Of a stretch of 64,000 nucleotides of DNA, positions 1 to 64,000 are shown piece after piece. Position 1 is the first letter of the stretch. Each line of letters opens with the position of its first letter. The DNA comes from Betaproteobacteria bacterium (lineage in GTDB: Bacteria > Pseudomonadota > Gammaproteobacteria > Burkholderiales > Thiobacillaceae): assembly GCA_016219425.1 (NCBI GenBank), contig JACRNB010000008.1, positions 227,248 to 291,247 on the forward strand. Direction: 5' to 3'. The notes below the pieces were generated by a model. It saw nothing but the letters and a program-made list of their open reading frames with translations, was not told the origin of the DNA and made no database searches. Made by a program: the position numbers and the translations under genes.

Positions 1-957
1 CGCCCGGTGTTCCCGACCCGCGAGGGCCAGCACCTGCGCGCCCTGAACGAGCAACAGGCGGACGTGGAACGGGCGGGCGAACGCTGCACCGCGCACCGCT
101 GGCACTGGGCGCTGATCCCCACGGCGGCGGGCGCGCTGCCGCTCCAGCCGCCCATGCTGGAGGCGGGCAAGCTGGGGCGGCCCTTGCGCTTTCCGCCCCC
201 GCTTGCCGTCGTCAACGTGCGCCCCGCCCCGGCCTGGTTGTCGCCCGAGGCGGCGGTGGGGCCGGTGCAGGTGCAGGCCGAGTCCCTGCCCGAGACCTGG
301 CCGCTGGACCGTCCCCTGGCCTGGCGGCTGGAAGTGGCGGGCGGTTATGGCGCAGAGGCGCTGAAATCCCTGCTGGCCCTGCAACTCGCCTCTCACCCCG
401 TCTGGCTCAAGTACCCGCCGGAGGTGCATCCGCTGCCCGGCGACGCCGCCGCGCCGCGCTATGCCGTCACCCTGACCCTGCGGGCGGACGCCGCCGGGGC
501 CGTGACGCTGCCCGCCCTGCGCCTGCCCTGGTTCGACCCCGCCGGGGGGCGTTTGCAGGCGGTGGAACTGCCAGCGCGGGCGGTGCGCATCATCAACCCC
601 CTCCACGCACAACTGGCCTGGGGCGCGGGGGGGCTCGCCGCCCTGGCGCTGCTGGCCCTGGCGGGACGCAGACTGGCCCGCGCCCTGCGCTGGCGCGCCG
701 CGCGGCGGCGGGGGCTGGCGCGGATCGAGGCGGCGCAGGACATGGCGGCGGTGCTCGCGGCGGTGCGGGGTTTCAGCCTGGAACCCGCAGGGCGTCCGGC
801 CTCTACCCTGGGCGCATGGCGGGCGCCGCGTGCAGCAGGGGTGGAGGCATTGCGGGAGGCGCTCGCGCAGGCGGGCTACAGTCGCCACGAGGGGGATTGG
901 CGCGAGATGCGCCAGCAGGCGCGGACGGTTCTGGCGCGGGCGCGTCCGCACAGATGA
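1..957 (+). CDS. batD: BatD-like protein, C-terminal part (5' truncated by window edge)
   Basis: The frame is open to the first base, so only the C-terminal ~318 codons are present. The visible part has a beta-rich periplasmic region ending in a segment that closes on 'LPALRLPWFDP', then one membrane helix (about residues 208-226 of the visible part), then an Arg/Ala-rich cytoplasmic tail. This order, with the phrase 'lP.i..pWfdp' just before the helix, fits BatD-type aerotolerance proteins, which are thought to act with MoxR and VWA-domain BatA/BatB partners at the inner membrane. Those partners would lie outside the window. The family call is by pattern; another membrane-anchored Ig-like protein is possible. 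Confidence 0.55.
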   Translation, partial: RPVFPTREGQHLRALNEQQADVERAGERCTAHRWHWALIPTAAGALPLQPPMLEAGKLGRPLRFPPPLAVVNVRPAPAWLSPEAAVGPVQVQAESLPETWPLDRPLAWRLEVAGGYGAEALKSLLALQLASHPVWLKYPPEVHPLPGDAAAPRYAVTLTLRADAAGAVTLPALRLPWFDPAGGRLQAVELPARAVRIINPLHAQLAWGAGGLAALALLALAGRRLARALRWRAARRRGLARIEAAQDMAAVLAAVRGFSLEPAGRPASTLGAWRAPRAAGVEALREALAQAGYSRHEGDWREMRQQARTVLARARPHR

Positions 958-966
958 ACCGCAGCG

Positions 967-994
967 GTAGCGCCGGCATCCTTGCCGGCGCTAC
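967..994. repeat. REP-like palindrome, GTAGCGCC family, single unit
   Basis: A 28-base hairpin with arms GTAGCGCCGGCA and TGCCGGCGCTAC lies 10 bases after the batD stop. The same arms recur as head-to-head pairs at 32996-33053 and 39733-39799, so this is a dispersed intergenic family. No REP-associated transposase is in the window. Confidence 0.75.
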
Positions 995-1024
995 AAAAAA
1001 AACCGCCGGACCTGCCGGCGGTTT
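995..1024 (-). terminator. Rho-independent terminator of the octaheme cytochrome gene
   Basis: Read on the minus strand, a GC-rich stem (arms ACCGCCGG/CCGGCGGT) is followed by a run of eight T. It begins 22 bases past the stop codon of the minus-strand cytochrome gene. Confidence 0.8.
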
Positions 1025-1045
1025 CTGCGGGACGTCCGCTGCGAA

Positions 1046-2956
1046 TCAGAGTGCGCTGGTGTTATGGCACGCCGCGCCGCAGGGGTTGGTGTAGGGGATC
1101 GGCATGGCCTTGCCCGGTTCCACGCCCTTCACACCGATATTGCTCTTGAGCGGTACGTCATACAGGTGAGAGGTGATGTCGTTGAGCCAGTAGTTCTTGC
1201 CGTCCTTGCCCGTCATGCCCTTGCCTAGCCCGGCGCCGGTCTGCATGGTCTTGGTGTCATGGCAGTTGGCGCAGGTGATCTTGCTCGGCTCGACATTGCA
1301 CTTGGTCTTGTCCATCACATGCTTGCCCATCTCGGTCTTGCCCTGGTGGCAGGTGGTGCAGGCCTGAACCGACTTGGCATCCGCCTTCATCTGGTGCGGG
1401 AACTTGGCCTTGCCGTGCGTATCGTGGCAATCGGAACAAGACACCAGATGGTTGCCGTTGCGGTGCTTGGAGGACTTGATGAAGTCGGTGTACTGCTGGT
1501 GGTGCGACTTGGAGTGCAGCCCGTCCGCCCAGTAGTCCCCCTTGGCTGCGTCTTCCCGCGTGGTGTACTGGTTCAGGTAGACGTTGCGGCTGGTCCCCGG
1601 CAGCATCATCTTCCACTCGGTATTGACCGGCTGGTCATTCTTCAGATTGCCCTGGGGACGGCTGTGGCACTGGCCGCAGATCATGGTTTCGCGTTCCGCC
1701 GCCAGCTTGTTGGGGCTGACGATGCTGGCCGACTTCGTGCCCTTGGGCGCCTTGGTGTGGACCGAGCCGGGGCCGTGACAGCTCTCGCAACCGCCGTTGA
1801 TCTCGTTGGGCTTGCCGTCGCCGTCGATGTCCAGTTCGCCATCCGGGTCGTTGGCGGAGCCGGCGATGTAGTCGCCCGCTGCGGTCTTGGTCAGGCTGTA
1901 GCCGTTGTAGTGGCAGGAGGCGCATTCCTTGTCGAAGGACTTGGCCTGGGACGGGTTGGCCAGCTTCCTGGTCTCTTCGTTGTAGAGCCAGTCGGCGTGG
2001 TAATCGCGCCAGGGTTTGCGCGCGCGGTCGCCAAAGCTGTTGTCGCCGTTCTGGTTGAACTGGACAAAGGGGAACAGGTTGGGGCCGACGCGATACAGAT
2101 AGCGTTGCTTGTACACGCCGCCGCCGTAGGCCAGGTCCACCGTGTAGGTCCGGGGCGCATCGGCGATGTCGCGGGCGTTCTCGGTGCGGAACTTGAGCTT
2201 GCCGTCCGCATCCTTGAAGAAGGTGGCGGTGAAGCTCACGCTGGCCGGGTCGGCAGGTTCCTTGTCGCTGATCTGGTACTTGTCGAAGCTGCGGGTCTTG
2301 TCAAAGCCGTGGAACCAGAATTTGGTCCCGGCCATGAGCTTGTTGAGGCCCTTGTTGTACTCCGGGAAGCGGGAGAAATCCTGCAACTTGCTGGGCTTGC
2401 CCACGACCTGGATGCCCAGGCGGTGCAGGGTGGTCTTGAAGGCCTCGTGCTCGTCGTGGCAGTCCAGGCACTTGCTGGTGCCCACATAGGACGCCCCGGC
2501 AGGAATGTTGCCGGAGACCTGGATCTTCACCGGCGCCGCCGCCAGTTCCGAGCTGGTCATGGCCTTGCGGGATTTGTCGCCGCCGGGCAGGTAGGTGGCG
2601 TCGGCAGGTTCCACATACAGGAAGTACTTGCCGCCGGTTTCTCCGACCACGTTGAACTCGCCGTCGGGGCCGCTCTTGCCTTTGGCGTAGCGCTCCCGGT
2701 TGGCGTTCAGGTTGTCTTCCAGCGGTTCATCGTTCTTGGCGTCTTTCTTGATCTCGATGGGCGTCTTGCCCATGGCCGCCACGTCTGCCGCCGGGATCAG
2801 CCAGACCGTGGCGTTCGCCACCTTGCGCCCGTCCCGATCCTGCACGACTCCCTTGATGGCGGCGCCGACCGCCTTGGCTTCGGGCAGGGTACAGCCCAGC
2901 ATCCAGGCCGACGCCCCCAGGGCAAGCAGCCCCCACGTCCACAGCTTTTTCATCAT
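1046..2956 (-). CDS. Octaheme c-type cytochrome lipoprotein with N-terminal carboxypeptidase-regulatory-like domain
   Basis: The 636-residue protein has a lipoprotein-type signal ending at Cys22. A short beta domain follows (about 33-150, 'IKGVVQDRDGRKVANATV'), resembling carboxypeptidase D regulatory folds. Heme-binding motifs start at residues 163, 345, 390, 427, 507, 533 and 562 (CXXCH), with a CX3CH (CGAACH) at 626, so eight hemes are likely. A DxDxDG calcium-binding-like loop lies near 376-387. It is probably an outer-surface or periplasmic electron carrier or oxidoreductase; the substrate is unknown. It is not of the NrfA type, because no CXXCK is present. The start has a GAGGAGA ribosome site and a second Met follows immediately. 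It is divergent from the padR-like gene and probably controlled by it. Confidence 0.8.
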   Translation of the reverse strand: MMKKLWTWGLLALGASAWMLGCTLPEAKAVGAAIKGVVQDRDGRKVANATVWLIPAADVAAMGKTPIEIKKDAKNDEPLEDNLNANRERYAKGKSGPDGEFNVVGETGGKYFLYVEPADATYLPGGDKSRKAMTSSELAAAPVKIQVSGNIPAGASYVGTSKCLDCHDEHEAFKTTLHRLGIQVVGKPSKLQDFSRFPEYNKGLNKLMAGTKFWFHGFDKTRSFDKYQISDKEPADPASVSFTATFFKDADGKLKFRTENARDIADAPRTYTVDLAYGGGVYKQRYLYRVGPNLFPFVQFNQNGDNSFGDRARKPWRDYHADWLYNEETRKLANPSQAKSFDKECASCHYNGYSLTKTAAGDYIAGSANDPDGELDIDGDGKPNEINGGCESCHGPGSVHTKAPKGTKSASIVSPNKLAAERETMICGQCHSRPQGNLKNDQPVNTEWKMMLPGTSRNVYLNQYTTREDAAKGDYWADGLHSKSHHQQYTDFIKSSKHRNGNHLVSCSDCHDTHGKAKFPHQMKADAKSVQACTTCHQGKTEMGKHVMDKTKCNVEPSKITCANCHDTKTMQTGAGLGKGMTGKDGKNYWLNDITSHLYDVPLKSNIGVKGVEPGKAMPIPYTNPCGAACHNTSAL

Positions 2957-3023
2957 CGTCTCCTCGTTGAAAAGCCCCGTCCGGAAGACCCGGGGGGATA
3001 CCGCGTAGCGTTGAGCGCGACTT

Positions 3024-3053
3024 ATATCGGAAAACGATATCGAATGACGATAT
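3024..3053. promoter_or_regulatory. Paired palindromic operator between octaheme cytochrome and padR
   Basis: Two identical 17-base palindromes of form ATATCG-N5-CGATAT occupy 3024-3040 and 3037-3053, sharing four bases, with centres 13 bases apart. The spacers are GAAAA and AATGA. They lie in the divergent intergenic space, 68 bases from the cytochrome start and 64 bases before the PadR-type gene. A dimeric regulator encoded next door is the natural candidate to bind here. Confidence 0.65.
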
Positions 3054-3116
3054 TTTCAGGCCGGCGGTCGGGAGGGTAGGCGCGCATACAATCCGAGCGT
3101 TTCCCGGAACGCCCCC

Positions 3117-3425
3117 ATGAAAGACCGAGACCTCTACGGCGGCCTGATTCGCCTGCACATCCTCCACCACGCCAGCCATGAACCCATTTTCGGAGTGGGC
3201 ATCATGGGGGAGCTTGCGCGCCACGGGTACAAGCTCAGCGCCGGCACCCTCTACCCCATCCTGCACAGCCTGGAACGGCATGGCTATCTGGTGGCCGAGG
3301 ACGATGTGCGCGGCGGGCGGCGGCGGCGCAACTACGTCGCCACCGAGGCCGGCAAGGAGATGCTGCGCCTGGGCAAGGACCGGGTGCGCGAGCTGTACCG
3401 GGAGCTGTTCGAGGACGAGGAATAG
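3117..3425 (+). CDS. PadR-family transcriptional regulator
   Basis: The 102-residue protein has the PadR winged-helix arrangement: 'LHILHHASHEPIFGVGIM' as the first helices, 'LSAGTLYPILHSLERHGYL' as the recognition helix and wing approach, and a basic wing (GGRRRRNY). It matches the short PadR-s2 type, with only a brief C-terminal helix for dimerisation. PadR proteins usually repress their own gene and a neighbour until an inducer binds. Here the divergent octaheme cytochrome gene and the overlapping palindromes at 3024-3053 suggest that role. It ends three bases before the convergent MFS gene stop, so it is not part of that operon. Confidence 0.85.
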   Translation: MKDRDLYGGLIRLHILHHASHEPIFGVGIMGELARHGYKLSAGTLYPILHSLERHGYLVAEDDVRGGRRRRNYVATEAGKEMLRLGKDRVRELYRELFEDEE

Positions 3426-3428
3426 CGT

Positions 3429-4613
3429 TCAGCGTTCCCGGACCCGCCGGAAGGCGCGCCAGATCGCCACGTCGTAGGCGATCTTCATCACCCCGCAAGC
3501 CACCAGAGGTGCGGCCAGCCAACCGGCGGCAAACAGCGCCCCGCCCAGCGAGGGGCTCGCCGCCGCCGCCAGGCTGCGCGGAACGGCGGTGAAACTGGCC
3601 GCCGCGGCGCGTTCCGGCGGCGTCACCACCGCCATGACAAAGGCCGAGCGGGTGGGCACGTCCATCTGCGACAGGGCGGATCGGGCCAGCAGCAACCCCA
3701 GCGCCCACGGCAGGCTGGGGGCCAGGGCCGCCAGAATCAGCAACACGTTGGCCGGGATGTGGGTGAACACCATGGTGTTGAGCAGGCCGATGCGTTTCGC
3801 CACCCAGGGGGCCGCCAGTTGCGAAAAAGCGGTGAGCAGCCCGGCCCAGAAGAAGAACGCCCCGGCGGCGGCAAGCGAGAGGCCGAATCGCTGGAACAGC
3901 CACAGGGCCAGGAGCGAGTTGAGCACCAGACCTCCGGCGAAGGCGTCGAGGGAAAACAGGGCGGCGAGCCGGATGACGACGCCGCGCGAGGCGTCCAGCG
4001 GCGCGCGCGGCGCTTGTTCGTGCGGCGCGGGTTCGGGCAGGCGGCGGTAGATCAGCCAGATTGCGCCGCCGGTCAGGGCGTAGAGCAGGAACATGCCGCG
4101 CAGGGCGTCCAGCCGGTCCCAGCCCTGGCCGGCGAGGGCGTCGGGCAGCGCTACGGCAAGGGAGCCCAGGGCGGCAAACAGCGCCCCGGTCAGGCTGTAG
4201 CGGGCGAACAGGGCGGTGCGCTCGTCACCCTGGGCGGCCTCCGCCAGACGCGCATGCTCCAGGGGCAGGAACACGCTGACATCGCCGGAACTGGGGTTGA
4301 GGGTGCCGAGAAAGGCCGCCAGCAGCAGCGGCCAGAACGAGGTCAGACCCGCGAACAGCAAGCCGGTGGCGACCATGAGCAGGGCCGCGCCCAGCAGCAG
4401 GGGACGGTGGTGGTAGCGATGCCCATGGCTGCCCAGCAGCAGGGTCAGCAGGGCGGAACCCAGCAGGGTGGCGGTGCTGAGAATGCCTACCTCCAGCGCC
4501 CCCAGCCCCAGCGCCAGCAGGTAGGCCGGCAGCAGCACGCAGAGGTAGCCGTCGGCGAAGGCGCGCAGGGCGCGTGCGGTGAGCAGGAGGCGGGCTTCGG
4601 GCGGCAGGGTCAT
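3429..4613 (-). CDS. MFS transporter, last gene of the chromate-resistance operon
   Basis: Translation from the ATG at 4613 gives 394 residues with about twelve hydrophobic helices in two halves separated by a charged loop near residue 190-200 ('RRLPEPAPHEQAPRAP'), the usual major facilitator layout. The ATG overlaps the stop of the preceding ChrB-domain gene by four bases, so the two are translationally coupled. An upstream extension of the frame is arginine-rich, lies inside that gene, and was rejected. The substrate is not evident. Context suggests export of chromate, a reduction product or another oxyanion, but this is inference from position only. Confidence 0.75.
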   Translation of the reverse strand: MTLPPEARLLLTARALRAFADGYLCVLLPAYLLALGLGALEVGILSTATLLGSALLTLLLGSHGHRYHHRPLLLGAALLMVATGLLFAGLTSFWPLLLAAFLGTLNPSSGDVSVFLPLEHARLAEAAQGDERTALFARYSLTGALFAALGSLAVALPDALAGQGWDRLDALRGMFLLYALTGGAIWLIYRRLPEPAPHEQAPRAPLDASRGVVIRLAALFSLDAFAGGLVLNSLLALWLFQRFGLSLAAAGAFFFWAGLLTAFSQLAAPWVAKRIGLLNTMVFTHIPANVLLILAALAPSLPWALGLLLARSALSQMDVPTRSAFVMAVVTPPERAAAASFTAVPRSLAAAASPSLGGALFAAGWLAAPLVACGVMKIAYDVAIWRAFRRVRER

Positions 4614-5065
4614 CCCAGTCCCAGCACCCGTCCCAGCTTCTTCAACGGCGTGTCGGCGCACCAGGCGTAGAGGGCGTCGTAGATCACCATGCCGTGTTCG
4701 AGCATCTCGTGGTCGTCCTCGAAGTTGAGTGACAGGCCTTTGGAGATGGCCAGCAGGCCCGCCGCCTCCTTGGCCAGGTGCGGTGCGCTGCAATCCGCGC
4801 CGCGCACGATCAGGGCGAGCTTGTGCAGGGCGGGGTCTTTGAGGCCGTGTTTGTGGATGAAGGCGTCAAAACTGCACTGGTCGCCGTGGTGGCCGTACTC
4901 CACGCCGGGGATGTCATAGGGCGTGGCCCCGGTCTCCGTCGCCACCTTGAGCACATCGCCGCCCGGCACATAGAGAAATTCCGGCGCGGGGTCGATGAAG
5001 CGCGCGATCAGCCAGGGGCAGGCGATGCGGTCGATCTTGGGGCGTTCGCGGGTGATCCATTTCAT
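4610..5065 (-). CDS. Stand-alone ChrB C-terminal-domain protein
   Basis: The 151-residue protein begins at the ATG preceded by AAGGACG. Its core ('KIDRIACPWLIARFIDP', then 'GVEYGHHGDQCSFDAFI' and 'LALIVRGAD') aligns by eye with the C-terminal half of the chrB product encoded at 7495-8433 ('WVDRLASAWLIRRHIDP', 'FTHVGARVTFETLL', 'MVHTLD'). It lacks the N-terminal PaaX/ChrB-like DNA-binding part. Conserved His, Asp and Cys residues could hold a metal or oxyanion. It lies 164 bases after chrE across a GC-rich hairpin repeat and overlaps the downstream MFS gene. The biochemical role of this domain is not established. Confidence 0.8.
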   Translation of the reverse strand: MKWITRERPKIDRIACPWLIARFIDPAPEFLYVPGGDVLKVATETGATPYDIPGVEYGHHGDQCSFDAFIHKHGLKDPALHKLALIVRGADCSAPHLAKEAAGLLAISKGLSLNFEDDHEMLEHGMVIYDALYAWCADTPLKKLGRVLGLG

Positions 5066-5111
5066 GTTCTGCGTCCTTTCAATAGCGTTGGTTGATGGCG
5101 AGCTGCGCTCG

Positions 5112-5196
5112 CCTCCCCCTCTCCCTAACCCTCCCCCTCCAGGGGGGAGGGGACGCGCCAAGGGCAATCGTGGCGGGGGCGGGGGAGAGGGTGGGG
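5112..5196. repeat. GC-rich nested hairpin repeat between chrE and the ChrB-domain gene
   Basis: The 164-base gap holds nested inverted repeats: an outer pair (CCCCCTCTCCCTAACCC against GGGGGAGAGGGTGGGG) around an inner CCTCCCC-type hairpin. A small GCAGGCGCAGCCTGC palindrome follows at about 5197-5212. The pattern looks like a dispersed intergenic element and may attenuate transcription between the two halves of the operon. Confidence 0.5.
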
Positions 5197-5229
5197 CAGG
5201 CGCAGCCTGCCAGCGTTCCCAACCCGGTT

Positions 5230-5553
5230 TCACCCCACTTGCTTGCCCACCACCGCGCCGCCCGCCGCCTTCCAGCCTTCGATGCCGCCTTCGATGAAGC
5301 GCGCCTTCAGGCCTTTGGCCTGCAGCGCGTCCACCACGCTGTTGGAGACGCCGCCGCCGCGCACACAGTAGAGGACGATGTCCTGGTCCTTGGGCAGGGC
5401 GTCGGCCCAGGCCGACAGTTGGGCGGGGTCTTGCCAGTTCGCGCCGGCGAGCTGTTCGCTGGAGGCGGCGATGTCCTCCACACGGCGCACGTCCAGAAGG
5501 TATTTGCCGGCGAGTTCGGTTTTCAGGGTGTCGGGGGCGATGGTGCGGTCCAT
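5230..5553 (-). CDS. chrE: Rhodanese-like protein of the chromate operon (ChrE type)
   Basis: This single-domain 107-residue rhodanese shows 'KYLLDVRRVEDI' near the start and the catalytic loop 'VLYCVRGGGVS', with the persulfide cysteine at about residue 63. The loop is CVRGGGV rather than the commoner CxxGxR order. Rhodanese genes next to chrA and a superoxide dismutase gene are known as chrE in Cupriavidus metallidurans, where a role with chromium-thiol complexes has been proposed. Here it follows the dismutase gene by three bases on the same strand. A general sulfurtransferase role is the alternative. Confidence 0.8.
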   Translation of the reverse strand: MDRTIAPDTLKTELAGKYLLDVRRVEDIAASSEQLAGANWQDPAQLSAWADALPKDQDIVLYCVRGGGVSNSVVDALQAKGLKARFIEGGIEGWKAAGGAVVGKQVG

Positions 5554-5556
5554 GGG

Positions 5557-6150
5557 TCAGGCTCCAGTCTTGCTGAAGACGGCCTCGGCAGCCGTCCAGG
5601 AAAGGTTTTGCATGAAGGCGTCCACATAGGCGCCGGCCTTGGCGCCGAAGTCCATGTGGTAGCTGTGTTCGTACATGTCCAGGGCGATCAGCGGCGTCGC
5701 CCCGGCCAGGTTGTGGGCGTGGTCGGCGGCCCAGGCGTTGACCAGTCGGCCACGGCGCGGGCTCCAGGTCAGCAGGGTCCAGCCGGAACCGCCGCCCTGA
5801 GCCTTGCCCATGGCGGTGAACTCGGCGCGCCAGGCGTCCAGGCTGCCGAAATCACGCTCGATGGCGCTCTTGAGCGCGCCCGAGGGCTCGCCGCCGGCGC
5901 CGCCCAGGGAATCGAAATAGACCTCGTGCAGGATCATGGAGCCGGCGGCAATCATCTCCTCGCGCTTGAGGCCGTTGATCTCGAACACCGGGGCGGCGGC
6001 CCAGTTCAGTTCCGCCAGACGCTGTTCGATGGCGTTGAGACGCTTCACCGCGCCGCCGTAGTTGTTCTCCCAGTGGCTGACGATGAGCTTTTCGGACAGG
6101 CCGTTGAGACGGGCAGGGTCACAGGCCAGGGGTTTCAGTTCGTAGGGCAT
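5557..6150 (-). CDS. chrC: Fe/Mn superoxide dismutase-like protein with altered active site (ChrC type)
   Basis: The 197-residue protein has the four metal ligands of the Fe/Mn family at His26, His75, Asp158 and His162 ('DMYEHSYHMDF'). The usual second-shell residues are changed: the segment 'HWENNYGGAVKRLN' places Asn at position 30 (normally His) and Ala at 34 (normally Tyr). Tyr34 gates the channel and takes part in proton transfer in classical enzymes, so activity or substrate may differ. Start at ATG 6150 was chosen by alignment with the family; the frame extends upstream without homology. It lies between chrA and chrE, as chrC does in known chr operons. Confidence 0.85.
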   Translation of the reverse strand: MPYELKPLACDPARLNGLSEKLIVSHWENNYGGAVKRLNAIEQRLAELNWAAAPVFEINGLKREEMIAAGSMILHEVYFDSLGGAGGEPSGALKSAIERDFGSLDAWRAEFTAMGKAQGGGSGWTLLTWSPRRGRLVNAWAADHAHNLAGATPLIALDMYEHSYHMDFGAKAGAYVDAFMQNLSWTAAEAVFSKTGA

Positions 6151-6160
6151 TTCCAATTCC

Positions 6161-7498
6161 TCAGACGATGTAGGTGTAGACAAGGCCGATGGCGGCACAG
6201 GCGGCGATGACTTTCATGATGTCCTGTTTGTACTTCCACAAGGCGATGAAGGCCGCGATGGAAATCAGGGCGTAGAACCATTCAAAACCGCCGGAGAACG
6301 GCGCGGCCTCGGTGGCGCGCGGCCAGATCACATGCCAGCCGAAGAACAGCGCCAGATTCAGCACCACCCCCACCACGGCGGCGGTGATGCCGGTGAGGGG
6401 GGCGGTGAACTTGAGGTCGCCGTGGGTGGATTCGACCAGGGGCGCGCCGGCCAGGATGAAGATGAAGCTGGGCAGGAAGGTGAAGAAGGTGGCCACCGAT
6501 GCGCCCGCGAAACCGGCCAGGAACAGGGCGTCCGGGCCGAAGATCTGCTTGGTCCAGGCGCCGACGAAGCCGACGAAGGACACCACCATGATGAGCGGCC
6601 CCGGCGTGGTCTCGCCCAGGGCGAGGCCGTCGATCATCTGCGTGCCGGTGAGCCAGCCGTAGGTCTCGACGCCGCCCTGATAGACGTAGGGCAGCACCGC
6701 ATACGCACCGCCGAAGGTGACCAGCGCGGCCTTGGTGAAGAACTCGCCCATGTCTTTCAGCACCGGTTGTTCCAGCATGAGCATGGCCGCGCCCCACAAG
6801 ATCAGGCCCACGACCAGCAGCCCGGCCAGGTACATCGGCTTGAACTTGGTGTGTTCCGGGGCGGGGGTGTCGTCGTCCAGCAGGGCCGGGCCGTATTGCT
6901 TGTTGGAAGCGCCGTGGCCGCCACCCACCTTGAATTTGTCCGGCATCACCTTGCCGCCGATGAAGCCCAGCACCCCCGCCGCCAGCACGATGTAGGGGAA
7001 GGGAATCTTCAGGGCGAAGATGGCGATGAAGGAGACCGCCGCCAGCGCCCACAGGAGGTTGTTCTTCAAGGCGCGCGAACCGATGCGCCAGGCGGCGAAC
7101 ACGACGATGGCGACCACCGCCGGCTTGATGCCGTTGAACAGACCTTGCACAAAGGTGACGTCGCCGAAGGCCAGGTAGACGTAGGTCAGCCCCGCGAGGA
7201 TGAACAGCGAGGGCAGCACGAACAGGACGCCGGCGACGATGCCGCCCCAGGTGCGGTGCAGCAGCCAGCCGATGTAGATGGCGAGCTGCTGCGCCTCGGG
7301 GCCGGGCAGCACCATGCAGTAGTTGAGGGCGTGCAGGAAGCGGCGCTCGCCGATCCAGCGGCGTTTCTCCACCAGCTCCTGATGCATGATGGCAATCTGC
7401 CCGGCGGGGCCGCCGAAGCTGATGAAGCCCAGCTTCAGCCAGTACACGAAGGCCTCCCAGAAGGAGGGGTGGGGGGGGCGTTCCTGGGGTGTGGTCAT
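6161..7498 (-). CDS. chrA: Chromate transporter ChrA (two-domain, long-chain type)
   Basis: The 445-residue inner-membrane protein contains two homologous CHR domains. The first has the hallmarks 'FISFGGPAGQIAIMH', 'KRRWI' and 'NYCMVLPGPEAQQLAIYIG'; the second repeats 'TFGGAYAVLPYVYQ' and 'ALGETTPGPLIMVVSFVGF'. A hydrophilic linker (about 195-225, 'DDDTPAPEHTKFK') joins them. ChrA exports chromate taken in through sulfate uptake systems. The start ATG overlaps the chrB stop by four bases, and the dismutase gene follows within 11 bases, so the genes form one operon. Confidence 0.93.
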   Translation of the reverse strand: MTTPQERPPHPSFWEAFVYWLKLGFISFGGPAGQIAIMHQELVEKRRWIGERRFLHALNYCMVLPGPEAQQLAIYIGWLLHRTWGGIVAGVLFVLPSLFILAGLTYVYLAFGDVTFVQGLFNGIKPAVVAIVVFAAWRIGSRALKNNLLWALAAVSFIAIFALKIPFPYIVLAAGVLGFIGGKVMPDKFKVGGGHGASNKQYGPALLDDDTPAPEHTKFKPMYLAGLLVVGLILWGAAMLMLEQPVLKDMGEFFTKAALVTFGGAYAVLPYVYQGGVETYGWLTGTQMIDGLALGETTPGPLIMVVSFVGFVGAWTKQIFGPDALFLAGFAGASVATFFTFLPSFIFILAGAPLVESTHGDLKFTAPLTGITAAVVGVVLNLALFFGWHVIWPRATEAAPFSGGFEWFYALISIAAFIALWKYKQDIMKVIAACAAIGLVYTYIV

Positions 7499-8433
7499 GC
7501 GGTTTCTCCTTGTTGCAGTGCGATATAGAGGTCATCCAACAGCCGTCCGCCTTCGGCCAGCAGTGTGTGGTCATCGTCGATGCGCGCCTTGAGGCCGCGC
7601 AGCAGCAGGCTGAATCCCGCCGCTTCGGGGGATGCGCCGCCACCCACGTCGAGGGTGTGGACCATGCGTCCCAGGTGCATCAGGGCGGGGTCCGGCTCCA
7701 GGCCGAAGGCGGCGAGCAGGGTCTCGAAGGTGACGCGCGCGCCGACATGGGTGAAGACCGCGCCGTCGAAGTCGAAGCCCAGGGCGTCCGCCGGGCAGTC
7801 GGCGGGCTGCGCCAACCAGAGGAAGCGTGCGGCAGGGTCGATGTGGCGGCGGATCAGCCAGGCGCTGGCAAGGCGGTCCACCCACAGGCCGCAGCGCGTG
7901 GCCCAGAGGCGGCCCTGGTAGGCGGCAGGGTCCAGGCGCGGGATGGAGGCTTCGACAAAACCCGGTTCGTCCGGCGATTTGCGCCGCCGGGCCTCGGCCA
8001 TCAAGGCCTCCACCGCCGCGCCCGCCGCCGGCTGGGCGTCGCCGGGAAAGTAGTCGATGGCGGCGAGCGCCTCGAAGCGGCGGCGCAACTGGCGCGCGCG
8101 GCGCAGCAAGGCATCGGCCTCCAGTCCCTCGTGGCGCGCGGCCTCGGCCTCCTGCGCCAGCTCGGCAAACTCGGCGGCGCGGTCGAACAGGCCGTGGAAG
8201 GCGTCCTCGTCTTCGGCCACCGTGAGCAGCCAGGCGGTGCCGCCGCTGGCGCGCACCGCCTCGGCCTGGGCCGCAAGCGCCGCACGGACGTCGTCCCGAT
8301 CCGGCAGCAGGTAGGCCCCGTCACGCAACGCCGCCGCCCCCAGCGCCTTGATCGCGCGCCAGACGCGGATGCGCTCAGTGGCCTTGTCGCTGGGTTGGGA
8401 AAGGATGAGTAGGGAAAAATTCATTATGATCAT
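7495..8433 (-). CDS. chrB: Chromate-sensing regulator ChrB
   Basis: The 312-residue protein opens with the ChrB N-terminal signature 'SLLILSQPSDKATERIRVWR' and 'ALGAAALRDGAYLLP', a winged-helix part related to PaaX-like regulators. An alpha-helical stretch follows, and the C-terminal domain ('RCGLWVDRLASAWLIRRHID') is shared with the small protein at 4610-5065. In Cupriavidus and Ochrobactrum, ChrB senses chromate and controls the chr operon. It is first in the operon, directly after candidate operator repeats. An ATG three codons inside (8424) is an equally good start; neither has a clear ribosome site, so a very short or absent leader is possible. Confidence 0.88.
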   Translation of the reverse strand: MIIMNFSLLILSQPSDKATERIRVWRAIKALGAAALRDGAYLLPDRDDVRAALAAQAEAVRASGGTAWLLTVAEDEDAFHGLFDRAAEFAELAQEAEAARHEGLEADALLRRARQLRRRFEALAAIDYFPGDAQPAAGAAVEALMAEARRRKSPDEPGFVEASIPRLDPAAYQGRLWATRCGLWVDRLASAWLIRRHIDPAARFLWLAQPADCPADALGFDFDGAVFTHVGARVTFETLLAAFGLEPDPALMHLGRMVHTLDVGGGASPEAAGFSLLLRGLKARIDDDHTLLAEGGRLLDDLYIALQQGETA

Positions 8434-8446
8434 TACGAATATGTAA
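8433..8446. promoter_or_regulatory. Candidate operator of the chr operon
   Basis: An inverted repeat TTAC-N6-GTAA abuts the first possible chrB start codon. A further GTAAC half-site lies at 8452-8456, giving direct GTAAC spacing of eight bases. A site here would let ChrB control its own operon. No strong -10/-35 pair was recognised. Confidence 0.4.
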
Positions 8447-8469
8447 CGACCGTAACCATATCATGGCCC

Positions 8470-8849
8470 GTGGGTGCCCGGCTATGCCGGGCGATGCGAC
8501 GGTGGCCTGGGCGGAGCGGGGATCGCCCGGCACAGCCGGGCTCCTACAGGGGTTGGGGGACGGGGCTGGCGGTGACGCGAAATGTCGGCCACCTTGTAGG
8601 AGCCCGGCTATGCCGGGCGATGCGACGGCGGCTTGGGCGGAGCGGGGATCGCCCGGCGCAGCCGGGCTCCTACGGGGGTTGGGGGGCGGGGCTGGCGGTG
8701 ACGCGAAATGTTGGCCCCTTGTAGGAGCCCGGCTATGCCGGGCGATGCGACGGTGGCCTGGGCGGAGCGGGGATCGCCCGGCGCAGCCGGGCTCCTACGG
8801 GGGTTGGGGGACGGGGCTGGCGGTGACGTGAAATGTTGGCCCCGTGTAG
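8470..8849. repeat. Three tandem ~125-bp repeats with internal inverted arms
   Basis: Three nearly identical units start near 8470, 8596 and 8721 (spacing 126 and 125 bases). Each begins with GTAGGAGCCCGGCTATGCC (the first is degenerate at its 5' end), passes a ~30-base middle, returns through AGCCGGGCTCCTAC, and ends with a ~45-base tail ('GGTTGGGGGACGGGGCTGG'). Units two and three are almost base-identical, so the array expanded recently. The last unit covers the 3' end of the thioredoxin gene on the minus strand. It fills the gap between chrB and that gene; no other gene is seen here. Confidence 0.85.
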
Positions 8850-9865
8850 TCCACGTCCCGGCCTGCTTCGCGCAGGTGGTCGCCGCGGGCGGAGAGGTAG
8901 CGCTGGAAGTTGGGCTCGGTGCGGTGTGCGCCGGAAATCACGTAGTCCAGCATGCCGGCGGTGTGGAACACGCGAAAGCCGGACTCCCAGCGGATCACCT
9001 CGCGTCCTGTGGCGTCGAACAGGATGATGCCGGGGGCGTATTTCACGTCCAGTGCGCGGGCCAGTTCGCGCGGGGCGATGGGGTGGCCGTCGAGGCCGGG
9101 CGCGGGGTCGCGCGCCCACATGTCCAGCTGCACGGCGTCGAAGCGCCCGAGCAGGGCGCGTATCTCCGGGTCCGCCAGCACGCGACGGTGCAGGGTGGCG
9201 CAATCGGGGCAGTCCCGCTGCTCGAAGAACAGGGCGAGGGGACGCTGGCCAGGGCGTTTGAGGGCGTCGGGCCGGGCGAACCAGGGTTCGGCGATCAACT
9301 CTCCCTTCGTCGCGCCCGACTCGCGCGCGGCGACGAAGTCGCGGAAGGCGATGCGCCCTTCCTCGCGCCCGGCCACCCAGTCCAGCGCGGCCTTGAAGCG
9401 CGTCGGCGGGACGTAGCCGTTGAGTCGCAGCAGGGTCTTGCCGGTCTCGTCGAAGAACATCAGGGTGGGGGTGAATTGCACCTTGTGGGCCGCGCCGAAG
9501 GTCTTTTCCGTGTAGGTCTGGCCGTCCAGGCCCTTGACCTCGCGGTCGCCCCAGAGGTTGAGGGCGATGACGTCGAAGCGCGCCTTGAGCGTGGCTTCGA
9601 TGTCGCGCTGGGCCAGGTTGCGCTCTACCAGCAGGTTGCAATAGGGGCAGTTGTCCTGGGTGAACAGGAGCATGACGCGCTTGCCGTCCTTGCGCGCTTC
9701 GGCGAGGTCTTCGCGCAGATCGAGAAAGCTTTCCTTGAACCAGGCGGGGTAGACGGTGTCCTTCGCGCCCAGGTAGGCGCCCTTGCGCGCGGCGGGTTTG
9801 CCTACCTCGGCCTGGGCGGCGAGGGCCAGGGCGATCAGGGTGATGGTCAGGATCAGGCGTTTCAT
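8795..9865 (-). CDS. Periplasmic double-thioredoxin protein, SoxW-like
   Basis: From the ATG at 9865 (GAGGAGA ribosome site) the 356-residue protein has a signal peptide (about 1-19) and two tandem thioredoxin-like domains. The first has CPYC at 73-76 followed by 'VIALNLWGDREV'; the second has CPDC at 219-222 followed by 'AVQLDMWARDP'. The '.NLWGDREV' phrase is typical of SoxW/thioredoxin-fold proteins linked to sulfur oxidation. It probably keeps periplasmic thiols or protein-bound sulfur intermediates reduced. The last ~17 residues ('TGPTFHVTASPVPQPP') and the stop codon are encoded by the third tandem repeat unit, so the original C-terminus has been replaced or extended. Confidence 0.8.
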   Translation of the reverse strand: MKRLILTITLIALALAAQAEVGKPAARKGAYLGAKDTVYPAWFKESFLDLREDLAEARKDGKRVMLLFTQDNCPYCNLLVERNLAQRDIEATLKARFDVIALNLWGDREVKGLDGQTYTEKTFGAAHKVQFTPTLMFFDETGKTLLRLNGYVPPTRFKAALDWVAGREEGRIAFRDFVAARESGATKGELIAEPWFARPDALKRPGQRPLALFFEQRDCPDCATLHRRVLADPEIRALLGRFDAVQLDMWARDPAPGLDGHPIAPRELARALDVKYAPGIILFDATGREVIRWESGFRVFHTAGMLDYVISGAHRTEPNFQRYLSARGDHLREAGRDVDYTGPTFHVTASPVPQPP

Positions 9866-9911
9866 GGGTTTCTCCTCGTGACGGGGTTTCCCTCGTGCGC
9901 GCCAAGCATAG

Positions 9912-11286
<1,375 letters not shown>

Positions 11287-11290
<4 letters not shown>

Positions 11291-11634
11291 ACCCGCGCGC
11301 GCTCCAGGCGCTGGCCTCCGCCACGCTGATTGGCCTGATCCTGCTGGGCGTGGCGTGGGAACTGTGGCTGGCGCCCTTGCGTCCCGGCGGTTCCTGGTTG
11401 GTGCTCAAGGTGCTGCCCCTGCTGCTGCCGCTGTTCGGCATCCTGCATGGTCGGCTCTACACCTATCGCTGGTCCACCCTGTTGATCTGGCTGTATTTCA
11501 CCGAGGGTTCGGTGCGCGCCTGGAGCGATTCCGGGCTTTCCGCCCGGCTCGGCATGGTGGAAACGGCGCTGGCCGTGACGTTCTTCCTGGCCGCCGCGCT
11601 GTATGCGCGCGGCGCGGCGAAATCGCCTTCCTGA
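11287..11634 (+). CDS. DUF2069 small inner-membrane protein
   Basis: The 115-residue protein begins at a GTG whose GTGA overlaps the preceding stop. It has four predicted membrane helices (about 8-28, 37-55, 60-78, 88-108) with a central 'FGILHGRLYTYRWSTLLIWLYF' style core typical of DUF2069. The family often sits beside wrbA in beta- and gammaproteobacteria, but its function is unknown. Confidence 0.75.
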
Positions 11635-11734
11635 GGACGTTGATGCCGGTCAATGCCGGACAAACAACTCTTATTAGTATGCGCAACGGTAGAATTCCGG
11701 CCCATTGATCCCACTTCCAGCCTCAGGAGTCGAC

Positions 11735-12511
11735 ATGTCCAACATCAATTCCATCCACTTCAAGTTCCTGCCCATGTCCATGCGGGTGCTGTTCACCATG
11801 GTTCTGCTGGTGTTCGGCGTCGGCTACCTCATGGCCATGATCCAGGTCTGGGAGTCCCACGCCGGGCGTGACGGCGACCCCATGATCTCGGGCAAGGATC
11901 TGATGATCGCCTACAGCGGCAACCCCAGCGGCACCAAGCTGGAATCCGCTCTGCGCGGCCCCATGCAGGCCATGCTGCCGGACGACAAGCGCGAGGCCAT
12001 CTTCACCTGGTTGCATGACGGCGCGAAGCAGGATCAGTTCGACGCCAAGGTCAATCCCATCATTCAGGAGCACTGCATCGCCTGCCACAACCCGGACGCC
12101 AACCCCCATCTGCCGGATCTGCGCGCCTATGAGGGCGTGGCCAAGGTGGCCGCCAAGGATGAGGGCATGACCATCCCCACCCTGGTGCGCGTATCCCACA
12201 TCCACTTGTTCTCCATCACCTTCATCTTCTTCATCGTCGGTTTCATCTTCTCCCACGCTTATGTGCGTCCGACCTGGCTCAAGTGCTTGCTGATTGCCGT
12301 CCCCTTCGTGGTGCTGATTACCGACGTGGCCTCCTGGTATCTGACCAAGGTCTGGGCCGGCTTCGCCTGGATGGTGATCATCAGCGGCGCCTTCATGGGC
12401 ATGGCCTTTGGCGCCATGTGGGTGATCTCCATGTGGCAGATGTGGTTCGGCAAGGTGCCGGACGCCATCTCTGACGAGGGCGAGATTCCCTGCATCCACG
12501 GCAAGGTCTGA
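11735..12511 (+). CDS. Membrane-anchored monoheme c-type cytochrome, function unknown
   Basis: From the ATG after CAGGAG the 258-residue protein has one N-terminal helix (about 17-37), then a periplasmic loop with a single heme motif CIACH at 114-118 ('CIACHNPDANPHLPDLRAYE'). Three more helices follow (about 158-176, 183-202, 208-232), including paired His at the start of helix two ('RVSHIHLFSITF') that could serve as membrane or distal ligands. It is transcribed alone and followed by a terminator. It may carry electrons between the quinone pool and periplasmic cytochromes, but no characterised homologue is recognised. Confidence 0.7.
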   Translation: MSNINSIHFKFLPMSMRVLFTMVLLVFGVGYLMAMIQVWESHAGRDGDPMISGKDLMIAYSGNPSGTKLESALRGPMQAMLPDDKREAIFTWLHDGAKQDQFDAKVNPIIQEHCIACHNPDANPHLPDLRAYEGVAKVAAKDEGMTIPTLVRVSHIHLFSITFIFFIVGFIFSHAYVRPTWLKCLLIAVPFVVLITDVASWYLTKVWAGFAWMVIISGAFMGMAFGAMWVISMWQMWFGKVPDAISDEGEIPCIHGKV

Positions 12512-12527
12512 TCTCCTTCCCGGCAAC

Positions 12528-12557
12528 AAAAAGGGCGGCCAGTTGGCCGCCCTTTTT
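12528..12557. terminator. Bidirectional Rho-independent terminator
   Basis: A perfect stem AAAAAGGGCGGCC/GGCCGCCCTTTTT with a four-base loop lies between the convergent monoheme cytochrome gene and leuA. It has A and T runs on both sides, so it can end transcripts from both directions. Confidence 0.9.
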
Positions 12558-12573
12558 GTTTGGAGAGCAGATC

Positions 12574-14109
<1,536 letters not shown>

Positions 14110-14215
14110 GGCGTACTCCATACGATCTTTGAGCCGGCTTCATGTAAACGGCTCGGTCGCCCATGTCCGGGGCGTTCGGAAAATCCGGGGGTAATGCAAA
14201 GGGGGAAGTAAGAGA

Positions 14216-14299
14216 TTAGCGCCCGCGCGGGGGCAGCAGCAGGGCCAGGGCGGCGGGCTGCGGAAAAGCGAAAGAGAGAGGGATGAAACGGGGTTGCAT
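14216..14299 (-). CDS. Candidate leucine-rich leader peptide of leuA
   Basis: A 27-codon reading frame lies between pssA and leuA. It encodes five leucines, four of them within five codons near the end (CTG GCC CTG CTG CTG), then two Pro and a basic tail. This is the layout expected of a leucine-starvation sensing leader. The ATG is only seven bases after a TATAGT hexamer, so the transcript would be nearly leaderless. A classical poly-U terminator hairpin between it and leuA was not seen, which weakens the attenuation reading. Confidence 0.35.
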   Translation of the reverse strand: MQPRFIPLSFAFPQPAALALLLPPRGR

Positions 14300-14306
14300 G
14301 GGCCGG

Positions 14307-14335
14307 ACTATAGGGACTCATTCCGCATCCGGCAA
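14307..14335 (-). promoter_or_regulatory. Sigma-70-like promoter of leuA, inside the pssA 3' end
   Basis: On the minus strand TTGCCG (14330-14335) and TATAGT (14307-14312) are separated by exactly 17 bases. The -35 element lies inside the pssA coding sequence. The predicted start of transcription falls on or next to the leader-peptide ATG at 14299. Confidence 0.5.
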
Positions 14336-15091
14336 CCTATCGCGGCGATAGGGGAAAAAGCGCCGCTTCAGGTACATGACATAGCCGGAGACGCCGTAGC
14401 CCAGGAACAGGACGAAAAGCACGATGGGCGGGTCGAGCGATACCAGGGAAAAGGCCAGGGCCACTCCCACGATCATCACGAACGGCACGCTCTTTTTCAG
14501 GTTGATGTCCTTGCCGCTGTAGTAGCGGAAGGTGGTGATCATGCTGAGGCCGGCGAACAGGGTGATGCCCCAGGCGCACCAGCGGCACACATCGCCGGCC
14601 AGCCGGTTGTCCACCGCCACCCAGATGTAACCCGCCAGCAGGGCCGCCGCCGCCGGGCTGGGCAGGCCCAGGAACCAGCGTTTGTCCTGTATCGCGAGCA
14701 TGGTGTTGAAGCGGGCCAGGCGCAGGGCGGCCCCGGCGCAGTAGACGAAGGCGGCGATCCAGCCCAGCTTGCCCATGTCCTTCAGTGCGTAGGCGTAGAC
14801 CACCAGGGCGGGGGCCGCGCCAAAGGAAACCATATCGGAGAGGGAGTCGTATTCCGCGCCGAACGCGCTCTGGGTGTTGGTCATGCGCGCCACGCGGCCA
14901 TCCAGGCCGTCCAGGATCATGGCGATGAAGATGGCCACGGCGGCCTGCTCGAAGCGCCCGTTCATGGCCTGGACGATGGCGAAGAAGCCACAGAACAGCG
15001 CACCGGTGGTGAACAGGTTGGGCAGGAGGTAGATGCCGCGCCGCCTGGGCCGGGCGGCCTGGACTTCTTCGTTGTCGAGGCTGTCCGGCAT
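14318..15091 (-). CDS. pssA: CDP-diacylglycerol-serine O-phosphatidyltransferase
   Basis: The 257-residue membrane enzyme makes phosphatidylserine from CDP-diacylglycerol and serine. It has the CDP-alcohol phosphatidyltransferase signature DG-x2-AR-x8-G-x3-D-x3-D, visible from 'DGLDGRVAR' to 'GAEYDSLSD' (about residues 61-84). Around it are several membrane helices ('LFCGFFAIVQ', 'WIAAFVYCAGAAL', 'VMIVGVALAFSLV'). It belongs to the PssA type II (membrane) form. It follows psd by six bases, so the two consecutive steps of phosphatidylethanolamine synthesis are cotranscribed. Confidence 0.94.
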   Translation of the reverse strand: MPDSLDNEEVQAARPRRRGIYLLPNLFTTGALFCGFFAIVQAMNGRFEQAAVAIFIAMILDGLDGRVARMTNTQSAFGAEYDSLSDMVSFGAAPALVVYAYALKDMGKLGWIAAFVYCAGAALRLARFNTMLAIQDKRWFLGLPSPAAAALLAGYIWVAVDNRLAGDVCRWCAWGITLFAGLSMITTFRYYSGKDINLKKSVPFVMIVGVALAFSLVSLDPPIVLFVLFLGYGVSGYVMYLKRRFFPYRRDRLPDAE

Positions 15092-15097
15092 GCCTGG

Positions 15098-15766
15098 CTA
15101 CAACTGCGCCAGGATGTCGGCGGAGGCCTTCACCTTGTCACCCAGGGTAACGCGGGGTTGGGCCGTGGTCGGGAGGTACACGTCCACGCGCGAGCCGAAG
15201 CGGATGAAGCCGTAACGCTGGCCGCGGTTGAACGGATCGCCGTCCTTGGCGTAACAGAGGATGCGGCGGGCGATCAGGCCGGCTACCTGTACGCTGGTGA
15301 CGTCCTGCCCCGCACGGGTGCGGAACCAGACCGCGTTGCGCTCGTTCTCGGTGGAGGCCTTGGCAAGATCGGCGTTGATGAACTTGCCGGGGTTGTACCA
15401 GCAGCCCTTGACCTCGCCATCGACCGGGGCGCGGTTGGAATGGACGTTGAACACGTTCATGAACACGCTGATCTTGAGCGCGCGGCGGTTGAGCCAGGGG
15501 TCGTCGGTCTCTTCCACGGCGACGATGCGGCCATCCGCCGGAGACAGCACCAAGCCTTCTCCCGCCGGGGCGGGTCGCGCCGGGTCGCGGAAGAACTGGA
15601 GCACGAAGAGGCAAACGATCCAGCCCAGGGCGGTCGTGACCGGGCCGGAGTACAGGGTGGCAAGCAACGCCAGTACGAAGGCTCCGGCCAGGAACGGCCA
15701 GCCTTCCCGCGCGATGAGGGGATGGGGCCAGGGGGCCTTGTTGGGGGGGGCGACGCCGATGCACAT
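15098..15766 (-). CDS. psd: Phosphatidylserine decarboxylase proenzyme
   Basis: The short-form 222-residue proenzyme converts phosphatidylserine to phosphatidylethanolamine. It carries '[12 protein letters not shown]', '[16 protein letters not shown]' and near the C-terminus '[16 protein letters not shown]', where the Gly-Ser bond is the self-cleavage site that yields the pyruvoyl group. Two N-terminal hydrophobic helices anchor it. The ATG at 15766 gives a slightly long N-terminus ('[10 protein letters not shown]'); a start a few codons downstream is possible. It lies between ilvC and pssA in the arrangement common in betaproteobacteria. Confidence 0.93.
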
Positions 15767-15789
15767 GTTCAGCAGGTAGCGGGTAGTTG

Positions 15790-15848
15790 GTAGCCGGTAG
15801 CTGGAAGTCAGCGCGCCGCAGGCGCGAGGGCTACGAGCTACCGGCTAC
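15790..15848. repeat. Inverted repeat between psd and ilvC
   Basis: Thirteen-base arms GTAGCCGGTAGCT and AGCTACCGGCTAC flank a 33-base loop containing a small GCGCGCCGCAGGCGCG hairpin. Further GTAGC-type fragments flank it on both sides. It fills nearly the whole 95-base gap and resembles a dispersed intergenic palindrome rather than a terminator, as no T run follows. Confidence 0.65.
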
Positions 15849-15861
15849 GCGGCTACTGGCT

Positions 15862-19102
<3,241 letters not shown>

Positions 19103-19132
19103 GGCAGAGAAATGAATCCAGAAAGGTTGAGG

Positions 19133-19161
19133 ACACTATCGGCTGCATCCGCCACGGTCAA
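19133..19161 (-). promoter_or_regulatory. Possible promoter of the ilvI operon
   Basis: TTGACC (19156-19161) and TAGTGT (19133-19138) on the minus strand are 17 bases apart, 31 bases before the ilvI start. The -10 match is weak. A perfect 16-base palindrome (GGACAGCGCGCTGTCC, 19165-19180) lies just upstream of the -35 and could bind a regulator. Confidence 0.35.
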
Positions 19162-19194
19162 GCCGGACAGCGCGCTGTCCGCATTCCGCCGGGC

Positions 19195-19223
19195 GGAAAA
19201 AAAAGGCCAGGATCACCTGGCCT
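19195..19223 (-). terminator. Rho-independent terminator of the tRNA-Lys pair
   Basis: On the minus strand an AAGGCCAGG/CCTGGCCTT stem followed by eight T lies ten bases past the CCA end of tRNA-Lys(CTT). Confidence 0.85.
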
Positions 19224-19232
19224 TGGTACATC

Positions 19233-19308
19233 TGGTGGGCTGTGACAGATTCGAACTGTCGACCTACGGATTAAGAGTCCGCTGCTCTACCAACTGAGCT
19301 AACAACCC
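19233..19308 (-). tRNA. tRNA-Lys (anticodon CTT)
   Basis: The 76-base gene folds as a cloverleaf with acceptor GGGTTGT/acaGCCC, D-loop 'AGCTCAGTTGGTAGAGC', anticodon arm CGGA-CTCTTAA-TCCG reading CTT, T-arm GTTCGAA and encoded CCA. It is the downstream member of a two-tRNA lysine transcript and differs from its partner mainly in the acceptor and T stems. Confidence 0.95.
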
Positions 19309-19330
19309 GTCTGTTACTGCAAATTCAACC

Positions 19331-19406
19331 TGGTGGGTCGGGCGAGACTCGAACTCGCGACCAACGGATTAAAAGTCCGCTGCTCTACCGACTGAGCTAC
19401 CGACCC
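19331..19406 (-). tRNA. tRNA-Lys (anticodon TTT)
   Basis: The 76-base gene has acceptor GGGTCGG, D-loop 'AGCTCAGTCGGTAGAGC', anticodon arm CGGA-CTTTTAA-TCCG reading TTT, T-loop GTTCGAG and encoded CCA. It lies 22 bases upstream of tRNA-Lys(CTT), so the two lysine isoacceptors come from one transcript. Confidence 0.95.
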
Positions 19407-19420
19407 CCGAAAGGGGCGCG

Positions 19421-19450
19421 ATTATTTCAAACCGGAGGGATTCCGGTCAA
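19421..19450 (-). promoter_or_regulatory. Promoter of the tRNA-Lys pair
   Basis: On the minus strand TTGACC (19445-19450) is followed after 18 bases by AATAAT (19421-19426) and then a GC-rich discriminator, as is usual for stable-RNA promoters. Confidence 0.6.
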
Positions 19451-19460
19451 GCCGCAATCA

Positions 19461-20117
19461 TCAGTAGGTAACAGTCTTGCCTTTGCCGGATTTTCCCCTT
19501 GCGCGGGCGTCGGTAGACGTCTGCTCCACCGGCGCTGGTGCGGGTGCGGGCTTGGCATAGGTCACTTCGTTGATCGGGGAATGGGCCGGTTCCGCCGGCT
19601 TGCTCTCCGCCATCTGGGTATTCTTGGCCTTGTACTCTTCCATGAAGGCGAGCACCTTGTTCATCTTCACCTGGCCGGGAATGAACATCACGATCTCGCC
19701 ATTCGGGTCGTAGACATACGAGGTTGGGTAGAAATCCACCGGGCCCACCTGGCGGAACGGGCTGTCCGGGTTGCGACGCGCGCCGCCGGCGACGATGGCG
19801 TGGAATTCAAGGCTGTGGCTGGATGCGGACTCCTTCACCACTCCTTCATCCGGGCCGTAGTCCAGGCCAACGCCGATGACCACGAAGTCCTTGCGCTTGT
19901 TCAGGTCATTGAGGGCCGGGACTTCGACCCAGCAGAGCGGACACCAGGGCGCCCAGAAATTGACCAGAACCCATTTGCCTTTGAAGTCGGAGAGTCGGAC
20001 GGTCTTGCCGTGGATATCCGTGAACTGGAAATTGATGGCCTTGGCGGCATGGGCGGTGGCCGGGCCGGTCATTCCCAATACCAATCCAACAACCAGGGGC
20101 CTTATCCACTTGAGCAT
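19461..20117 (-). CDS. TlpA-family thioredoxin-like thiol-disulfide protein
   Basis: From the ATG at 20117 (AAGGAACG ribosome site) the 218-residue protein has a signal peptide (about 1-25) and a TlpA/ResA thioredoxin domain with 'VLVNFWAPWCPLCWVEVPAL' (active-site CPLC at 59-62). Its C-terminal tail (about 165-218) is Pro/Ala-rich, then Lys/Gly-rich, without a fold. It probably delivers reducing power in the periplasm, for example to apocytochromes or sulfur compounds. The sulfur transporter gene lies 92 bases upstream on the same strand. A cytochrome c maturation role is the main alternative. Confidence 0.8.
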   Translation of the reverse strand: MLKWIRPLVVGLVLGMTGPATAHAAKAINFQFTDIHGKTVRLSDFKGKWVLVNFWAPWCPLCWVEVPALNDLNKRKDFVVIGVGLDYGPDEGVVKESASSHSLEFHAIVAGGARRNPDSPFRQVGPVDFYPTSYVYDPNGEIVMFIPGQVKMNKVLAFMEEYKAKNTQMAESKPAEPAHSPINEVTYAKPAPAPAPVEQTSTDARARGKSGKGKTVTY

Positions 20118-20209
20118 TACGTTCCTTTCCATCTCGCCACACGGTTCCATTCAGGTGGCCCATCTACGGCACAGCACCCAGTAACTTTAGGTGTCTGCCG
20201 CAGTATTTA

Positions 20210-21304
20210 TCAGGCGTCTCGCATCATCAGATAGTACTGGACTTTCATGGTGGCCGCCCCGCCGGCGACGATGCCGAAGAACACAATGAAGGAACTGAGT
20301 GCCAAAGTTGATACACCCGTCACCGCCTGTCCGATGGTGCAGCCCATGGCGGCGATGCCGCCGAAGCCCATGAGGACGGCGCCGACGATGTGACGGAACA
20401 TGTCCTGGGGGGAGTTGAAGTACTCCCAGCGGAAGGTGCGGTTGAGCATGGAATAGAGAAAGGAGCCGATCACCACGCCGAACACGCTGGCGACGCCGAA
20501 GGTGACGTGCTTGTCCCTCCAGTAGGCCCACAGGTCCATGGTGTAGGCGAGGGGGCCGACGAAGGTCATGGATTCCGCCAGTTTGGAGTCGGTGCCGACG
20601 AAGGTCTTTTCCATGAAGTCGTTTTCGGAGAATCCCATATGGCCGGTGACATACCAGCCCGCCACGACGATCAGCCCCACTGTCACACCGGCCAGGATGT
20701 TGTCGCCGTTTTCACGGAATTCCCGGTTGGAGAATACGAAGGCGAGGATGGTCAGGGCGAGGATGCAGGCCACGGCGATCTGCGAGACCTTGTCCCCCAT
20801 GCCGAACAGGGCGGGTAGGGTCTGAAGGGTTTCCACACGGACTGTGAAGATGTCGGCGCGCAGGACATTGGCCACCACTAATTGAAGGATGCCGTTCATG
20901 GTGACCAGGGCGCTGTAGCCCAGGAACAGGAAGACCACCACCGACTTGAGGTTGCCGCCGCCCAGGCGCACCAGGGTGCGTTGACCGCAGCCTCCAGCCA
21001 GGGTCATGCCCACGCCGAAAATCAGTCCTCCGGAAAGGGCGCCGAACCAGTAAATGGCGCCGCGGGTGTAATAAGTCTGAGCGATGTCCAGCAGACCGAG
21101 ATAGACGAGGAGATTGGTGCCCAGAATTGCCACGGCCATCGCCAGCAGCCAGGCGCGCATGCGTCCCCATTCACCCATGTTGACGACATCCGAGACCGCG
21201 CCCATGGTGCAGAAGCTGGTCTTGTTGGCGATATAGCCGAAGATCACGGCCAGGAAAAAGCCTAACCAGGCGATCACTACGGCGGGGTTTTGCATCGACT
21301 CCAT
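20210..21304 (-). CDS. YeeE/YedE (TsuA-like) sulfur-compound transporter
   Basis: The 364-residue inner-membrane protein starts at the ATG preceded by GGAGGAGTACACG; an ATG five codons upstream is less well placed. It has about nine helices and the family's cysteine-containing loops 'IANKTSFCTMGAVSD' (Cys32), 'TLAGGCGQRTLVRLGGGN' and 'GFGGIAAMGCTIGQAVTG'. Members move thiosulfate or related sulfur species by passing them along these cysteines. The adjacent TlpA-like thioredoxin and the sulfide-oxidising genes elsewhere in the window fit import of sulfur for assimilation or energy metabolism. No TsuB/TusA-like partner is fused or adjacent. Confidence 0.85.
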   Translation of the reverse strand: MESMQNPAVVIAWLGFFLAVIFGYIANKTSFCTMGAVSDVVNMGEWGRMRAWLLAMAVAILGTNLLVYLGLLDIAQTYYTRGAIYWFGALSGGLIFGVGMTLAGGCGQRTLVRLGGGNLKSVVVFLFLGYSALVTMNGILQLVVANVLRADIFTVRVETLQTLPALFGMGDKVSQIAVACILALTILAFVFSNREFRENGDNILAGVTVGLIVVAGWYVTGHMGFSENDFMEKTFVGTDSKLAESMTFVGPLAYTMDLWAYWRDKHVTFGVASVFGVVIGSFLYSMLNRTFRWEYFNSPQDMFRHIVGAVLMGFGGIAAMGCTIGQAVTGVSTLALSSFIVFFGIVAGGAATMKVQYYLMMRDA

Positions 21305-21364
21305 CGTGTACTCCTCCATTTGGGTCGCGGGATTATTCGTGCAGACCGGGTGACTGGCAATGTT

Positions 21365-22036
21365 TCACGGCAAATACAGTGTGGGGTCGCGCACCCCGGC
21401 CTGATCGAATCCGGCGCGCCGCAGGCGACAGGAGTCGCAACGCCCGCAGGCGCGGCCCGCGGCATCGGCCTGATAGCAGGAAACGGTCATGGCGTAATTC
21501 ACCCCCAGGCTCAGGCCCAGGCGGATGATTTCCGCCTTGCTGAGCAGGATCAGGGGCGCTTCCACGCGGATGGGGCGACCCTCCACGGCGCGTTTGGTGG
21601 CGAGATCGGCGAGTTGCTGGAATGCCTGCACGAACTCCGGGCGGCAGTCCGGGTAGCCGGAGTAATCGAGGGCGTTGACGCCGATGTAGATCGCCTCTGC
21701 ATCCAGCACCTCGGCCCAGCCCAGGGCCAGCGACAGCATGATGGTGTTGCGCGCGGGGACGTAGGTGACGGGAATGCCCTGGGTGGGGGATTCCGGCACC
21801 GCAATGTTGGCGTCGGTAAGCGCGGAACCGCCGAAGGCGCCCATGTCCAGGCGCATGACGCGGTGCTCGACCGCACCCAGCGCGGCGGCGACCCGGCGCG
21901 CTGCATCCAGTTCGGCGTGATGGCGCTGACCGTAGTCCAGGCTGAGGGCATGACAGGCATGTCCCGCGCGCCGCGCCACCGCCAACGCCGTGGCGGAATC
22001 CAGCCCGCCCGAGAGCAGCACCACGGCGCGGCTCAT
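21365..22036 (-). CDS. queC: 7-cyano-7-deazaguanine synthase
   Basis: The 223-residue enzyme converts 7-carboxy-7-deazaguanine to preQ0 in queuosine synthesis. It has the ATP pyrophosphatase loop '[20 protein letters not shown]', '[14 protein letters not shown]', '[15 protein letters not shown]', and a C-terminal zinc site of four cysteines ('[18 protein letters not shown]'). Its ATG overlaps the queE stop by three bases, so the two pathway steps are coupled. Confidence 0.95.
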
Positions 22037-22692
22037 CGGCCCCGCGCCTCTGTCCACAGCAGCTTGTGCAATTGCACCTGCATGCGCACCGGCAGGCCGT
22101 CCGCCAGAATCCATTCCGCCAGTCGGGCGGGGGGCAGACGCTCCCAGACCGGGGAGAACAGCACCGGACAACGCGCCGCCAGGGCGTGCGTCTGCAATAT
22201 CGTGCAGGCCCAGTCGTAGTCTGTGCGATCGGTCAGCACGAACTTGACCTCGTCGCGCGGCGTGAGATGTTCCAGGTTCGTCCAGAGATTCCGCGCCGAC
22301 TCGCCTGACCCGGGCGATTTGAGATCCACGATGCGCGCCACGCGCGGGTCCGCCGCGGAGATGTCGAGGGCGCCGCTGGTTTCCAGGGCGACATCGAACC
22401 CGGCATCGCACAGCATGGTGAGCAGTTCGGCGCACGCCTTTTGGGCCAGGGGTTCGCCGCCGGTGATGCAGACATGCCGGGTCGGGAACGAGGCGACACG
22501 CGCCAGGATGGCGTCCAGCCCCATCCATTCGCCGCCCTGGAAGGCATAGTCGGTGTCGCAATAGCCACAGCGCAGGGGGCAACCCGTGAGACGGACGAAG
22601 ACCGTGGGCAAACCCACGCGGCTGGCCTCGCCTTGCAGGGAAAAGAAGATTTCCGTGACCCGAAGCCGGGCCCCTGAGTCCAACAAAATCAC
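22033..22692 (-). CDS. queE: 7-carboxy-7-deazaguanine synthase (radical SAM)
   Basis: The start is a GTG whose GTGA overlaps the cpoB stop. This gives 219 residues; the frame runs on upstream inside cpoB but without homology. The protein makes 7-carboxy-7-deazaguanine from carboxytetrahydropterin. It has '[20 protein letters not shown]' and the cluster motif CX3CX2C at Cys38, Cys42, Cys45 ('[15 protein letters not shown]'), then '[10 protein letters not shown]'. Overlap with cpoB and queC makes queuosine genes the tail of the tol-pal operon, a common betaproteobacterial arrangement. Confidence 0.93.
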
Positions 22693-23564
22693 TTCAGGGT
22701 GGAAAGCAGGCGCTTGCCGTTCTCGGCGGCCCGGCTGGCCGGGTGCTTGACCAGGAGTTGTTCCAGCATGGTCTTGGCGGCCTCCGGCTCGTTCAATTGA
22801 ATCTGGGCGCGCGCCAGGGACAGCATGGCGTCTGGCGCTTTGGCGTGGGCGGGGAAGTCTTTCACCATGCGCTGGAAGATGGTCGCGCCGCCCTTGAAAT
22901 CGGACTGGGCGACATGGGAGAAGCCCAGCCAATACCACGCATTCGCCGTCAGAGCGCCGCTGGGGTATTGCTTCAGGAAGGCCTGGAAGGCCGGTACGGC
23001 CTCCTTGTATCGGCCTCCCTTGACCAGATTCTGGGCGGCCTCATAGGCCTTGGCCTCGCCGGAAGCGTCTGCACCGGGGGGCGCGCCGTTGACCAGGCCC
23101 TGGGCCGGTTGCAACCGCACCGCCTCGGGCGGCGGGCCGGAGGGACGGCTTGCCAGTTCCTTGATGCGGCCATCCAGATCGGCGTACAGCTCTTTGGCGC
23201 GGGTATCCGCCTCGGCGGCGTGGTGCGTCTGCTCCTCTTGTGCGCCGCGCAGACGCGCCACCTCAGCCTTCAGCGCCTCCACCTGATTGAGCAGGTTGAG
23301 CAGGCCCTGGTTCTGCAACTGCGCCTCCAGGCGTGCGATGCGGTCTTCCTGGGATTGCATCGCCGTTTTCCAGTCCGGCGTGCGCGCGGCGGGCGGGGCG
23401 GCTTCGAGGATGGGGGCGGCGATCACGGGCGTGGCCGGACGCGGCGCGACGACGGCGGGAGCAGCCACGGGAACGGGCGCGGTGACCGGGACCGGCGTCT
23501 GTCCGTGCGCGCCGGCGGAGAGGAGCAACAGGGTCCAGAGGACCGGGGAGCGGTTCGTGTTCAT
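22689..23564 (-). CDS. cpoB: Cell division coordinator CpoB (YbgF), Tol-Pal associated
   Basis: The 291-residue periplasmic protein has a signal peptide (cleavage near 'AGAHGQ'), a Pro/Ala-rich stretch and a coiled-coil trimerisation segment (about 68-130, '[19 protein letters not shown]'). Three C-terminal TPRs begin at '[20 protein letters not shown]'. CpoB links outer-membrane constriction by Tol-Pal with peptidoglycan synthesis. Its start overlaps the pal stop (ATGA) and its stop overlaps queE. Confidence 0.92.
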
Positions 23565-24262
23565 TCGCCTTGATAGAGGATTTCGACGCGACGGTTCTGC
23601 CGCCAGGCAGCTTCCTCATTCCCTTCTGCCAGGGGTTTTTCCTCACCCAGAGACACTGCCTCCACCTGGGCGTCGGGAACGCCCAGCAGTTGCAGCGCCT
23701 TGGACACCCCTTCGGAGCGACGTTGTCCCAGGGCCAGGTTGTATTCGCGGCTGCCGCGTTCATCGGCATGGCCTTGCAGGATGACGTTGGCGGCCTTGTT
23801 GCCCTTCAGGTACTTCGCATGGGCTTCCAGGATGGCGCCGTATTCCTCCTTGATCGCGGCGCTGTCGTAGTCGTACTGGAGCCGGCGCTTGGACAGAGGG
23901 TTGTTCGGGTCGCGCAACGGTGAAGCAGCCGCGTTGTGCGTCTGGACCGCGCCCGTGGCCGCCCCGGTCTGAAGCGGCTTCACCTCGGTGACGGCAGAGG
24001 TCAGCGCCTGGGTCTGCACCTTGGCCGCCTCCGCCTTTCTGGCTTCCGCCGCCTTCGACTCTGCGGCCTTGGCGTCAGCCGCTTTGAGTTCCGCCGCTTT
24101 GGCCTCCGCCGCCTTCGCGGCGTCGGCGGGCTTGGCCGCCTCCTGGGGTTTGGCCGGCTCGGCCTTCACGCCCCGGTCCTCGATCAGGGCGTCTTTCGAC
24201 GGGGCGCCGGAGCAGCCAGCCAGGAGCGCAGCCAACAGGGCCGGCCAGAACAGATGTTTCAT
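23561..24262 (-). CDS. pal: Peptidoglycan-associated lipoprotein Pal with long Ala/Lys linker
   Basis: From the ATG at 24262 (AGAGG ribosome site) the 233-residue lipoprotein has lipobox LLAGC (Cys17). An unusually long AKAAE-type repeat linker follows (about 36-85), then the OmpA-like domain with 'VILQGHADERGSREYNLALG' and 'RRSEGVSKALQLLG', which binds meso-diaminopimelate in peptidoglycan. Pal proteins are often about 165-180 residues, and the difference here is the linker. It anchors the outer membrane to the wall and interacts with TolB and TolA. Confidence 0.95.
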   Translation of the reverse strand: MKHLFWPALLAALLAGCSGAPSKDALIEDRGVKAEPAKPQEAAKPADAAKAAEAKAAELKAADAKAAESKAAEARKAEAAKVQTQALTSAVTEVKPLQTGAATGAVQTHNAAASPLRDPNNPLSKRRLQYDYDSAAIKEEYGAILEAHAKYLKGNKAANVILQGHADERGSREYNLALGQRRSEGVSKALQLLGVPDAQVEAVSLGEEKPLAEGNEEAAWRQNRRVEILYQGE

Positions 24263-24382
24263 ATGCAAACCTCTTCAACTGGATGCGAATTCGGCCAATA
24301 GGATAAGGGCAAAGCCCGGCCTGGATTCCAAACCTGGATCAAGTTGCCGCGCTCCCGGCGCAAAAACCGGGGCCGCATGGCC

Positions 24383-25666
24383 TTAGCGGCCCCAGGCCGG
24401 TTCACGCAGATCGCCGGACTGGGTCAGACGCTGCTTCACGCGGCCATCGACGCTCACTGTGGCCAGCACGCCGCGCCCGCCCACCAGGGTGGCGTACAGG
24501 ATCATGCGGCCATTGGCGGCGAAGCTGGGGGATTCGTCATGAGTCGTGTCGGTGAGCACCTGGGTCTGGCCGCTGGCCAGATCCTTGGTAGCCACCAGAA
24601 AACGGCCATCGCGCCGATGCACAAAGGCCAGAGTCTTGCCGTCCGGGGAGAGGTCGGGCGAGACGTTGTAGTCCCCCTCGAAGGTCACCCGCTTGATCTC
24701 CCCGCCGGCCAGCGCGGCGCGGTAGATCTGGGGCGAACCGCCGCGGTCGGAGGTGAAATACAGCCACTGGCCGTCCGGGCTGAACACCGGCTCGGTGTCG
24801 AGCGCCCCGCCGCGGGTGAAGCGGGCCGCGACCCCGCTCGCCAGGTCGATCAGGTAAATCTGCGAGGTCTCGTCCTTGGACAGCGCCACCGCCAGCCGCT
24901 TGCCGTCCGGCGACCAGGCCGGGGCCGAGTTGGAACCGCGAAAGCGCGCCACCGCCTTGCGCGTGCCGTCTGCCAGGCTCTGCACATAGACCACGGGCTT
25001 GCGGTCTTCGAACGACACATAGGCCAGCCGTGCGCCGTCCGGCGACCAGGCGGGCGAGATGATGGGCTCGGGCGAGGACACCACGGTCACGGCGTTCTGG
25101 CTGTCGGCGTCCGCCACCTGCAACTCGTAGCGCCCGCCGCGCTTCAAGATGTAGGCGATGCGCCCGGAATACGGCCCCGGCTCGCCCAGCAGCTTTTCGT
25201 GCACCGCGTCCGCCACCCTATGTGCGGCGATGCGCAGCCCGGCGGGCGTGGTGGTGTAGGCCATGGCCAGCAGCGAGGTCTGGCGCACGGCGTCGAGCAG
25301 CCAGAAACGCACCTCCACCTTGCCGTTGGCCGCCGGCAGCACCTGACCCAGCACCACCGCATCCGCGCCCTTGCCCTTCCAGGCAGGCAGGGGGACGTTC
25401 CTGGGGTCATCCAGCGGGCCCGCATCGCGGGTATCCAGCAGGCGGAAATAACCGCTGCGGGAGAGGTCGCTGGTGACCACATCGGCGGGATTGAGCCAAC
25501 CCGGCTGGGCCATGCTGAACGGCAGTACCGCCACGGGGATCTTCCTGGCCGCGCCGCCGATGATCTCGATGGTCATGGCCGCCTGGGCGGCGCTGGCGAG
25601 CAGCAGCAGGAGCAGGGACAGCAGGAATCGGGGCATGGGCGCCAGGCGGGAAAGGGTGGCGGCCAT
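24383..25666 (-). CDS. tolB: Tol-Pal system beta-propeller protein TolB
   Basis: The 427-residue periplasmic protein has a signal peptide (about 1-30), an N-terminal mixed domain ('KIPVAVLPFSMAQPG') and a six-bladed propeller made of WD40-like repeats, visible as 'PAWSPDGARLAYVSFED', 'PAWSPDGKRLAVALSKD', 'PVFSPDGQWLYFTSDRG' and 'PDLSPDGKTLAFVHRRD'. TolB binds Pal and is released by TolA. A second Met ten codons in ('MPRFLL') is an alternative start. A hairpin (GGGGCCGC/GCGGCCCC, 24369-24393) covers the stop codon. Confidence 0.95.
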   Translation of the reverse strand: MAATLSRLAPMPRFLLSLLLLLLASAAQAAMTIEIIGGAARKIPVAVLPFSMAQPGWLNPADVVTSDLSRSGYFRLLDTRDAGPLDDPRNVPLPAWKGKGADAVVLGQVLPAANGKVEVRFWLLDAVRQTSLLAMAYTTTPAGLRIAAHRVADAVHEKLLGEPGPYSGRIAYILKRGGRYELQVADADSQNAVTVVSSPEPIISPAWSPDGARLAYVSFEDRKPVVYVQSLADGTRKAVARFRGSNSAPAWSPDGKRLAVALSKDETSQIYLIDLASGVAARFTRGGALDTEPVFSPDGQWLYFTSDRGGSPQIYRAALAGGEIKRVTFEGDYNVSPDLSPDGKTLAFVHRRDGRFLVATKDLASGQTQVLTDTTHDESPSFAANGRMILYATLVGGRGVLATVSVDGRVKQRLTQSGDLREPAWGR

Positions 25667-25667
25667 T

Positions 25668-26435
25668 TTAGCCGTCCTCCCTGGGGCGGAACTTCAGAAT
25701 CAGGCCGTCCCGAAACGCCGCCGCCGCGCCCCGATCCGTCGGCAGCGGCAGGGGCGAGGCGCGCAGGATGGCCCGCTCCACCTCGATGTCGTAGGCCGAC
25801 TGGCCGCTGGATTTCACCAGCGTGGCCTTGAGCACCTCGCCATTGGGCAGCAGCGTCACCTGGAACACCGCCTCGGGATTGCCGAACAAGGTCTGGGGCA
25901 GGCGCACATAGCTGATGATCTTGGCCTTGATCCGCGCCTGGGCGTCCCGGATCTGGCGCGCATCCTGGCCGCGTCGGGCCTGATCGCGCAGGGCCTTGAG
26001 CTGGGTTTCTTCATTGCTCAGGTCTTCCTGCATCTGCCGCGCCAGGTCTTTTTCCACCTGCTGCCGCGCCAGTTCGCGACGCTGTTTTTCCTTCTCCGCC
26101 AGCTCCTGCCGCAGCTTTTCCTGCCGCTCCCGCTCCAGGCGCGTCTTTTCTTCCGCCTGGCGTTGCAACGCCTCCTTGCGTTCTTGCACCTTGCGCGCCT
26201 TCTCCAGCGCGATCTCGGCCTCACGCAGGTCGGGTTCCGCCTCCGGCGCGGGTGCGGGAGGCGGCTCCGGCAGCCTGGGCAAGGGCGGCAGCGCGGCCCA
26301 CAGATCGGCCTCCACCGGCAGCGCCGGTTGCACCTTCCACGACACCCCGAACACCAGGGCGAGCAGGAACACGCCATGCACCAGGAAGGCGAGCGCCCCC
26401 GAATAAAGATGCTGGGCGCGGTGCGGGTGCGTCAT
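25668..26435 (-). CDS. tolA: Tol-Pal system protein TolA
   Basis: The start is the ATG overlapping the tolR stop, giving 255 residues. There is one N-terminal membrane helix (about 13-33), a Pro/Ala segment, a long charged coiled coil (about 68-165, rich in Glu, Lys, Arg and Gln) and a TonB-like C-terminal domain ('ISYVRLPQTLFGNPEAVF', 'VKSSGQSAYDIEVERAI'). It transmits proton-motive-force energy from TolQR to TolB-Pal. It is shorter than the E. coli protein because the coiled coil is shorter. Confidence 0.92.
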   Translation of the reverse strand: MTHPHRAQHLYSGALAFLVHGVFLLALVFGVSWKVQPALPVEADLWAALPPLPRLPEPPPAPAPEAEPDLREAEIALEKARKVQERKEALQRQAEEKTRLERERQEKLRQELAEKEKQRRELARQQVEKDLARQMQEDLSNEETQLKALRDQARRGQDARQIRDAQARIKAKIISYVRLPQTLFGNPEAVFQVTLLPNGEVLKATLVKSSGQSAYDIEVERAILRASPLPLPTDRGAAAAFRDGLILKFRPREDG

Positions 26436-26851
26436 TGCCCGGCGGGCTTCACCAGCAGGCCGACGCGGGCCACGCCCAGGGCTTGCAACTTGTCCATCAC
26501 CCGCATCACCGACTTGTATTCCACCTTGCCGTCGGCGGAGATCACCACCGCCTGGCCGGGACGGGCGCGGACGCGCTCCTGCACCGCCAGCGGCAGTTGC
26601 GCCTCGCTCAGGTTCTCGCCCTCGCCCGCAACGGCGCGGTCGCGCAGCAGCAGCGAGCCGTCGGCGCGGATCATCACCTCCAGCGGCGCGCTCGGCGCCG
26701 TGGCGCTCCGGCCCACGCTGGGTAGTTCCACCTGGGTCGGGTTGATGAAGGGCGCAGTGACCATGAAGATCACCAGCAGCACCAGCATCACGTCGATGTA
26801 CGGCACCACGTTGATCTGGTTCACCGCCTTGCGGGTGCGCCGCTGAATCAT
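26432..26851 (-). CDS. tolR: Tol-Pal system protein TolR
   Basis: The 139-residue ExbD/TolR-family protein has a single N-terminal helix with the proton-path aspartate in 'INVVPYIDVMLVLLVIFMVT' (Asp19) and a periplasmic domain containing 'RARPGQAVVISADGKVEYKS'. It forms the stator ion channel with TolQ. Overlaps at both ends (ATGA with tolQ and tolA) indicate coupled translation. Confidence 0.95.
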   Translation of the reverse strand: MIQRRTRKAVNQINVVPYIDVMLVLLVIFMVTAPFINPTQVELPSVGRSATAPSAPLEVMIRADGSLLLRDRAVAGEGENLSEAQLPLAVQERVRARPGQAVVISADGKVEYKSVMRVMDKLQALGVARVGLLVKPAGQ

Positions 26852-27522
26852 GAGCGCGCCGCCTCCTGGTGCAGCAGGTTGGAGAACTCTTCCATGAACA
26901 CGTCATACCGGCTGGCGAGCCGGTCGATCTCGTGGGTGTAGCGGTTGTAGGCGATCACCGCCGGGATGGCGGCGAACAGGCCGATGGCTGTGGCGATCAG
27001 CGCCTCGGCGATGCCCGGTGCAACGTGCGCCAGGGTGGTCTGCGCCACGTTGGAGAGCCCGCGGAACGCATTCATGATCCCCCACACCGTACCGAACAGG
27101 CCGATGTAGGGCGACACCGACCCCACGGTGGCCAGGAAGGGCATGTAGGACTCCAGTTGATCCATCTCGCGCTGGTAGGCCGCGCGCATGGCGCGGCGAG
27201 CGCTTTCCACCTGGGACTGGGGTGACATGGATAACTGGCGCTTGTTCTTGAATTCATGCCAACCGGCGCGGAACACCTCCTCCAGGCTGGAACGCCGCCC
27301 CTCCTCCCCGGCCCGGCGCACGATGTCCGGATGCCCGCCGCTCCAAAACTCTCGCTCGAAGGCCTCCGCCTCCTGGCGTTCCCGGCGCAGGGTGAAGTAC
27401 TTGTCGAAGATCTGCCACCAGGACGCCACCGAGGCCGCGAGCAGGATCAGCAGGACAAACTTCACCACCCAACTGGCCTGGGTGATGAGGGTGAGGAAGG
27501 AGAGATCCTGGGTGAGTTCCAT
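26848..27522 (-). CDS. tolQ: Tol-Pal system protein TolQ
   Basis: The 224-residue MotA/TolQ/ExbB-family protein has three helices (about 15-38, 128-150, 165-190) with the conserved 'SVSPYIGLFGTVWGIMNAFR' and 'GIAEALIATAIGLFAAIPAV' segments. It forms the pentameric channel around TolR. The ATG overlaps the ybgC stop by one base. The order ybgC-tolQ-tolR-tolA-tolB-pal-cpoB is the standard operon. Confidence 0.96.
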   Translation of the reverse strand: MELTQDLSFLTLITQASWVVKFVLLILLAASVASWWQIFDKYFTLRRERQEAEAFEREFWSGGHPDIVRRAGEEGRRSSLEEVFRAGWHEFKNKRQLSMSPQSQVESARRAMRAAYQREMDQLESYMPFLATVGSVSPYIGLFGTVWGIMNAFRGLSNVAQTTLAHVAPGIAEALIATAIGLFAAIPAVIAYNRYTHEIDRLASRYDVFMEEFSNLLHQEAARS

Positions 27523-27926
27523 TAGGGGGCGAGGCTCTGGAGGACGGGTTGGGGGATTCTAGCGGGGCGGAAGGCGGACCTATCGACACAAGCCACCTGC
27601 ACGGCGGCGGTGAGCAGGGTCTCTTCGCCGCGCAGCACCCGCTGGCGCATGGTCAGGCTGGCGCGGCCCAGGTCGGCCAGTTCGCTGGCGATGACGAGGC
27701 GGTCGTTGAAGCGGGCGGGTTTCAGGTAGTCCGCCTCCACCCGCCGCACCACGAAGATGATGCCGAACTCCTCGCCCATGCGGTCCTGCTCCAGGCCCAG
27801 CGCAGAAAGCCATTCGGTGCGGGCGCGCTCCAGGAACTTCAGATAGTTGGCGTAATAGACCACCCCGCCCGCGTCCGTGTCCTCCCAATAGACGCGGATG
27901 GGCCAGAAGAAGGGGTGCGGGATCAT
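27522..27926 (-). CDS. ybgC: Acyl-CoA thioesterase YbgC
   Basis: The 134-residue hotdog-fold protein begins at the ATG that overlaps the stop of the DUF4143 ATPase. It has the 4-hydroxybenzoyl-CoA-thioesterase-like signature 'RVYWEDTDAGGVVYYANYLK' with the catalytic Asp, and 'FLERARTEWLSALG'. It hydrolyses short acyl-CoA thioesters and is linked with phospholipid metabolism near the Tol-Pal complex. Upstream in-frame codons belong to a frame inside the ATPase gene. Confidence 0.92.
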   Translation of the reverse strand: MIPHPFFWPIRVYWEDTDAGGVVYYANYLKFLERARTEWLSALGLEQDRMGEEFGIIFVVRRVEADYLKPARFNDRLVIASELADLGRASLTMRQRVLRGEETLLTAAVQVACVDRSAFRPARIPQPVLQSLAP

Positions 27927-29110
27927 GCCGGGGCTCCTGCGATGCGTTGCGCCGCCGCCGCCAGCGGCAGGGCCTCGATATCCTCGGCCAACCGGTAGAC
28001 CTCGACGCCGGGGTAGATGACCAGCTTCTTCGCCGGATTCAGGTCCGCGCAGGCCGAATGGAAGCCCCGTTCCAGCTTGGGCGTGAGGCTGCGCTTGATC
28101 TCGATGGCCCACAACGCGCCATCGGGCCAGGCCAGCAGCAGGTCGATCTCGGCCCCACCGCTGCTTCGATAGAAATACCCCTGCACGCCCTCCGGCGCGC
28201 AGTTGAGCAGGTTCTCCACCACAAAGCCCTCCCAGCTCGCGCCCAGCACCGGGTGGGCCAGCAGGGTCTCCTTGTCCGGGATGGAGAGGAGCGCGTGGAC
28301 CAGCCCGCTGTCGCGCACGAACACCTTGGGCGAACGCACCAGACGCTTGCCCAGGTTGGCGTGCCAGGGCGGCAGGCGGCGCACCAGGAGCAGGTCGCAC
28401 AGCAGGTCCAGGTAGGAAGCGGCGGTCTTGGCGTCCACCCCCAGGTTGCGGGCGAACTGGGCCGTATTGAGCAGACCGCCCTGGTGGTGCGCCAACATGC
28501 CCCAGAAGCGGCGCAGGGTCTCGGCGGCGATGCGGGGGCCGAATTGCGGGATGTCCCGTTCCAGATAGGTGCGGATGAAGGCCTGCCGCCAGCGCAGGCT
28601 GCGCGCATCGTCCGGCGCCAGCAGACTTTCGGGAAAGCCGCCGCGCAGCCAGAGGGCGTCCTGCGGCAACGCAGCGGTTTCCAGCACATGAAAGGGGGGC
28701 AGATCGAGATAGGCGATGCGCCCCGCCAGGGTCTCGCCCGACTGCTGAAGCAGGTCCAGCGAGGCCGAGCCCAGCAACAAATACAGCCCGTTGCGCCGAC
28801 CCTCCCGCCGTGCGCGGTCGATCAGCCCGCGCAACACGGGGAACAAGCCGGGGGCGCGGTGCACCTCGTCCAGGATCACCAGCTTGTCCAGGTGGTCGGC
28901 CAGATACAGCTCCGGCTGGGCCAGTTTGGCGCGGTCCTGCTCCGACTCCAGATCGAGATAGATCCAGGGCCGTCCGCTTAGTCGCGCCGCCTCCAGCGCC
29001 AAGGTGGTTTTGCCTGCCTGGCGCGGCCCGATCAAGGCCGCCGCCGGGGCGTGGGCCAGGATGTCGAACAGGCGGGGGACGAGATGGCGGGAGAGGGGGG
29101 TGTAGGACAT
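27923..29110 (-). CDS. AAA+ ATPase with DUF4143 domain, inserted between ruvB and ybgC
   Basis: The 395-residue protein has Walker A 'AALIGPRQAGKTTLALE' (about 25-40), Walker B 'LVILDEVHRAPGLFP', a sensor 'LLLGSASLDLLQ' and the C-terminal DUF4143 nuclease-like region ('GAEIDLLLAWPDGALWAIEI'), which keeps the D-ExK-like pattern. This family is widespread, usually single-gene and mobile, with no settled function. It overlaps ybgC by four bases, so it has been taken into the front of the tol operon; most relatives have ruvB next to ybgC. Confidence 0.85.
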   Translation of the reverse strand: MSYTPLSRHLVPRLFDILAHAPAAALIGPRQAGKTTLALEAARLSGRPWIYLDLESEQDRAKLAQPELYLADHLDKLVILDEVHRAPGLFPVLRGLIDRARREGRRNGLYLLLGSASLDLLQQSGETLAGRIAYLDLPPFHVLETAALPQDALWLRGGFPESLLAPDDARSLRWRQAFIRTYLERDIPQFGPRIAAETLRRFWGMLAHHQGGLLNTAQFARNLGVDAKTAASYLDLLCDLLLVRRLPPWHANLGKRLVRSPKVFVRDSGLVHALLSIPDKETLLAHPVLGASWEGFVVENLLNCAPEGVQGYFYRSSGGAEIDLLLAWPDGALWAIEIKRSLTPKLERGFHSACADLNPAKKLVIYPGVEVYRLAEDIEALPLAAAAQRIAGAPA

Positions 29111-29161
29111 GCTTGCAATTCTGGAGTTACGTTACTTGAAATGCAAGGATATTAGCCAGAG

Positions 29162-30202
29162 CTACAGCAACGACCCCTCCACCCCCGGCTGGATCAGCCC
29201 GAAGTGCCGATACGCCAACGGCTGCGCCACGCGCCCGCGCGGGGTGCGGGCGAGGAAGCCCTGTTGGATGAGATAGGGTTCCAGCACATCCTCGATGGTG
29301 TCCGCCGCCTCGCCGATGGCGGCGGCCAGGTTTTCCAGGCCCACCGGGCCGCCGGCGAACTTTTCCAGCATGGCGGAAAGCATCTTGCGGTCCATCACGT
29401 CCAGGCCGGCGCTGTCCACTTCCAGCATCTTCAGGGCCGCGTCCGCCACGGCGGCATCCACTTTGCCGCCCGCCTTTACCTCGGCGTAGTCGCGCACGCG
29501 GCGCAGCAGGCGGTTGGCGATGCGCGGGGTGCCGCGCGAACGGCGCGCGATCTCGACCGCGCCTTCCTTCGAGCATTCCACGTTCATCAATCGGGCCGAA
29601 CGGGCGACGATGAAGCCCAGCTCCTCCGGTGTGTAGAACTCCAGGCGGGCGACGATGCCGAAGCGGTCGCGCAACGGGTTGGTCAACATGCCGGCGCGGG
29701 TGGTGGCCCCCACCAGGGTGAAGGGGGGCAGGTCCAGCTTCACCGAACGGGCCGCCGGGCCTTCGCCGATCATGATGTCGAGCTGATAGTCCTCCAGCGC
29801 CGGATAGAGGATCTCTTCCACCACGGGGGAAAGGCGGTGGATCTCGTCGATGAACAGCACATCGCGCGGCTCCAGGTTGGTGAGCAGGGCGGCGAGGTCG
29901 CCGGCACGCTCCAGCACCGGGCCGGAGGTGGTGCGCAGGTTGACCCCCATCTCCTTGGCAATGATGTGGGCCAGGGTGGTCTTGCCCAGGCCGGGGGGGC
30001 CGAACAGCAGGGTGTGGTCCAGCGCCTCGGCGCGGTTGCGCGCAGCGGTGATGAAGATCTCCAGTTGCTCGCGGGCGCGGGTCTGGCCCACATAGTCCGC
30101 CAGGCGCTGGGGCCGCAGGGCGCGTTCGAAGGCCTCTTCCTCGCGCGAGGCGGGGGAGGGGGTGATGAGGCGGTCGGAAACCAGATGATCGGGTTCAAGC
30201 AT
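29162..30202 (-). CDS. ruvB: Holliday junction branch migration helicase RuvB
   Basis: From the ATG at 30202 the 346-residue AAA+ motor has '[18 protein letters not shown]', Walker A '[18 protein letters not shown]', Walker B '[18 protein letters not shown]', sensor 1 '[20 protein letters not shown]' and a C-terminal winged helix ('[21 protein letters not shown]'). It drives branch migration with RuvA during recombination. The usual ruvC-ruvA partners are not adjacent; instead a toxin-antitoxin pair is immediately upstream and overlaps it by eight bases. Confidence 0.96.
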
Positions 30203-30617
30203 GAGGTGCCCCGACGAACGGGTTGCGGATGGTGAGGCCGTTGATGGTCTGGCCGTCCTGCATGTCTTCGGAATACAGCACCGCACACCCACCCAACAGC
30301 GCAGCCTCAACGATCAGGGCGTCCCAAAAGGAAAACCCGCCGTTCTGGTGGCGTTCCATCGCATCGAAGATCAAGGAGGGCGTGACCTGCACCACCTGGG
30401 CGCTGGCGTACTCCCGTGCAAGCCGGGCGGCGCGCTCCGGGTGGATGCGCAGCTTGCCGGTGGCGATGTTGTAGAACTCTTGCAAGACCTGGGTGCTGAT
30501 CACCGCTTGCTCCGCCGCGTAGTGCTTCACCAGCAGCGGTTGCGCCTGACTCTGCTTTCCTGGCTCCTTGTCATCCACCCCGTAGAGAAGGATGTTGGAA
30601 TCGAAGAACACCCTCAT
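30195..30617 (-). CDS. PIN-domain toxin, VapC-like
   Basis: From the ATG that overlaps the antitoxin stop, the 140-residue protein has the PIN-domain acidic residues: '[11 protein letters not shown]' (Asp5), a Glu in '[10 protein letters not shown]' and Asp in '[14 protein letters not shown]', with '[10 protein letters not shown]' near the end. These form the metal-dependent ribonuclease site of VapC-type toxins, often aimed at tRNA or rRNA. The stop lies inside the ruvB start region. An alternative ATG three codons upstream exists. Confidence 0.87.
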
Positions 30618-30889
30618 CGTTTCCATCGCTCTTCACGGTCCGCGTAGGCGTCTTCGCGCGTCCAGGTGACGCCCTCGGGGATCATGTTCTCCTGCTTGAT
30701 CTGCTCGGCAATGCGCTGGATGTTCTCTACCGCCTGCAAGCGCCGCGCCCGACGCTCGTCGGACACTTGCTCCACCACGCTCTTCAGGTAGTCGCGCACC
30801 ATGGCGTTGACCGAGGTGTCGTGCTGTACGGCATAGAGCCGCGCCTGCTTGAGCAGGTCGTCTTCGATGCTGAGGGTGAGATTGGACAT
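30614..30889 (-). CDS. Ribbon-helix-helix antitoxin of the PIN toxin, VapB-like
   Basis: The 91-residue protein begins with 'MSNLTLSIEDDLLKQARLYA', a strand-helix start typical of ribbon-helix-helix DNA-binding antitoxins. A second helix ('SVNAMVRDYLKSVVEQV') and a charged C-terminal tail ('MIPEGVTWTREDAYADREE') follow, the latter likely to thread into the toxin. It precedes and overlaps the toxin gene. A perfect 15-base palindrome 13 bases upstream fits autorepression. Confidence 0.85.
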   Translation of the reverse strand: MSNLTLSIEDDLLKQARLYAVQHDTSVNAMVRDYLKSVVEQVSDERRARRLQAVENIQRIAEQIKQENMIPEGVTWTREDAYADREERWKR

Positions 30890-30901
30890 GGCGCAACTTC
30901 C

Positions 30902-30916
30902 TATGTGTTACACATA
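30902..30916. promoter_or_regulatory. Palindromic operator of the toxin-antitoxin pair
   Basis: TATGTGT-T-ACACATA is a perfect 7-1-7 palindrome, 13 bases before the antitoxin start codon. Related GTGTAGCAC and GTAACC half-sites follow at 30921-30937. Its position on the promoter side fits autoregulation by the antitoxin-toxin complex. Confidence 0.6.
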
Positions 30917-30968
30917 ACCAGTGTAGCACGTAACCTGTGTTCGCCAGGGTGGCGGTATAGTCCCGCCC

Positions 30969-31916
30969 ATGCGCATCGCCCTGGTCACCCCCTATCTCCC
31001 GGAAAGCCGCAACGGCAACGCCCATACGGCAGTGCGCTGGCGGCGCTTTCTGCGCGCGGCGGGGCATCGGGTGGAGCTGCTCACGGACTGGCGTGGGCAA
31101 ACCGCCGACGCCCTCATCGCCCTGCACGCCCGGCGCAGCCACGCCAGCGTCCGCGCCTGGGCCGAGGCGCGGCCTGACCACCCCCTCATCCTGGTGCTGA
31201 CCGGCACCGACCTGTACTGCGATATCCACACGGACGCCCAGGCGAAGTGGTCGCTCACTGTGGCGAGCCGCCTTGTGGTGTTGCAGGAGCGGGGCGTGGA
31301 GGAACTGCCGCCGGCGCTGCGCGCCAAGGCCGTGATCCTGTACCAGTCCGCCCCTGCCATCACCTCCGGTCGCCGCCCGGCGCGGCATTTCGATGTCTGC
31401 GTGACCGCCCACCTGCGCGACGAGAAAGCCCCCTTCCTCGCCGCCGAGGCCTTGTCTTTCCTGCCCGACGACAGCCGCATCCGCGTCCGCCACATCGGCG
31501 GCGAATTGCAGCCCGGCATGGCGGCCCGGGCCGCGGCGCTGGCGGCGGAACAAGCCCGCTGGCGCTGGCTGGGCGCGCAGCCTCACGGCGCGACGCGGCG
31601 GCGCATCGCCGACAGCCATCTCCTGGTGATCTCTTCGCACATGGAAGGCGGCGCCAACGTGATCGTGGAGGCGGTCACCGCCGGCACGCCGGTGCTGGCC
31701 TCCCGCATCCCCGGCAACGTGGGCATGTTGGGGGCGGACTACGCGGGCTACTTCCCTGTGGGCGACGCCAGCGCCCTGGCCGCCCTGCTGCACCGCGCCG
31801 AGACCGACCCCGCTTATTACATAGTGCTGCAAACCCAGTGCGCCGCCCGCGCGCCGTTGTTCACGCCGGAGCGTGAGGCGGCGGGGGTGCGCGCCCTGCT
31901 GGAAACGCCGACATGA
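30969..31916 (+). CDS. senB: SenB-like glycosyltransferase (TIGR04348 family; selenosugar synthase candidate)
   Basis: The 315-residue GT-B-type protein has 'VTPYLPESRNGNAHTAVRWR', 'ALIALHARRSHASV', 'LILVLTGTDLYCDI' and 'RLVVLQERGVEELP' in the N-terminal half, and 'ISSHMEGGANVIVEAVTAGT' (nucleotide-sugar glutamate region) in the C-terminal half. These phrases match the TIGR04348 glycosyltransferases, which include SenB, the selenosugar synthase of selenoneine biosynthesis that joins selenophosphate with UDP-GlcNAc. No senA or selD is in the window, so the pathway assignment is inference. Its stop overlaps rlmH by four bases. Confidence 0.7.
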   Translation: MRIALVTPYLPESRNGNAHTAVRWRRFLRAAGHRVELLTDWRGQTADALIALHARRSHASVRAWAEARPDHPLILVLTGTDLYCDIHTDAQAKWSLTVASRLVVLQERGVEELPPALRAKAVILYQSAPAITSGRRPARHFDVCVTAHLRDEKAPFLAAEALSFLPDDSRIRVRHIGGELQPGMAARAAALAAEQARWRWLGAQPHGATRRRIADSHLLVISSHMEGGANVIVEAVTAGTPVLASRIPGNVGMLGADYAGYFPVGDASALAALLHRAETDPAYYIVLQTQCAARAPLFTPEREAAGVRALLETPT

Positions 31917-32371
31917 AACTCACACTGCTCGCCGTGGGTGACAAGCTGCCTGCCTGGGCGCAGGACGCCACGGCGGAATATCTGAAGCGCATGCCGCGCG
32001 CGGAACTGGTGACGGTGAAGCCGGAGAGGCGTTCCAACCAGCCCGCCGACACGCTCAAGGCGGCGGAGGCGGCGCGTCTGCTGGAGCGCATCCCCGCCGG
32101 GGCGCGGCTGGTGGCGTTGGATGAACATGGCGCGCAGGTGAGCACCAGGGAGTTGGCCGAACACCTGCGCCGCTGGGAGGCGGACGGGCGCGACGTCTGC
32201 CTGGTGATCGGCGGCGCCGACGGTCTGGCGCCGGACCTGCTGGCGCGGGCGGAGCAGAAGCTGGCGCTGTCCCGCCTCACCCTGCCGCACGCCCTGGCTC
32301 GGGTGCTGCTGGCGGAGCAGCTCTACCGGGCCGTCAGCCTCAACGCCGGGCACCCCTATCACCGCGAGTAG
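31913..32371 (+). CDS. rlmH: 23S rRNA pseudouridine-1915 N3-methyltransferase
   Basis: The 152-residue SPOUT enzyme methylates pseudouridine 1915 in 70S ribosomes. It shows 'MKLTLLAVGDKLPAWAQDAT', 'RLVALDEHGAQVSTRELAEH', the SAM-binding knot 'VCLVIGGADGLAPDLL' and the C-terminal 'ALARVLLAEQLYRAVSLNAGHPYH'-type end. It is normally followed by maf and rng, as here; the usual upstream partners rsfS and nadD are replaced by the senB-like gene. Confidence 0.95.
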   Translation: MKLTLLAVGDKLPAWAQDATAEYLKRMPRAELVTVKPERRSNQPADTLKAAEAARLLERIPAGARLVALDEHGAQVSTRELAEHLRRWEADGRDVCLVIGGADGLAPDLLARAEQKLALSRLTLPHALARVLLAEQLYRAVSLNAGHPYHRE

Positions 32372-32390
32372 GGCGGGTAAACTCGGGCTC

Positions 32391-32999
32391 ATGTCGAAAC
32401 CCGTCTTCCTCGCCTCCCAGTCCCCGCGCCGCCTGGAGTTGTTGCGCCAGTTGGGCGCGTTGCCCTCGGTGCTGCACCTGCGCGGCGCGGCCAACCGCCA
32501 GGAGGTGGACGAGACGCCCCTGGCTTCGGAACTGGCGGTGGAGTATGTGATGCGCGTGGCGCTGATGAAGGCGGCGGCGGGTGTGCGGGCGCAACGGGAA
32601 CGCGGCCTGCCGGACCTGCCCATCATCGCAGCCGATACCACCGTGACGATAGACGGCCAGATCCTGGGCAAGCCCGCCGATGCGGAGGAGGCGGCGGCCA
32701 TGCTGCGGACCTACGCGGGCCGCGAGCACACGGTGCTGACCGCCGTGGCGGTGGCTTACAAGGAGTCCGTGCGTTCCGCCCTGAACGAGAGCACGGTGCG
32801 CTTCAAGGCGCTTTCCGAGGCGGAGATCGCGGCCTACATCGCCTGCGGCGAGCCGTTCGACAAGGCCGGCGGTTATGGCGTCCAGGGCCGCGCCGCCATG
32901 TTCATCGAACGCCTGTGCGGCAGTTACACCGGGGTCATGGGCCTGCCGCTGTTTGAAACGTCGGAGTTGTTGCGGGAAGCGGGGTATCCCTTGTTGTAG
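32391..32999 (+). CDS. maf: Maf-family nucleotide pyrophosphatase
   Basis: The 202-residue protein has 'VFLASQSPRRLELLRQLG', 'VIDETPLA'-type metal-binding residues (here 'EVDETPLASELAVEYV'), the catalytic 'PIIAADTTVTIDGQILGKP' and 'KAGGYGVQGRAAMFIERLCG'. Maf enzymes hydrolyse non-canonical or pyrimidine nucleoside triphosphates. Its TAG stop lies inside the first arm of the GTAGCGCC repeat pair that follows, so the repeat sets the protein's end. Confidence 0.93.
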   Translation: MSKPVFLASQSPRRLELLRQLGALPSVLHLRGAANRQEVDETPLASELAVEYVMRVALMKAAAGVRAQRERGLPDLPIIAADTTVTIDGQILGKPADAEEAAAMLRTYAGREHTVLTAVAVAYKESVRSALNESTVRFKALSEAEIAAYIACGEPFDKAGGYGVQGRAAMFIERLCGSYTGVMGLPLFETSELLREAGYPLL

Positions 33000-33053
33000 C
33001 GCCGGCATCCCTGCCGGCTCGTTCAAACATGCCGACAAGGATGTCGGCGCTAC
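32996..33053. repeat. REP-like GTAGCGCC pair between maf and rng
   Basis: Two inverted copies face each other: GTAGCGCCGGCATCCCTGCC and, 18 bases later, its near-complement ending GGATGTCGGCGCTAC. The first copy contains the maf stop codon. Only 13 bases separate the element from the rng start. Confidence 0.8.
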
Positions 33054-33066
33054 AGGTGTTTTTCCC

Positions 33067-34518
33067 ATGAGCGAAGAGATCCTCATCAACGTCACCCCGC
33101 AGGAAACGCGCGTCGCGGTGGTGCATCTGGGTGCGGTGCAGGAATTGCACATCGAGCGCATCAGCCTGCGCGGTCTGGTCGGCAACATCTATCTGGGCAA
33201 GGTCAGCCGGGTGTTGCCGGGCATGCAGTCGGCGTTTGTCGATATCGGCCTGGATCGCGCCGCCTTTCTGCATGTGGGCGACATCGTCGAGGCGCGCGGC
33301 AACAGTTCGCCGCGCCCCATCGAGAAGGTGCTGCACGAGGGTCAGGGCATCCTGGTCCAGGTGATCAAAGACCCCATCAGCGCCAAGGGGGCGCGGCTTT
33401 CGACCCAGATCAGCATGGCCGGGCGCTGCCTGGTGTACCTGCCGCAGGAGACCCGCATCGGCATCTCGCAGAAGATCGGCGACGAGGCGGAGCGCGAACT
33501 CCTGCGCGAGCGTCTGACGCGGGTGCTGGGGGAGGATGAGCAGGGCGGTTTCATCATCCGCACCCAGGCCCACATGGCGGACGAGGCGGAACTGGCGGCG
33601 GATGTGGAGTACCTGCACGCCCTGCGCGACGCTATTCGCGCCCGTTCCGAGAACACCAGCGCGCCGGCCCTGATCTACCAGGAGCTGGATCTGGCGCACC
33701 GCGTCCTGCGCGACTTCGCCAACGTCGAGACCACCCGCATCCTGGTGGATTCGCGCGAGACCTGGCAGCGCATGAAGTCCTTCGCCGAGGAGTTCACGCG
33801 CAACGTGGCGGACAAGGTGAGCCATTACGCCGCCGAGCGTCCCCTGTTCGAGTTGTACGGGGTGGAGGAGGAGATCGAGAAGGCGTTGGGGCGGCGCGTG
33901 GATCTCAAATCCGGCGGCTATCTCATCGTCGATCAGACCGAGGCGCTCACCACGGTGGACGTGAACACCGGCGGTTTCGTCTCCGGGCGCACCTTCGACG
34001 ACACCATCTTCAAGACCAACCTGGAGGCGGCGCAGGCCATTGCGCGGCAACTGCGGCTGCGCAACCTGGGCGGCATCATCATCCTCGACTTCATCGACAT
34101 GGACAGCGCGGAGCACAAGGAGGCGGTGCTGGCGGAGTTGACCAAGGCCCTGGCGCGCGACCGCACGCGTATGACCATCAACGGTTTCACCTCGCTGGGG
34201 CTGGTGGAGATGACGCGCAAGCGCACGCGCGAGAGCCTGACCCGGGTGCTGTGCGAGCCCTGCCCCACCTGCCAGGGCCGCGGCCAGATCAAGACCGCGC
34301 AGACGATCTGTTACGAGATCCTGCGCGGCATCATGCGCGAGGCGCGCCAGTTCAATGCGCGCGAGTTCCGCATCCTGGCCGGCCAGGAGGTGATCGACCT
34401 GTTTCTGGATGAGGAATCGCAAAGCCTGGCGCAACTCTCCGACTTCATCGGCAAGCCGATCTCGTTGCAGGTGGAGAGCGTGTTCTCGCAGGAGCAGTAC
34501 GACATCATCCTGCTGTGA
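33067..34518 (+). CDS. rng: Ribonuclease G
   Basis: From the ATG at 33067 the 483-residue enzyme has an N-terminal S1 domain ('GNIYLGKVSRVLPGMQSAFV'), an RNase H-like region and a DNase I-like catalytic part with the magnesium aspartates in 'TTVDVNTGGFVSG' and 'IIILDFIDMDSAEHK'. The zinc-link CxxC is 'CEPCPTCQGRG'. It matures the 5' end of 16S rRNA and takes part in mRNA decay. It lacks the long C-terminal scaffold of RNase E, hence RNase G. Confidence 0.94.
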   Translation: MSEEILINVTPQETRVAVVHLGAVQELHIERISLRGLVGNIYLGKVSRVLPGMQSAFVDIGLDRAAFLHVGDIVEARGNSSPRPIEKVLHEGQGILVQVIKDPISAKGARLSTQISMAGRCLVYLPQETRIGISQKIGDEAERELLRERLTRVLGEDEQGGFIIRTQAHMADEAELAADVEYLHALRDAIRARSENTSAPALIYQELDLAHRVLRDFANVETTRILVDSRETWQRMKSFAEEFTRNVADKVSHYAAERPLFELYGVEEEIEKALGRRVDLKSGGYLIVDQTEALTTVDVNTGGFVSGRTFDDTIFKTNLEAAQAIARQLRLRNLGGIIILDFIDMDSAEHKEAVLAELTKALARDRTRMTINGFTSLGLVEMTRKRTRESLTRVLCEPCPTCQGRGQIKTAQTICYEILRGIMREARQFNAREFRILAGQEVIDLFLDEESQSLAQLSDFIGKPISLQVESVFSQEQYDIILL

Positions 34519-34524
34519 ACCCGT

Positions 34525-35178
34525 TCACGGCAGCAGCAGGCTGAACACCGCGCCCTGGTCGTTGTAGAGCCGCAGCGCGCCGCGGCGACCCTGGTTCTCA
34601 TGCAGTTCGGCGAGAAGTTGGGCGAAGCGCAGGCCCAGACCGGTTCCCTTGACGCTTTCCACCGCGTGTTCCCCGCCGCAGGCGAGGATGGCCGCGGGGT
34701 AGCCGGCGGAGTCATCCCGCACGGTGAAGGCGAGATGGCCGTCCAGAAGGTCCGCCTCGATGCGGATGCGGGTGCGGGCGTAGGCCAGCGCGTTGTGCAG
34801 GGCATTGTGGAGGGCGATCTCCACCAGGCTACGGTCGTAAAACCAGAGGTCCGGCAACCGCTCCCCGGCCAGAATCTCCACCTCCAGCCGCCCCCGCGCC
34901 AGGGAACGGGCGTTGTCGCCCAGCTCCTGCAACAGTTCCAGGGGGGAATAGGCGTCGATCATCGGGTGCAGAACGCCGCCTTCCGCCTTGTAGAGGTACA
35001 GGGCCTGTTGCAGACGTTCCATGCTGCGCTGGCAAAGCAGCCGCGCCTCGTCCACCTTGGCATCGTGTTCGGGCAACCCGGCGGGCGGCACCGCGTCCAG
35101 GATCATGGTGAGCAGGCCCAGGTTGTTCTTGAGTTCGTGCATGAGCGCCGCATGCATGTCGATGAGATCAAATTTCAT
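34525..35178 (-). CDS. Small soluble histidine kinase-like ATPase
   Basis: The 217-residue protein lacks membrane helices and a sensor domain. It has a degenerate phospho-acceptor helix ('MHAALMHELKNNLGLLTMIL', candidate His14), an N-box 'IALHNALHNALAYARTRI', and a G2-type 'VKGTGLGLRFAQLLAELH'. Its ATG overlaps the stop of the receiver-TPR gene, so the two form a two-gene signalling unit in which the receiver protein is the likely partner. The signal must come from another protein, since no sensory part is present. Confidence 0.75.
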   Translation of the reverse strand: MKFDLIDMHAALMHELKNNLGLLTMILDAVPPAGLPEHDAKVDEARLLCQRSMERLQQALYLYKAEGGVLHPMIDAYSPLELLQELGDNARSLARGRLEVEILAGERLPDLWFYDRSLVEIALHNALHNALAYARTRIRIEADLLDGHLAFTVRDDSAGYPAAILACGGEHAVESVKGTGLGLRFAQLLAELHENQGRRGALRLYNDQGAVFSLLLP

Positions 35179-36839
35179 CGCGTCCCTCTCCTGCGCGCGC
35201 CATTGCGGAGCTCGATTTCTCTCAGGCAGGCGCGCAGGCCGGCTACACGGGGATGGCGCGGGCTTTGCGTCTCGACCGCGGCCAGCAGTTGGCGCGCCTG
35301 ATCCAGTTTGTCCTGATCCGGACCCGCCTGCTCCACGCATTTGAGCAGCACCCAGACGCCGTTCATGAGGACGCGCGGGTTGGCGGACGCCAGGCGGCAG
35401 GCCTCCAGCATGCGTTCCGCCGCCGCCGCGTATTCACCCTTGCGCGCCAGCAGCACGCCATCGTTGTTCAGCGCACGCACATTGGAGGTGGCCGCGCTGA
35501 GCAGCTTTTCGCCGGCCTCGGCGCGACCGGCCTGCTCGTACAGCGACCTGGCCTTGGTCAGCAGGGCGTCACTGTCATGGGCGTTGCGCGCCACCTCGGT
35601 CAACAGCCCGTCGGCCTCTTCGTGTCGCCCGTTGCTCAGGCAGGCGCCGGCCAGTTCCAGCAACAGGGGCGCCGCCATCTGTGCGCCGCCGGCGCGCAGT
35701 CGCGCCACCTCGTCCAGGCTGCGACCGGCCTCTGCGGCGCGCCCGGCGCGGGTCTGCACCAGACATTGCACCAGAGCCGCCACCAGTTTGCCGTCCGGGT
35801 TGGATTGCAAGGCAAGGCCCCCTTTTCTCAGGGTTTCCATCGCCCCCTCCAGATTGCCCTGGGCCACCTGCACCCGGCCCAACTGGCCGTAGTCCTGCGG
35901 GGTGATGAAGACCGAATGGCGGCCCTTTTCGATGGCGTTGCTGAAGGCGGTCTGCGCCGCGGCCAGATCGCCGTTGTCCAGGGCCACTTCGCCCAGCCTC
36001 TGCTGCCGCCGCACCGTGCGGGCGGAAATGCCCACCCCGGCCAGGAGCGCCGCCTGAGCGCCCGCAGCGTCCTTGCGCGCCATGCGCACGTCGGCGAGGA
36101 GGTCGTAGGCGGCCACCATCTCCGGCGATTGCGTCAGGGCGTCCTGAAGCAGGGATTCCGCCTCGGCGTCCTTCTGCTGCTGGTGCAGCGCCATGGCCAG
36201 GCCCATGCGCGCCCAGGGAATGGCGCGCATCTCGATCACCTGCCTGTAGAGCGCCTCCGCCTCCTCGAAGCGCCCCAGGGCGTTGAGGCATTCACCCTTG
36301 AAACGCAGGGCGTCCACGGCGTAGCGGGGGGTGTCCCGAATCAGGGCGTCGCAGGATTCGATGGCGCCTTCCAGGTCATGCTCCTCAAAACACTCGTAGG
36401 CCAGGGAAAAGGCCTGCTTGCGCCGCAGGATGCCGCCCAGGCGGTTGCGCATGAGCTCGGCGCTGAAGGGTTTGATCAGGTAGTCGTCCGGGGCCAGCTC
36501 GGCGGTGGCCACCACCTTTTCGTAGATGGACTCCGCCGTGGCCATCATGAATACGGTGCGCAGCCGGATCAGGCTGCGGTGGCGCAGTTCCTCCAGCAGT
36601 TGCTGGCCGTCCCGTCCTTCGCCCAGGTTGAAGTCGCACAGGATGAGGTCGTACTGGTTGTTCTGAACCCGGAACAGGGCCTCGTTGGAGGAGGCGCAAA
36701 GGTCGATGCGGGTGAGCCCGAAGTTGGACAGCGTCATCTTCAGTGCGGTGCGCATCCCCGGGAAGTCATCCACCACCAGGGCGCGCAGGGCCTCAAAGTT
36801 GACGAGCGGATCGCCGGACGGAATGGAAATCAGGGACAT
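35175..36839 (-). CDS. Response regulator with receiver domain and C-terminal TPR array
   Basis: The 554-residue protein has an N-terminal CheY-like receiver ('LRALVVDDFPGMRTALKMTL', phospho-acceptor Asp69 in 'DLILCDFNLGEGRDG', conserved Lys in 'DYLIKPFSAELM'). There is no DNA-binding domain. The rest (about 150-550) is a run of TPR-like helices, for example 'GRFEEAEALYRQVIEMRAIP' and 'GNLEGAMETLRKGGLALQSN'. The output is therefore probably protein-protein contact. Its partner kinase overlaps the 3' end, and a dynamin-like GTPase lies upstream on the same strand. Confidence 0.85.
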   Translation of the reverse strand: MSLISIPSGDPLVNFEALRALVVDDFPGMRTALKMTLSNFGLTRIDLCASSNEALFRVQNNQYDLILCDFNLGEGRDGQQLLEELRHRSLIRLRTVFMMATAESIYEKVVATAELAPDDYLIKPFSAELMRNRLGGILRRKQAFSLAYECFEEHDLEGAIESCDALIRDTPRYAVDALRFKGECLNALGRFEEAEALYRQVIEMRAIPWARMGLAMALHQQQKDAEAESLLQDALTQSPEMVAAYDLLADVRMARKDAAGAQAALLAGVGISARTVRRQQRLGEVALDNGDLAAAQTAFSNAIEKGRHSVFITPQDYGQLGRVQVAQGNLEGAMETLRKGGLALQSNPDGKLVAALVQCLVQTRAGRAAEAGRSLDEVARLRAGGAQMAAPLLLELAGACLSNGRHEEADGLLTEVARNAHDSDALLTKARSLYEQAGRAEAGEKLLSAATSNVRALNNDGVLLARKGEYAAAAERMLEACRLASANPRVLMNGVWVLLKCVEQAGPDQDKLDQARQLLAAVETQSPRHPRVAGLRACLREIELRNGARRRGTR

Positions 36840-36914
36840 GAGCGTGCGGTAGCCGGAAAGACCCCCGCATCATCGGCGCGGCGCCCGAAATCTTGAGCGC
36901 CGCGTCGCGTCCGG

Positions 36915-38855
36915 CTATTCCTGGCTGAGCGGTTTCAGCGTCACCCCGGCGAGTTGCGAGAACTCGCGGGCGATGGCGTCGAGATGATCCCAGTCGGCCT
37001 TGAGCTGGATCAGCTCCTGGCGCACGGCGGCGCCGCGCTCCTGGATGGTGTCCAGATTGGCGTGGACCTTGTTGAGGTTTTCCAGCCGGTGCTCCAGTTG
37101 CTTCTTGTGCTCCTGGATGCGCGCGACGATGGGGTCCAGGGTCAGGCGCAGCCAGGTCTCGGTCTCCATGCGCACCTGCTGGAACACGATGCGCGCCTGC
37201 GCCACCAGAGCGATGTAGAACTTCTTCACCATGAACCGCTTCTCCAACATGATGTTGAGCGGGTCGGCGCAGAACTCCTGGGTGCTCACCAGCAGCTCGT
37301 CGAGACGCGCGCGGTAGCGGCCCAGATTGATCATGGGGGCGTCCACGTCCACCAGGCCGTGGTCGTCGTGGAAGCGCTGGTAGGCGGACAGGAGCAGTTG
37401 TTTGATGTTGCCGCACTGGTTGTTGGCGTTGTCGAACTCGCCCGCCATGCGCCGGATCAGGAGCTGCATGCCGCGGATCAGGCCCGCCGTGGTCCAGCTA
37501 TCGCTGATTACGGTCATGGATTCGGCGATGATCTTGTCCATGCGGTCATCGTCCAGACGCGCGAGCAGTTCCCAACCCTGCTGCGAGATGACCTTGCGCG
37601 TGGTGTTGAAGTTGCGCGCAGTCTCGTCGTAGACAAGTTTGTCGCGCTGCATCTTTTCCCGCATCTGCTCGACGATCTGCTGGTTCTTGCCGGAAAGCTG
37701 TTGCAGGTCATGCAGGGCCTGACGCGCGGTCTGCATGCGCACATGCGCGGTCTCGCGCGCCTCGTCCACCAGGGGGCCGAGCTCGCGCGCGGCGGATTCG
37801 CGCATGATCTTTTCGCGCGACGGGATGATCTCCCGCGCCAACAGCACTTCCAGCGCCTGGATGCCGGAGCGGCGCAGCATGTCCGGGTCGTTGCGGATCT
37901 TGCCCACCAGGGCCTTTTGCGCCGAGATCGCCAACACGCTGGCGGCGGAGATGTTGAGCTGGGTGGCGGTGGATTCGATCTGGCGCTGGATGGTGCGACC
38001 AATCTCCTCCGGGGTCTTCAAGTCGTCCCACAGCATGTCGATCTTGTTCAGCACGGCGTAGTGCTGGCTCGCGTGCTTGGACACGAACTTGTTCCAGATC
38101 TCGTAATCGGACTGGGTCACGCCGGTGTCGGTGGCGAGCAGAAACAAGAGGGCGTGGGCGTTGGGGATGGCGGAGATGGTCAGTTCCGGCTCCGCGCCCA
38201 TGGCGTTGAGGCCGGGGGTGTCGAGGATGCACAGGCCGGATTCCAGCAACGGGTGCGGGTAGTTGATCATGGCGTAGCGCCAGGCCGGGATCTCGACGCG
38301 ATCCTGGTCCTTGATCATGTAGCCCAGGTTGGGGTCGTTCTCGTCCCACAACCCCAGGGCGCGCGCCTCCACCTTGAACACCACCTTGGTCTCGGCCAGC
38401 TTGCGCATGGCGGTGACCATGGCGTTGGGGTCGTTCACGTCCAGGCGCAGGGTGCTCCACTCCACCGGCTGGCGCTTGAGCGCGTTGATGCTGTCGTCGC
38501 GGAAGCGGGTCTCGATGGGGAGCAGGCGGATGAAGGGTTCGGAATCCGGGTCGCGGAAGATCTCGGTGGGACACATGGTGGTGCGTCCGGCGTCCGAGGG
38601 CAGCAGGCGCTGCTTGAAGTCGGCAAAGAACAGGGCATTGATGAGTTCGGTCTTGCCGCGGCTGAATTCCGCCACGAAGGCCAGCATGAGGCGGTCTTTC
38701 TTGAGTCCCTCGGTGAGGTCGTAGAGGCGCATGAGCAGTTCCGGCTCCACCTCGGTGTGGCGTTCCATCCACTCCTTGTAGTCCGTCACCACCTTGACCA
38801 GGCGGTCGCGCCGGTCCTTGAACCGGGAAATGCCACTTTCGAGACCGTAATTCAT
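36915..38855 (-). CDS. Dynamin-like GTPase
   Basis: The 646-residue protein has a large GTPase domain with P-loop 'VAEFSRGKTELINALFF' (about 61-77; Ala replaces the first Gly of GxxxxGK), switch 'AGRTTMCPTEIF', G3 'LCILDTPGLNAMG' and G4 'AVLNKIDMLWDD', followed by long coiled-coil helices. Bacterial dynamin-like proteins act in membrane remodelling or stress repair. No membrane helix is obvious. Its start overlaps the yggU stop by four bases. The neighbouring receiver-TPR protein could be functionally linked. Confidence 0.85.
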   Translation of the reverse strand: MNYGLESGISRFKDRRDRLVKVVTDYKEWMERHTEVEPELLMRLYDLTEGLKKDRLMLAFVAEFSRGKTELINALFFADFKQRLLPSDAGRTTMCPTEIFRDPDSEPFIRLLPIETRFRDDSINALKRQPVEWSTLRLDVNDPNAMVTAMRKLAETKVVFKVEARALGLWDENDPNLGYMIKDQDRVEIPAWRYAMINYPHPLLESGLCILDTPGLNAMGAEPELTISAIPNAHALLFLLATDTGVTQSDYEIWNKFVSKHASQHYAVLNKIDMLWDDLKTPEEIGRTIQRQIESTATQLNISAASVLAISAQKALVGKIRNDPDMLRRSGIQALEVLLAREIIPSREKIMRESAARELGPLVDEARETAHVRMQTARQALHDLQQLSGKNQQIVEQMREKMQRDKLVYDETARNFNTTRKVISQQGWELLARLDDDRMDKIIAESMTVISDSWTTAGLIRGMQLLIRRMAGEFDNANNQCGNIKQLLLSAYQRFHDDHGLVDVDAPMINLGRYRARLDELLVSTQEFCADPLNIMLEKRFMVKKFYIALVAQARIVFQQVRMETETWLRLTLDPIVARIQEHKKQLEHRLENLNKVHANLDTIQERGAAVRQELIQLKADWDHLDAIAREFSQLAGVTLKPLSQE

Positions 38856-39151
38856 TCCGCCCCTTCGCCCAGCAACTTGAGTCGCACCGCTTCCGCAGGA
38901 AGCGCCACCAGAACCGTCTTGCGGCGAGATTTTTCGCCGCGCCGGATTGTAACCCCCGTGCGCGGTAGTCCAAGCCGCTGCGCCAGGTATTCGGTCAGGG
39001 CGGCGTTGGCCGCCCCGTCTACGGCGCGGGCCTGGATGCGCACCTTGAGTGCGTCGCCGTGCAGTCCCGCCACGTCGCTCTTCGAGGCGCCTGGCTGCAC
39101 ATGGATCTCCAGCTCGGCGCCGAAGTCATGGGGGCGCACCCAGTCCGTCAC
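38852..39151 (-). CDS. yggU: DUF167 family protein YggU
   Basis: The 99-residue protein matches the DUF167/YggU fold: 'LEIHVQPGASKSDVAGLHGD', 'LKVRIQARAVDGAANAALTE', 'YLAQRLGLPRTGVTIRRGEK'. The function is unknown. It is normally encoded after yggT, as here, with four-base overlaps on both sides in the series yggS-...-proC-yggT-yggU. Confidence 0.92.
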   Translation of the reverse strand: MTDWVRPHDFGAELEIHVQPGASKSDVAGLHGDALKVRIQARAVDGAANAALTEYLAQRLGLPRTGVTIRRGEKSRRKTVLVALPAEAVRLKLLGEGAE

Positions 39152-39732
39152 CAGACCAGTCCGCGCGCGTAGCGTTCCAGGGCCGCCACCGGCGCCACCA
39201 GCGCCAGTTGCAGGACGATCAATGCCGCCATGGGCGAGAGGTCAATGCCGCCGATGGGCGGAATGACGCGCGCAAACGGCCCCAGCACCGGGCGCGACAG
39301 GGCGTAGAACACCGGCGCGTGCGGCGAGAACGGGTTGACCCAGGAGATCACCGCCTGGATCAGGATCACGCCCATGAGCACATAGAGGGAGAGGCGCACC
39401 ACTGCCGTCAGCGCCAGCAGCAGGAAACCGGGCAGTACGCCCGCGCCCGCCGCCGCAAAGGGGTAACCCAACACCGCACTGATCGCCAGCACCGAGAGCA
39501 GCTCGGCCAGGAACAGCGGGATCAGACTGGCCCAGTCCAGCCCGAAGAGGCCGGGGATGACGCGGCGCAGCGGTTTCACGGCGAAGTCCGTCACCTTCAC
39601 CACGAACTGCCCGAAGGCGTTACGGAACGGTACGCGCGCCCATTGCATCCAGAAGCGCAGGAAAAAGGCGCAGGCGAGCAGGTCGAACCCGGTGCGCAGG
39701 AGAAATTCGGCGGCGTCAGCAAACATGGTCAT
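39148..39732 (-). CDS. yggT: YggT family inner-membrane protein
   Basis: The 194-residue protein has two YggT repeats, each with a pair of helices and an internal 'LxFWMQWARVPFRNAFGQFV'-like and 'AVISWVNPFSPHAPVFYALS' motif, ending 'PVLGPFARVIPPIGGIDLSP'. YggT proteins are linked to cell-division or osmotic functions of uncertain nature. Starts at 39732 (MTM) or 39726 are possible. The base before the 39732 start is the outer arm of a palindromic pair, so the repeat supplies the whole 5' flank. Confidence 0.9.
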   Translation of the reverse strand: MTMFADAAEFLLRTGFDLLACAFFLRFWMQWARVPFRNAFGQFVVKVTDFAVKPLRRVIPGLFGLDWASLIPLFLAELLSVLAISAVLGYPFAAAGAGVLPGFLLLALTAVVRLSLYVLMGVILIQAVISWVNPFSPHAPVFYALSRPVLGPFARVIPPIGGIDLSPMAALIVLQLALVAPVAALERYARGLVW

Positions 39733-39799
39733 GTAGCGCCGGCATCCCTGCCGGCAATGCGCGTTCGAAGGTACATGCCGGCAAGGATGCCGGCGCTAC
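39733..39799. repeat. REP-like GTAGCGCC pair upstream of yggT
   Basis: Inverted copies GTAGCGCCGGCATCCCTGCC and GGCAAGGATGCCGGCGCTAC surround a 27-base centre. The element occupies most of the 93-base gap between proC and yggT and directly abuts the yggT start codon. Confidence 0.82.
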
Positions 39800-39825
39800 G
39801 GAAAGGCGGCGGGCAAGGTACATGC

Positions 39826-40638
39826 TCACGCATCCTTGCCAAACAGTTCGCCCATCTCGTGCGCCCGATCCGCCGCCGCACGCGCCGCTTGCGCCACCAC
39901 CGTGCGCACCCCGCCCTGCTCCAGCGCCAGGATGCCGCGCTCGGTGGTGCCGCCCTTGGAGGTGACGCGGGCGCGCAGTTCCGCCGGGGGGGCGCTGTCC
40001 CGCACGGCCAGGGCGGCGGCCCCGTAGAAGGTTTGCAGGCTCAGGCTGCGCGCCGTGTCGGCGGCCAGACCCAGCTCCCGCGCCGCCGCCTCCAGCGCTT
40101 CGATGAACAGGAAGACATAGGCCGGGCCGCTGCCGGAGATGGCAGTGACGGCGTCGATCTGCCCTTCCTCCGCCACCCACAGAGCCGTCCCCACGGCCTG
40201 CATCACCTGCGTGGCCTGTTCACGTTGGGCGGCGCTGACGCCGGGCAGGGCGTAGAGCCCGGTTACGCCCTCGCCCACCAGGGCCGGGGTGTTGGGCATG
40301 GCGCGCGCCACGGCGGCGTGACCGCCCAGCCAGCGCGCGATGTCGGCGGCGCGCACCCCGGCGGCAATGGAGAGCAGGAGTTGATGCGGGTGCAGGGGCG
40401 GCAGGGCGCGCACCACCGCCTGCAACACCTGCGGTTTCACCGCCAGCACCACCACGTCGGCCTGTGCGGCCCCGGCGGCGCTTGCTTCCACCGCCACCCC
40501 CCAGGTTTGCGCCAGCCAGGCGCGGCGTTCCGCCAGCGGTTCCGCCACGGTGATGTCCGTGGCGGAACCGCCCCGTTCGAGCAGGCCGCCGATGAGGGCG
40601 GCGGCCATGTTGCCGCCGCCGATGAAGCCCAGTTTCAT
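39826..40638 (-). CDS. proC: Pyrroline-5-carboxylate reductase
   Basis: The 270-residue enzyme completes proline synthesis by reducing pyrroline-5-carboxylate with NAD(P)H. It has the Rossmann start 'KLGFIGGGNMAAALIGGL', the middle 'ARAMPNTPALVGEGVTGLYA' and the signature 'VTAISGSGPAYVFLFIEALE' with 'VTSKGGTTERGILALEQGG'. It follows rfaH with a four-base overlap. In many relatives proC directly follows yggS. Confidence 0.95.
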   Translation of the reverse strand: MKLGFIGGGNMAAALIGGLLERGGSATDITVAEPLAERRAWLAQTWGVAVEASAAGAAQADVVVLAVKPQVLQAVVRALPPLHPHQLLLSIAAGVRAADIARWLGGHAAVARAMPNTPALVGEGVTGLYALPGVSAAQREQATQVMQAVGTALWVAEEGQIDAVTAISGSGPAYVFLFIEALEAAARELGLAADTARSLSLQTFYGAAALAVRDSAPPAELRARVTSKGGTTERGILALEQGGVRTVVAQAARAAADRAHEMGELFGKDA

Positions 40639-41135
40639 GTCATTCCTTTCGCTAATTGGCCGGGGGCAAGGGTGAGTTTCACCGGCTTGGACAACAGTTC
40701 GATCAGGACCATCACCCGCCGCTCGCCGTCCGTCATCTGGTAGATGGCGTCGAGCCCGGCAAACGGGCCTTCGGAGATGCGCAAGCGTTCCCCAGGGGTG
40801 AACAGTTCCTGCGGATGCTGCGCCGCCAGCACGCTACGCGCGCGTAGCGCCCCCACCAGTTCCTCTTCCACCCTGGCCGGCTCCACGCCAAAGGTGACCA
40901 GACGGCTTACGCCCTTGGTGGAGCGAACCGGGAGCCATCCCATGCTGCTGCGTTGATCGCCCAGCCGGATGAACAGGTATCTGGGAAAAAGGGGCTCGTC
41001 GATCACGGAGATCTCGCCCCGGCGCAGCTTCTCGGCGGCAATCGTGGGCAGATAGCATTCATAACCCTGCCGTTCCAGATTCTCGAAGGCCCTGCGTTCC
41101 TGTCTTGGTTTCGTGTGTACCAAATACCAATGCAT
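40635..41135 (-). CDS. rfaH: RfaH-like transcription/translation antiterminator
   Basis: The 166-residue NusG paralogue has the NGN domain ('WYLVHTKPRQERRAFENLER', 'DEPLFPRYLFIRLGDQRS') and a C-terminal KOW domain ('LFTPGERLRISEGPFAGLDA'). RfaH is recruited at ops sites to enhance expression of long surface-polysaccharide or virulence operons. The phrase 'KPRQE' and the Phe/Arg pattern distinguish it from housekeeping NusG. It lies between yggS and proC. No ops-like element was recognised in the window. Confidence 0.85.
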   Translation of the reverse strand: MHWYLVHTKPRQERRAFENLERQGYECYLPTIAAEKLRRGEISVIDEPLFPRYLFIRLGDQRSSMGWLPVRSTKGVSRLVTFGVEPARVEEELVGALRARSVLAAQHPQELFTPGERLRISEGPFAGLDAIYQMTDGERRVMVLIELLSKPVKLTLAPGQLAKGMT

Positions 41136-41147
41136 GTCAGTCCATCG

Positions 41148-41837
41148 CTAAAAATAAGTGCGCGCGCCAAAGATGGCCGCGCCCACGCGCACCAGGGTGG
41201 AGCCTTCCAGGATGGCCGTCTCCAGGTCGGCGGACATGCCCAGGGAGAGCGTGTCCGGGGCCAGCCCCTGCCGTTGCGCCGCCTCCAGCAATTCCGCCAC
41301 CTGGCGGAAACGTCCCCGCAGCAGCGACAGGTCATCCGTGGGTTCGGGGATGGCCATGAAGCCGCGCAGGCGCAGTGAGGGCAGGGCGGCCACCAGGGCG
41401 GCCAGAGCCAGGGCCTGGTCGGGGGCGCAGCCGCTCTTGCTGGCCTCGCCGCTGACGTTCACCTGGACGCAGACGTTGAGAGGGGGGAGATGCGGAGGCC
41501 GCTGTTCCGCGAGACGGCGCGCGATCTTCTCACGCTCCACCCCATGCACCCAGGCGAAGCGTTCCGCCACGAGGCGGGTCTTGTTGCCTTGCAGGGGGCC
41601 GATGAAATGCCATTCCAGGTCCAGGTCCGCCAGTTCGGCGATCTTGGCCGTCGCCTCCTGCACATAACTCTCGCCGAAGCGGGTCTGGCCGGCGGCGTGG
41701 GCCTCCCGTACCGCCGCTGCCGGGAAGGTCTTGCTCACCGCCAGGAGACTGGCGCAGTCCGGGTCTCGGGAGGCCCGGCGACAGGCGGCCTGGATGCGGC
41801 TTCGTGTGGCTTGCAGCCCTTCCGCTATTGCACCCAT
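41148..41837 (-). CDS. yggS: Pyridoxal-phosphate homeostasis protein YggS
   Basis: The 229-residue PLP-binding protein shows 'LLAVSKTFPAAAVREAHAAG' with the PLP lysine, 'FGESYVQEATAKIAELADLD', 'WHFIGPLQGNKTRLVAE' and 'LSLGMSADLETAILEGSTLV', and 'RVGAAIFGAR' at the end. It controls free PLP and amino-acid balance. It is divergent from pilT with a 45-base intergenic region, the classical arrangement in proteobacteria. Confidence 0.95.
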   Translation of the reverse strand: MGAIAEGLQATRSRIQAACRRASRDPDCASLLAVSKTFPAAAVREAHAAGQTRFGESYVQEATAKIAELADLDLEWHFIGPLQGNKTRLVAERFAWVHGVEREKIARRLAEQRPPHLPPLNVCVQVNVSGEASKSGCAPDQALALAALVAALPSLRLRGFMAIPEPTDDLSLLRGRFRQVAELLEAAQRQGLAPDTLSLGMSADLETAILEGSTLVRVGAAIFGARTYF

Positions 41838-41882
41838 AATGCCCCGAAGACCCCTGAAAAATCACGTAACTGCGCGAATTAT

Positions 41883-42929
41883 ATGGACATTTCCGAACTG
41901 CTCGGGTTCTCGGTCAAGAACAAGGCCTCCGACCTCCACCTCTCCGCCGGCATGCCCCCCATGATCCGGGTGCATGGCGATGTGCGAAAGATCAACGTGC
42001 CGCCCCTGACCAATGAACAGGTGCGAGGCATGATCTACGACATCATGAGCGACTCCCAGCGCAAGATTTACGAGGAGCATCTGGAGGCGGATTTCTCCTT
42101 TGCCCTGGAGGGCATCGCCCGCTTCCGGGTCAATGCCTTCAACCAGCAACGCGGGGCCGGTGCGGTGTTCCGCACCATTCCCAGCGAGGTGCTGACCCTG
42201 GAGCAACTCGACTGCCCCAAGATCTTCAAGGACATCGCGGAGACCCCGCGCGGCATCGTGGTGGTGACCGGCCCTACCGGCTCGGGCAAGTCCACCACCA
42301 TGGCGGCCATGATCAATTACATCAACGAGACCCAGCAGGGCCACATCCTCACCATCGAAGACCCGATTGAATTCGTGCATCAGCCCAAGAAGTGCCTGAT
42401 CAACCAGCGCGAGGTGGGTCCGCACACCAAGGGTTTCTCCGAGGCCCTGCGCTCCGCCCTGCGGGAAGACCCGGACGTGGTGCTGGTGGGCGAAATGCGT
42501 GACCTGGAGACCATCCGCCTGGCCCTGACGGCGGCGGAAACCGGCCATCTGGTATTCGGCACCCTGCACACCTCTTCGGCGGCCAAGACCGTGGACCGGA
42601 TCGTCGATGTGTTCCCGGCGGCGGAGAAGGAGATGGTGCGGGCCATGTTGTCGGAATCGCTGCGTTCGGTGATCGCCCAGACCCTGTTGAAACGCAAGGA
42701 CGGCAGCGGGCGCGTGGCGGTGCACGAGATCATGCTGGGCACTCCCGCCATCCGTAACCTGATCCGCGAGAACAAGGTGGCGCAGATGTATTCCTCGATC
42801 CAGACCGGACAGGCGCAGGGTATGCAGACTCTGGACCAGGGTTTGCAGGATCTGGTGCGGCGCAACGTGATCGCCTCCGCCGACGCCCGCGCGATCGCGG
42901 TGAACAAGGACATGTTCCTGGGGAACTGA
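41883..42929 (+). CDS. pilT: Type IV pilus retraction ATPase PilT
   Basis: From the ATG at 41883 the 348-residue hexameric ATPase has an N-terminal PAS-like part ('KASDLHLSAGMPPMIRVHGD'), Walker A 'GIVVVTGPTGSGKSTTMAAM' (about 124-141), the Asp box 'HILTIEDPIEFVH', Walker B 'DVVLVGEMRDLETIRLALTA', the His box 'LVFGTLHTSSAAKTVDRI' and the 'AIRNLIRENK' retraction motif. PilT depolymerises pili for twitching and DNA uptake. Upstream in-frame codons overlap yggS and were not used. Confidence 0.96.
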   Translation: MDISELLGFSVKNKASDLHLSAGMPPMIRVHGDVRKINVPPLTNEQVRGMIYDIMSDSQRKIYEEHLEADFSFALEGIARFRVNAFNQQRGAGAVFRTIPSEVLTLEQLDCPKIFKDIAETPRGIVVVTGPTGSGKSTTMAAMINYINETQQGHILTIEDPIEFVHQPKKCLINQREVGPHTKGFSEALRSALREDPDVVLVGEMRDLETIRLALTAAETGHLVFGTLHTSSAAKTVDRIVDVFPAAEKEMVRAMLSESLRSVIAQTLLKRKDGSGRVAVHEIMLGTPAIRNLIRENKVAQMYSSIQTGQAQGMQTLDQGLQDLVRRNVIASADARAIAVNKDMFLGN

Positions 42930-42931
42930 AC

Positions 42932-44056
42932 GTGGACCCGCGCATCCTCGAATGGCTCCGCTTCATGGTGGCGCGCAAGGCCTCCGACCTGTTCCTGTCC
43001 GGCGGCTTTCCGCCCGCTGTGAAGCTCAACGGCAAGGTGCTGCCCATCACCAAGCAGAGCCTGACGCCCAGTGAGACCTCGGAACTGGCCAAATCCATGA
43101 TGACGGCCCAGCAGTGGGCCGAATTCGGCATGTGGCACGAGTCCAACTTTGCCCTGCACGACCACGACATCGGTCGCTTTCGCGTCAACGTCTATCTCCA
43201 GCAGGGGCGGGTGGCGGTGGTGCTGCGTCACATCAACACGCGCATCCCCACGGTGGAGAGCCTGCATCTGCCGTTGTCGCTGAAAGAGATCGCCATGCAG
43301 CCGCGCGGGCTGGTGATCGTGGTGGGTTCCACCGGCATGGGCAAATCCAGCACCCTGGCGGCCATGCTGGGCTACCGCAACGAGAACGCGCAGGAACACA
43401 TCATCACGGTGGAAGACCCCATCGAATTCGTGCACGAACACGCCAAGAGCATCGTCAGCCAGCGCGAGATCGGGTCCGACAGCGAGAACTGGGAACAGGC
43501 CCTGAAGAACACCCTGCGCCAGGCCCCGGACGTGATCATGATCGGCGAGGTGCGCGACCGCGAGGTGATGCAGTACGCCCTGGCCTACGCCGAGACCGGC
43601 CACCTGTGCCTCACCACCATCCACGCCAACAACGCCAATCAGGCGCTGGACCGCATCCTCTCCTTCTTCCCCAAGGACCGGCGCGACCAGGTGCTGCTCG
43701 ACCTCTCGTTCAACCTGCGCGCCATCGTCTCGCAACGCCTCGCGCCCACCATCGACGGCAAGAGCCGCGTGCCGGCGGTGGAGATCATGCTCAACTCGCC
43801 GCTGATCGCCGACCTGGTCATGCGCGGTCGCCTGGACGAGATCAAGGACATCATGGCGCGCTCGCGCGACTTGGGGATGCAGACCTTCGACCAGAGCCTG
43901 TACGACCTCTACGAGATCGGCGTGATCAGCGCGGAAGACGCCCTGCGCTTTGCCGACTCGTTCAACGACCTGCGCCTCAAGATCAAGCTGCACCAGAACG
44001 AGGGCAAGATCACCGGCAATGCGCCCTCAGGGCTGGACAAGGCCGGGCTGATTTAG
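42932..44056 (+). CDS. pilU: PilT-dependent retraction ATPase PilU
   Basis: The 374-residue PilT paralogue starts at a GTG two bases after the pilT stop. It has Walker A 'VIVVGSTGMGKSSTLAAMLG' (about 128-147), 'HIITVEDPIEFVHEHAKSIV', Walker B 'DVIMIGEVRDREVMQYALAY' and the longer C-terminal tail typical of PilU. It assists PilT under load. Its last 30 bases overlap the 3' end of the convergent TauE/SafE gene, so the two genes share coding DNA on opposite strands. Confidence 0.94.
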   Translation: MDPRILEWLRFMVARKASDLFLSGGFPPAVKLNGKVLPITKQSLTPSETSELAKSMMTAQQWAEFGMWHESNFALHDHDIGRFRVNVYLQQGRVAVVLRHINTRIPTVESLHLPLSLKEIAMQPRGLVIVVGSTGMGKSSTLAAMLGYRNENAQEHIITVEDPIEFVHEHAKSIVSQREIGSDSENWEQALKNTLRQAPDVIMIGEVRDREVMQYALAYAETGHLCLTTIHANNANQALDRILSFFPKDRRDQVLLDLSFNLRAIVSQRLAPTIDGKSRVPAVEIMLNSPLIADLVMRGRLDEIKDIMARSRDLGMQTFDQSLYDLYEIGVISAEDALRFADSFNDLRLKIKLHQNEGKITGNAPSGLDKAGLI

Positions 44057-44845
44057 CAGCCCATACAGCATCTTCACCCCCAGCAGGTACAGGAACCCGG
44101 CGAAGATCTTCTTCAGGCGCGCCACCGGCAGGCGGTGCGCCAGGCGCGCGCCCACCGGCGCGGTGAGCCAACTGCCGGCGGCGATGCCGGCCAGGGCGGG
44201 CAGAAACAGGAAGCCCAGGCTCCACTCCGGCAGGCCCGCCACGCCGCGACCCGCCAGCGCGTAGCCCAGCGCGCCCGCCACGGCGATGGGAAAACCGATG
44301 GCGGCGGAGGCGCCGATGGCGCGGTGCATTCCCACGTTGCAGGCGATCTGGAACGGTACCGAGAGGGTGCCGCCGCCGATGCCGACCCAGCTCGACACCA
44401 GGCCAATGACCGCGCCCGCCGCCGTCATTCCGCCCCAGCCGGGCAGGCTGCGGCTGGCCTTGGGGCGCAGGCCGAACAGCATCTGCGTCGCCGCGAAGAA
44501 CAGGAAGGCGGTGAAAAACAGCTTGAGACCCCGATCCGACCATGCGACCGAGACGAGCGCGCCGGCCAGGGCGCCAATCAGGATGCCCGGCGTGATGCGC
44601 CGCACCAGGGACCAGTCCACCGCCCCGTGCGCGTGATGCTCGCGCAGGCTGGAGACGGAGGTGAGCACGATGACCGCGAGCGAGGTGCCCAGGGCCATGT
44701 GGATGTTGTAGTCGGGGGAAAAGGCCTGGACCGCGAAGGCCCAGGTCAGGAACGGAACCATGATGAGGCCGCCGCCCACCCCCAGCAGCCCGGCCATCAG
44801 CCCGGCGATCAGGCCCAGGGCGAAGTAGGCGGCGAGCCAGACCAC
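44027..44845 (-). CDS. TauE/SafE family sulfite/sulfonate exporter-like membrane protein
   Basis: The 272-residue protein has about eight helices in two halves, each with the family's glycine-rich segment: 'GLIAGLMAGLLGVGGGLIMV' at the start and 'VIGLVSSWVGIGGGTLSVPF' in the middle. TauE/SafE members export sulfite, sulfoacetate or other organosulfur anions. The substrate here is unknown, but the host's sulfur metabolism makes sulfite plausible. The 3' end overlaps pilU on the other strand. Confidence 0.85.
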   Translation of the reverse strand: MVWLAAYFALGLIAGLMAGLLGVGGGLIMVPFLTWAFAVQAFSPDYNIHMALGTSLAVIVLTSVSSLREHHAHGAVDWSLVRRITPGILIGALAGALVSVAWSDRGLKLFFTAFLFFAATQMLFGLRPKASRSLPGWGGMTAAGAVIGLVSSWVGIGGGTLSVPFQIACNVGMHRAIGASAAIGFPIAVAGALGYALAGRGVAGLPEWSLGFLFLPALAGIAAGSWLTAPVGARLAHRLPVARLKKIFAGFLYLLGVKMLYGLLNQPGLVQP

Positions 44846-44860
44846 GGGGTTGCCTCAGGG

Positions 44861-45307
44861 TTACTTGGTCACGCGGGCCTGACCGCCGGATTCCAGCACC
44901 CGCACCCGGTCGCCCACGGCGAATTTCTCGCCGGCGTCTTCCTGGGCCACGGCGATGAACCGGCCTGAGTCGAGACGCACGGTGACTTCAATGCCTGCCT
45001 TGGCGGTGGCGGAACTTTCCGCCGCCGCACCGGCGACGCCGCCAATCACCGCGCCGATGACGGAACCGATGGTGGCCCCTTTGCCGCGTCCCGCCTCGCT
45101 GCCGGCGACGCCGCCCACCACGCCGCCTGCCGCTGCGCCGATGCCGGAGGCCGTGCCTTCGAGCTTGACCGGACGCACCGCCTCCACCACGCCCATCTTC
45201 ACCTCGTAGACCTTGCGCGCCTCGGCGCGCTCGTAGTCGCCGCCGCCCTTGCCGCTGGCGCACCCGGCCAGCGTTGCGGGAATCAGTAACCAGAGCAGTC
45301 GTTTCAT
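44861..45307 (-). CDS. Glycine-zipper outer-membrane lipoprotein (SlyB-like)
   Basis: The 148-residue protein has a lipobox ending at Cys16 ('IPATLAGCASG'), then 'VYEVKMGVVEAVRPVKLEGT', a long glycine zipper (about 57-95, GxxxG repeats) and a C-terminal SH3-like strand region ('IAVAQEDAGEKFAVGDRVRV'). This is the layout of SlyB/PcP-type lipoproteins, which stabilise the outer membrane under stress. It begins at the ATG after GAGGAGAAC and lies upstream of the TauE-like gene. Confidence 0.85.
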   Translation of the reverse strand: MKRLLWLLIPATLAGCASGKGGGDYERAEARKVYEVKMGVVEAVRPVKLEGTASGIGAAAGGVVGGVAGSEAGRGKGATIGSVIGAVIGGVAGAAAESSATAKAGIEVTVRLDSGRFIAVAQEDAGEKFAVGDRVRVLESGGQARVTK

Positions 45308-45317
45308 TTCGTTCTCC

Positions 45318-46253
45318 TCACGCCAAGGCGTAGCCGTATTCATCCTTGAACCGCTGCGCGATCTCGTCCCAGGCGTAACGGTGGTTCTGGCCGCCGCGGT
45401 GGCCGATCTTCACCGTGCCGACCAGCCCGGCGAGACGCCCGATGGTGGGCCAGTCATAGCCCTTGTGCAGGCCCGTCATCAGGCCGGCGCGGAAGGCGTC
45501 GCCGCACCCCGTGGGGTCCACCACTTCCGCCGCCTTGACCACGGGGATGTCGTGCACCTGACCGTCCGCGTAGATGCGCGAACCGTCGCCGCCCAGGGTG
45601 ACGATCAGGGCCTGCACATGCTTCGCCAGTTGCTCCAGGGTGAGCCCGGTGCGCTCCTGCAGCAGCTTGGCCTCGTAATCGTTCACCGTGAGGTAGTCCG
45701 CCCGATGCACGAAGTTCAGCAACTCCTCGCCGCCGAACATGGGCAGGCCCTGGCCGGGGTCGAAGATGAAGGGGATGCCCGCCTCGTGAAACTGGCGTGC
45801 GTGGTCGATCATGCCCTGGCGGCCATCCGGGGAAACGATGCCCAGGCCGATGCCGCTGGCGTCCATCACCTGGTTTTCGTGCGAGAAATTCATCGCGCCG
45901 GGGTGGAAGGCGGTGATCTGGTTGTCCGAGAGGTCGGTGGTGATGAAGGCCTGCGCGGTGTAACTGTTGGCGATCTCGCGCACATGGGTGCGCTCCAGGC
46001 CGAGCAGATCAAGGCGGTCGTGATAGGGGCCGAAGTCGTCGCCCACGGTGGCCATGATCACCGGCTCGCCGCCCAGCAGTTTCATGTTGTAGGCGATGTT
46101 GCCGGCGCAACCGCCGTACTCGCGGCGCATGTCCGGCACCAGGAAGGCGACGTTCAGGATGTGGATCTGCTCGGGCAGGATGTGGTTCTTGAACTGGTCG
46201 TGAAACACCATGATGGTGTCGAAGGCCATGGAGCCGCAGATGAGGGTGCGCAT
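45318..46253 (-). CDS. PfkB-family carbohydrate/nucleoside kinase
   Basis: The 311-residue ribokinase-fold enzyme has 'LICGSMAFDTIMVFHDQFKN' at the start, 'YGGCAGNIAYNMKLLGGEPV' for sugar binding and the PfkB signature 'EVVDPTGCGDAFRAGLMTGL' with the catalytic Asp. Betaproteobacterial relatives are annotated as adenosine kinase or generic carbohydrate kinase; the substrate cannot be set from sequence. It starts at ATG 46253, and an upstream Met without homology was ignored. The ccm operon terminator lies 52 bases before its start, so it has its own promoter. Confidence 0.85.
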   Translation of the reverse strand: MRTLICGSMAFDTIMVFHDQFKNHILPEQIHILNVAFLVPDMRREYGGCAGNIAYNMKLLGGEPVIMATVGDDFGPYHDRLDLLGLERTHVREIANSYTAQAFITTDLSDNQITAFHPGAMNFSHENQVMDASGIGLGIVSPDGRQGMIDHARQFHEAGIPFIFDPGQGLPMFGGEELLNFVHRADYLTVNDYEAKLLQERTGLTLEQLAKHVQALIVTLGGDGSRIYADGQVHDIPVVKAAEVVDPTGCGDAFRAGLMTGLHKGYDWPTIGRLAGLVGTVKIGHRGGQNHRYAWDEIAQRFKDEYGYALA

Positions 46254-46304
46254 GCAATTCTCGGAGTGGTCGGGAAAGGCCGGCATTTTCCTGCCGGAAC
46301 CCTG

Positions 46305-46333
46305 AAAAAAACAGGCCCGCGCTCAGGCGGGCC
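46305..46333 (-). terminator. Rho-independent terminator of the ccm operon
   Basis: On the minus strand a GGCCCGC/GCGGGCC stem is followed by a run of seven T, directly after ccmI. A second small hairpin (GGCCGGCA/TGCCGG, about 46278-46297) lies in the leader of the kinase gene. Confidence 0.8.
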
Positions 46334-46354
46334 GTGGTCGATGCAGAAAACGCC

Positions 46355-47635
46355 TCAGGGCTTCACTTTGTCGATCACCAGTTTCACGCCCTTGCTTCCC
46401 ACCTTCACGCTGGTGAGGGTTCCCTCCAGGTCGCCGCTGGCGCCCTTGACGTCGCCGCTTTTGGAGACGCGGGCGGTGAGGTTGATTTCCTTGAAGTTGG
46501 AGAGGCGGTTGTCCGGGTTCATGGCCATGCCGTCATTCAGCTCGAACTCCAGCGGGAACTGGCTTGCGGTGGCGCGGATGGCGGCCACCGGGGCGCCGCT
46601 GGCGCCGGCGCGGGCGAACAGGAAGATGGCGTCCTGAGCGCCCACCTTGCCCTTGAGGGCGGGAGCGAGGGACAGGGTGCCCTGGATGGTGGCGTTGGCG
46701 GCCTTTTCCTTGGACTTGCCGTTGCCCGTGTCGGACAGATTGTCCATGCCCGTCAGCGTCCCCTTCAGCAGACGTTCCGCCTCCTTTTGCGCCTCCAGGA
46801 TGTCTTGGGCGTAGGGCGAATCCGGCGGCAACTGCTTGTAGAGCCGCTTCATGTAGTAGGCCGCCTTGGCGAAGCCTTTTTCCTGAAAGGCGTGAATGCC
46901 CGCCAGCTCCAGACCCTTGATGTCGTTGGGATCCTTCTCCAGGGCCTGCATCACCAGCTCGATGGGCTTGCCGGCCAGGGCGCGGTTGTTCTTGATGGCC
47001 AGGGCCTCGGCGTAGCCGGTCATGATGGAAGGCACGTCGGGGCGCAGCTTCATGGCCTTCTCGTAGGCGGTCAGCGCCTCCGGGTAGTGCCCCACGGCGG
47101 CGTAGGTCTTGGCCAGGATGCTCCAGGCCTCGCCATCGTTCGGGTCGGTCTTGGTCTTTTCCTCCACCTTCTGGATCATCTGCATGATGTCGTGCTCGCC
47201 CTTCACCTGGCCCTCGACCGCACCACCGCCGCTGGCCTGGGCTTCGGCGATGGCCACCAGGGACATGGGGTTGCCGAGCCAGAAGTAGAGGCCGAAAGCG
47301 GCTACCGGCAGGACGCCGGCCAGGGAGAAACCGAGGCGGCGGCTGGCGACCGGCGCCATCACCGCATCCTCCTTGGCGAGCGCGTCCTCCGCCAGACGGG
47401 CTTCCAGTTCGAGCTTGCCGGCCTGGAACTGCTCTTCGCTGAGCAGGCCGCCGGCGCGGTCGGCCTCCATTTCCTTCATCTGGTCACGGTAGACCGCGAT
47501 GTTGATGTCGCGGCGCGCGGTCTTGGCGGCGACCGCCTTCTTGCGCAGGAGCGGGGGCAGCACGAAGGCCAGGGCGATGGCGACGCAGAGAGCGGCGGCG
47601 AGCCAGAAAAAGGTGACGGACCAGAACGGGTTCAT
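46355..47635 (-). CDS. ccmI: Cytochrome c biogenesis protein CcmI (CycH)
   Basis: The 426-residue protein has two N-terminal helices around a cytoplasmic leucine-zipper-like loop ('YRDQMKEMEADRAGGLLSEE'), then a periplasmic TPR domain ('DGEAWSILAKTYAAVGHYPE', 'KNNRALAGKPIELVMQALEK'). The C-terminal beta domain ('GTLSLAPALKGKVGAQDAIF') is typical of the extended CcmI of betaproteobacteria. It binds the C-terminus of apocytochromes and passes them to CcmFH. It overlaps ccmH by four bases and is last in the operon. Confidence 0.93.
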   Translation of the reverse strand: MNPFWSVTFFWLAAALCVAIALAFVLPPLLRKKAVAAKTARRDINIAVYRDQMKEMEADRAGGLLSEEQFQAGKLELEARLAEDALAKEDAVMAPVASRRLGFSLAGVLPVAAFGLYFWLGNPMSLVAIAEAQASGGGAVEGQVKGEHDIMQMIQKVEEKTKTDPNDGEAWSILAKTYAAVGHYPEALTAYEKAMKLRPDVPSIMTGYAEALAIKNNRALAGKPIELVMQALEKDPNDIKGLELAGIHAFQEKGFAKAAYYMKRLYKQLPPDSPYAQDILEAQKEAERLLKGTLTGMDNLSDTGNGKSKEKAANATIQGTLSLAPALKGKVGAQDAIFLFARAGASGAPVAAIRATASQFPLEFELNDGMAMNPDNRLSNFKEINLTARVSKSGDVKGASGDLEGTLTSVKVGSKGVKLVIDKVKP

Positions 47636-48084
47636 TGCTTTTCATCCAGTAGTTGGGCGGCGGCGGCGAGTTGTTTCGCGTCCGTCGGGTTGTCTTGCAG
47701 GGTGCGGCGCTTCTTCAGGGTGACGTACCAGACCGCGCCGCCGATGCCGAGGAACAGCAGCGGCCCCAGCCACAGCAGGTAGGTCACCGGCTTGAACGGC
47801 GGACGGTAGAGCACAAAGTCGCCATAGCGCTCGGTGAGGTAGGCAACGACCTGCTGGTCATTCTTGCCCGTCTTCATCTGGGCGCGGATCTCGCGGCGCA
47901 GGTCTTCCGCCAGTTCGGCGTGGGAGCCGGCCAGGGATTCGTTCTGGCACACCAGGCAGCGCAGGTCTTCCGCCAGCTTGACCATGCGTTGCTCGATGGC
48001 CGGGTCTTCGCCCACGGGGATGGCCTCGCCGGCGTGGGTCGGAATCGCCAGGGCCAGCAGGAGGGAAATCAGAACGGCTTTCAT
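47632..48084 (-). CDS. ccmH: Cytochrome c biogenesis protein CcmH
   Basis: The 150-residue protein has a signal peptide, the thiol-reducing motif LRCLVCQ (Cys43, Cys46), a three-helix bundle, one membrane helix ('VTYLLWLGPLLFLGIGGAVW') and a short cytoplasmic tail. It reduces the apocytochrome CXXCH before heme ligation, together with CcmG. The ATG lies four bases inside the ccmG stop region. Confidence 0.94.
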   Translation of the reverse strand: MKAVLISLLLALAIPTHAGEAIPVGEDPAIEQRMVKLAEDLRCLVCQNESLAGSHAELAEDLRREIRAQMKTGKNDQQVVAYLTERYGDFVLYRPPFKPVTYLLWLGPLLFLGIGGAVWYVTLKKRRTLQDNPTDAKQLAAAAQLLDEKQ

Positions 48085-48602
48085 GCGCCCAACTCCTTCA
48101 GTTTCGGCTCGAACTTCTTCTTCCAGACTTCCGGGTCGATGGGGCCGACGTGCTTCATGCGGATCACGCCGGTCTTGTCGATGACGTAGGTCTCCGGGGT
48201 GCCGGTGACGCCGTAGTCGATGCCCACCCTGCCGCTGAGGTCGTCCGGCACGGCGTGGTAGGGACTGCCGTGTTGGCCGAGTAGCTGGGCGGCCTCGCGC
48301 TCCTTGTCCTTCCAGTTGAGGCCGACGATGGGGGCGGACTGGCTCTGGGCCAGACCCATCAGCACCGGATGCTCCTGGCGGCAGGACACGCACCAGGGCG
48401 CCCAGACGTTGAGCAGCCAGACCCGGCCCTTCATGTCGGCGGGGCTGAAGGTCTTGTCGGGTTGACCCACCAGCGGCAGGGTGAAGGCCGGGGCCGGTTT
48501 GCCGATGAAGGGCGAGGGCACCTCGCGCGGGTTGAGGAACAGACCCTTGGCGAAGAAGCCGACCAGGACGAAGAAGAGGATGAGGGGTAGCCAGCGCTTC
48601 AT
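48081..48602 (-). CDS. ccmG: Cytochrome c biogenesis thioredoxin CcmG (DsbE)
   Basis: The 173-residue membrane-anchored thioredoxin has one N-terminal helix, 'GKPAPAFTLPLVGQPDKTF', the active site WAPWCVSCRQEHP (Cys71, Cys74), and the cis-Pro region 'GVTGTPETYVIDKTG'. It keeps apocytochrome cysteines or CcmH reduced. It lies one base after the ccmF stop. Confidence 0.95.
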   Translation of the reverse strand: MKRWLPLILFFVLVGFFAKGLFLNPREVPSPFIGKPAPAFTLPLVGQPDKTFSPADMKGRVWLLNVWAPWCVSCRQEHPVLMGLAQSQSAPIVGLNWKDKEREAAQLLGQHGSPYHAVPDDLSGRVGIDYGVTGTPETYVIDKTGVIRMKHVGPIDPEVWKKKFEPKLKELGA

Positions 48603-48603
48603 C

Positions 48604-50565
48604 TCAAGCCCCCTGCGCCGCAGCGCCTGCGGGTGCGGCGGCCTTCACCGCGATGCGGTAGCGCCGGTCTGACGCCGCCAGGAAGCCGCCGATCACCAAC
48701 ATCAGCCCGCCGATCCAGAGCCAGTTGATGAAGGGTTTGTGGAATACGCGCACGGCCCAGGATTTGGCCTCTTCATCCAGGGGTTCGCCCAGGGCGACAT
48801 AGACGTCGCGGAAGAAGTTGGGGTGGATGGCGGCCTCGGTCATGGGCATGCCGGAGGCGTTGTAAATGCGCTTCTCGGGATGCAGCGTGAACAGCTTCTT
48901 GCCGTCGCGGCTCACTTCCACCGTGCCGCGGGCGGCGCGGTAGTTGGGGCCCATGCGTTCCGTGGTGCCCTGGAAGGTGAAGGTGTAGCCGGCCATGGTG
49001 GTGTGGTCGCCCACATTCATGCGCACGTCCCGCTCTTCCTGGTAATTCGCCACCAGGGTGATGCCGGCCACGCCCCAGGCCAGGCCCAGGTGGGCAAGCT
49101 GCATGCCCCAGAAGGCGCGCGGCAGACGGGTCAGGCGCGCGCCGGTCTTCAGGCGCTCGCGGAAACCGATCAGCACGGTCAGGGTGATCCATACCGCCAG
49201 GGTGAAGCCCAGGGTGGCCCAGGGGTTGAACCCCTTCAAGGTCAGCGGCAGCAGTAAGCCGGTGGCGACGGCGATGGCGAGCGCCCATTTCAGGCGGGTC
49301 ACCATGTCCGGCAGGCTGGATTCCTTCCAGCGCGTGAGCGGGCCGACGCCCATGAGGAACAGGGCGGGGGCCATCAGCGGCACGAACACGGCGTTGAAGT
49401 AGGGCGGGCCGACCGAGATCTTGCCCATGCCCAGCGCATCCATCAGCAGCGGGTAGAGGGTGCCCAGGAGCACCGAGCCCATCGCCGCCAGCAGGATGAC
49501 GTTGTTGGCCAGCAACATGGCCTCGCGCGAGAACCAGTTGAACGCGCCGCCAGTGAGCATCCGAGGGGCGCGCCAGGCGAACAGGGCGAGGGAGCCGCCG
49601 ATCACCACGACCAGGAAGCCGAGGATGAACGCGCCGCGCGCCGGGTCGGTGGCGAAGGCGTGCACCGAGGAGAGCACGCCGGAACGCACCAGGAAGGTGC
49701 CCAGCAGCGAGAGCGAGAAGGCGGTGAGCGCGAGCAGCACGGTCCAGGCCTTGAACGCGCCGCGTTTCTCGGTGACCGCGAGGGAGTGGATCAGGGCGGT
49801 GCCGGCGATCCAGGGCATGAACGAGGCGTTTTCGGTCGGATCCCAGAACCACCAGCCGCCCCAGCCGAGTTCGTTGTAGGCCCACCAGCTGCCGAGGGCG
49901 ATGCCGAGGGTGAGAAAGGCCCAGGCCACCGTGGTCCAGGGCCGCGACCAGCGCGCCCAGGCGGCGTCGAGGCGACCGGAGAGCAGGGCGGCGATGGCGA
50001 AGGCGAAGGCCACGGAGAAGCCGACATAGCCCATGTAGAGCATGGGCGGGTGGATCACCATGCCGGGGTCTTGCAGCAGCGGGTTCATGTCGCGCCCGTC
50101 GGCGGCGGCGGGCAGCAGGCGCAGGAAGGGGTTGGAGGTGGTGAGCAGGAAGGCGAGGAAGCCGGTGGAGACCAGGCCCATGATGCCGATCACGCGCGCC
50201 ACCATGTCATCCGGCAGGTGGCGCGAGAACACGGAAACGGCTGTGGTCCAGAACCCGAGGATCAATGCCCACAGCAGCATGGAGCCTTCATGCGAGCCCC
50301 AGGTGGCGGTGAAGCGGTAGATCTCGGGCAGTTGCGAGAAGGAGTTGCGCGCCACGTTCTCGACCGAGAAATCGTTGTGCAGGAAGGACCAGGCGAGACA
50401 ACCGAAGGCCAGGGCGACGAATACGAACTGCCCCTGCGCCGCCGGACGCGCCACCGCCATCAGGGTGAGGTTGCCGCGTTGTGCGCCGATGAGGGGCAGG
50501 ATGGCTTGGGTCAGCGCCAGCAGCAGCGCGATGATGAGGGCGAAATGGCCGAGTTCGGGGATCAT
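48604..50565 (-). CDS. ccmF: Heme lyase subunit CcmF
   Basis: The 653-residue polytopic protein carries the tryptophan-rich heme-handling (WWD) segment 'LGWGGWWFWDPTENASFMPW' and conserved periplasmic His residues ('WGSHEGSMLLWALIL', 'DPGMVIHPPMLYMGYVGFSV'). A C-terminal periplasmic domain follows ('GDHTTMAGYTFTFQGTTERM'). With CcmH and CcmI it ligates heme to apocytochrome c. Its usual upstream neighbour ccmE is displaced by ~670 bases of inserted genes and repeats. Confidence 0.96.
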   Translation of the reverse strand: MIPELGHFALIIALLLALTQAILPLIGAQRGNLTLMAVARPAAQGQFVFVALAFGCLAWSFLHNDFSVENVARNSFSQLPEIYRFTATWGSHEGSMLLWALILGFWTTAVSVFSRHLPDDMVARVIGIMGLVSTGFLAFLLTTSNPFLRLLPAAADGRDMNPLLQDPGMVIHPPMLYMGYVGFSVAFAFAIAALLSGRLDAAWARWSRPWTTVAWAFLTLGIALGSWWAYNELGWGGWWFWDPTENASFMPWIAGTALIHSLAVTEKRGAFKAWTVLLALTAFSLSLLGTFLVRSGVLSSVHAFATDPARGAFILGFLVVVIGGSLALFAWRAPRMLTGGAFNWFSREAMLLANNVILLAAMGSVLLGTLYPLLMDALGMGKISVGPPYFNAVFVPLMAPALFLMGVGPLTRWKESSLPDMVTRLKWALAIAVATGLLLPLTLKGFNPWATLGFTLAVWITLTVLIGFRERLKTGARLTRLPRAFWGMQLAHLGLAWGVAGITLVANYQEERDVRMNVGDHTTMAGYTFTFQGTTERMGPNYRAARGTVEVSRDGKKLFTLHPEKRIYNASGMPMTEAAIHPNFFRDVYVALGEPLDEEAKSWAVRVFHKPFINWLWIGGLMLVIGGFLAASDRRYRIAVKAAAPAGAAAQGA

Positions 50566-50576
50566 GCGGCGGCTCC

Positions 50577-50656
50577 GTCATTCCCGCGCACGCGGGAATC
50601 CAGGTTGTTGGGCTGTTGGAATGTCACGACTGGATTCCCGCTTGAGCGGGAATGAC
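50577..50656. repeat. Inverted-repeat element next to ccmF (GTCATTCCCGC family)
   Basis: Two facing hairpins form the element: GTCATTCCCGCGCACGCGGG at the left and its near-complement ending CCCGCTTGAGCGGGAATGAC at the right, 80 bases overall. Each arm is itself a hairpin. A longer, more perfect copy of the same family lies on the other side of the GIY-YIG gene at 50958-51054. Confidence 0.8.
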
Positions 50657-50658
50657 CG

Positions 50659-50949
50659 TCAGAGGATGTCTTCATACAAATCACGCCAGGCACTGTTGCT
50701 CTCCTCGATGAGCTGGATTTTCCAGTCTCGGTTCCACTTCTTGATCTGCTTCTCGCGCGTTATCGCGCCTTCCATCGTTTCATGGCGCTCAAACCAGACC
50801 AGATGGTGAACGCCGTACTGCTTGGTGAAACCCTCTGCCAGTTCCTGCTTGTGCTCGTACACCCGCTTGGGCAGGTCGCTGGTGACGCCAACATAGAGAG
50901 TGCCATTACGTCGGCTGGCCAACAGGTACACACAGGGAAGTCTGTCCAA
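50659..50949 (-). CDS. GIY-YIG nuclease-superfamily protein
   Basis: The 96-residue single-domain protein shows the GIY-YIG pattern as 'CVYLLASRRNGTLYVGVTSD' (VYL...YVG), the catalytic Arg/His helix 'LPKRVYEHKQELAEGFTKQY' and the conserved Glu in 'ITREKQIKKWNRDWKIQLIE'. It resembles YhbQ-like proteins, whose cellular role is not settled. It is flanked on both sides by inverted-repeat elements of one family, within nine bases of each, and sits inside the ccm operon on the same strand. Confidence 0.88.
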   Translation of the reverse strand: MDRLPCVYLLASRRNGTLYVGVTSDLPKRVYEHKQELAEGFTKQYGVHHLVWFERHETMEGAITREKQIKKWNRDWKIQLIEESNSAWRDLYEDIL

Positions 50950-50957
50950 GACTCACC

Positions 50958-51054
50958 GTCATTCCCGCGAAAGCGGGAATCCAGTTTGTGCGCAAAGTGG
51001 TGGTTGAACAGAAATCAGATAGACAAACTGGATTCCCGCTTTCGCGGGAATGAC
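50958..51054. repeat. Inverted-repeat element with perfect 32-base arms
   Basis: The arms (50958-50989 and 51023-51054) are exact reverse complements, beginning GTCATTCCCGCGAAAGCGGG, with a 33-base loop. Each arm contains the hairpin core ATTCCCGC-N4-GCGGGAAT, similar in form to the dRS3-type repeats of Neisseria. It separates the GIY-YIG gene from the HicB-like gene. Confidence 0.88.
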
Positions 51055-51061
51055 GGGGGCT

Positions 51062-51229
51062 TTACTCATGACCACGCAGCCCACAAAGCATCCCCACCAC
51101 CTCCCGCAGATTGGCATTCAATTCATCCAGGTTTTCGCCCTGACTATGGGCGCCGGGGAAGCCGGGGATATAGCCAACAAACAAGCCGGTCTGAGCGCAT
51201 CGTTCAACCACCGCCATATAGTTCCTCAT
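51062..51229 (-). CDS. Very small HicB-like protein (orphan antitoxin candidate)
   Basis: A 55-codon frame starts ten bases after the ccmE stop with a good ribosome site (GAGGAGTAGAAG). The product has the HicB core: 'MAVVERCAQTGLFVGYIPGF', 'PGAHSQGENLDELNANLREV', then a short end. The YIPG-PGAHSQG-L-EL-NL pattern is that of the partial RNase H-like HicB fold. The C-terminal DNA-binding domain of full HicB antitoxins is absent, and no HicA toxin is adjacent. It probably began as an inserted gene and is now translated with ccmE. Confidence 0.7.
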   Translation of the reverse strand: MRNYMAVVERCAQTGLFVGYIPGFPGAHSQGENLDELNANLREVVGMLCGLRGHE

Positions 51230-51239
51230 CTTCTACTCC

Positions 51240-51686
51240 TCACTGCACCACCGACTTCTGCGCCTTGGCCGCCTGTTCCAGGGCCTGGGCGGCCTCGGGC
51301 GGCATGTAGTTCTCGTCGTGCTTGGCCAGCACCTGGGTGGCGGCGAACGCGCCGTCCGCGCCCAGCTTGCCTTCCGCCACCACGCCTTTGCCTTCCTTGA
51401 ACAGGTCGGGAAGGATGCCCTTGTAGACCACGGACATGGTCTTGGCGGTGTCGGTGACGATGAAGCGTGTGGTCAGGCCGTCGCCCTCGCGTTTCACGCT
51501 GCCCGCTTCCACCAGACCGCCGATGCGGAAGGCCCGATCTGCGGGAGCCTTGCCTGCCGCCACTTCAGTGGGGGAGAAGAAGAACACCAGATTGCTCTGG
51601 AAGGCATTGAGGATGAGCGCGGCGGCGATGCCGAGGCCGGCCAGACCCAGGACGATGACCAGGAGTTTCTTGTGTCTGGATTTCAC
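51240..51686 (-). CDS. ccmE: Heme chaperone CcmE
   Basis: The start is a GTG overlapping the ccmD stop (GTGA), giving 148 residues; the frame extends upstream into ccmD. The protein has one membrane helix (about 7-27), an OB-fold ('[18 protein letters not shown]', '[20 protein letters not shown]') and the heme-binding motif HDENY (His123, Tyr127). It carries heme covalently from CcmABCD to CcmF. Confidence 0.95.
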
Positions 51687-51856
51687 TGCTCTTCCCACTG
51701 TTGCATGCGTTTGAGGCGGCGGCGAGTGTCGGTGTCGGCCCGGCGCAAAAGAATGACCTCGATCAAGATGACCAGGGCGGTCACCCCATAGGAACTCCAG
51801 ACGTAGAGGCCGTAGCCCCCCATCGCCCAGAAATCGGACCAGCTTGCCCAATGCAT
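51683..51856 (-). CDS. ccmD: Heme exporter protein CcmD
   Basis: The 57-residue protein begins at '[20 protein letters not shown]', followed by one helix and a basic C-terminal tail ('[20 protein letters not shown]'), as in CcmD. It releases holo-CcmE from the CcmABC complex. An in-frame Met six codons upstream lies inside ccmC and was not chosen. Confidence 0.9.
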
Positions 51857-51857
51857 C

Positions 51858-52592
51858 TCAGGCCTCCTTCGCAAGAATGTCCTTGGCCCACTCGGTCTGC
51901 CGCTCCCGCTCCAGGATGAGGCGGCGCACCCGGATGAAGGCCACGGCGATGGTGTAGAACCAGGCGGCGACGGCCAGGAGCAACATGCCGATCAGCATGG
52001 TCTGGGCCATGGAGGGGGCCTTGGTGAGGTTGATGGTGGAACCCTGGTGCAGGGTGTTCCACCACTTCACCGAGAAATAGATGATGGGGATGTTGATGGC
52101 GCCGATCAGGGTCAGCAGCGCCCCGGCGCGGTCGCCCCGGCGCACGTCGTCGATGCTGGCCCACAGGGCCATGATGCCGGCGTAGAGGAAGAGCAGGATG
52201 AGTTCCGAGGTCAGGCGCGCATCCCACACCCACCAGGCGCCCCACATGGGCTTGCCCCACGCGGCCCCGGTCCACAGGGCGACAACGGTGAACATGGCCC
52301 CGGTGGGGGCCAGGGCGCGGGACATCATGAAGGACAGCCGGGTGTTGAAGGCCAGACCGATGGCGCCCCAGAAGGCCATCACCAGATAGATGAACATGGA
52401 CATCCAGGCCGCCGGCACGTGGATGAAGATGATGCGGTAGGCCTCGCTCTGCTGGAAATCCGTGGGCGCAACGAAGAAGCTGACGTACAGGCCCACTCCG
52501 GTGAGCAGGGCGGCGGACCAGGCAAACCAGGGCGTGAGCTGTCCGGCGAGGCGGTAGAACTGGGAGGGGGCGGCGTAGGTATAGAGGCTCAT
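51858..52592 (-). CDS. ccmC: Heme exporter/handling protein CcmC
   Basis: The 244-residue protein has six helices and the WWD segment 'WGAWWVWDARLTSELILLFL', with flanking His residues in 'IIFIHVPAAWMSMFIYLVMA' and 'KWWNTLHQGSTINLTKAP'. It attaches heme to CcmE. The ATG overlaps the ccmB stop by four bases. A long upstream extension of this frame runs inside ccmB and ccmA and is not coding. Confidence 0.96.
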   Translation of the reverse strand: MSLYTYAAPSQFYRLAGQLTPWFAWSAALLTGVGLYVSFFVAPTDFQQSEAYRIIFIHVPAAWMSMFIYLVMAFWGAIGLAFNTRLSFMMSRALAPTGAMFTVVALWTGAAWGKPMWGAWWVWDARLTSELILLFLYAGIMALWASIDDVRRGDRAGALLTLIGAINIPIIYFSVKWWNTLHQGSTINLTKAPSMAQTMLIGMLLLAVAAWFYTIAVAFIRVRRLILERERQTEWAKDILAKEA

Positions 52593-53257
52593 TCGAGGGA
52601 GACCCGTAAGGCGGAGGCGGCGATCCAGGGGGCGATCATAAGGGAGAGCATCATGAAAGCGCCCAACAGTGACAGGTGAGCCTCGGCTCCAGTTCCCGCC
52701 ATCACGCCATCCACCGCGCCGGCGCCAAAAATAAGTGCGGGGATGTAGAGGGGCAGGATCAGCAGGGTAAGCAGGACGCCGCCGCCGCGCAGGCCCAGGG
52801 TGAGGGCCGCGCCCACCGCCCCCAGCAGGGAGAGGATGGGGGTGCCCAGGAGCAGGGAGAACTCCAGCACGAGGATGGCGTCCGGCGGCAGATTGAACTG
52901 GATGCCCAGAATCGGCGCGATCAACAGCAGGGGGATGCAGTAGATCAGCCAATGGGCCAGGGCCTTGCCCAGCACCAGCAGCACGGTGGGCTCCGGCGAC
53001 AGCACCATGTGTTCCAGGCTGCCGTCGCGGTGGTCGTCCTCGAACAGCCGCGCCAGGGAGAGCAGGGAGGCCAGGGTGGCGGCCACCCAGAGCACGCCGG
53101 GGCCGATGCGGGCCAGCATCTCCGGTTCCGGCCCGACCCCCAGGGGGAACAGGCTGGCGACGATGACGAAGAAGAACTGGGCGATGAGCCAGTCGCCGCG
53201 ACGGCGCGCCGCCAGGGTGAGGTCGCGACGCAGGACGGCGAGGAGGAAGCGGTGCAT
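52589..53257 (-). CDS. ccmB: Heme exporter protein CcmB (ABC permease)
   Basis: The 222-residue permease has six helices and starts 'MHRFLLAVLRRDLTLAARRR', with the CcmB phrase 'LARLFEDDHRDGSLEHMVLS'. With CcmA and CcmC it forms the complex that releases holo-CcmE. It lies six bases after the ccmA stop. Confidence 0.95.
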   Translation of the reverse strand: MHRFLLAVLRRDLTLAARRRGDWLIAQFFFVIVASLFPLGVGPEPEMLARIGPGVLWVAATLASLLSLARLFEDDHRDGSLEHMVLSPEPTVLLVLGKALAHWLIYCIPLLLIAPILGIQFNLPPDAILVLEFSLLLGTPILSLLGAVGAALTLGLRGGGVLLTLLILPLYIPALIFGAGAVDGVMAGTGAEAHLSLLGAFMMLSLMIAPWIAASALRVSLE

Positions 53258-53263
53258 CGTCTC

Positions 53264-53917
53264 TTACTCCGTCAGGTCCGGAATGGCGACGTTGCCCACC
53301 AGCAGGCGCTGCACCTTCACGCCTTCCAGATTGAGGGCCTGATGGGTGGTGGCCACCACCATGCCGCCTGCCGCCAGATGGTCGCGGATCAGGCTCTCCA
53401 TCAGGGCCACGGCGTGGACATCCAGGCCGGTGAGGGGCTCGTCCAGAATCCACAGGGTGACGCCCGCCAGCAGCAGGGCCGAGAGGGCGACGCGGCGGCG
53501 CTGGCCGAAGGAGAGGACGCGGCAGGGCAGGTCCAGGCAACGTTCCAGGCCCAGGCTTTTCAGTGTGTTCACCGCCTTGACCTCATCAAAGGGGCGGCCC
53601 TGCAGGCCGTCGGCGAAGCGCAGGTTTTCCACCGGATTGAGATCGTCCTTCACGCCGTTGGCGTGGCCCAGGTAGCACATGGCGGCATGGTAGACCTCGC
53701 GCTGGCGGGTGACGTTCTGTCCGCACCAGTGCACCTCGCCCTGCTCGGGACGGGCCAGGCCGGTGAGCAGGCGCAGCAGGCTGGTCTTGCCCTGGCCGTT
53801 GCCGCCTTGCACCAACAGCAGTTCCCCGGCTTCCAGCGTGAAGTTCATGCCCTTGAACAAAAGTCGGTCGCCCCGGGCGCAGGCCAGGTCGTGCACGGAA
53901 ATACGGGGGGGGGGCAT
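53264..53917 (-). CDS. ccmA: Heme exporter ATP-binding protein CcmA
   Basis: From the ATG at 53917 the 217-residue ABC ATPase has Walker A 'LVQGGNGQGKTSLLRLLTGL', signature 'VLSFGQRRRVALSALLLAG' (FGQRR instead of SGGQ, common in CcmA) and Walker B 'LWILDEPLTGLDVHAVAL'. ATP hydrolysis drives release of holo-CcmE. It is the first gene of the ccm operon; an upstream in-frame extension covers repeat DNA and lacks homology. Confidence 0.94.
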   Translation of the reverse strand: MPPPRISVHDLACARGDRLLFKGMNFTLEAGELLLVQGGNGQGKTSLLRLLTGLARPEQGEVHWCGQNVTRQREVYHAAMCYLGHANGVKDDLNPVENLRFADGLQGRPFDEVKAVNTLKSLGLERCLDLPCRVLSFGQRRRVALSALLLAGVTLWILDEPLTGLDVHAVALMESLIRDHLAAGGMVVATTHQALNLEGVKVQRLLVGNVAIPDLTE

Positions 53918-53970
53918 GGAGGGGGCGAGGACGAGACGAGAGGGAGGCGGCGGGAGGATAGCGGGGCGTG

Positions 53971-54023
53971 TAGCTTGGGGTCCAGGGCTCATCGACAAGC
54001 GCGATGGGACAGACCCCAAGCTA
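53971..54023. repeat. Inverted repeat upstream of ccmA
   Basis: Perfect 12-base arms TAGCTTGGGGTC and GACCCCAAGCTA enclose 29 bases. The element lies in the 167-base gap between ccmA and the octaheme reductase gene, between the ccmA start and that gene's terminator. It may be a dispersed palindrome or a regulatory structure in the ccm leader. Confidence 0.6.
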
Positions 54024-54037
54024 AAAGCTCCATTCAA

Positions 54038-54067
54038 TAAAAAGGGGCGGGTTACCCCGCCCCTTTC
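54038..54067 (-). terminator. Rho-independent terminator after the octaheme nitrite reductase gene
   Basis: On the minus strand a GGGGCGGG/CCCGCCCC stem with a short loop is followed by TTTTTATT. It begins 18 bases past the stop codon and separates the reductase transcript from the ccm operon. Confidence 0.85.
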
Positions 54068-54084
54068 AGACTTGCTTTGACTGC

Positions 54085-55803
54085 TTACTTGGCAGCCGGT
54101 GCGGCAGCCGCCGTGGCGGCGGCCTTCTTCTTGGCCAGCTCTTCCTTGATCAGCTTGATGCCGGCCTGGGAGGCGTCGATGGAGCGGGTCAGGGATTCGC
54201 GCGCATTCTCCGGGTTGTGGAAGCCGTCAGAGTTCTCGGCGGTCCACCATTCCCAGTACAGGTTGGCGTCGTACTGAAGGTCGAACAACTTGTCCATCAC
54301 GTCAGCGCCCAGACCTGCTTCCTTGGCCTTCATGATGTAGTCGATGTACTCGGCCAGCCAGAATTCAGCCTTGGCCATCTTGCCGCGAACGTAGTTCTGG
54401 ACCGATTCCATGTAGTACTTGGCTTCGTCCTCGGACCATTCCTTGTGGCAAGACACGCAAGCAGCCTTGATGTTGTAGCGCGGGGAAATCTGCTGGTGAT
54501 TGGTGGTCACCTTGCCGTTCGCGCCCTTCTTCTTGGTCATGTGGCAGTCTTTGCACTCGACGCCAGCCTTCTCGTGCTTGGAACCCCAGTAGGTTTCCAT
54601 TTCCGGGTGCTGGATCTTGGGCAGCAGAGCGCCAGTGGCGGCGTGCTTGAAGTCCTTGAACTTGTACTGGCCCACCATCTTTTCCTTGTAACCAAACACG
54701 TTGGTCCAAGTGAACAGGTTGGTGCGCGGGTCCGACATCTTGACGTAGTACTCCTTGCCCTTCTCGGCGCAATCGAAGCCGGGGCCACAGTTGTACTCGA
54801 CGTGGCACTGGGCGCACATCAGGTTGGAGTCGGCCTTGTTCAGGATACCGATGGCGCGGAAGTCTTTGCCATTGCGCTGGAAGGTCACTTTGGTCATGGT
54901 GACCTCGGCGCTCTTCTTGGCATCCATCGGGTAGGTGCCTTCCTTGCGGTCCACAACGGCCTGGATCAGGGCGTCACGCACCACGCGGGGCTGGGCGGAG
55001 TGGGGGTCATGGCACATGTAGCAGTTCAGCGCATGCTTCACGCCGCGGGCGAATTCCACCGGCTTGGAGGTGCGATCCCACTTGGCGGCGGGGTCTTTGT
55101 CACCCATGTACTTCCAGTCCAGGATGTGATCCTGCGTCTTGCAGTTCATGCAGACGGGGTTCACGGCGGTAGCCACCTGACGCATGAAGGGCTTCTGGTC
55201 CGAGGTGCCGGGCTCCTTGTCCACAATGACGTTCCAGGCGCTGTTGGCTGCCATTTCCGCCTTGTTGATGTAGGTCCAGTCCTTGAACTGCATGCGACCG
55301 CCAAAGGCGCGGTCCACGGCCCACTGGTCCACCAGCATGAAGGCGTGGGAGCGAGGCTCGTTATGCTCCTTGGTGAAGCCGTAGCCTTCCATGAGCTTGT
55401 CGAACAGGGGCGACCGGCTCTTGGTAGTGGCCTTTTCCACACGCGCCTTCGATTCCAGGTTGGTCTGGACGAAGGAGTTGTACTGCTCTACGTGGCAAGT
55501 GGCGCAGGCGCGGTGATCCTTGATGGTCTCGGGCCGCGTACCCATGTCCTTGTTCTTGGCCGTCTTCAGGTGATCCTCCGCCACGTGGCAGTGGGCGCAG
55601 TTGACGGTGGCGTGACGTCCGGAAGTGTGGAAGTCCTCGATGTTGTCGTGACAGGAATAACACTTTTTGGCGTCCACCGGTTTGATGGGCGGGGCCTTGG
55701 CAGGGGCCGGCGCTGCCGGTTCCGCTGCGGCCTGCACACCGAAGGCGAACAGGGCTGCTGCCAACCCCATCGCCATCCGGCTCCAGATGCTTGCTCTCTT
55801 CAT
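54085..55803 (-). CDS. Octaheme cytochrome c nitrite reductase (ONR/TvNiR type)
   Basis: The 572-residue periplasmic protein has a signal peptide (about 1-26). Seven CXXCH motifs lie at 48, 69, 100, 261, 330, 417 and 449, and one CXXCK (CMNCK) at 218, the lysine-ligated catalytic heme of NrfA-type enzymes. Active-site residues match the family: Arg151 ('NEPRSHAF'), Tyr337 ('CHVEYNCG'), Gln398-His399 ('KIQHPEME') and calcium ligand Glu336. Tyr337-Asn-Cys339 reproduces the Tyr-X-Cys pair that is covalently linked in Thioalkalivibrio TvNiR. Three extra N-terminal hemes before the NrfA-like core also fit ONR. Expected reaction: nitrite to ammonium (six electrons), possibly sulfite too. The Ala/Lys-rich C-terminal tail is unusual. 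Confidence 0.88.
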   Translation of the reverse strand: MKRASIWSRMAMGLAAALFAFGVQAAAEPAAPAPAKAPPIKPVDAKKCYSCHDNIEDFHTSGRHATVNCAHCHVAEDHLKTAKNKDMGTRPETIKDHRACATCHVEQYNSFVQTNLESKARVEKATTKSRSPLFDKLMEGYGFTKEHNEPRSHAFMLVDQWAVDRAFGGRMQFKDWTYINKAEMAANSAWNVIVDKEPGTSDQKPFMRQVATAVNPVCMNCKTQDHILDWKYMGDKDPAAKWDRTSKPVEFARGVKHALNCYMCHDPHSAQPRVVRDALIQAVVDRKEGTYPMDAKKSAEVTMTKVTFQRNGKDFRAIGILNKADSNLMCAQCHVEYNCGPGFDCAEKGKEYYVKMSDPRTNLFTWTNVFGYKEKMVGQYKFKDFKHAATGALLPKIQHPEMETYWGSKHEKAGVECKDCHMTKKKGANGKVTTNHQQISPRYNIKAACVSCHKEWSEDEAKYYMESVQNYVRGKMAKAEFWLAEYIDYIMKAKEAGLGADVMDKLFDLQYDANLYWEWWTAENSDGFHNPENARESLTRSIDASQAGIKLIKEELAKKKAAATAAAAPAAK

Positions 55804-55938
55804 GGTTGATCTCCTTGCGGTTTCACAATTTGGCGACCCGTCCGGCGCCTTGCCGGCGGGCCTGCCGTTTCTAAAGGTTGGAACTCACTTTCGTGCCTGT
55901 CATAAGCCCCCTTTCTTGCCAATCACCGTTTCACAAGC

Positions 55939-57273
55939 TCAGGCGAACGCATCCGCCAGGACGTTATCCAGCCAGCCGTTGGCGTATTCCGCCTCCAGCT
56001 TGCGGTAGATCGCGGGGACCGGGGACTTGTCAGGCATGGTGACCGGGGAGACGCCGCTGGCCTCCTTGACGTACACCCAGGTTCCGTTTTCCACCTTGTA
56101 GATATGCACCACGGAGAAGCCGTAATCCGGGGCCACCACGCTGTAGCAGGTGTTGACGTAGTAGGGCGTGGGCAGGGGCAGACCGTTCACCTTGGCGATG
56201 ATGGCGCCTACGGCCACCTTGGCCTGGGTCATGGCCATGTGGGCCGACTTGGGGAAGGCGTTGTTGGTGGGCAGATCGCCGCCGACGCAGGAGTCGCCGA
56301 TCACATAGATGTCCTTCTGGCCCTTGGACTCCATGCTGTCGGGGCTCACCTCGCACCACTTGTCCTTGAATGTGGCCAGGCCCAAATCCTTCGCCACTTT
56401 GCCGGCGTGGTGGGGCGGGATGATGTTGACCACGTCGCCCTTGTGCTCGCCAAAGCCGGTGAAGCAGGTCTTGCTGGCCACATCGACGCGGACCACCTTG
56501 CCGTCCTGAGCGCCGGGCACCCACTCGATCATGCCATCCGCGCCGTAGCCGTACAGGGCCTTCCAGGCCTGCTCAAACAGACCCTTCTTGGAGAAGGAGT
56601 CGTTGGCATCCAGGATCAGCACCTTGGACTTGGCCTTGCCGTGGTGCTTGAGGTAGCTGGCCACCTGGGCGGCGCGCTCGTAGGGGCCGGGGGGGCAGCG
56701 GAAGGGGCCGGGCGGCACGGCAATGATGAACTTGCCGCCATCGGGCATGGCTTCCAGTTGCTTCTTCAGCAGCAGGGTCTGAGGGCCGGCCTTGTAAGCG
56801 TGGGGCAGTTGCTCGGCGGCGGCCTCGGAATAGCCCTCGACGGCGCCGAAGGCAAAGTCGATGCCGGGGGACAAGATCAGGGAGTCATAGCCGAAGCTCT
56901 TGCCGCCCTTGGTCTTGACCATCTTCTTACCGGTGTCGATGCCCGTGACTTCATCAAACACGACCTTGACGCCATGCTTCTTGAGGCCGTCATAGCCGCG
57001 TTCCAGGGTCTTGATCTCGCGGTGACCGGAGATGACCTCGTTGGAGAGAGGACAGGAGGTGTAGGTCTTGTTGCGCTCGATCAGGGTGACCTCGATACCG
57101 GGGTCCATCATGCGCAGGTACTTGGCGGCGGTGGCGCCGCCAAAGCCGCCGCCCACGACGACGACCTTGGCCTTGGTGGCGGCATGGGCGGCGGTCGGGA
57201 TGGTGAGGACGGCAGCGCCGGAGGCTGCGGCTGCCGCTTTGATGAAGTCGCGACGATTGATATTCAGGCTCAT
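55939..57273 (-). CDS. fccB: Flavocytochrome c sulfide dehydrogenase, flavoprotein subunit
   Basis: The 444-residue protein has a Tat signal ('[20 protein letters not shown]'), the FAD loop '[17 protein letters not shown]', and Cys74 in '[10 protein letters not shown]', matching the covalent flavin cysteine of Allochromatium FccB. Cys193 ('[11 protein letters not shown]') and Cys376 ('[10 protein letters not shown]') correspond to its redox disulfide. It oxidises sulfide to sulfur or polysulfide in the periplasm and passes electrons to FccA. It lies 11 bases after fccA and 135 bases before the octaheme nitrite reductase gene, all on one strand. Confidence 0.94.
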
Positions 57274-57284
57274 GCTGTTTCCCC

Positions 57285-57854
57285 TTACTTGCTTTGGGCG
57301 CCGAAGAAGGCGGCGGAGGTGGCCACATCCGCTTCATCCATCTTGCGGGCGTTCTTGGACATCTTCTTGTGGACCATTTTGAAGCCGTCGTCGCGGTACT
57401 TCATGAGTTCCAATTCCAAGTATTTCGCCCACTGGCCGTTCAGCTTGGGGGTCAGCTCATCATCGGGTTTGCTGCCGGTGTCGCCGTGGCAGGTTTCGCA
57501 ACGCTCGGTGACGTCCTTGCCTTTTTTCAGGACGTCGGCGCTGGTCTTTTGCACCACCGGAGCCCAGGTCTTGGAGCCGAAGTATTTGGCCAGATCGGCG
57601 ATCTGGTCATCGCTGTAGCCCTTGATCAGGCGGGTCATGGTGGCGGAGGCGCGGGCGCCGGATTTCCACTCCATCATGATGTTCTTCAGATAGGCCTCGG
57701 ACAGGCCGCCAATGGACGGCATGCTGGGGCCGGCGCTGACGCCGTTTACACCGTGACAGTTGTTGCAGGTGCGGGCTAGCCCGTCAATGTCACCGGCTTG
57801 GACGGATGTGGCCGCGCCGACGGCCAGAACCAAAGCCAGAAAGTGTTTACTCAT
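57285..57854 (-). CDS. fccA: Flavocytochrome c sulfide dehydrogenase, diheme cytochrome subunit
   Basis: The 189-residue protein has a signal peptide (about 1-20) and two class I cytochrome domains with hemes at CNNCH (30-34) and CETCH (119-123). '[20 protein letters not shown]' and '[20 protein letters not shown]' are typical of the c4/FccA family. It accepts electrons from FccB. The ribosome site AGGAGGAG precedes the ATG. Together with fccB it starts the minus-strand unit of the sulfide/nitrite island. Confidence 0.92.
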
Positions 57855-57944
57855 AATCTCCTCCTAGGACAGGAAAAAAATGCGAAGCGCAGGGGCACTT
57901 CGCGATTTGAGGCGGATGGTATGAATCGCTCAGACCCCCCCACC

Positions 57945-57958
57945 TTGATGGCTATCAA
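57945..57958. promoter_or_regulatory. FNR/CRP-type box between fccAB and the c4-like genes
   Basis: TTGAT-GGCT-ATCAA matches the FNR consensus (TTGAT-N4-ATCAA) in both arms. It lies 91 bases upstream of the fccA start and 129 bases upstream of the first diheme cytochrome on the other strand. A family member (FNR, ANR or DNR) binding here could switch either or both transcripts with oxygen or nitrogen oxides. Confidence 0.65.
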
Positions 57959-58086
57959 CTTTTTCCGCGATTTCCTTGTCCTGACTGGAGTCTTTGCCCG
58001 TAGGGGCGGTAAATCGCGCCCCTGGTCAGCTCTGCGCGGGACGAGTTGGGCGAGAATGCCGGAGCCTCCACTACAGGAATGTCCGT

Positions 58087-58710
58087 ATGCGTTTCCGAGT
58101 CAGACATTTCACAAAGGCCGCTCTGGTTCTGGGTTTCGGCCTCGCCTGCGCGGCGTCTGCTGCGCCCGGCAAGGGTGATGCCGCCAAGGGCGCAGCCCTG
58201 GCAGCCCAGTCCTGCTCCTCCTGTCACGGACCGGACGGCAACAGCGCCGTGGCCGCCTTTCCCAAACTCGCCGGCCAGCAGGAGCAGTACCTGGCGCGGG
58301 AGATGAAGGATTTCAAGGAGGGTCGTCGAGAAAGCGAGGTCATGGCCCCCTTCCTCGTCAGCCTGAATGATCAGGATCTGGCTGACCTGGCCGCCTTCTA
58401 CGCCAAGCAGAAACCCGCGGCGGCCAAGGGGGGGGATGCCGCCTTGATCAAAGCAGGCAAGAAGCTTTACCTGGAGGGCAACTCCAAGAGCGGTGTGCCG
58501 TCCTGTGATGGCTGCCATGAGGAGGATGGTACGGGCTCGAAGAAATTCCCCCGCGTTGCCGGCCAGCATGTGGACTACATCCTGGAGCAGATGCGGCTCT
58601 ACGCCGCAGGCAAGCGCAAGAACGGCGTCAAGGTCATGCTCACCGTGGCCGAACGTCTTACCGAACAGGAAACGCGCGCCGTGTCCGAGTACATGGCCAG
58701 CATGGAATAA
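58087..58710 (+). CDS. Diheme c4-like cytochrome
   Basis: The 207-residue protein has a signal peptide (about 1-26) and two c4-type heme domains, CSSCH (43-47) and CDGCH (140-144), each followed by the family phrases 'FPKLAGQQEQYLAREMKDFK' and 'FPRVAGQHVDYILEQMRLYA'. Cytochrome c4 carries electrons between periplasmic donors and terminal reductases. It is divergent from fccA with an FNR-type box between, and is followed 11 bases later by a second diheme cytochrome. The start at ATG 58087 was chosen for its clear signal peptide. Confidence 0.9.
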   Translation: MRFRVRHFTKAALVLGFGLACAASAAPGKGDAAKGAALAAQSCSSCHGPDGNSAVAAFPKLAGQQEQYLAREMKDFKEGRRESEVMAPFLVSLNDQDLADLAAFYAKQKPAAAKGGDAALIKAGKKLYLEGNSKSGVPSCDGCHEEDGTGSKKFPRVAGQHVDYILEQMRLYAAGKRKNGVKVMLTVAERLTEQETRAVSEYMASME

Positions 58711-58721
58711 AGGAATCCCTG

Positions 58722-59405
58722 ATGCGACGTACTCTGATCCCCTTCGCCTTGCTATTCGCCTGCCATGCTCACGCGGCCAACCAGCCTCGTGCGCCCGGCA
58801 TCGAGACGCCGGGTTACGTCTGGAACAAGGCCGACCCGGAAACCACCAAGGCGCTGCTGCACAAGGGCGATGCGGCCAGGGGCAAGGAGGCCTACAGGGT
58901 CTGCCGCGGCTGCCACAAGCAGGACGGTTCCGGTCTGGTCAATGGCGATTACCCGCAGCTTGCCGGACAGCTTTCTTCGGTTCTGATCAAACAGATGGCG
59001 GACATGCGCGCGGGCCGGCGCGACAACTCGAAGATGCACCCCTTCGTCGGCATGGATTTGGTATTGACGGACGATCTGGCCGACATCGCCGCCTTCCTCA
59101 ACGGCCTGCCCCCGCCACCCCAGATCGGCAAGGGCGACGGCAAACGTCTGGAGCGGGGCAAGGAACTGTACAAAAAGGACTGCGCGTTTTGTCACGGCAA
59201 GAACGGTGAAGGGAACGCCAAGTGGTTCTATCCCAAGGTTAGCCAGCAGCACTATCGCTACCTGCTTCGTCAGATCCAGGAGATCCGCGAGCAAGGCCGG
59301 CGCAACTCGAACCCGGACATGATCGAGGCGGCGAAGGACTACAGCGACCGGGATCTGGAGGCGGTGAGCGATTACATGTCGCGCCTGCCCGAGGCCCAGG
59401 AGTAA
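58722..59405 (+). CDS. Second diheme c-type cytochrome, c4-like
   Basis: The 227-residue protein has a signal peptide (about 1-19) and two heme motifs, CRGCH (61-65) and CAFCH (154-158). It differs from the preceding c4-like protein by a ~40-residue N-terminal extension ('GIETPGYVWNKADPETTKAL') and a proline-rich linker ('LPPPPQIGKGDG'). It probably works with the upstream cytochrome as a paired electron carrier for the sulfide and nitrite enzymes. It is the last gene of this plus-strand pair. Confidence 0.88.
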   Translation: MRRTLIPFALLFACHAHAANQPRAPGIETPGYVWNKADPETTKALLHKGDAARGKEAYRVCRGCHKQDGSGLVNGDYPQLAGQLSSVLIKQMADMRAGRRDNSKMHPFVGMDLVLTDDLADIAAFLNGLPPPPQIGKGDGKRLERGKELYKKDCAFCHGKNGEGNAKWFYPKVSQQHYRYLLRQIQEIREQGRRNSNPDMIEAAKDYSDRDLEAVSDYMSRLPEAQE

Positions 59406-59410
59406 ACGCG

Positions 59411-59464
59411 GAAAGCGGACAAGAAAAAAGGCGGCCTTTGCCGCCTTTTTTCTTGTCCGCTTTC
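59411..59464. terminator. Bidirectional terminator with perfect 25-base stem
   Basis: An exact inverted repeat begins GAAAGCGGACAAGAAAAAAG, with arms of 25 bases and a four-base loop. Its inner part, GGCGGC with flanking A and T runs, is a standard terminator. It lies between the convergent c4-like cytochrome gene and the peptidase gene, five bases from either. Confidence 0.92.
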
Positions 59465-59468
59465 CGGT

Positions 59469-60566
59469 TTACGCCGAGGGTGCGTCTCGCGCTGCCAGAC
59501 GTTGTCCCGCGCCGTTTTCCAGCCACTTGCGGATGCGGGTGGCGTCGCCGATCCGGCTCCATTTACCCCACGAGTCCAGCAGCACGATGATGACCTTCTG
59601 TTCGGCGATGTTGGCCTGCATCACCAGGCAGTGGCCGGCCTCGTTGATATAGCCGGTCTTGGAGACGCCGATCTCCCAATCGTCTGCGCGGGTCAGGGCA
59701 TTGGTGTTGTTGAAGGCGACATGTCGGGTCACCTCGCGCGCCACCTTGTGCGTCTTGCCGTTCTCGCGCACCCGCACCACCTTCGTACCGGGCATGGCCA
59801 CATCGAAGCTGCCGGAGGTGGAGATGCGCCGGATCAGGGGATAGCGGTAGGCTGCGTCCACCATCTTCGCCAGATCGGCGGCGGTGGAGCGATTGGAACT
59901 GTTGAGGCCGGTGCCATCGACGAATTGGGTGTCCTTCATGCCAAGGGTTTGCGCCTTGCGGTTCATGGCGGCGATGAAATCATCCCGTCCGCCCGGATAG
60001 ACGCGGGAAAGCGCTGCCGCTGCGCGATTCTCCGAGGCGATCAGGGCCAGATGCATCAACTCGCCCCGGGTCAGGCGCGCGCCCACGGCCAGACGCGAAC
60101 TGGTGCCTTTCAGGCGATCCACTTCCGCTTGGGTGATGGTGATCTCTTCGTCCAGATCCAGCCCGGCGTCCAGCGTGACCATGGCCGTCATCAGCTTGGT
60201 AATGGAGGCGATGGGCGTCTCCATGTTCACGTTTTTGGAATACAGGGTCTCGCCGGTCTTCTGGTCCAGCACCAGTGCGGCGGATGACTTCAGGCTCAGA
60301 TCCCTGGGGTCCGCGGGTTCGTCGAAGGACTGCGCCATCTTCTGACGCGGCGAGTAGGAATGGCTGACCCGTTTCTCCGCCTTGCCGGAACGCCGGGCCT
60401 CTTTGACGGCCTTGGGTTTCCTGGTCTGGTGCACCTTCTTCTTGGCGGGTTTGTGCTTGACGCTCTTGCCCTCGGCAGGGCGTGACGCAGCCTGCACTTC
60501 CGATGTGCCGGTCATCCCCCCGAGAAGAAAGGAGGCAAGGGTAAAGGTCAGCAATGTGCGTTTCAC
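59469..60566 (-). CDS. pbpG: D-alanyl-D-alanine endopeptidase (PBP7/PbpG type)
   Basis: The 365-residue periplasmic enzyme has a signal peptide (about 1-26), a Lys/Arg-rich linker (34-66), and the S11 peptidase motifs SITK (121-124), SEN (178-180) and KTG (303-305). It cleaves D-Ala cross-links in peptidoglycan and belongs with PBP7. The basic linker is longer than in the E. coli enzyme and could bind the wall or the membrane surface. Confidence 0.9.
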   Translation of the reverse strand: MKRTLLTFTLASFLLGGMTGTSEVQAASRPAEGKSVKHKPAKKKVHQTRKPKAVKEARRSGKAEKRVSHSYSPRQKMAQSFDEPADPRDLSLKSSAALVLDQKTGETLYSKNVNMETPIASITKLMTAMVTLDAGLDLDEEITITQAEVDRLKGTSSRLAVGARLTRGELMHLALIASENRAAAALSRVYPGGRDDFIAAMNRKAQTLGMKDTQFVDGTGLNSSNRSTAADLAKMVDAAYRYPLIRRISTSGSFDVAMPGTKVVRVRENGKTHKVAREVTRHVAFNNTNALTRADDWEIGVSKTGYINEAGHCLVMQANIAEQKVIIVLLDSWGKWSRIGDATRIRKWLENGAGQRLAARDAPSA

Positions 60567-60661
60567 GGCACCCCTTTCAAGGAAAGATGTGTCTGCCGGA
60601 AATGTAGCAAATATCCATGGTTATTACGAAGACTTTATAAACCACTTTAACTTGCTCGGGA

Positions 60662-61516
60662 TTAGCCGCGGCGCGAGCCCAGCAGGCCTTCCAGGGATTT
60701 CAGCAGGTCGCCGGGCAGCACCACGGTGCGGCTGCCCTCGGCGCCGGCCAGCTCCTTGAGGGCGCTGACGTATTTCTCGCCCAGCAGATACATCGCGGGC
60801 AATTCCCGATCCGGCAGGGAGGCGGCCACCAGTTTGATGGACTCTGCGCTGGCGGTGGCCATGCGCACCTGGGCCTCGGCGTCGCGCTTGGCGGACTCCA
60901 GGCGCGCCTCGGCGCTCAGGATGGCCGCCTGCTTGTCGCCCTCCGCCCGCGTCACCGTGGCCTTGCGCTCGCGCTCGGCGGCGGCCTGCAACTCCATCGA
61001 CTTCTGCATGGTGGGAGAAGGCGAGATGTCCTGAATTTCCACCGACTTCAAAGTCAGACCCCAATCCGCCACGTCGTCGGCGATGGATTCCTTCAAGCGC
61101 GCCTTGATCTGGTCGCGGCTGGACAGGGCCTCGTCCAGGTCCATCGCTCCCATGATCGAGCGCAGCGAGGTCTGCGCCAGATTCATCACCGCAGTCTGGA
61201 AATTGGTCACGCCGTACACCGCGCTCTGGGTGTCCGTCACCTTGACGAAGGCGATGGCGTTGGTCACCAGCACCGCGTTGTCCTTGGTGATGACCTCCTG
61301 CTGCGGGATGTCCAGGATCAGATCCTTGGTCGTGACCTTGTAGGACACCGCATCCACATACGGCACCAGCACATGCAGCCCCGGCATCAGGGTCTTCAGG
61401 TACTTGCCCAGCCGCTCCACCACCCACTCCTCGCCCTGCGGCACGATGCGCACGCCCTTCCACAGGGTCAGCAGCAGGAACAGGATCAACACGAAGGAAA
61501 CGATTTCACCACCCAT
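60662..61516 (-). CDS. SPFH-domain stomatin-like protein (QmcA/paraslipin type)
   Basis: The 284-residue protein has one N-terminal membrane helix ('VSFVLILFLLLTLWKGVRIV'), the SPFH/band-7 domain ('VPQGEEWVVERLGKYLKTLM', 'VTTKDLILDIPQQEVITKDN') and an Ala/Glu-rich coiled coil ('EARLESAKRDAEAQVRMATA'). Such proteins form oligomeric membrane scaffolds and are usually paired with an NfeD protein, as here nine bases upstream. Confidence 0.92.
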   Translation of the reverse strand: MGGEIVSFVLILFLLLTLWKGVRIVPQGEEWVVERLGKYLKTLMPGLHVLVPYVDAVSYKVTTKDLILDIPQQEVITKDNAVLVTNAIAFVKVTDTQSAVYGVTNFQTAVMNLAQTSLRSIMGAMDLDEALSSRDQIKARLKESIADDVADWGLTLKSVEIQDISPSPTMQKSMELQAAAERERKATVTRAEGDKQAAILSAEARLESAKRDAEAQVRMATASAESIKLVAASLPDRELPAMYLLGEKYVSALKELAGAEGSRTVVLPGDLLKSLEGLLGSRRG

Positions 61517-61525
61517 GACGCTCTC

Positions 61526-61957
61526 CTAGAGTTTCTCGACTTTCAATGTCTGGCCCAGCACATCCACCACCCGCGCCTTGGCCCCGGCGGCGATGACCGC
61601 ATCCGCCACCACCGGCCAGCGATCCGACCCCAGCACCGGGCGCTGGAACAGGATCTCGCCCTGCCCCATCTCCCCCACCTCGCGCGTGATCAGCCCGGTC
61701 ACGCCCAGCGCGCCCTCCTTGGCCTGACCCGCGCCGGTGCGGTTCGGGTTGCGGAAGAACTTCAGCCACAGGCCCAGCATCAGGGCCGAACACACCGCCC
61801 AGAGGGCGATCTGCCCTGCCAGGGGCAACGGCAGAAGGGCGCTGACCGGGGCCATGAGCAGCGCCCCCAGCCCGAACCAGATCAGATAGAAGGCCGGGAC
61901 CAACAGCTCCGTGCCGATCAGCGCCAGACCGATCACCACCCAATGCCACCACTCCAT
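61526..61957 (-). CDS. NfeD-family membrane protein
   Basis: The 143-residue protein starts at the ATG preceded by GGAGAACGAG; a TTG four codons upstream is less likely. It has three helices and a C-terminal OB-fold ('EGALGVTGLITREVGEMGQG', 'VADAVIAAGAKARVVDVLGQ'), the short NfeD1b form without the protease part. It works with the SPFH partner encoded next. Confidence 0.9.
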   Translation of the reverse strand: MEWWHWVVIGLALIGTELLVPAFYLIWFGLGALLMAPVSALLPLPLAGQIALWAVCSALMLGLWLKFFRNPNRTGAGQAKEGALGVTGLITREVGEMGQGEILFQRPVLGSDRWPVVADAVIAAGAKARVVDVLGQTLKVEKL

Positions 61958-61969
61958 CTCGTTCTCCAA

Positions 61970-63499
61970 TCAATGCCCTGCGAGCGGAATCTTGCCGATC
62001 CGCATACGCCACTCGCGCGGACCCGATTCATGCACCGATTCGCCGCTGCTGTCCACCGCCACGGTCACCGGCATATCCACCACCTCGAACTCGTACACCG
62101 CCTCCATGCCCAGTTCCGGGAAGGCCAGCACGCGCGCCGCCTTGATCGCCTTCGACACCAGATAGGCCGCCCCGCCCACGGCGATGCAATACACCCCGCC
62201 ATGCGCGCGGAGGCTGGCAATCGTCCCCGGCCCGCGTTCCGACTTGCCCACCATGCCGATCAGGCCCACCTGCTCGCCCAGCATCAGCTCGGTGAACTTG
62301 TCCATGCGCGACGCCGTGGTCGGGCCGGCGGGGCCCACCGCCTCGTCCCGCACCGCGTCCACCGGGCCGACGTAGTAGATGAAGCGGTTGCGGAAATCCA
62401 CCGGCAGCGGCTCGCCCCGCGCCACCATATCGGCGATGCGCTTGTGCGCCGCATCGCGCCCGGTGAGCAGCTTGCCGGATAGCAGGAGCTGTTCCCCCGC
62501 GCGCCACTGCGCGGTATCCGCCTTGGTCAAGGCATCCAGATTCACCCGCCGCGAGCGCGCCGGGCCATCCCACGCCACCTCGGGCCAGGCGGACAGGGGC
62601 GGCGGGGTGAACGCCGCCGGGCCGGAGCCGTCCAGGGTGAAATGGACATGCCGCGTCGCCGCGCAATTGGGGATCAGCCCCACCGGCAGGCTGGCGGCGT
62701 GGGTCGGGTAATCGAGAATCTTCACGTCCAGCACCGTGGTCAGCCCGCCCAGGCCCTGCGCGCCGATGCCCAGGTCGTTCACCTTCTCCATCAACTCCAG
62801 GCGCAGCTCCTCGGCGCGGTTGCGCGGCCCGCGTGCGCGCAAGGCCTGGATGTCGATGGGCGCCAGCAACGCCTCCTTCGCCAGCAGCAACGCCTTCTCC
62901 GGCGTGCCGCCGATGCCGATCCCCAGGATGCCCGGCGGACACCAGCCCGCCCCCATCCTGGGCAACACCGAGAGCACCCAGTCCACCAGGGAATCAGACG
63001 GATTCAACACCGTGAACTGCGCCTTGTTCTCCGAGCCGCCGCCCTTGGCCGCGCACGTCACCTCGACCCGGTCGCCGGGGACGATCTCGTAATGGATCAC
63101 CGCCGGGGTGTTGTCGCGCGTATTCCTGCGCGCCCCCGCCGGGTCTGCCAGCACCGAGGCGCGCAGCGGGTTGTCCGGATTCAGATAGGCGCGGCGCACG
63201 CCCTCGTTGACCATCTCGTCCACGCTCATCGCCCCCTCCCAGCGCGCGTCGCGCCCCACCTTGAGGAACACCACGGCGATGCCCGTGTCCTGGCACAGGG
63301 GGCGACGCCCCTCCGCGCACAGGCGCGAGTTGATCAGGATCTGCGCCAGGGCGTCCTTCGCGGCGGGGGATTCCTCGCGCTCGTACGCGGCCTTCACGGC
63401 CTCCACGAAATCGAGCGGGTGGTAGATGGAGATGAACTGGAAGGCGTCGGCGACGGACTGGATGACATCTTCCTGGCGGATGACACGTTGGGCGGACAT
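61970..63499 (-). CDS. fumA: Fumarate hydratase class I
   Basis: The 509-residue [4Fe-4S] enzyme interconverts fumarate and malate in the citric acid cycle. The alpha-like half contains 'RPLCQDTGIAVVFLKVGRDA' with a cluster cysteine, 'CAAKGGGSENKAQF' and 'GWCPPGILGIGIGGTPEKAL' with another; the beta-like half has 'EAVGPAGPTTASRMDKFTEL' and 'RAHGGVYCIAVGGAAYLVSK'. Both halves are fused in one chain, as in FumA/FumB. It lies 12 bases before the NfeD gene. Confidence 0.93.
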   Translation of the reverse strand: MSAQRVIRQEDVIQSVADAFQFISIYHPLDFVEAVKAAYEREESPAAKDALAQILINSRLCAEGRRPLCQDTGIAVVFLKVGRDARWEGAMSVDEMVNEGVRRAYLNPDNPLRASVLADPAGARRNTRDNTPAVIHYEIVPGDRVEVTCAAKGGGSENKAQFTVLNPSDSLVDWVLSVLPRMGAGWCPPGILGIGIGGTPEKALLLAKEALLAPIDIQALRARGPRNRAEELRLELMEKVNDLGIGAQGLGGLTTVLDVKILDYPTHAASLPVGLIPNCAATRHVHFTLDGSGPAAFTPPPLSAWPEVAWDGPARSRRVNLDALTKADTAQWRAGEQLLLSGKLLTGRDAAHKRIADMVARGEPLPVDFRNRFIYYVGPVDAVRDEAVGPAGPTTASRMDKFTELMLGEQVGLIGMVGKSERGPGTIASLRAHGGVYCIAVGGAAYLVSKAIKAARVLAFPELGMEAVYEFEVVDMPVTVAVDSSGESVHESGPREWRMRIGKIPLAGH

Positions 63500-63556
63500 G
63501 GCGCGCTCCTGAAACGATGAACCCGAATTGTTCCCCAGAGCGAGCGACTCCGGGGC

Positions 63557-64000
63557 TCAGCCTTCTCCCAGCAGGGCCGTCAGATACGCCCCGTACTCAG
63601 TGCTCGACAACTGCGCCGCCAGCCGCGCCAGCGCATCCGCGCCGATCCAGCCGCGGCGGTAGGCGATCTCCTCCGGCGCGGCGATCTTCTGGCCCTGGCG
63701 ATGTTCCAGGGTCTGGATGAACTGGCTCGCCAGCAGCATGGCGTCGTGGGTGCCGGTATCGAGCCAGGCGAAGCCGCGCCCCATGACCTGCACGCGCAGC
63801 CGACCCTGTTCCAGATAGGCCCGATTGACGTCGGTGATCTCCAGTTCGCCGCGCGGCGAAGGGCGGATGTCCCGCGCGATCTGAACCACCTGGTTATCGT
63901 AGAAATACAACCCCGTCACGGCGTAACGCGACTTGGGATGCGCGGGCTTCTCCTCCAGGCTGACGGCCTGGCCGGCGGCGTCGAAGGTCACCACCCCGTA
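63557..64000 (-). CDS. rmlA: Glucose-1-phosphate thymidylyltransferase RmlA, C-terminal part (5' truncated by window edge)
   Basis: The frame is open to the last base, so only about 147 C-terminal codons are present. They include '[20 protein letters not shown]' (substrate-binding EKP), '[20 protein letters not shown]', '[20 protein letters not shown]' and the end '[13 protein letters not shown]', all hallmarks of RmlA/RfbA. The enzyme makes dTDP-glucose for rhamnose synthesis. The N-terminal nucleotide-binding half and any rmlBCD partners lie beyond the window. Confidence 0.94.

Follow-up and report, generated by a model that had tools for sequence, protein, structure and literature searches.

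Flavocytochrome c sulfide dehydrogenase genes joined to an octaheme nitrite reductase gene as a candidate sulfide-to-nitrite electron chain in Thiobacillaceae

Within the window, the 64,000-nucleotide stretch of a Thiobacillaceae genome analyzed here, fccA, fccB and an octaheme nitrite reductase gene (onr) share one strand, with two diheme c4-like cytochrome genes diverging from them. This layout had been described in the original prediction and was borne out by ORF coordinates and identifications:

46355-54037, minus strand: ccm operon, ccmA to ccmI, adjoining onr
54042-54065, minus strand: terminator-like hairpin between onr and ccmA, 10-bp stem plus T tract
54085-55803, minus strand: onr, octaheme nitrite reductase with CMNCK at heme 4 (ORF, PDB matches, heme motifs)
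55939-57273, minus strand: fccB, FAD subunit of flavocytochrome c sulfide dehydrogenase, TAT signal (Pfam and PDB matches)
57285-57854, minus strand: fccA, diheme cytochrome subunit of flavocytochrome c sulfide dehydrogenase (PDB match, two CXXCH)
57945-57958, minus strand: FNR/Dnr-like palindrome TTGAT-N4-ATCAA in the fccA/c4a intergenic region, upstream of fccA
58087-58710, plus strand: c4a, diheme c4-like cytochrome, likely ATG at 58087 (ORF)
58722-59405, plus strand: c4b, diheme c4-like cytochrome (ORF)

The end of fccA is separated from fccB by 11 nt, and the listed TTG start of ccmA lies 47 nt past the onr stop, its likely start about 160 nt past it. Identification of the ccm products covered those other than CcmD: CcmA, CcmE and CcmI scored above curated NCBIfam cut-offs and CcmG above that of the DsbE family, CcmH matched solely the related NrfF model with a score under the cut-off, and CcmB, CcmC and CcmF were traced by tblastn. 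A single CcmF was found in the genome, for both CXXCH and CXXCK hemes.

The onr product aligned with the eight-heme nitrite reductase of Thioalkalivibrio nitratireducens (TvNiR) over 517 residues (E 2.6e-215) and matched the PDB entries 2zo5/2ot4 with E values of about 1e-215. Its motifs comprise seven CXXCH and one CXXCK (CYSCH, CAHCH, CATCH, CMNCK, CYMCH, CAQCH, CKDCH and CVSCH). Eight TvNiR positions were invariant in 79/79 aligned ONR rows, and the active-site and catalytic residues, which we presume to be numbered R131, K188, Y303, C305 and H361, were identical in all 79 rows and in the window. An active-site Tyr, Arg and Cys are described for octaheme nitrite reductase in the accessible part of PMC5433712. 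Assignment as a pentaheme NrfA was rejected, as the product reached 110.8 bits against a curated cut-off of 595 and carries eight heme motifs, not five. The genome holds one copy of onr, and neither NrfH, NrfB nor a second CcmF was seen beside it.

FccB matched the Pfam families FCSD_central, FCSD-flav_bind and TAT_signal, as well as the flavoprotein chains 3vrd_B, 5n1t_A and 1fcd_A of flavocytochrome c sulfide dehydrogenase (FCSD; E 6e-125 and weaker). The cysteines aligned with C42, C161 and C337 of 3vrd, which we take to be the covalent-flavin and redox cysteines, were kept in 63/63 rows. The best PDB match of FccA was the FCSD heme subunit 3vrd_A (E 8.2e-24), and the protein carries two CXXCH motifs and, by eye, a Sec-type signal. 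An FAD subunit with FCSD domains and cysteines is thus encoded adjacent to a cytochrome c subunit, as expected of an FCSD. In the FccB tree, the FccBs of this lineage formed a clade of their own. Background FccBs of the order came mostly with a monoheme FccA (16 of 22 sampled; 20 loci hand-picked, non-randomly, from the listed matches with about 4 kb on each side, plus two paralogues from the window's genome).

These identities bear on the substrates that the two enzymes would use. An electronic pairing could stand while ONR mainly reduces hydroxylamine, sulfite or peroxide, all of which TvNiR also reduces according to the accessible text of PMC5433712, or while FccAB, whose flavoprotein falls into its own clade, oxidizes something besides free sulfide. 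Every tested catalytic position of the ONR and FCSD families is kept, however, and in two loci an HAO-family octaheme cytochrome takes the place of ONR between a PBP7-type gene and ccm, which would also fit nitrogen-oxide chemistry; we therefore consider such a shift in substrates distinctly unlikely.

The intergenic regions suggested how the cluster may be transcribed. The TTGAT-N4-ATCAA box was the single match in the 64 kb, and none of 100 shuffles contained one. A relaxed form of the box lay upstream of fccA in 25/30 linked loci, was absent from all 30 fccB-onr gaps and occurred in 1/30 onr-ccm gaps; the expected rate was 0.02 per 350 nt, computed on loci that include positives. Likewise, the relaxed box was present in 22/26 ONR cassettes of the family (L204, whose contig starts in fccB, was left out), a set that overlaps with the 30 loci. 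Terminators could be scored in 31 of the 34 linked loci, the other three having too little sequence, and one followed onr in 25/31, compared with 3/620 shuffled gaps and 0/155 coding windows; none was present in the 31 fccB-onr gaps. The region yielded no sigma-70-like promoter. Judged by these patterns, fccA, fccB and onr look like one three-gene unit and are predicted to be cotranscribed. The fccA leader itself holds a terminator-like hairpin at 57882-57903, a candidate attenuator, and some hairpin, at unlike positions, was present in the leaders of six further loci of 31.

Two other parts of the originally proposed island did not hold up. As a terminator-like hairpin follows onr in the window and in 25/31 linked loci, ccm is probably a separate transcription unit, with the terminator being a prediction, and we rejected its inclusion in the onr unit; the same ccm neighbors, moreover, are found in relatives lacking onr. 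The c4 pair was likewise dropped as a member of the cassette, being located elsewhere in G088 and in G201, the latter a genome without onr.

We then asked how widely fccAB and onr stay together. Among the best 80 of 235 public ONR loci found, 33 had fccB as the immediately preceding gene in the same orientation, so that relatives do keep the pair together, as the original prediction had required; for another 45 the available sequence contained no FccB, and in 12 of these it extended less than 1.5 kb upstream. In the family (117 genomes, 32 close onr genes), an FccB of this lineage lay directly upstream of 30/32 onr genes, in 28 cases judged by coordinates and in two by a piece of fccB left where the contig ends. 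G306 and G307 encode a distant ONR (47-48%) on a different contig from fccAB, and in G310 ONR lies at a contig edge, with no lineage FccB at the cut-off. The pairing had been put forward as an arrangement not recognized before, and our literature search, conducted mostly outside subscription journals, indeed found no description of it in the texts available.

A single family supplies most of the linked loci, and the PBP7-type gene, fumarase and other flanking genes are syntenic too, so the gene order might be an accident of descent without any functional link. Against this, the FccB before ONR has been exchanged for divergent members of the same lineage with gene order unchanged, FccAB-linked ONRs fall into three separate parts of the ONR tree (built by a quick method), and of five relatives without onr whose ccm locus was inspected, three (G201, G043 and G261) also lack fccAB, with the flanks abutting. 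In the remaining two, G129 and G167, the stretch at the ccm locus gave no PBP7-type match. Mere hitch-hiking is, on this evidence, very improbable. Strict co-evolution of FccB and ONR was not found, and fccAB and onr are not strictly inherited together, since L168, L181 and L188 carry fccAB without onr at the PBP7-type/ccm site.

A view beyond ONR, which the original prediction could not have had, extended the pairing to other reductases. The lineage comprised 66 FccB genes, of which 57 adjoin a multiheme or molybdenum oxidoreductase; 57 loci fetched later were assigned to it solely by E value and identity (at least 60%), the FccB tree predating them, and several of these repeat records among L002-L081. 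Besides ONR, lineage FccAB lies upstream of NapA, a PhsA/ArrA-like molybdoenzyme, a pentaheme cytochrome, the HAO-family octaheme and an MtrC-like decaheme cytochrome, and also adjoins a nine-heme/cytochrome b fusion. Eight of the 66 have no such partner (three directly before ccmA, three before a regulator, one without an adjacent reductase and one at a contig end), and one further FccB lies 4.9 kb from its ONR. In the background sample, 0/22 FccBs had a multiheme or molybdenum oxidoreductase directly downstream. Such neighbors are nevertheless not exclusive to the lineage, as 4/22 background FccBs, all from one family, are preceded on their own strand, at a distance of up to about 4 kb, by a molybdenum enzyme (L128, L129) or a multiheme cytochrome (L138, L147).

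The variety of partners also bears on an account by co-regulation only, in which sulfide removal and nitrite removal are two separate anaerobic functions under one FNR/Dnr-type promoter, with ONR fed from quinol by other carriers and FccAB delivering to the general cytochrome c pool. A shared box and a predicted unit alone would produce the pattern at the ONR loci, and seven Rhodocyclales/Comamonadaceae ONR loci have a nine- or eight-heme/cytochrome b fusion nearby (directly upstream in three) that probably serves as a quinol-linked donor. In the family, however, the box was found in 0/12 fusion, 0/6 pentaheme and 0/4 NapA loci (L195 being grouped under 'other' in one count and under NapA in a later one). 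The box is hence a property of the ONR cassette and not of the FccAB lineage, and co-regulation fails to account for the choice of multiheme and molybdenum partners, which extends to box-less loci. We regard it as rather unlikely, while still a serious contender.

Re-use of the FccAB unit before other reductases in relatives suggests a movable module that would feed sulfide electrons straight into them. More tentatively, and at somewhat less than even odds, the lineage FccAB of Thiobacillaceae and relatives may act as an all-purpose plug-in. This soluble sulfide dehydrogenase, placed before six or more types of terminal oxidoreductase and next to the multiheme/cytochrome b fusion, would through exchange of the acceptor enzyme give quinone-independent sulfide:nitrite, sulfide:nitrate and other sulfide:acceptor reactions in the periplasm.

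For the locus itself, we favor, with a probability of about one half, the reading that fccA-fccB-onr is a transcription unit induced under anaerobic conditions and encodes a soluble electron chain from sulfide to nitrite in the periplasm, with the lineage FccAB as its portable donor module. FccB would oxidize sulfide at its FAD/cysteine site, and the electrons, collected by both FccA hemes, would pass to the octaheme ONR, directly or via a small cytochrome. Heme 4 of ONR, the lysine-ligated one, would be the site at which nitrite is reduced to ammonium. Such a route, plausible from the gene content, would bypass the quinone pool with the stoichiometry 3 HS- + NO2- + 5 H+ -> 3 S0 + NH4+ + 2 H2O. 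It would take up periplasmic protons and conserve no energy by itself, so its role may lie in joint removal of sulfide and nitrite, in electron disposal or in ammonium supply. The genome has further ways of handling both nitrite and the electrons from sulfide, which we counted against the FccAB-ONR chain.

The accessible portions of four publications (PMC5433712, PMC12285233, PMC8840924, PMC12142623) name no dedicated electron donor for octaheme nitrite reductase. Direct electron delivery from FccAB to ONR would couple the oxidation of sulfide to the ammonification of nitrite outside the membrane, with no energy conserved. This would matter for whether nitrogen in sulfidic waters is retained as ammonium or escapes in gaseous form. 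Sulfide-driven reductions would then be assembled by combining a mobile donor module with interchangeable reductases, and the acceptor might be predicted from the gene neighborhood.

Several known systems resemble parts of this arrangement. TvNiR belongs to the same enzyme family and has the seven CXXCH and one CXXCK as well as the active-site residues in common with the window's ONR, yet no dedicated donor is named for it in the available text of PMC5433712 and PMC8840924; on Thioalkalivibrio contigs, one ONR is followed by a CcmF (L036), and one has beside it, encoded on the other strand, an FccAB from a different lineage (L051). Pentaheme NrfA systems (NrfHA, NrfABCDEFG) are also ammonifying and possess a CXXCK heme and a homologous core, but have five hemes and, according to the accessible part of PMC12285233, receive quinol electrons via NrfH or NrfBCD. 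The FccAB of Allochromatium and Thermochromatium likewise combines an FAD subunit with conserved cysteines and a diheme cytochrome subunit, whereas the window's FccAB falls into a separate clade and is joined to reductase genes. In Thioalkalivibrio, fccAB stands beside the thiocyanate dehydrogenase operon and so adjoins another periplasmic redox enzyme, although that partner is an oxidizing sulfur enzyme and not a terminal reductase, as far as the accessible text of PMC5328954 goes. Finally, sulfide-dependent ammonification in Desulfurivibrio alkaliphilus has a sulfide donor, an octaheme nitrite reductase and ammonium as product, but, in the part of PMC12142623 available, it employs a sulfide:quinone oxidoreductase and periplasmic Nap and thus runs through the quinone pool, which the chain proposed here would bypass.

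In the window, which belongs to contig C5 (genome of 3.10 Mb, 16 contigs), three genes follow one another with gaps of 11 nt (fccA-fccB) and 135 nt (fccB-onr), behind an FNR/Dnr-like palindrome:

57945-57958: palindrome TTGAT-N4-ATCAA (the box), the sole match in the window, with 0/100 in shuffles
57285-57854, minus strand: fccA, matching the heme subunit of flavocytochrome c sulfide dehydrogenase (FCSD)
55939-57273, minus strand: fccB, matching the FCSD flavoprotein
54085-55803, minus strand: onr, octaheme nitrite reductase (ONR), the one copy in the genome

Eight active-site positions of the Thioalkalivibrio nitratireducens ONR were identical in 79/79 aligned rows, and the three FCSD cysteines in 63/63. 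FccB carries a TAT signal, and FccA and ONR, judged by eye, carry Sec-like N-terminal signals, which should bring the three proteins together in the periplasm.

The grouping of fccAB with onr, central to the original prediction, was borne out in relatives. A scan of public genomes yielded 235 ONR relatives, and among the best 80 of these, fccB lay directly upstream on the same strand in 33 (39-320 nt between match ends) and farther away in 2; in 33 loci with 1.5 kb or more of sequence available upstream there was no FccB near the ONR, and another 12 without FccB had too short an upstream sequence. ONR is present in 34 of the 117 genomes of the window genome's family. Among the 32 family ONRs with at least 65% identity, 28 adjoin fccB by coordinates, two show a piece of fccB where the contig ends (loci L028 and L030, assigned by coordinates to genomes G337 and G309), one has fccB 4.9 kb off and one is cut off. 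Of five relatives lacking onr that were inspected, three have a PBP7-type gene abutting ccmA with no fccAB between them, and three other genomes hold fccAB at this PBP7-ccm site without onr.

A relaxed box was found upstream of fccA in 25/30 linked loci (those with fccB directly upstream of onr) and in 0/30 fccB-onr gaps. Terminators follow onr in 25/31 loci, versus 3/620 shuffled gaps and 0/155 coding windows, and occur in 0/31 fccB-onr gaps. Because the box precedes fccA and the terminator follows onr, with neither in the fccB-onr gaps, the simplest reading of these sequence signals is one predicted fccA-fccB-onr unit under an FNR/Dnr-type regulator, separate from the cytochrome c maturation (ccm) genes. 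A terminator-like hairpin with a T tract (57882-57903) lies in the fccA leader between box and start codon, and is either an attenuator or chance.

Two further proposed members of the island, the divergent pair of diheme c4-like cytochromes and ccm, fall outside this unit. The c4 pair is located between band-7 and fumarase genes in genome G088 and in the onr-less G201; in the window it flanks the box, whose use it may share. The ccm genes keep their neighbours even where a relative has no onr, and are set apart by the predicted terminator. One CcmF was found in the window genome, whereas 18/81 ONR loci have a CcmF immediately behind onr. The CXXCK heme is presumably also handled by the general Ccm system here, by analogy with Shewanella, for which this is discussed in the available text of PMC12285233. 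Between ccmE and ccmF, an ORF of 96 aa (50659-50949, minus strand; GIY-YIG-like by eye) has 34-nt inverted repeats on either side (CCGTCATTCCCGCG... type), and the whole (50575-51060) is perhaps a small mobile element within the ccm operon.

In a tree of 63 FccB sequences, the ONR-linked FccBs, three linked to a cytochrome b fusion and five others lie on one side of a branch (support 100/97), across which lie 20 other FccBs of the order. With family membership in this lineage set at E up to 1e-150 and at least 60% identity, 66 lineage FccB genes were found in 42/117 genomes, and all 66 neighbourhoods were read.

Neighbours of lineage FccB genes (directly downstream on the same strand unless stated)
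ONR: 28/66 (window counted)
Pentaheme cytochrome: 6/66
NapA: 4/66
PhsA/ArrA-like Mo enzyme: 4/66 (under model cut-offs)
HAO-family octaheme: 2/66
MtrC-like decaheme: 1/66
Nine-heme protein with cytochrome b561-like end, adjoining: 12/66 (divergent 11, codirectional 1)
ONR at 4.9 kb: 1/66
No such neighbour: 8/66

The one NapA partner tested scored above the curated cut-off, and the others are 76-88% like it; the cytochrome b561-like end of the nine-heme fusion stayed under the Pfam cut-off. The HAO-family octahemes, with 4qo5, the Ignicoccus enzyme, as best PDB match (E 3.9e-45), sit between PBP7 and ccm, where ONR sits elsewhere. Among 22 background FccBs, from outside the lineage, such a gene was directly downstream in 0/22, and a Mo or multiheme gene lay upstream on the same strand in 4/22, all four of one family. 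FccA is diheme in 63/65 lineage loci (the exceptions being one short and one without sequence); in the 22 background loci it is diheme in 4, monoheme in 16 and not found in 2, the four diheme loci being those with the upstream partner, as noticed after the fact.

Loci L107, L172, L192 and L195 carry fccA-fccB directly before napA, which looks like a sulfide:nitrate equivalent of the ONR cassette. At L179 and L193, napA lies ~3 kb upstream of fccA-fccB-onr-ccm, a nitrate-to-ammonium set in one place, and the FNR-like box is absent. The MtrC-like decaheme behind fccA-fccB at L167 is a lipoprotein and might route sulfide electrons out of the cell.

Across 21 loci, identities correlated at r 0.81 for ONR versus CcmF, 0.55 for FccB versus ONR and 0.45 for FccB versus CcmF, and in 13 pairs ONR exceeded 80% identity while FccB stayed below 68%. 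The FccAB before ONR has thus been swapped within its own lineage with the arrangement kept, and this speaks for selection acting on the pairing. In the ONR tree, the sequences linked to FccAB turn up in three places. A cytochrome b fusion relative occurs in the region of seven ONR loci from Rhodocyclales or Comamonadaceae, three of which have it immediately upstream of onr, and sulfide-linked and quinol-linked donors may be interchangeable at ONR loci. The window genome also has a second FccAB (L090, 8974-13208, contig C13; FccB 74% identical) beside a fusion protein of 650 aa with nine CXXCH motifs and a cytochrome b561-like membrane part. This arrangement recurs at L106, L111 and L151-L160, and the fusion protein possibly links the sulfide dehydrogenase to the quinone pool.

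Most likely, FccAB would oxidise sulfide, FccA would hand the electrons to ONR and ONR would turn nitrite into ammonium, with the FccA-to-ONR step, the donor and the product all predicted. The reaction would have both its ends in the periplasm and require no quinone, and is therefore expected to yield no conserved energy; it would likely serve to clear two toxic compounds, to dispose of electrons or to supply ammonium. ONR is one of several branches in this genome, which also has NarG and NapA, three cytochrome d1-type proteins (the one tested drew no NCBIfam name), a NorB-like protein near them (by eye; NCBIfam named none), a Nas-like enzyme adjoining NirB (by eye), three further FccB homologues and DsrAB. 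On contig C11, the three cytochrome d1-type genes lie within 8 kb (L098-L100), near narG and a norCB-like pair, and a second dsrA-type gene stands ~93 kb from the dsrAB pair (L205 and L207). A CRISPR-like array of ~42 repeats of ~36 nt, spaced 72-75 nt, occupies L091 1-3400 (contig C9, ~127.0-130.4 kb).

FccAB and ONR are both known enzymes. Their pairing was originally put forward as an unfamiliar arrangement, and we found no description of the conserved FccAB-ONR pairing or of the partner-swapping lineage in the searchable literature. An fccAB next to thiocyanate dehydrogenase is already known, according to the available text of PMC5328954. There is also precedent for sulfide-dependent ammonification by an octaheme reductase; as presented in the accessible parts of PMC12142623, it goes via SQR and quinones, unlike the quinone-free route proposed here.
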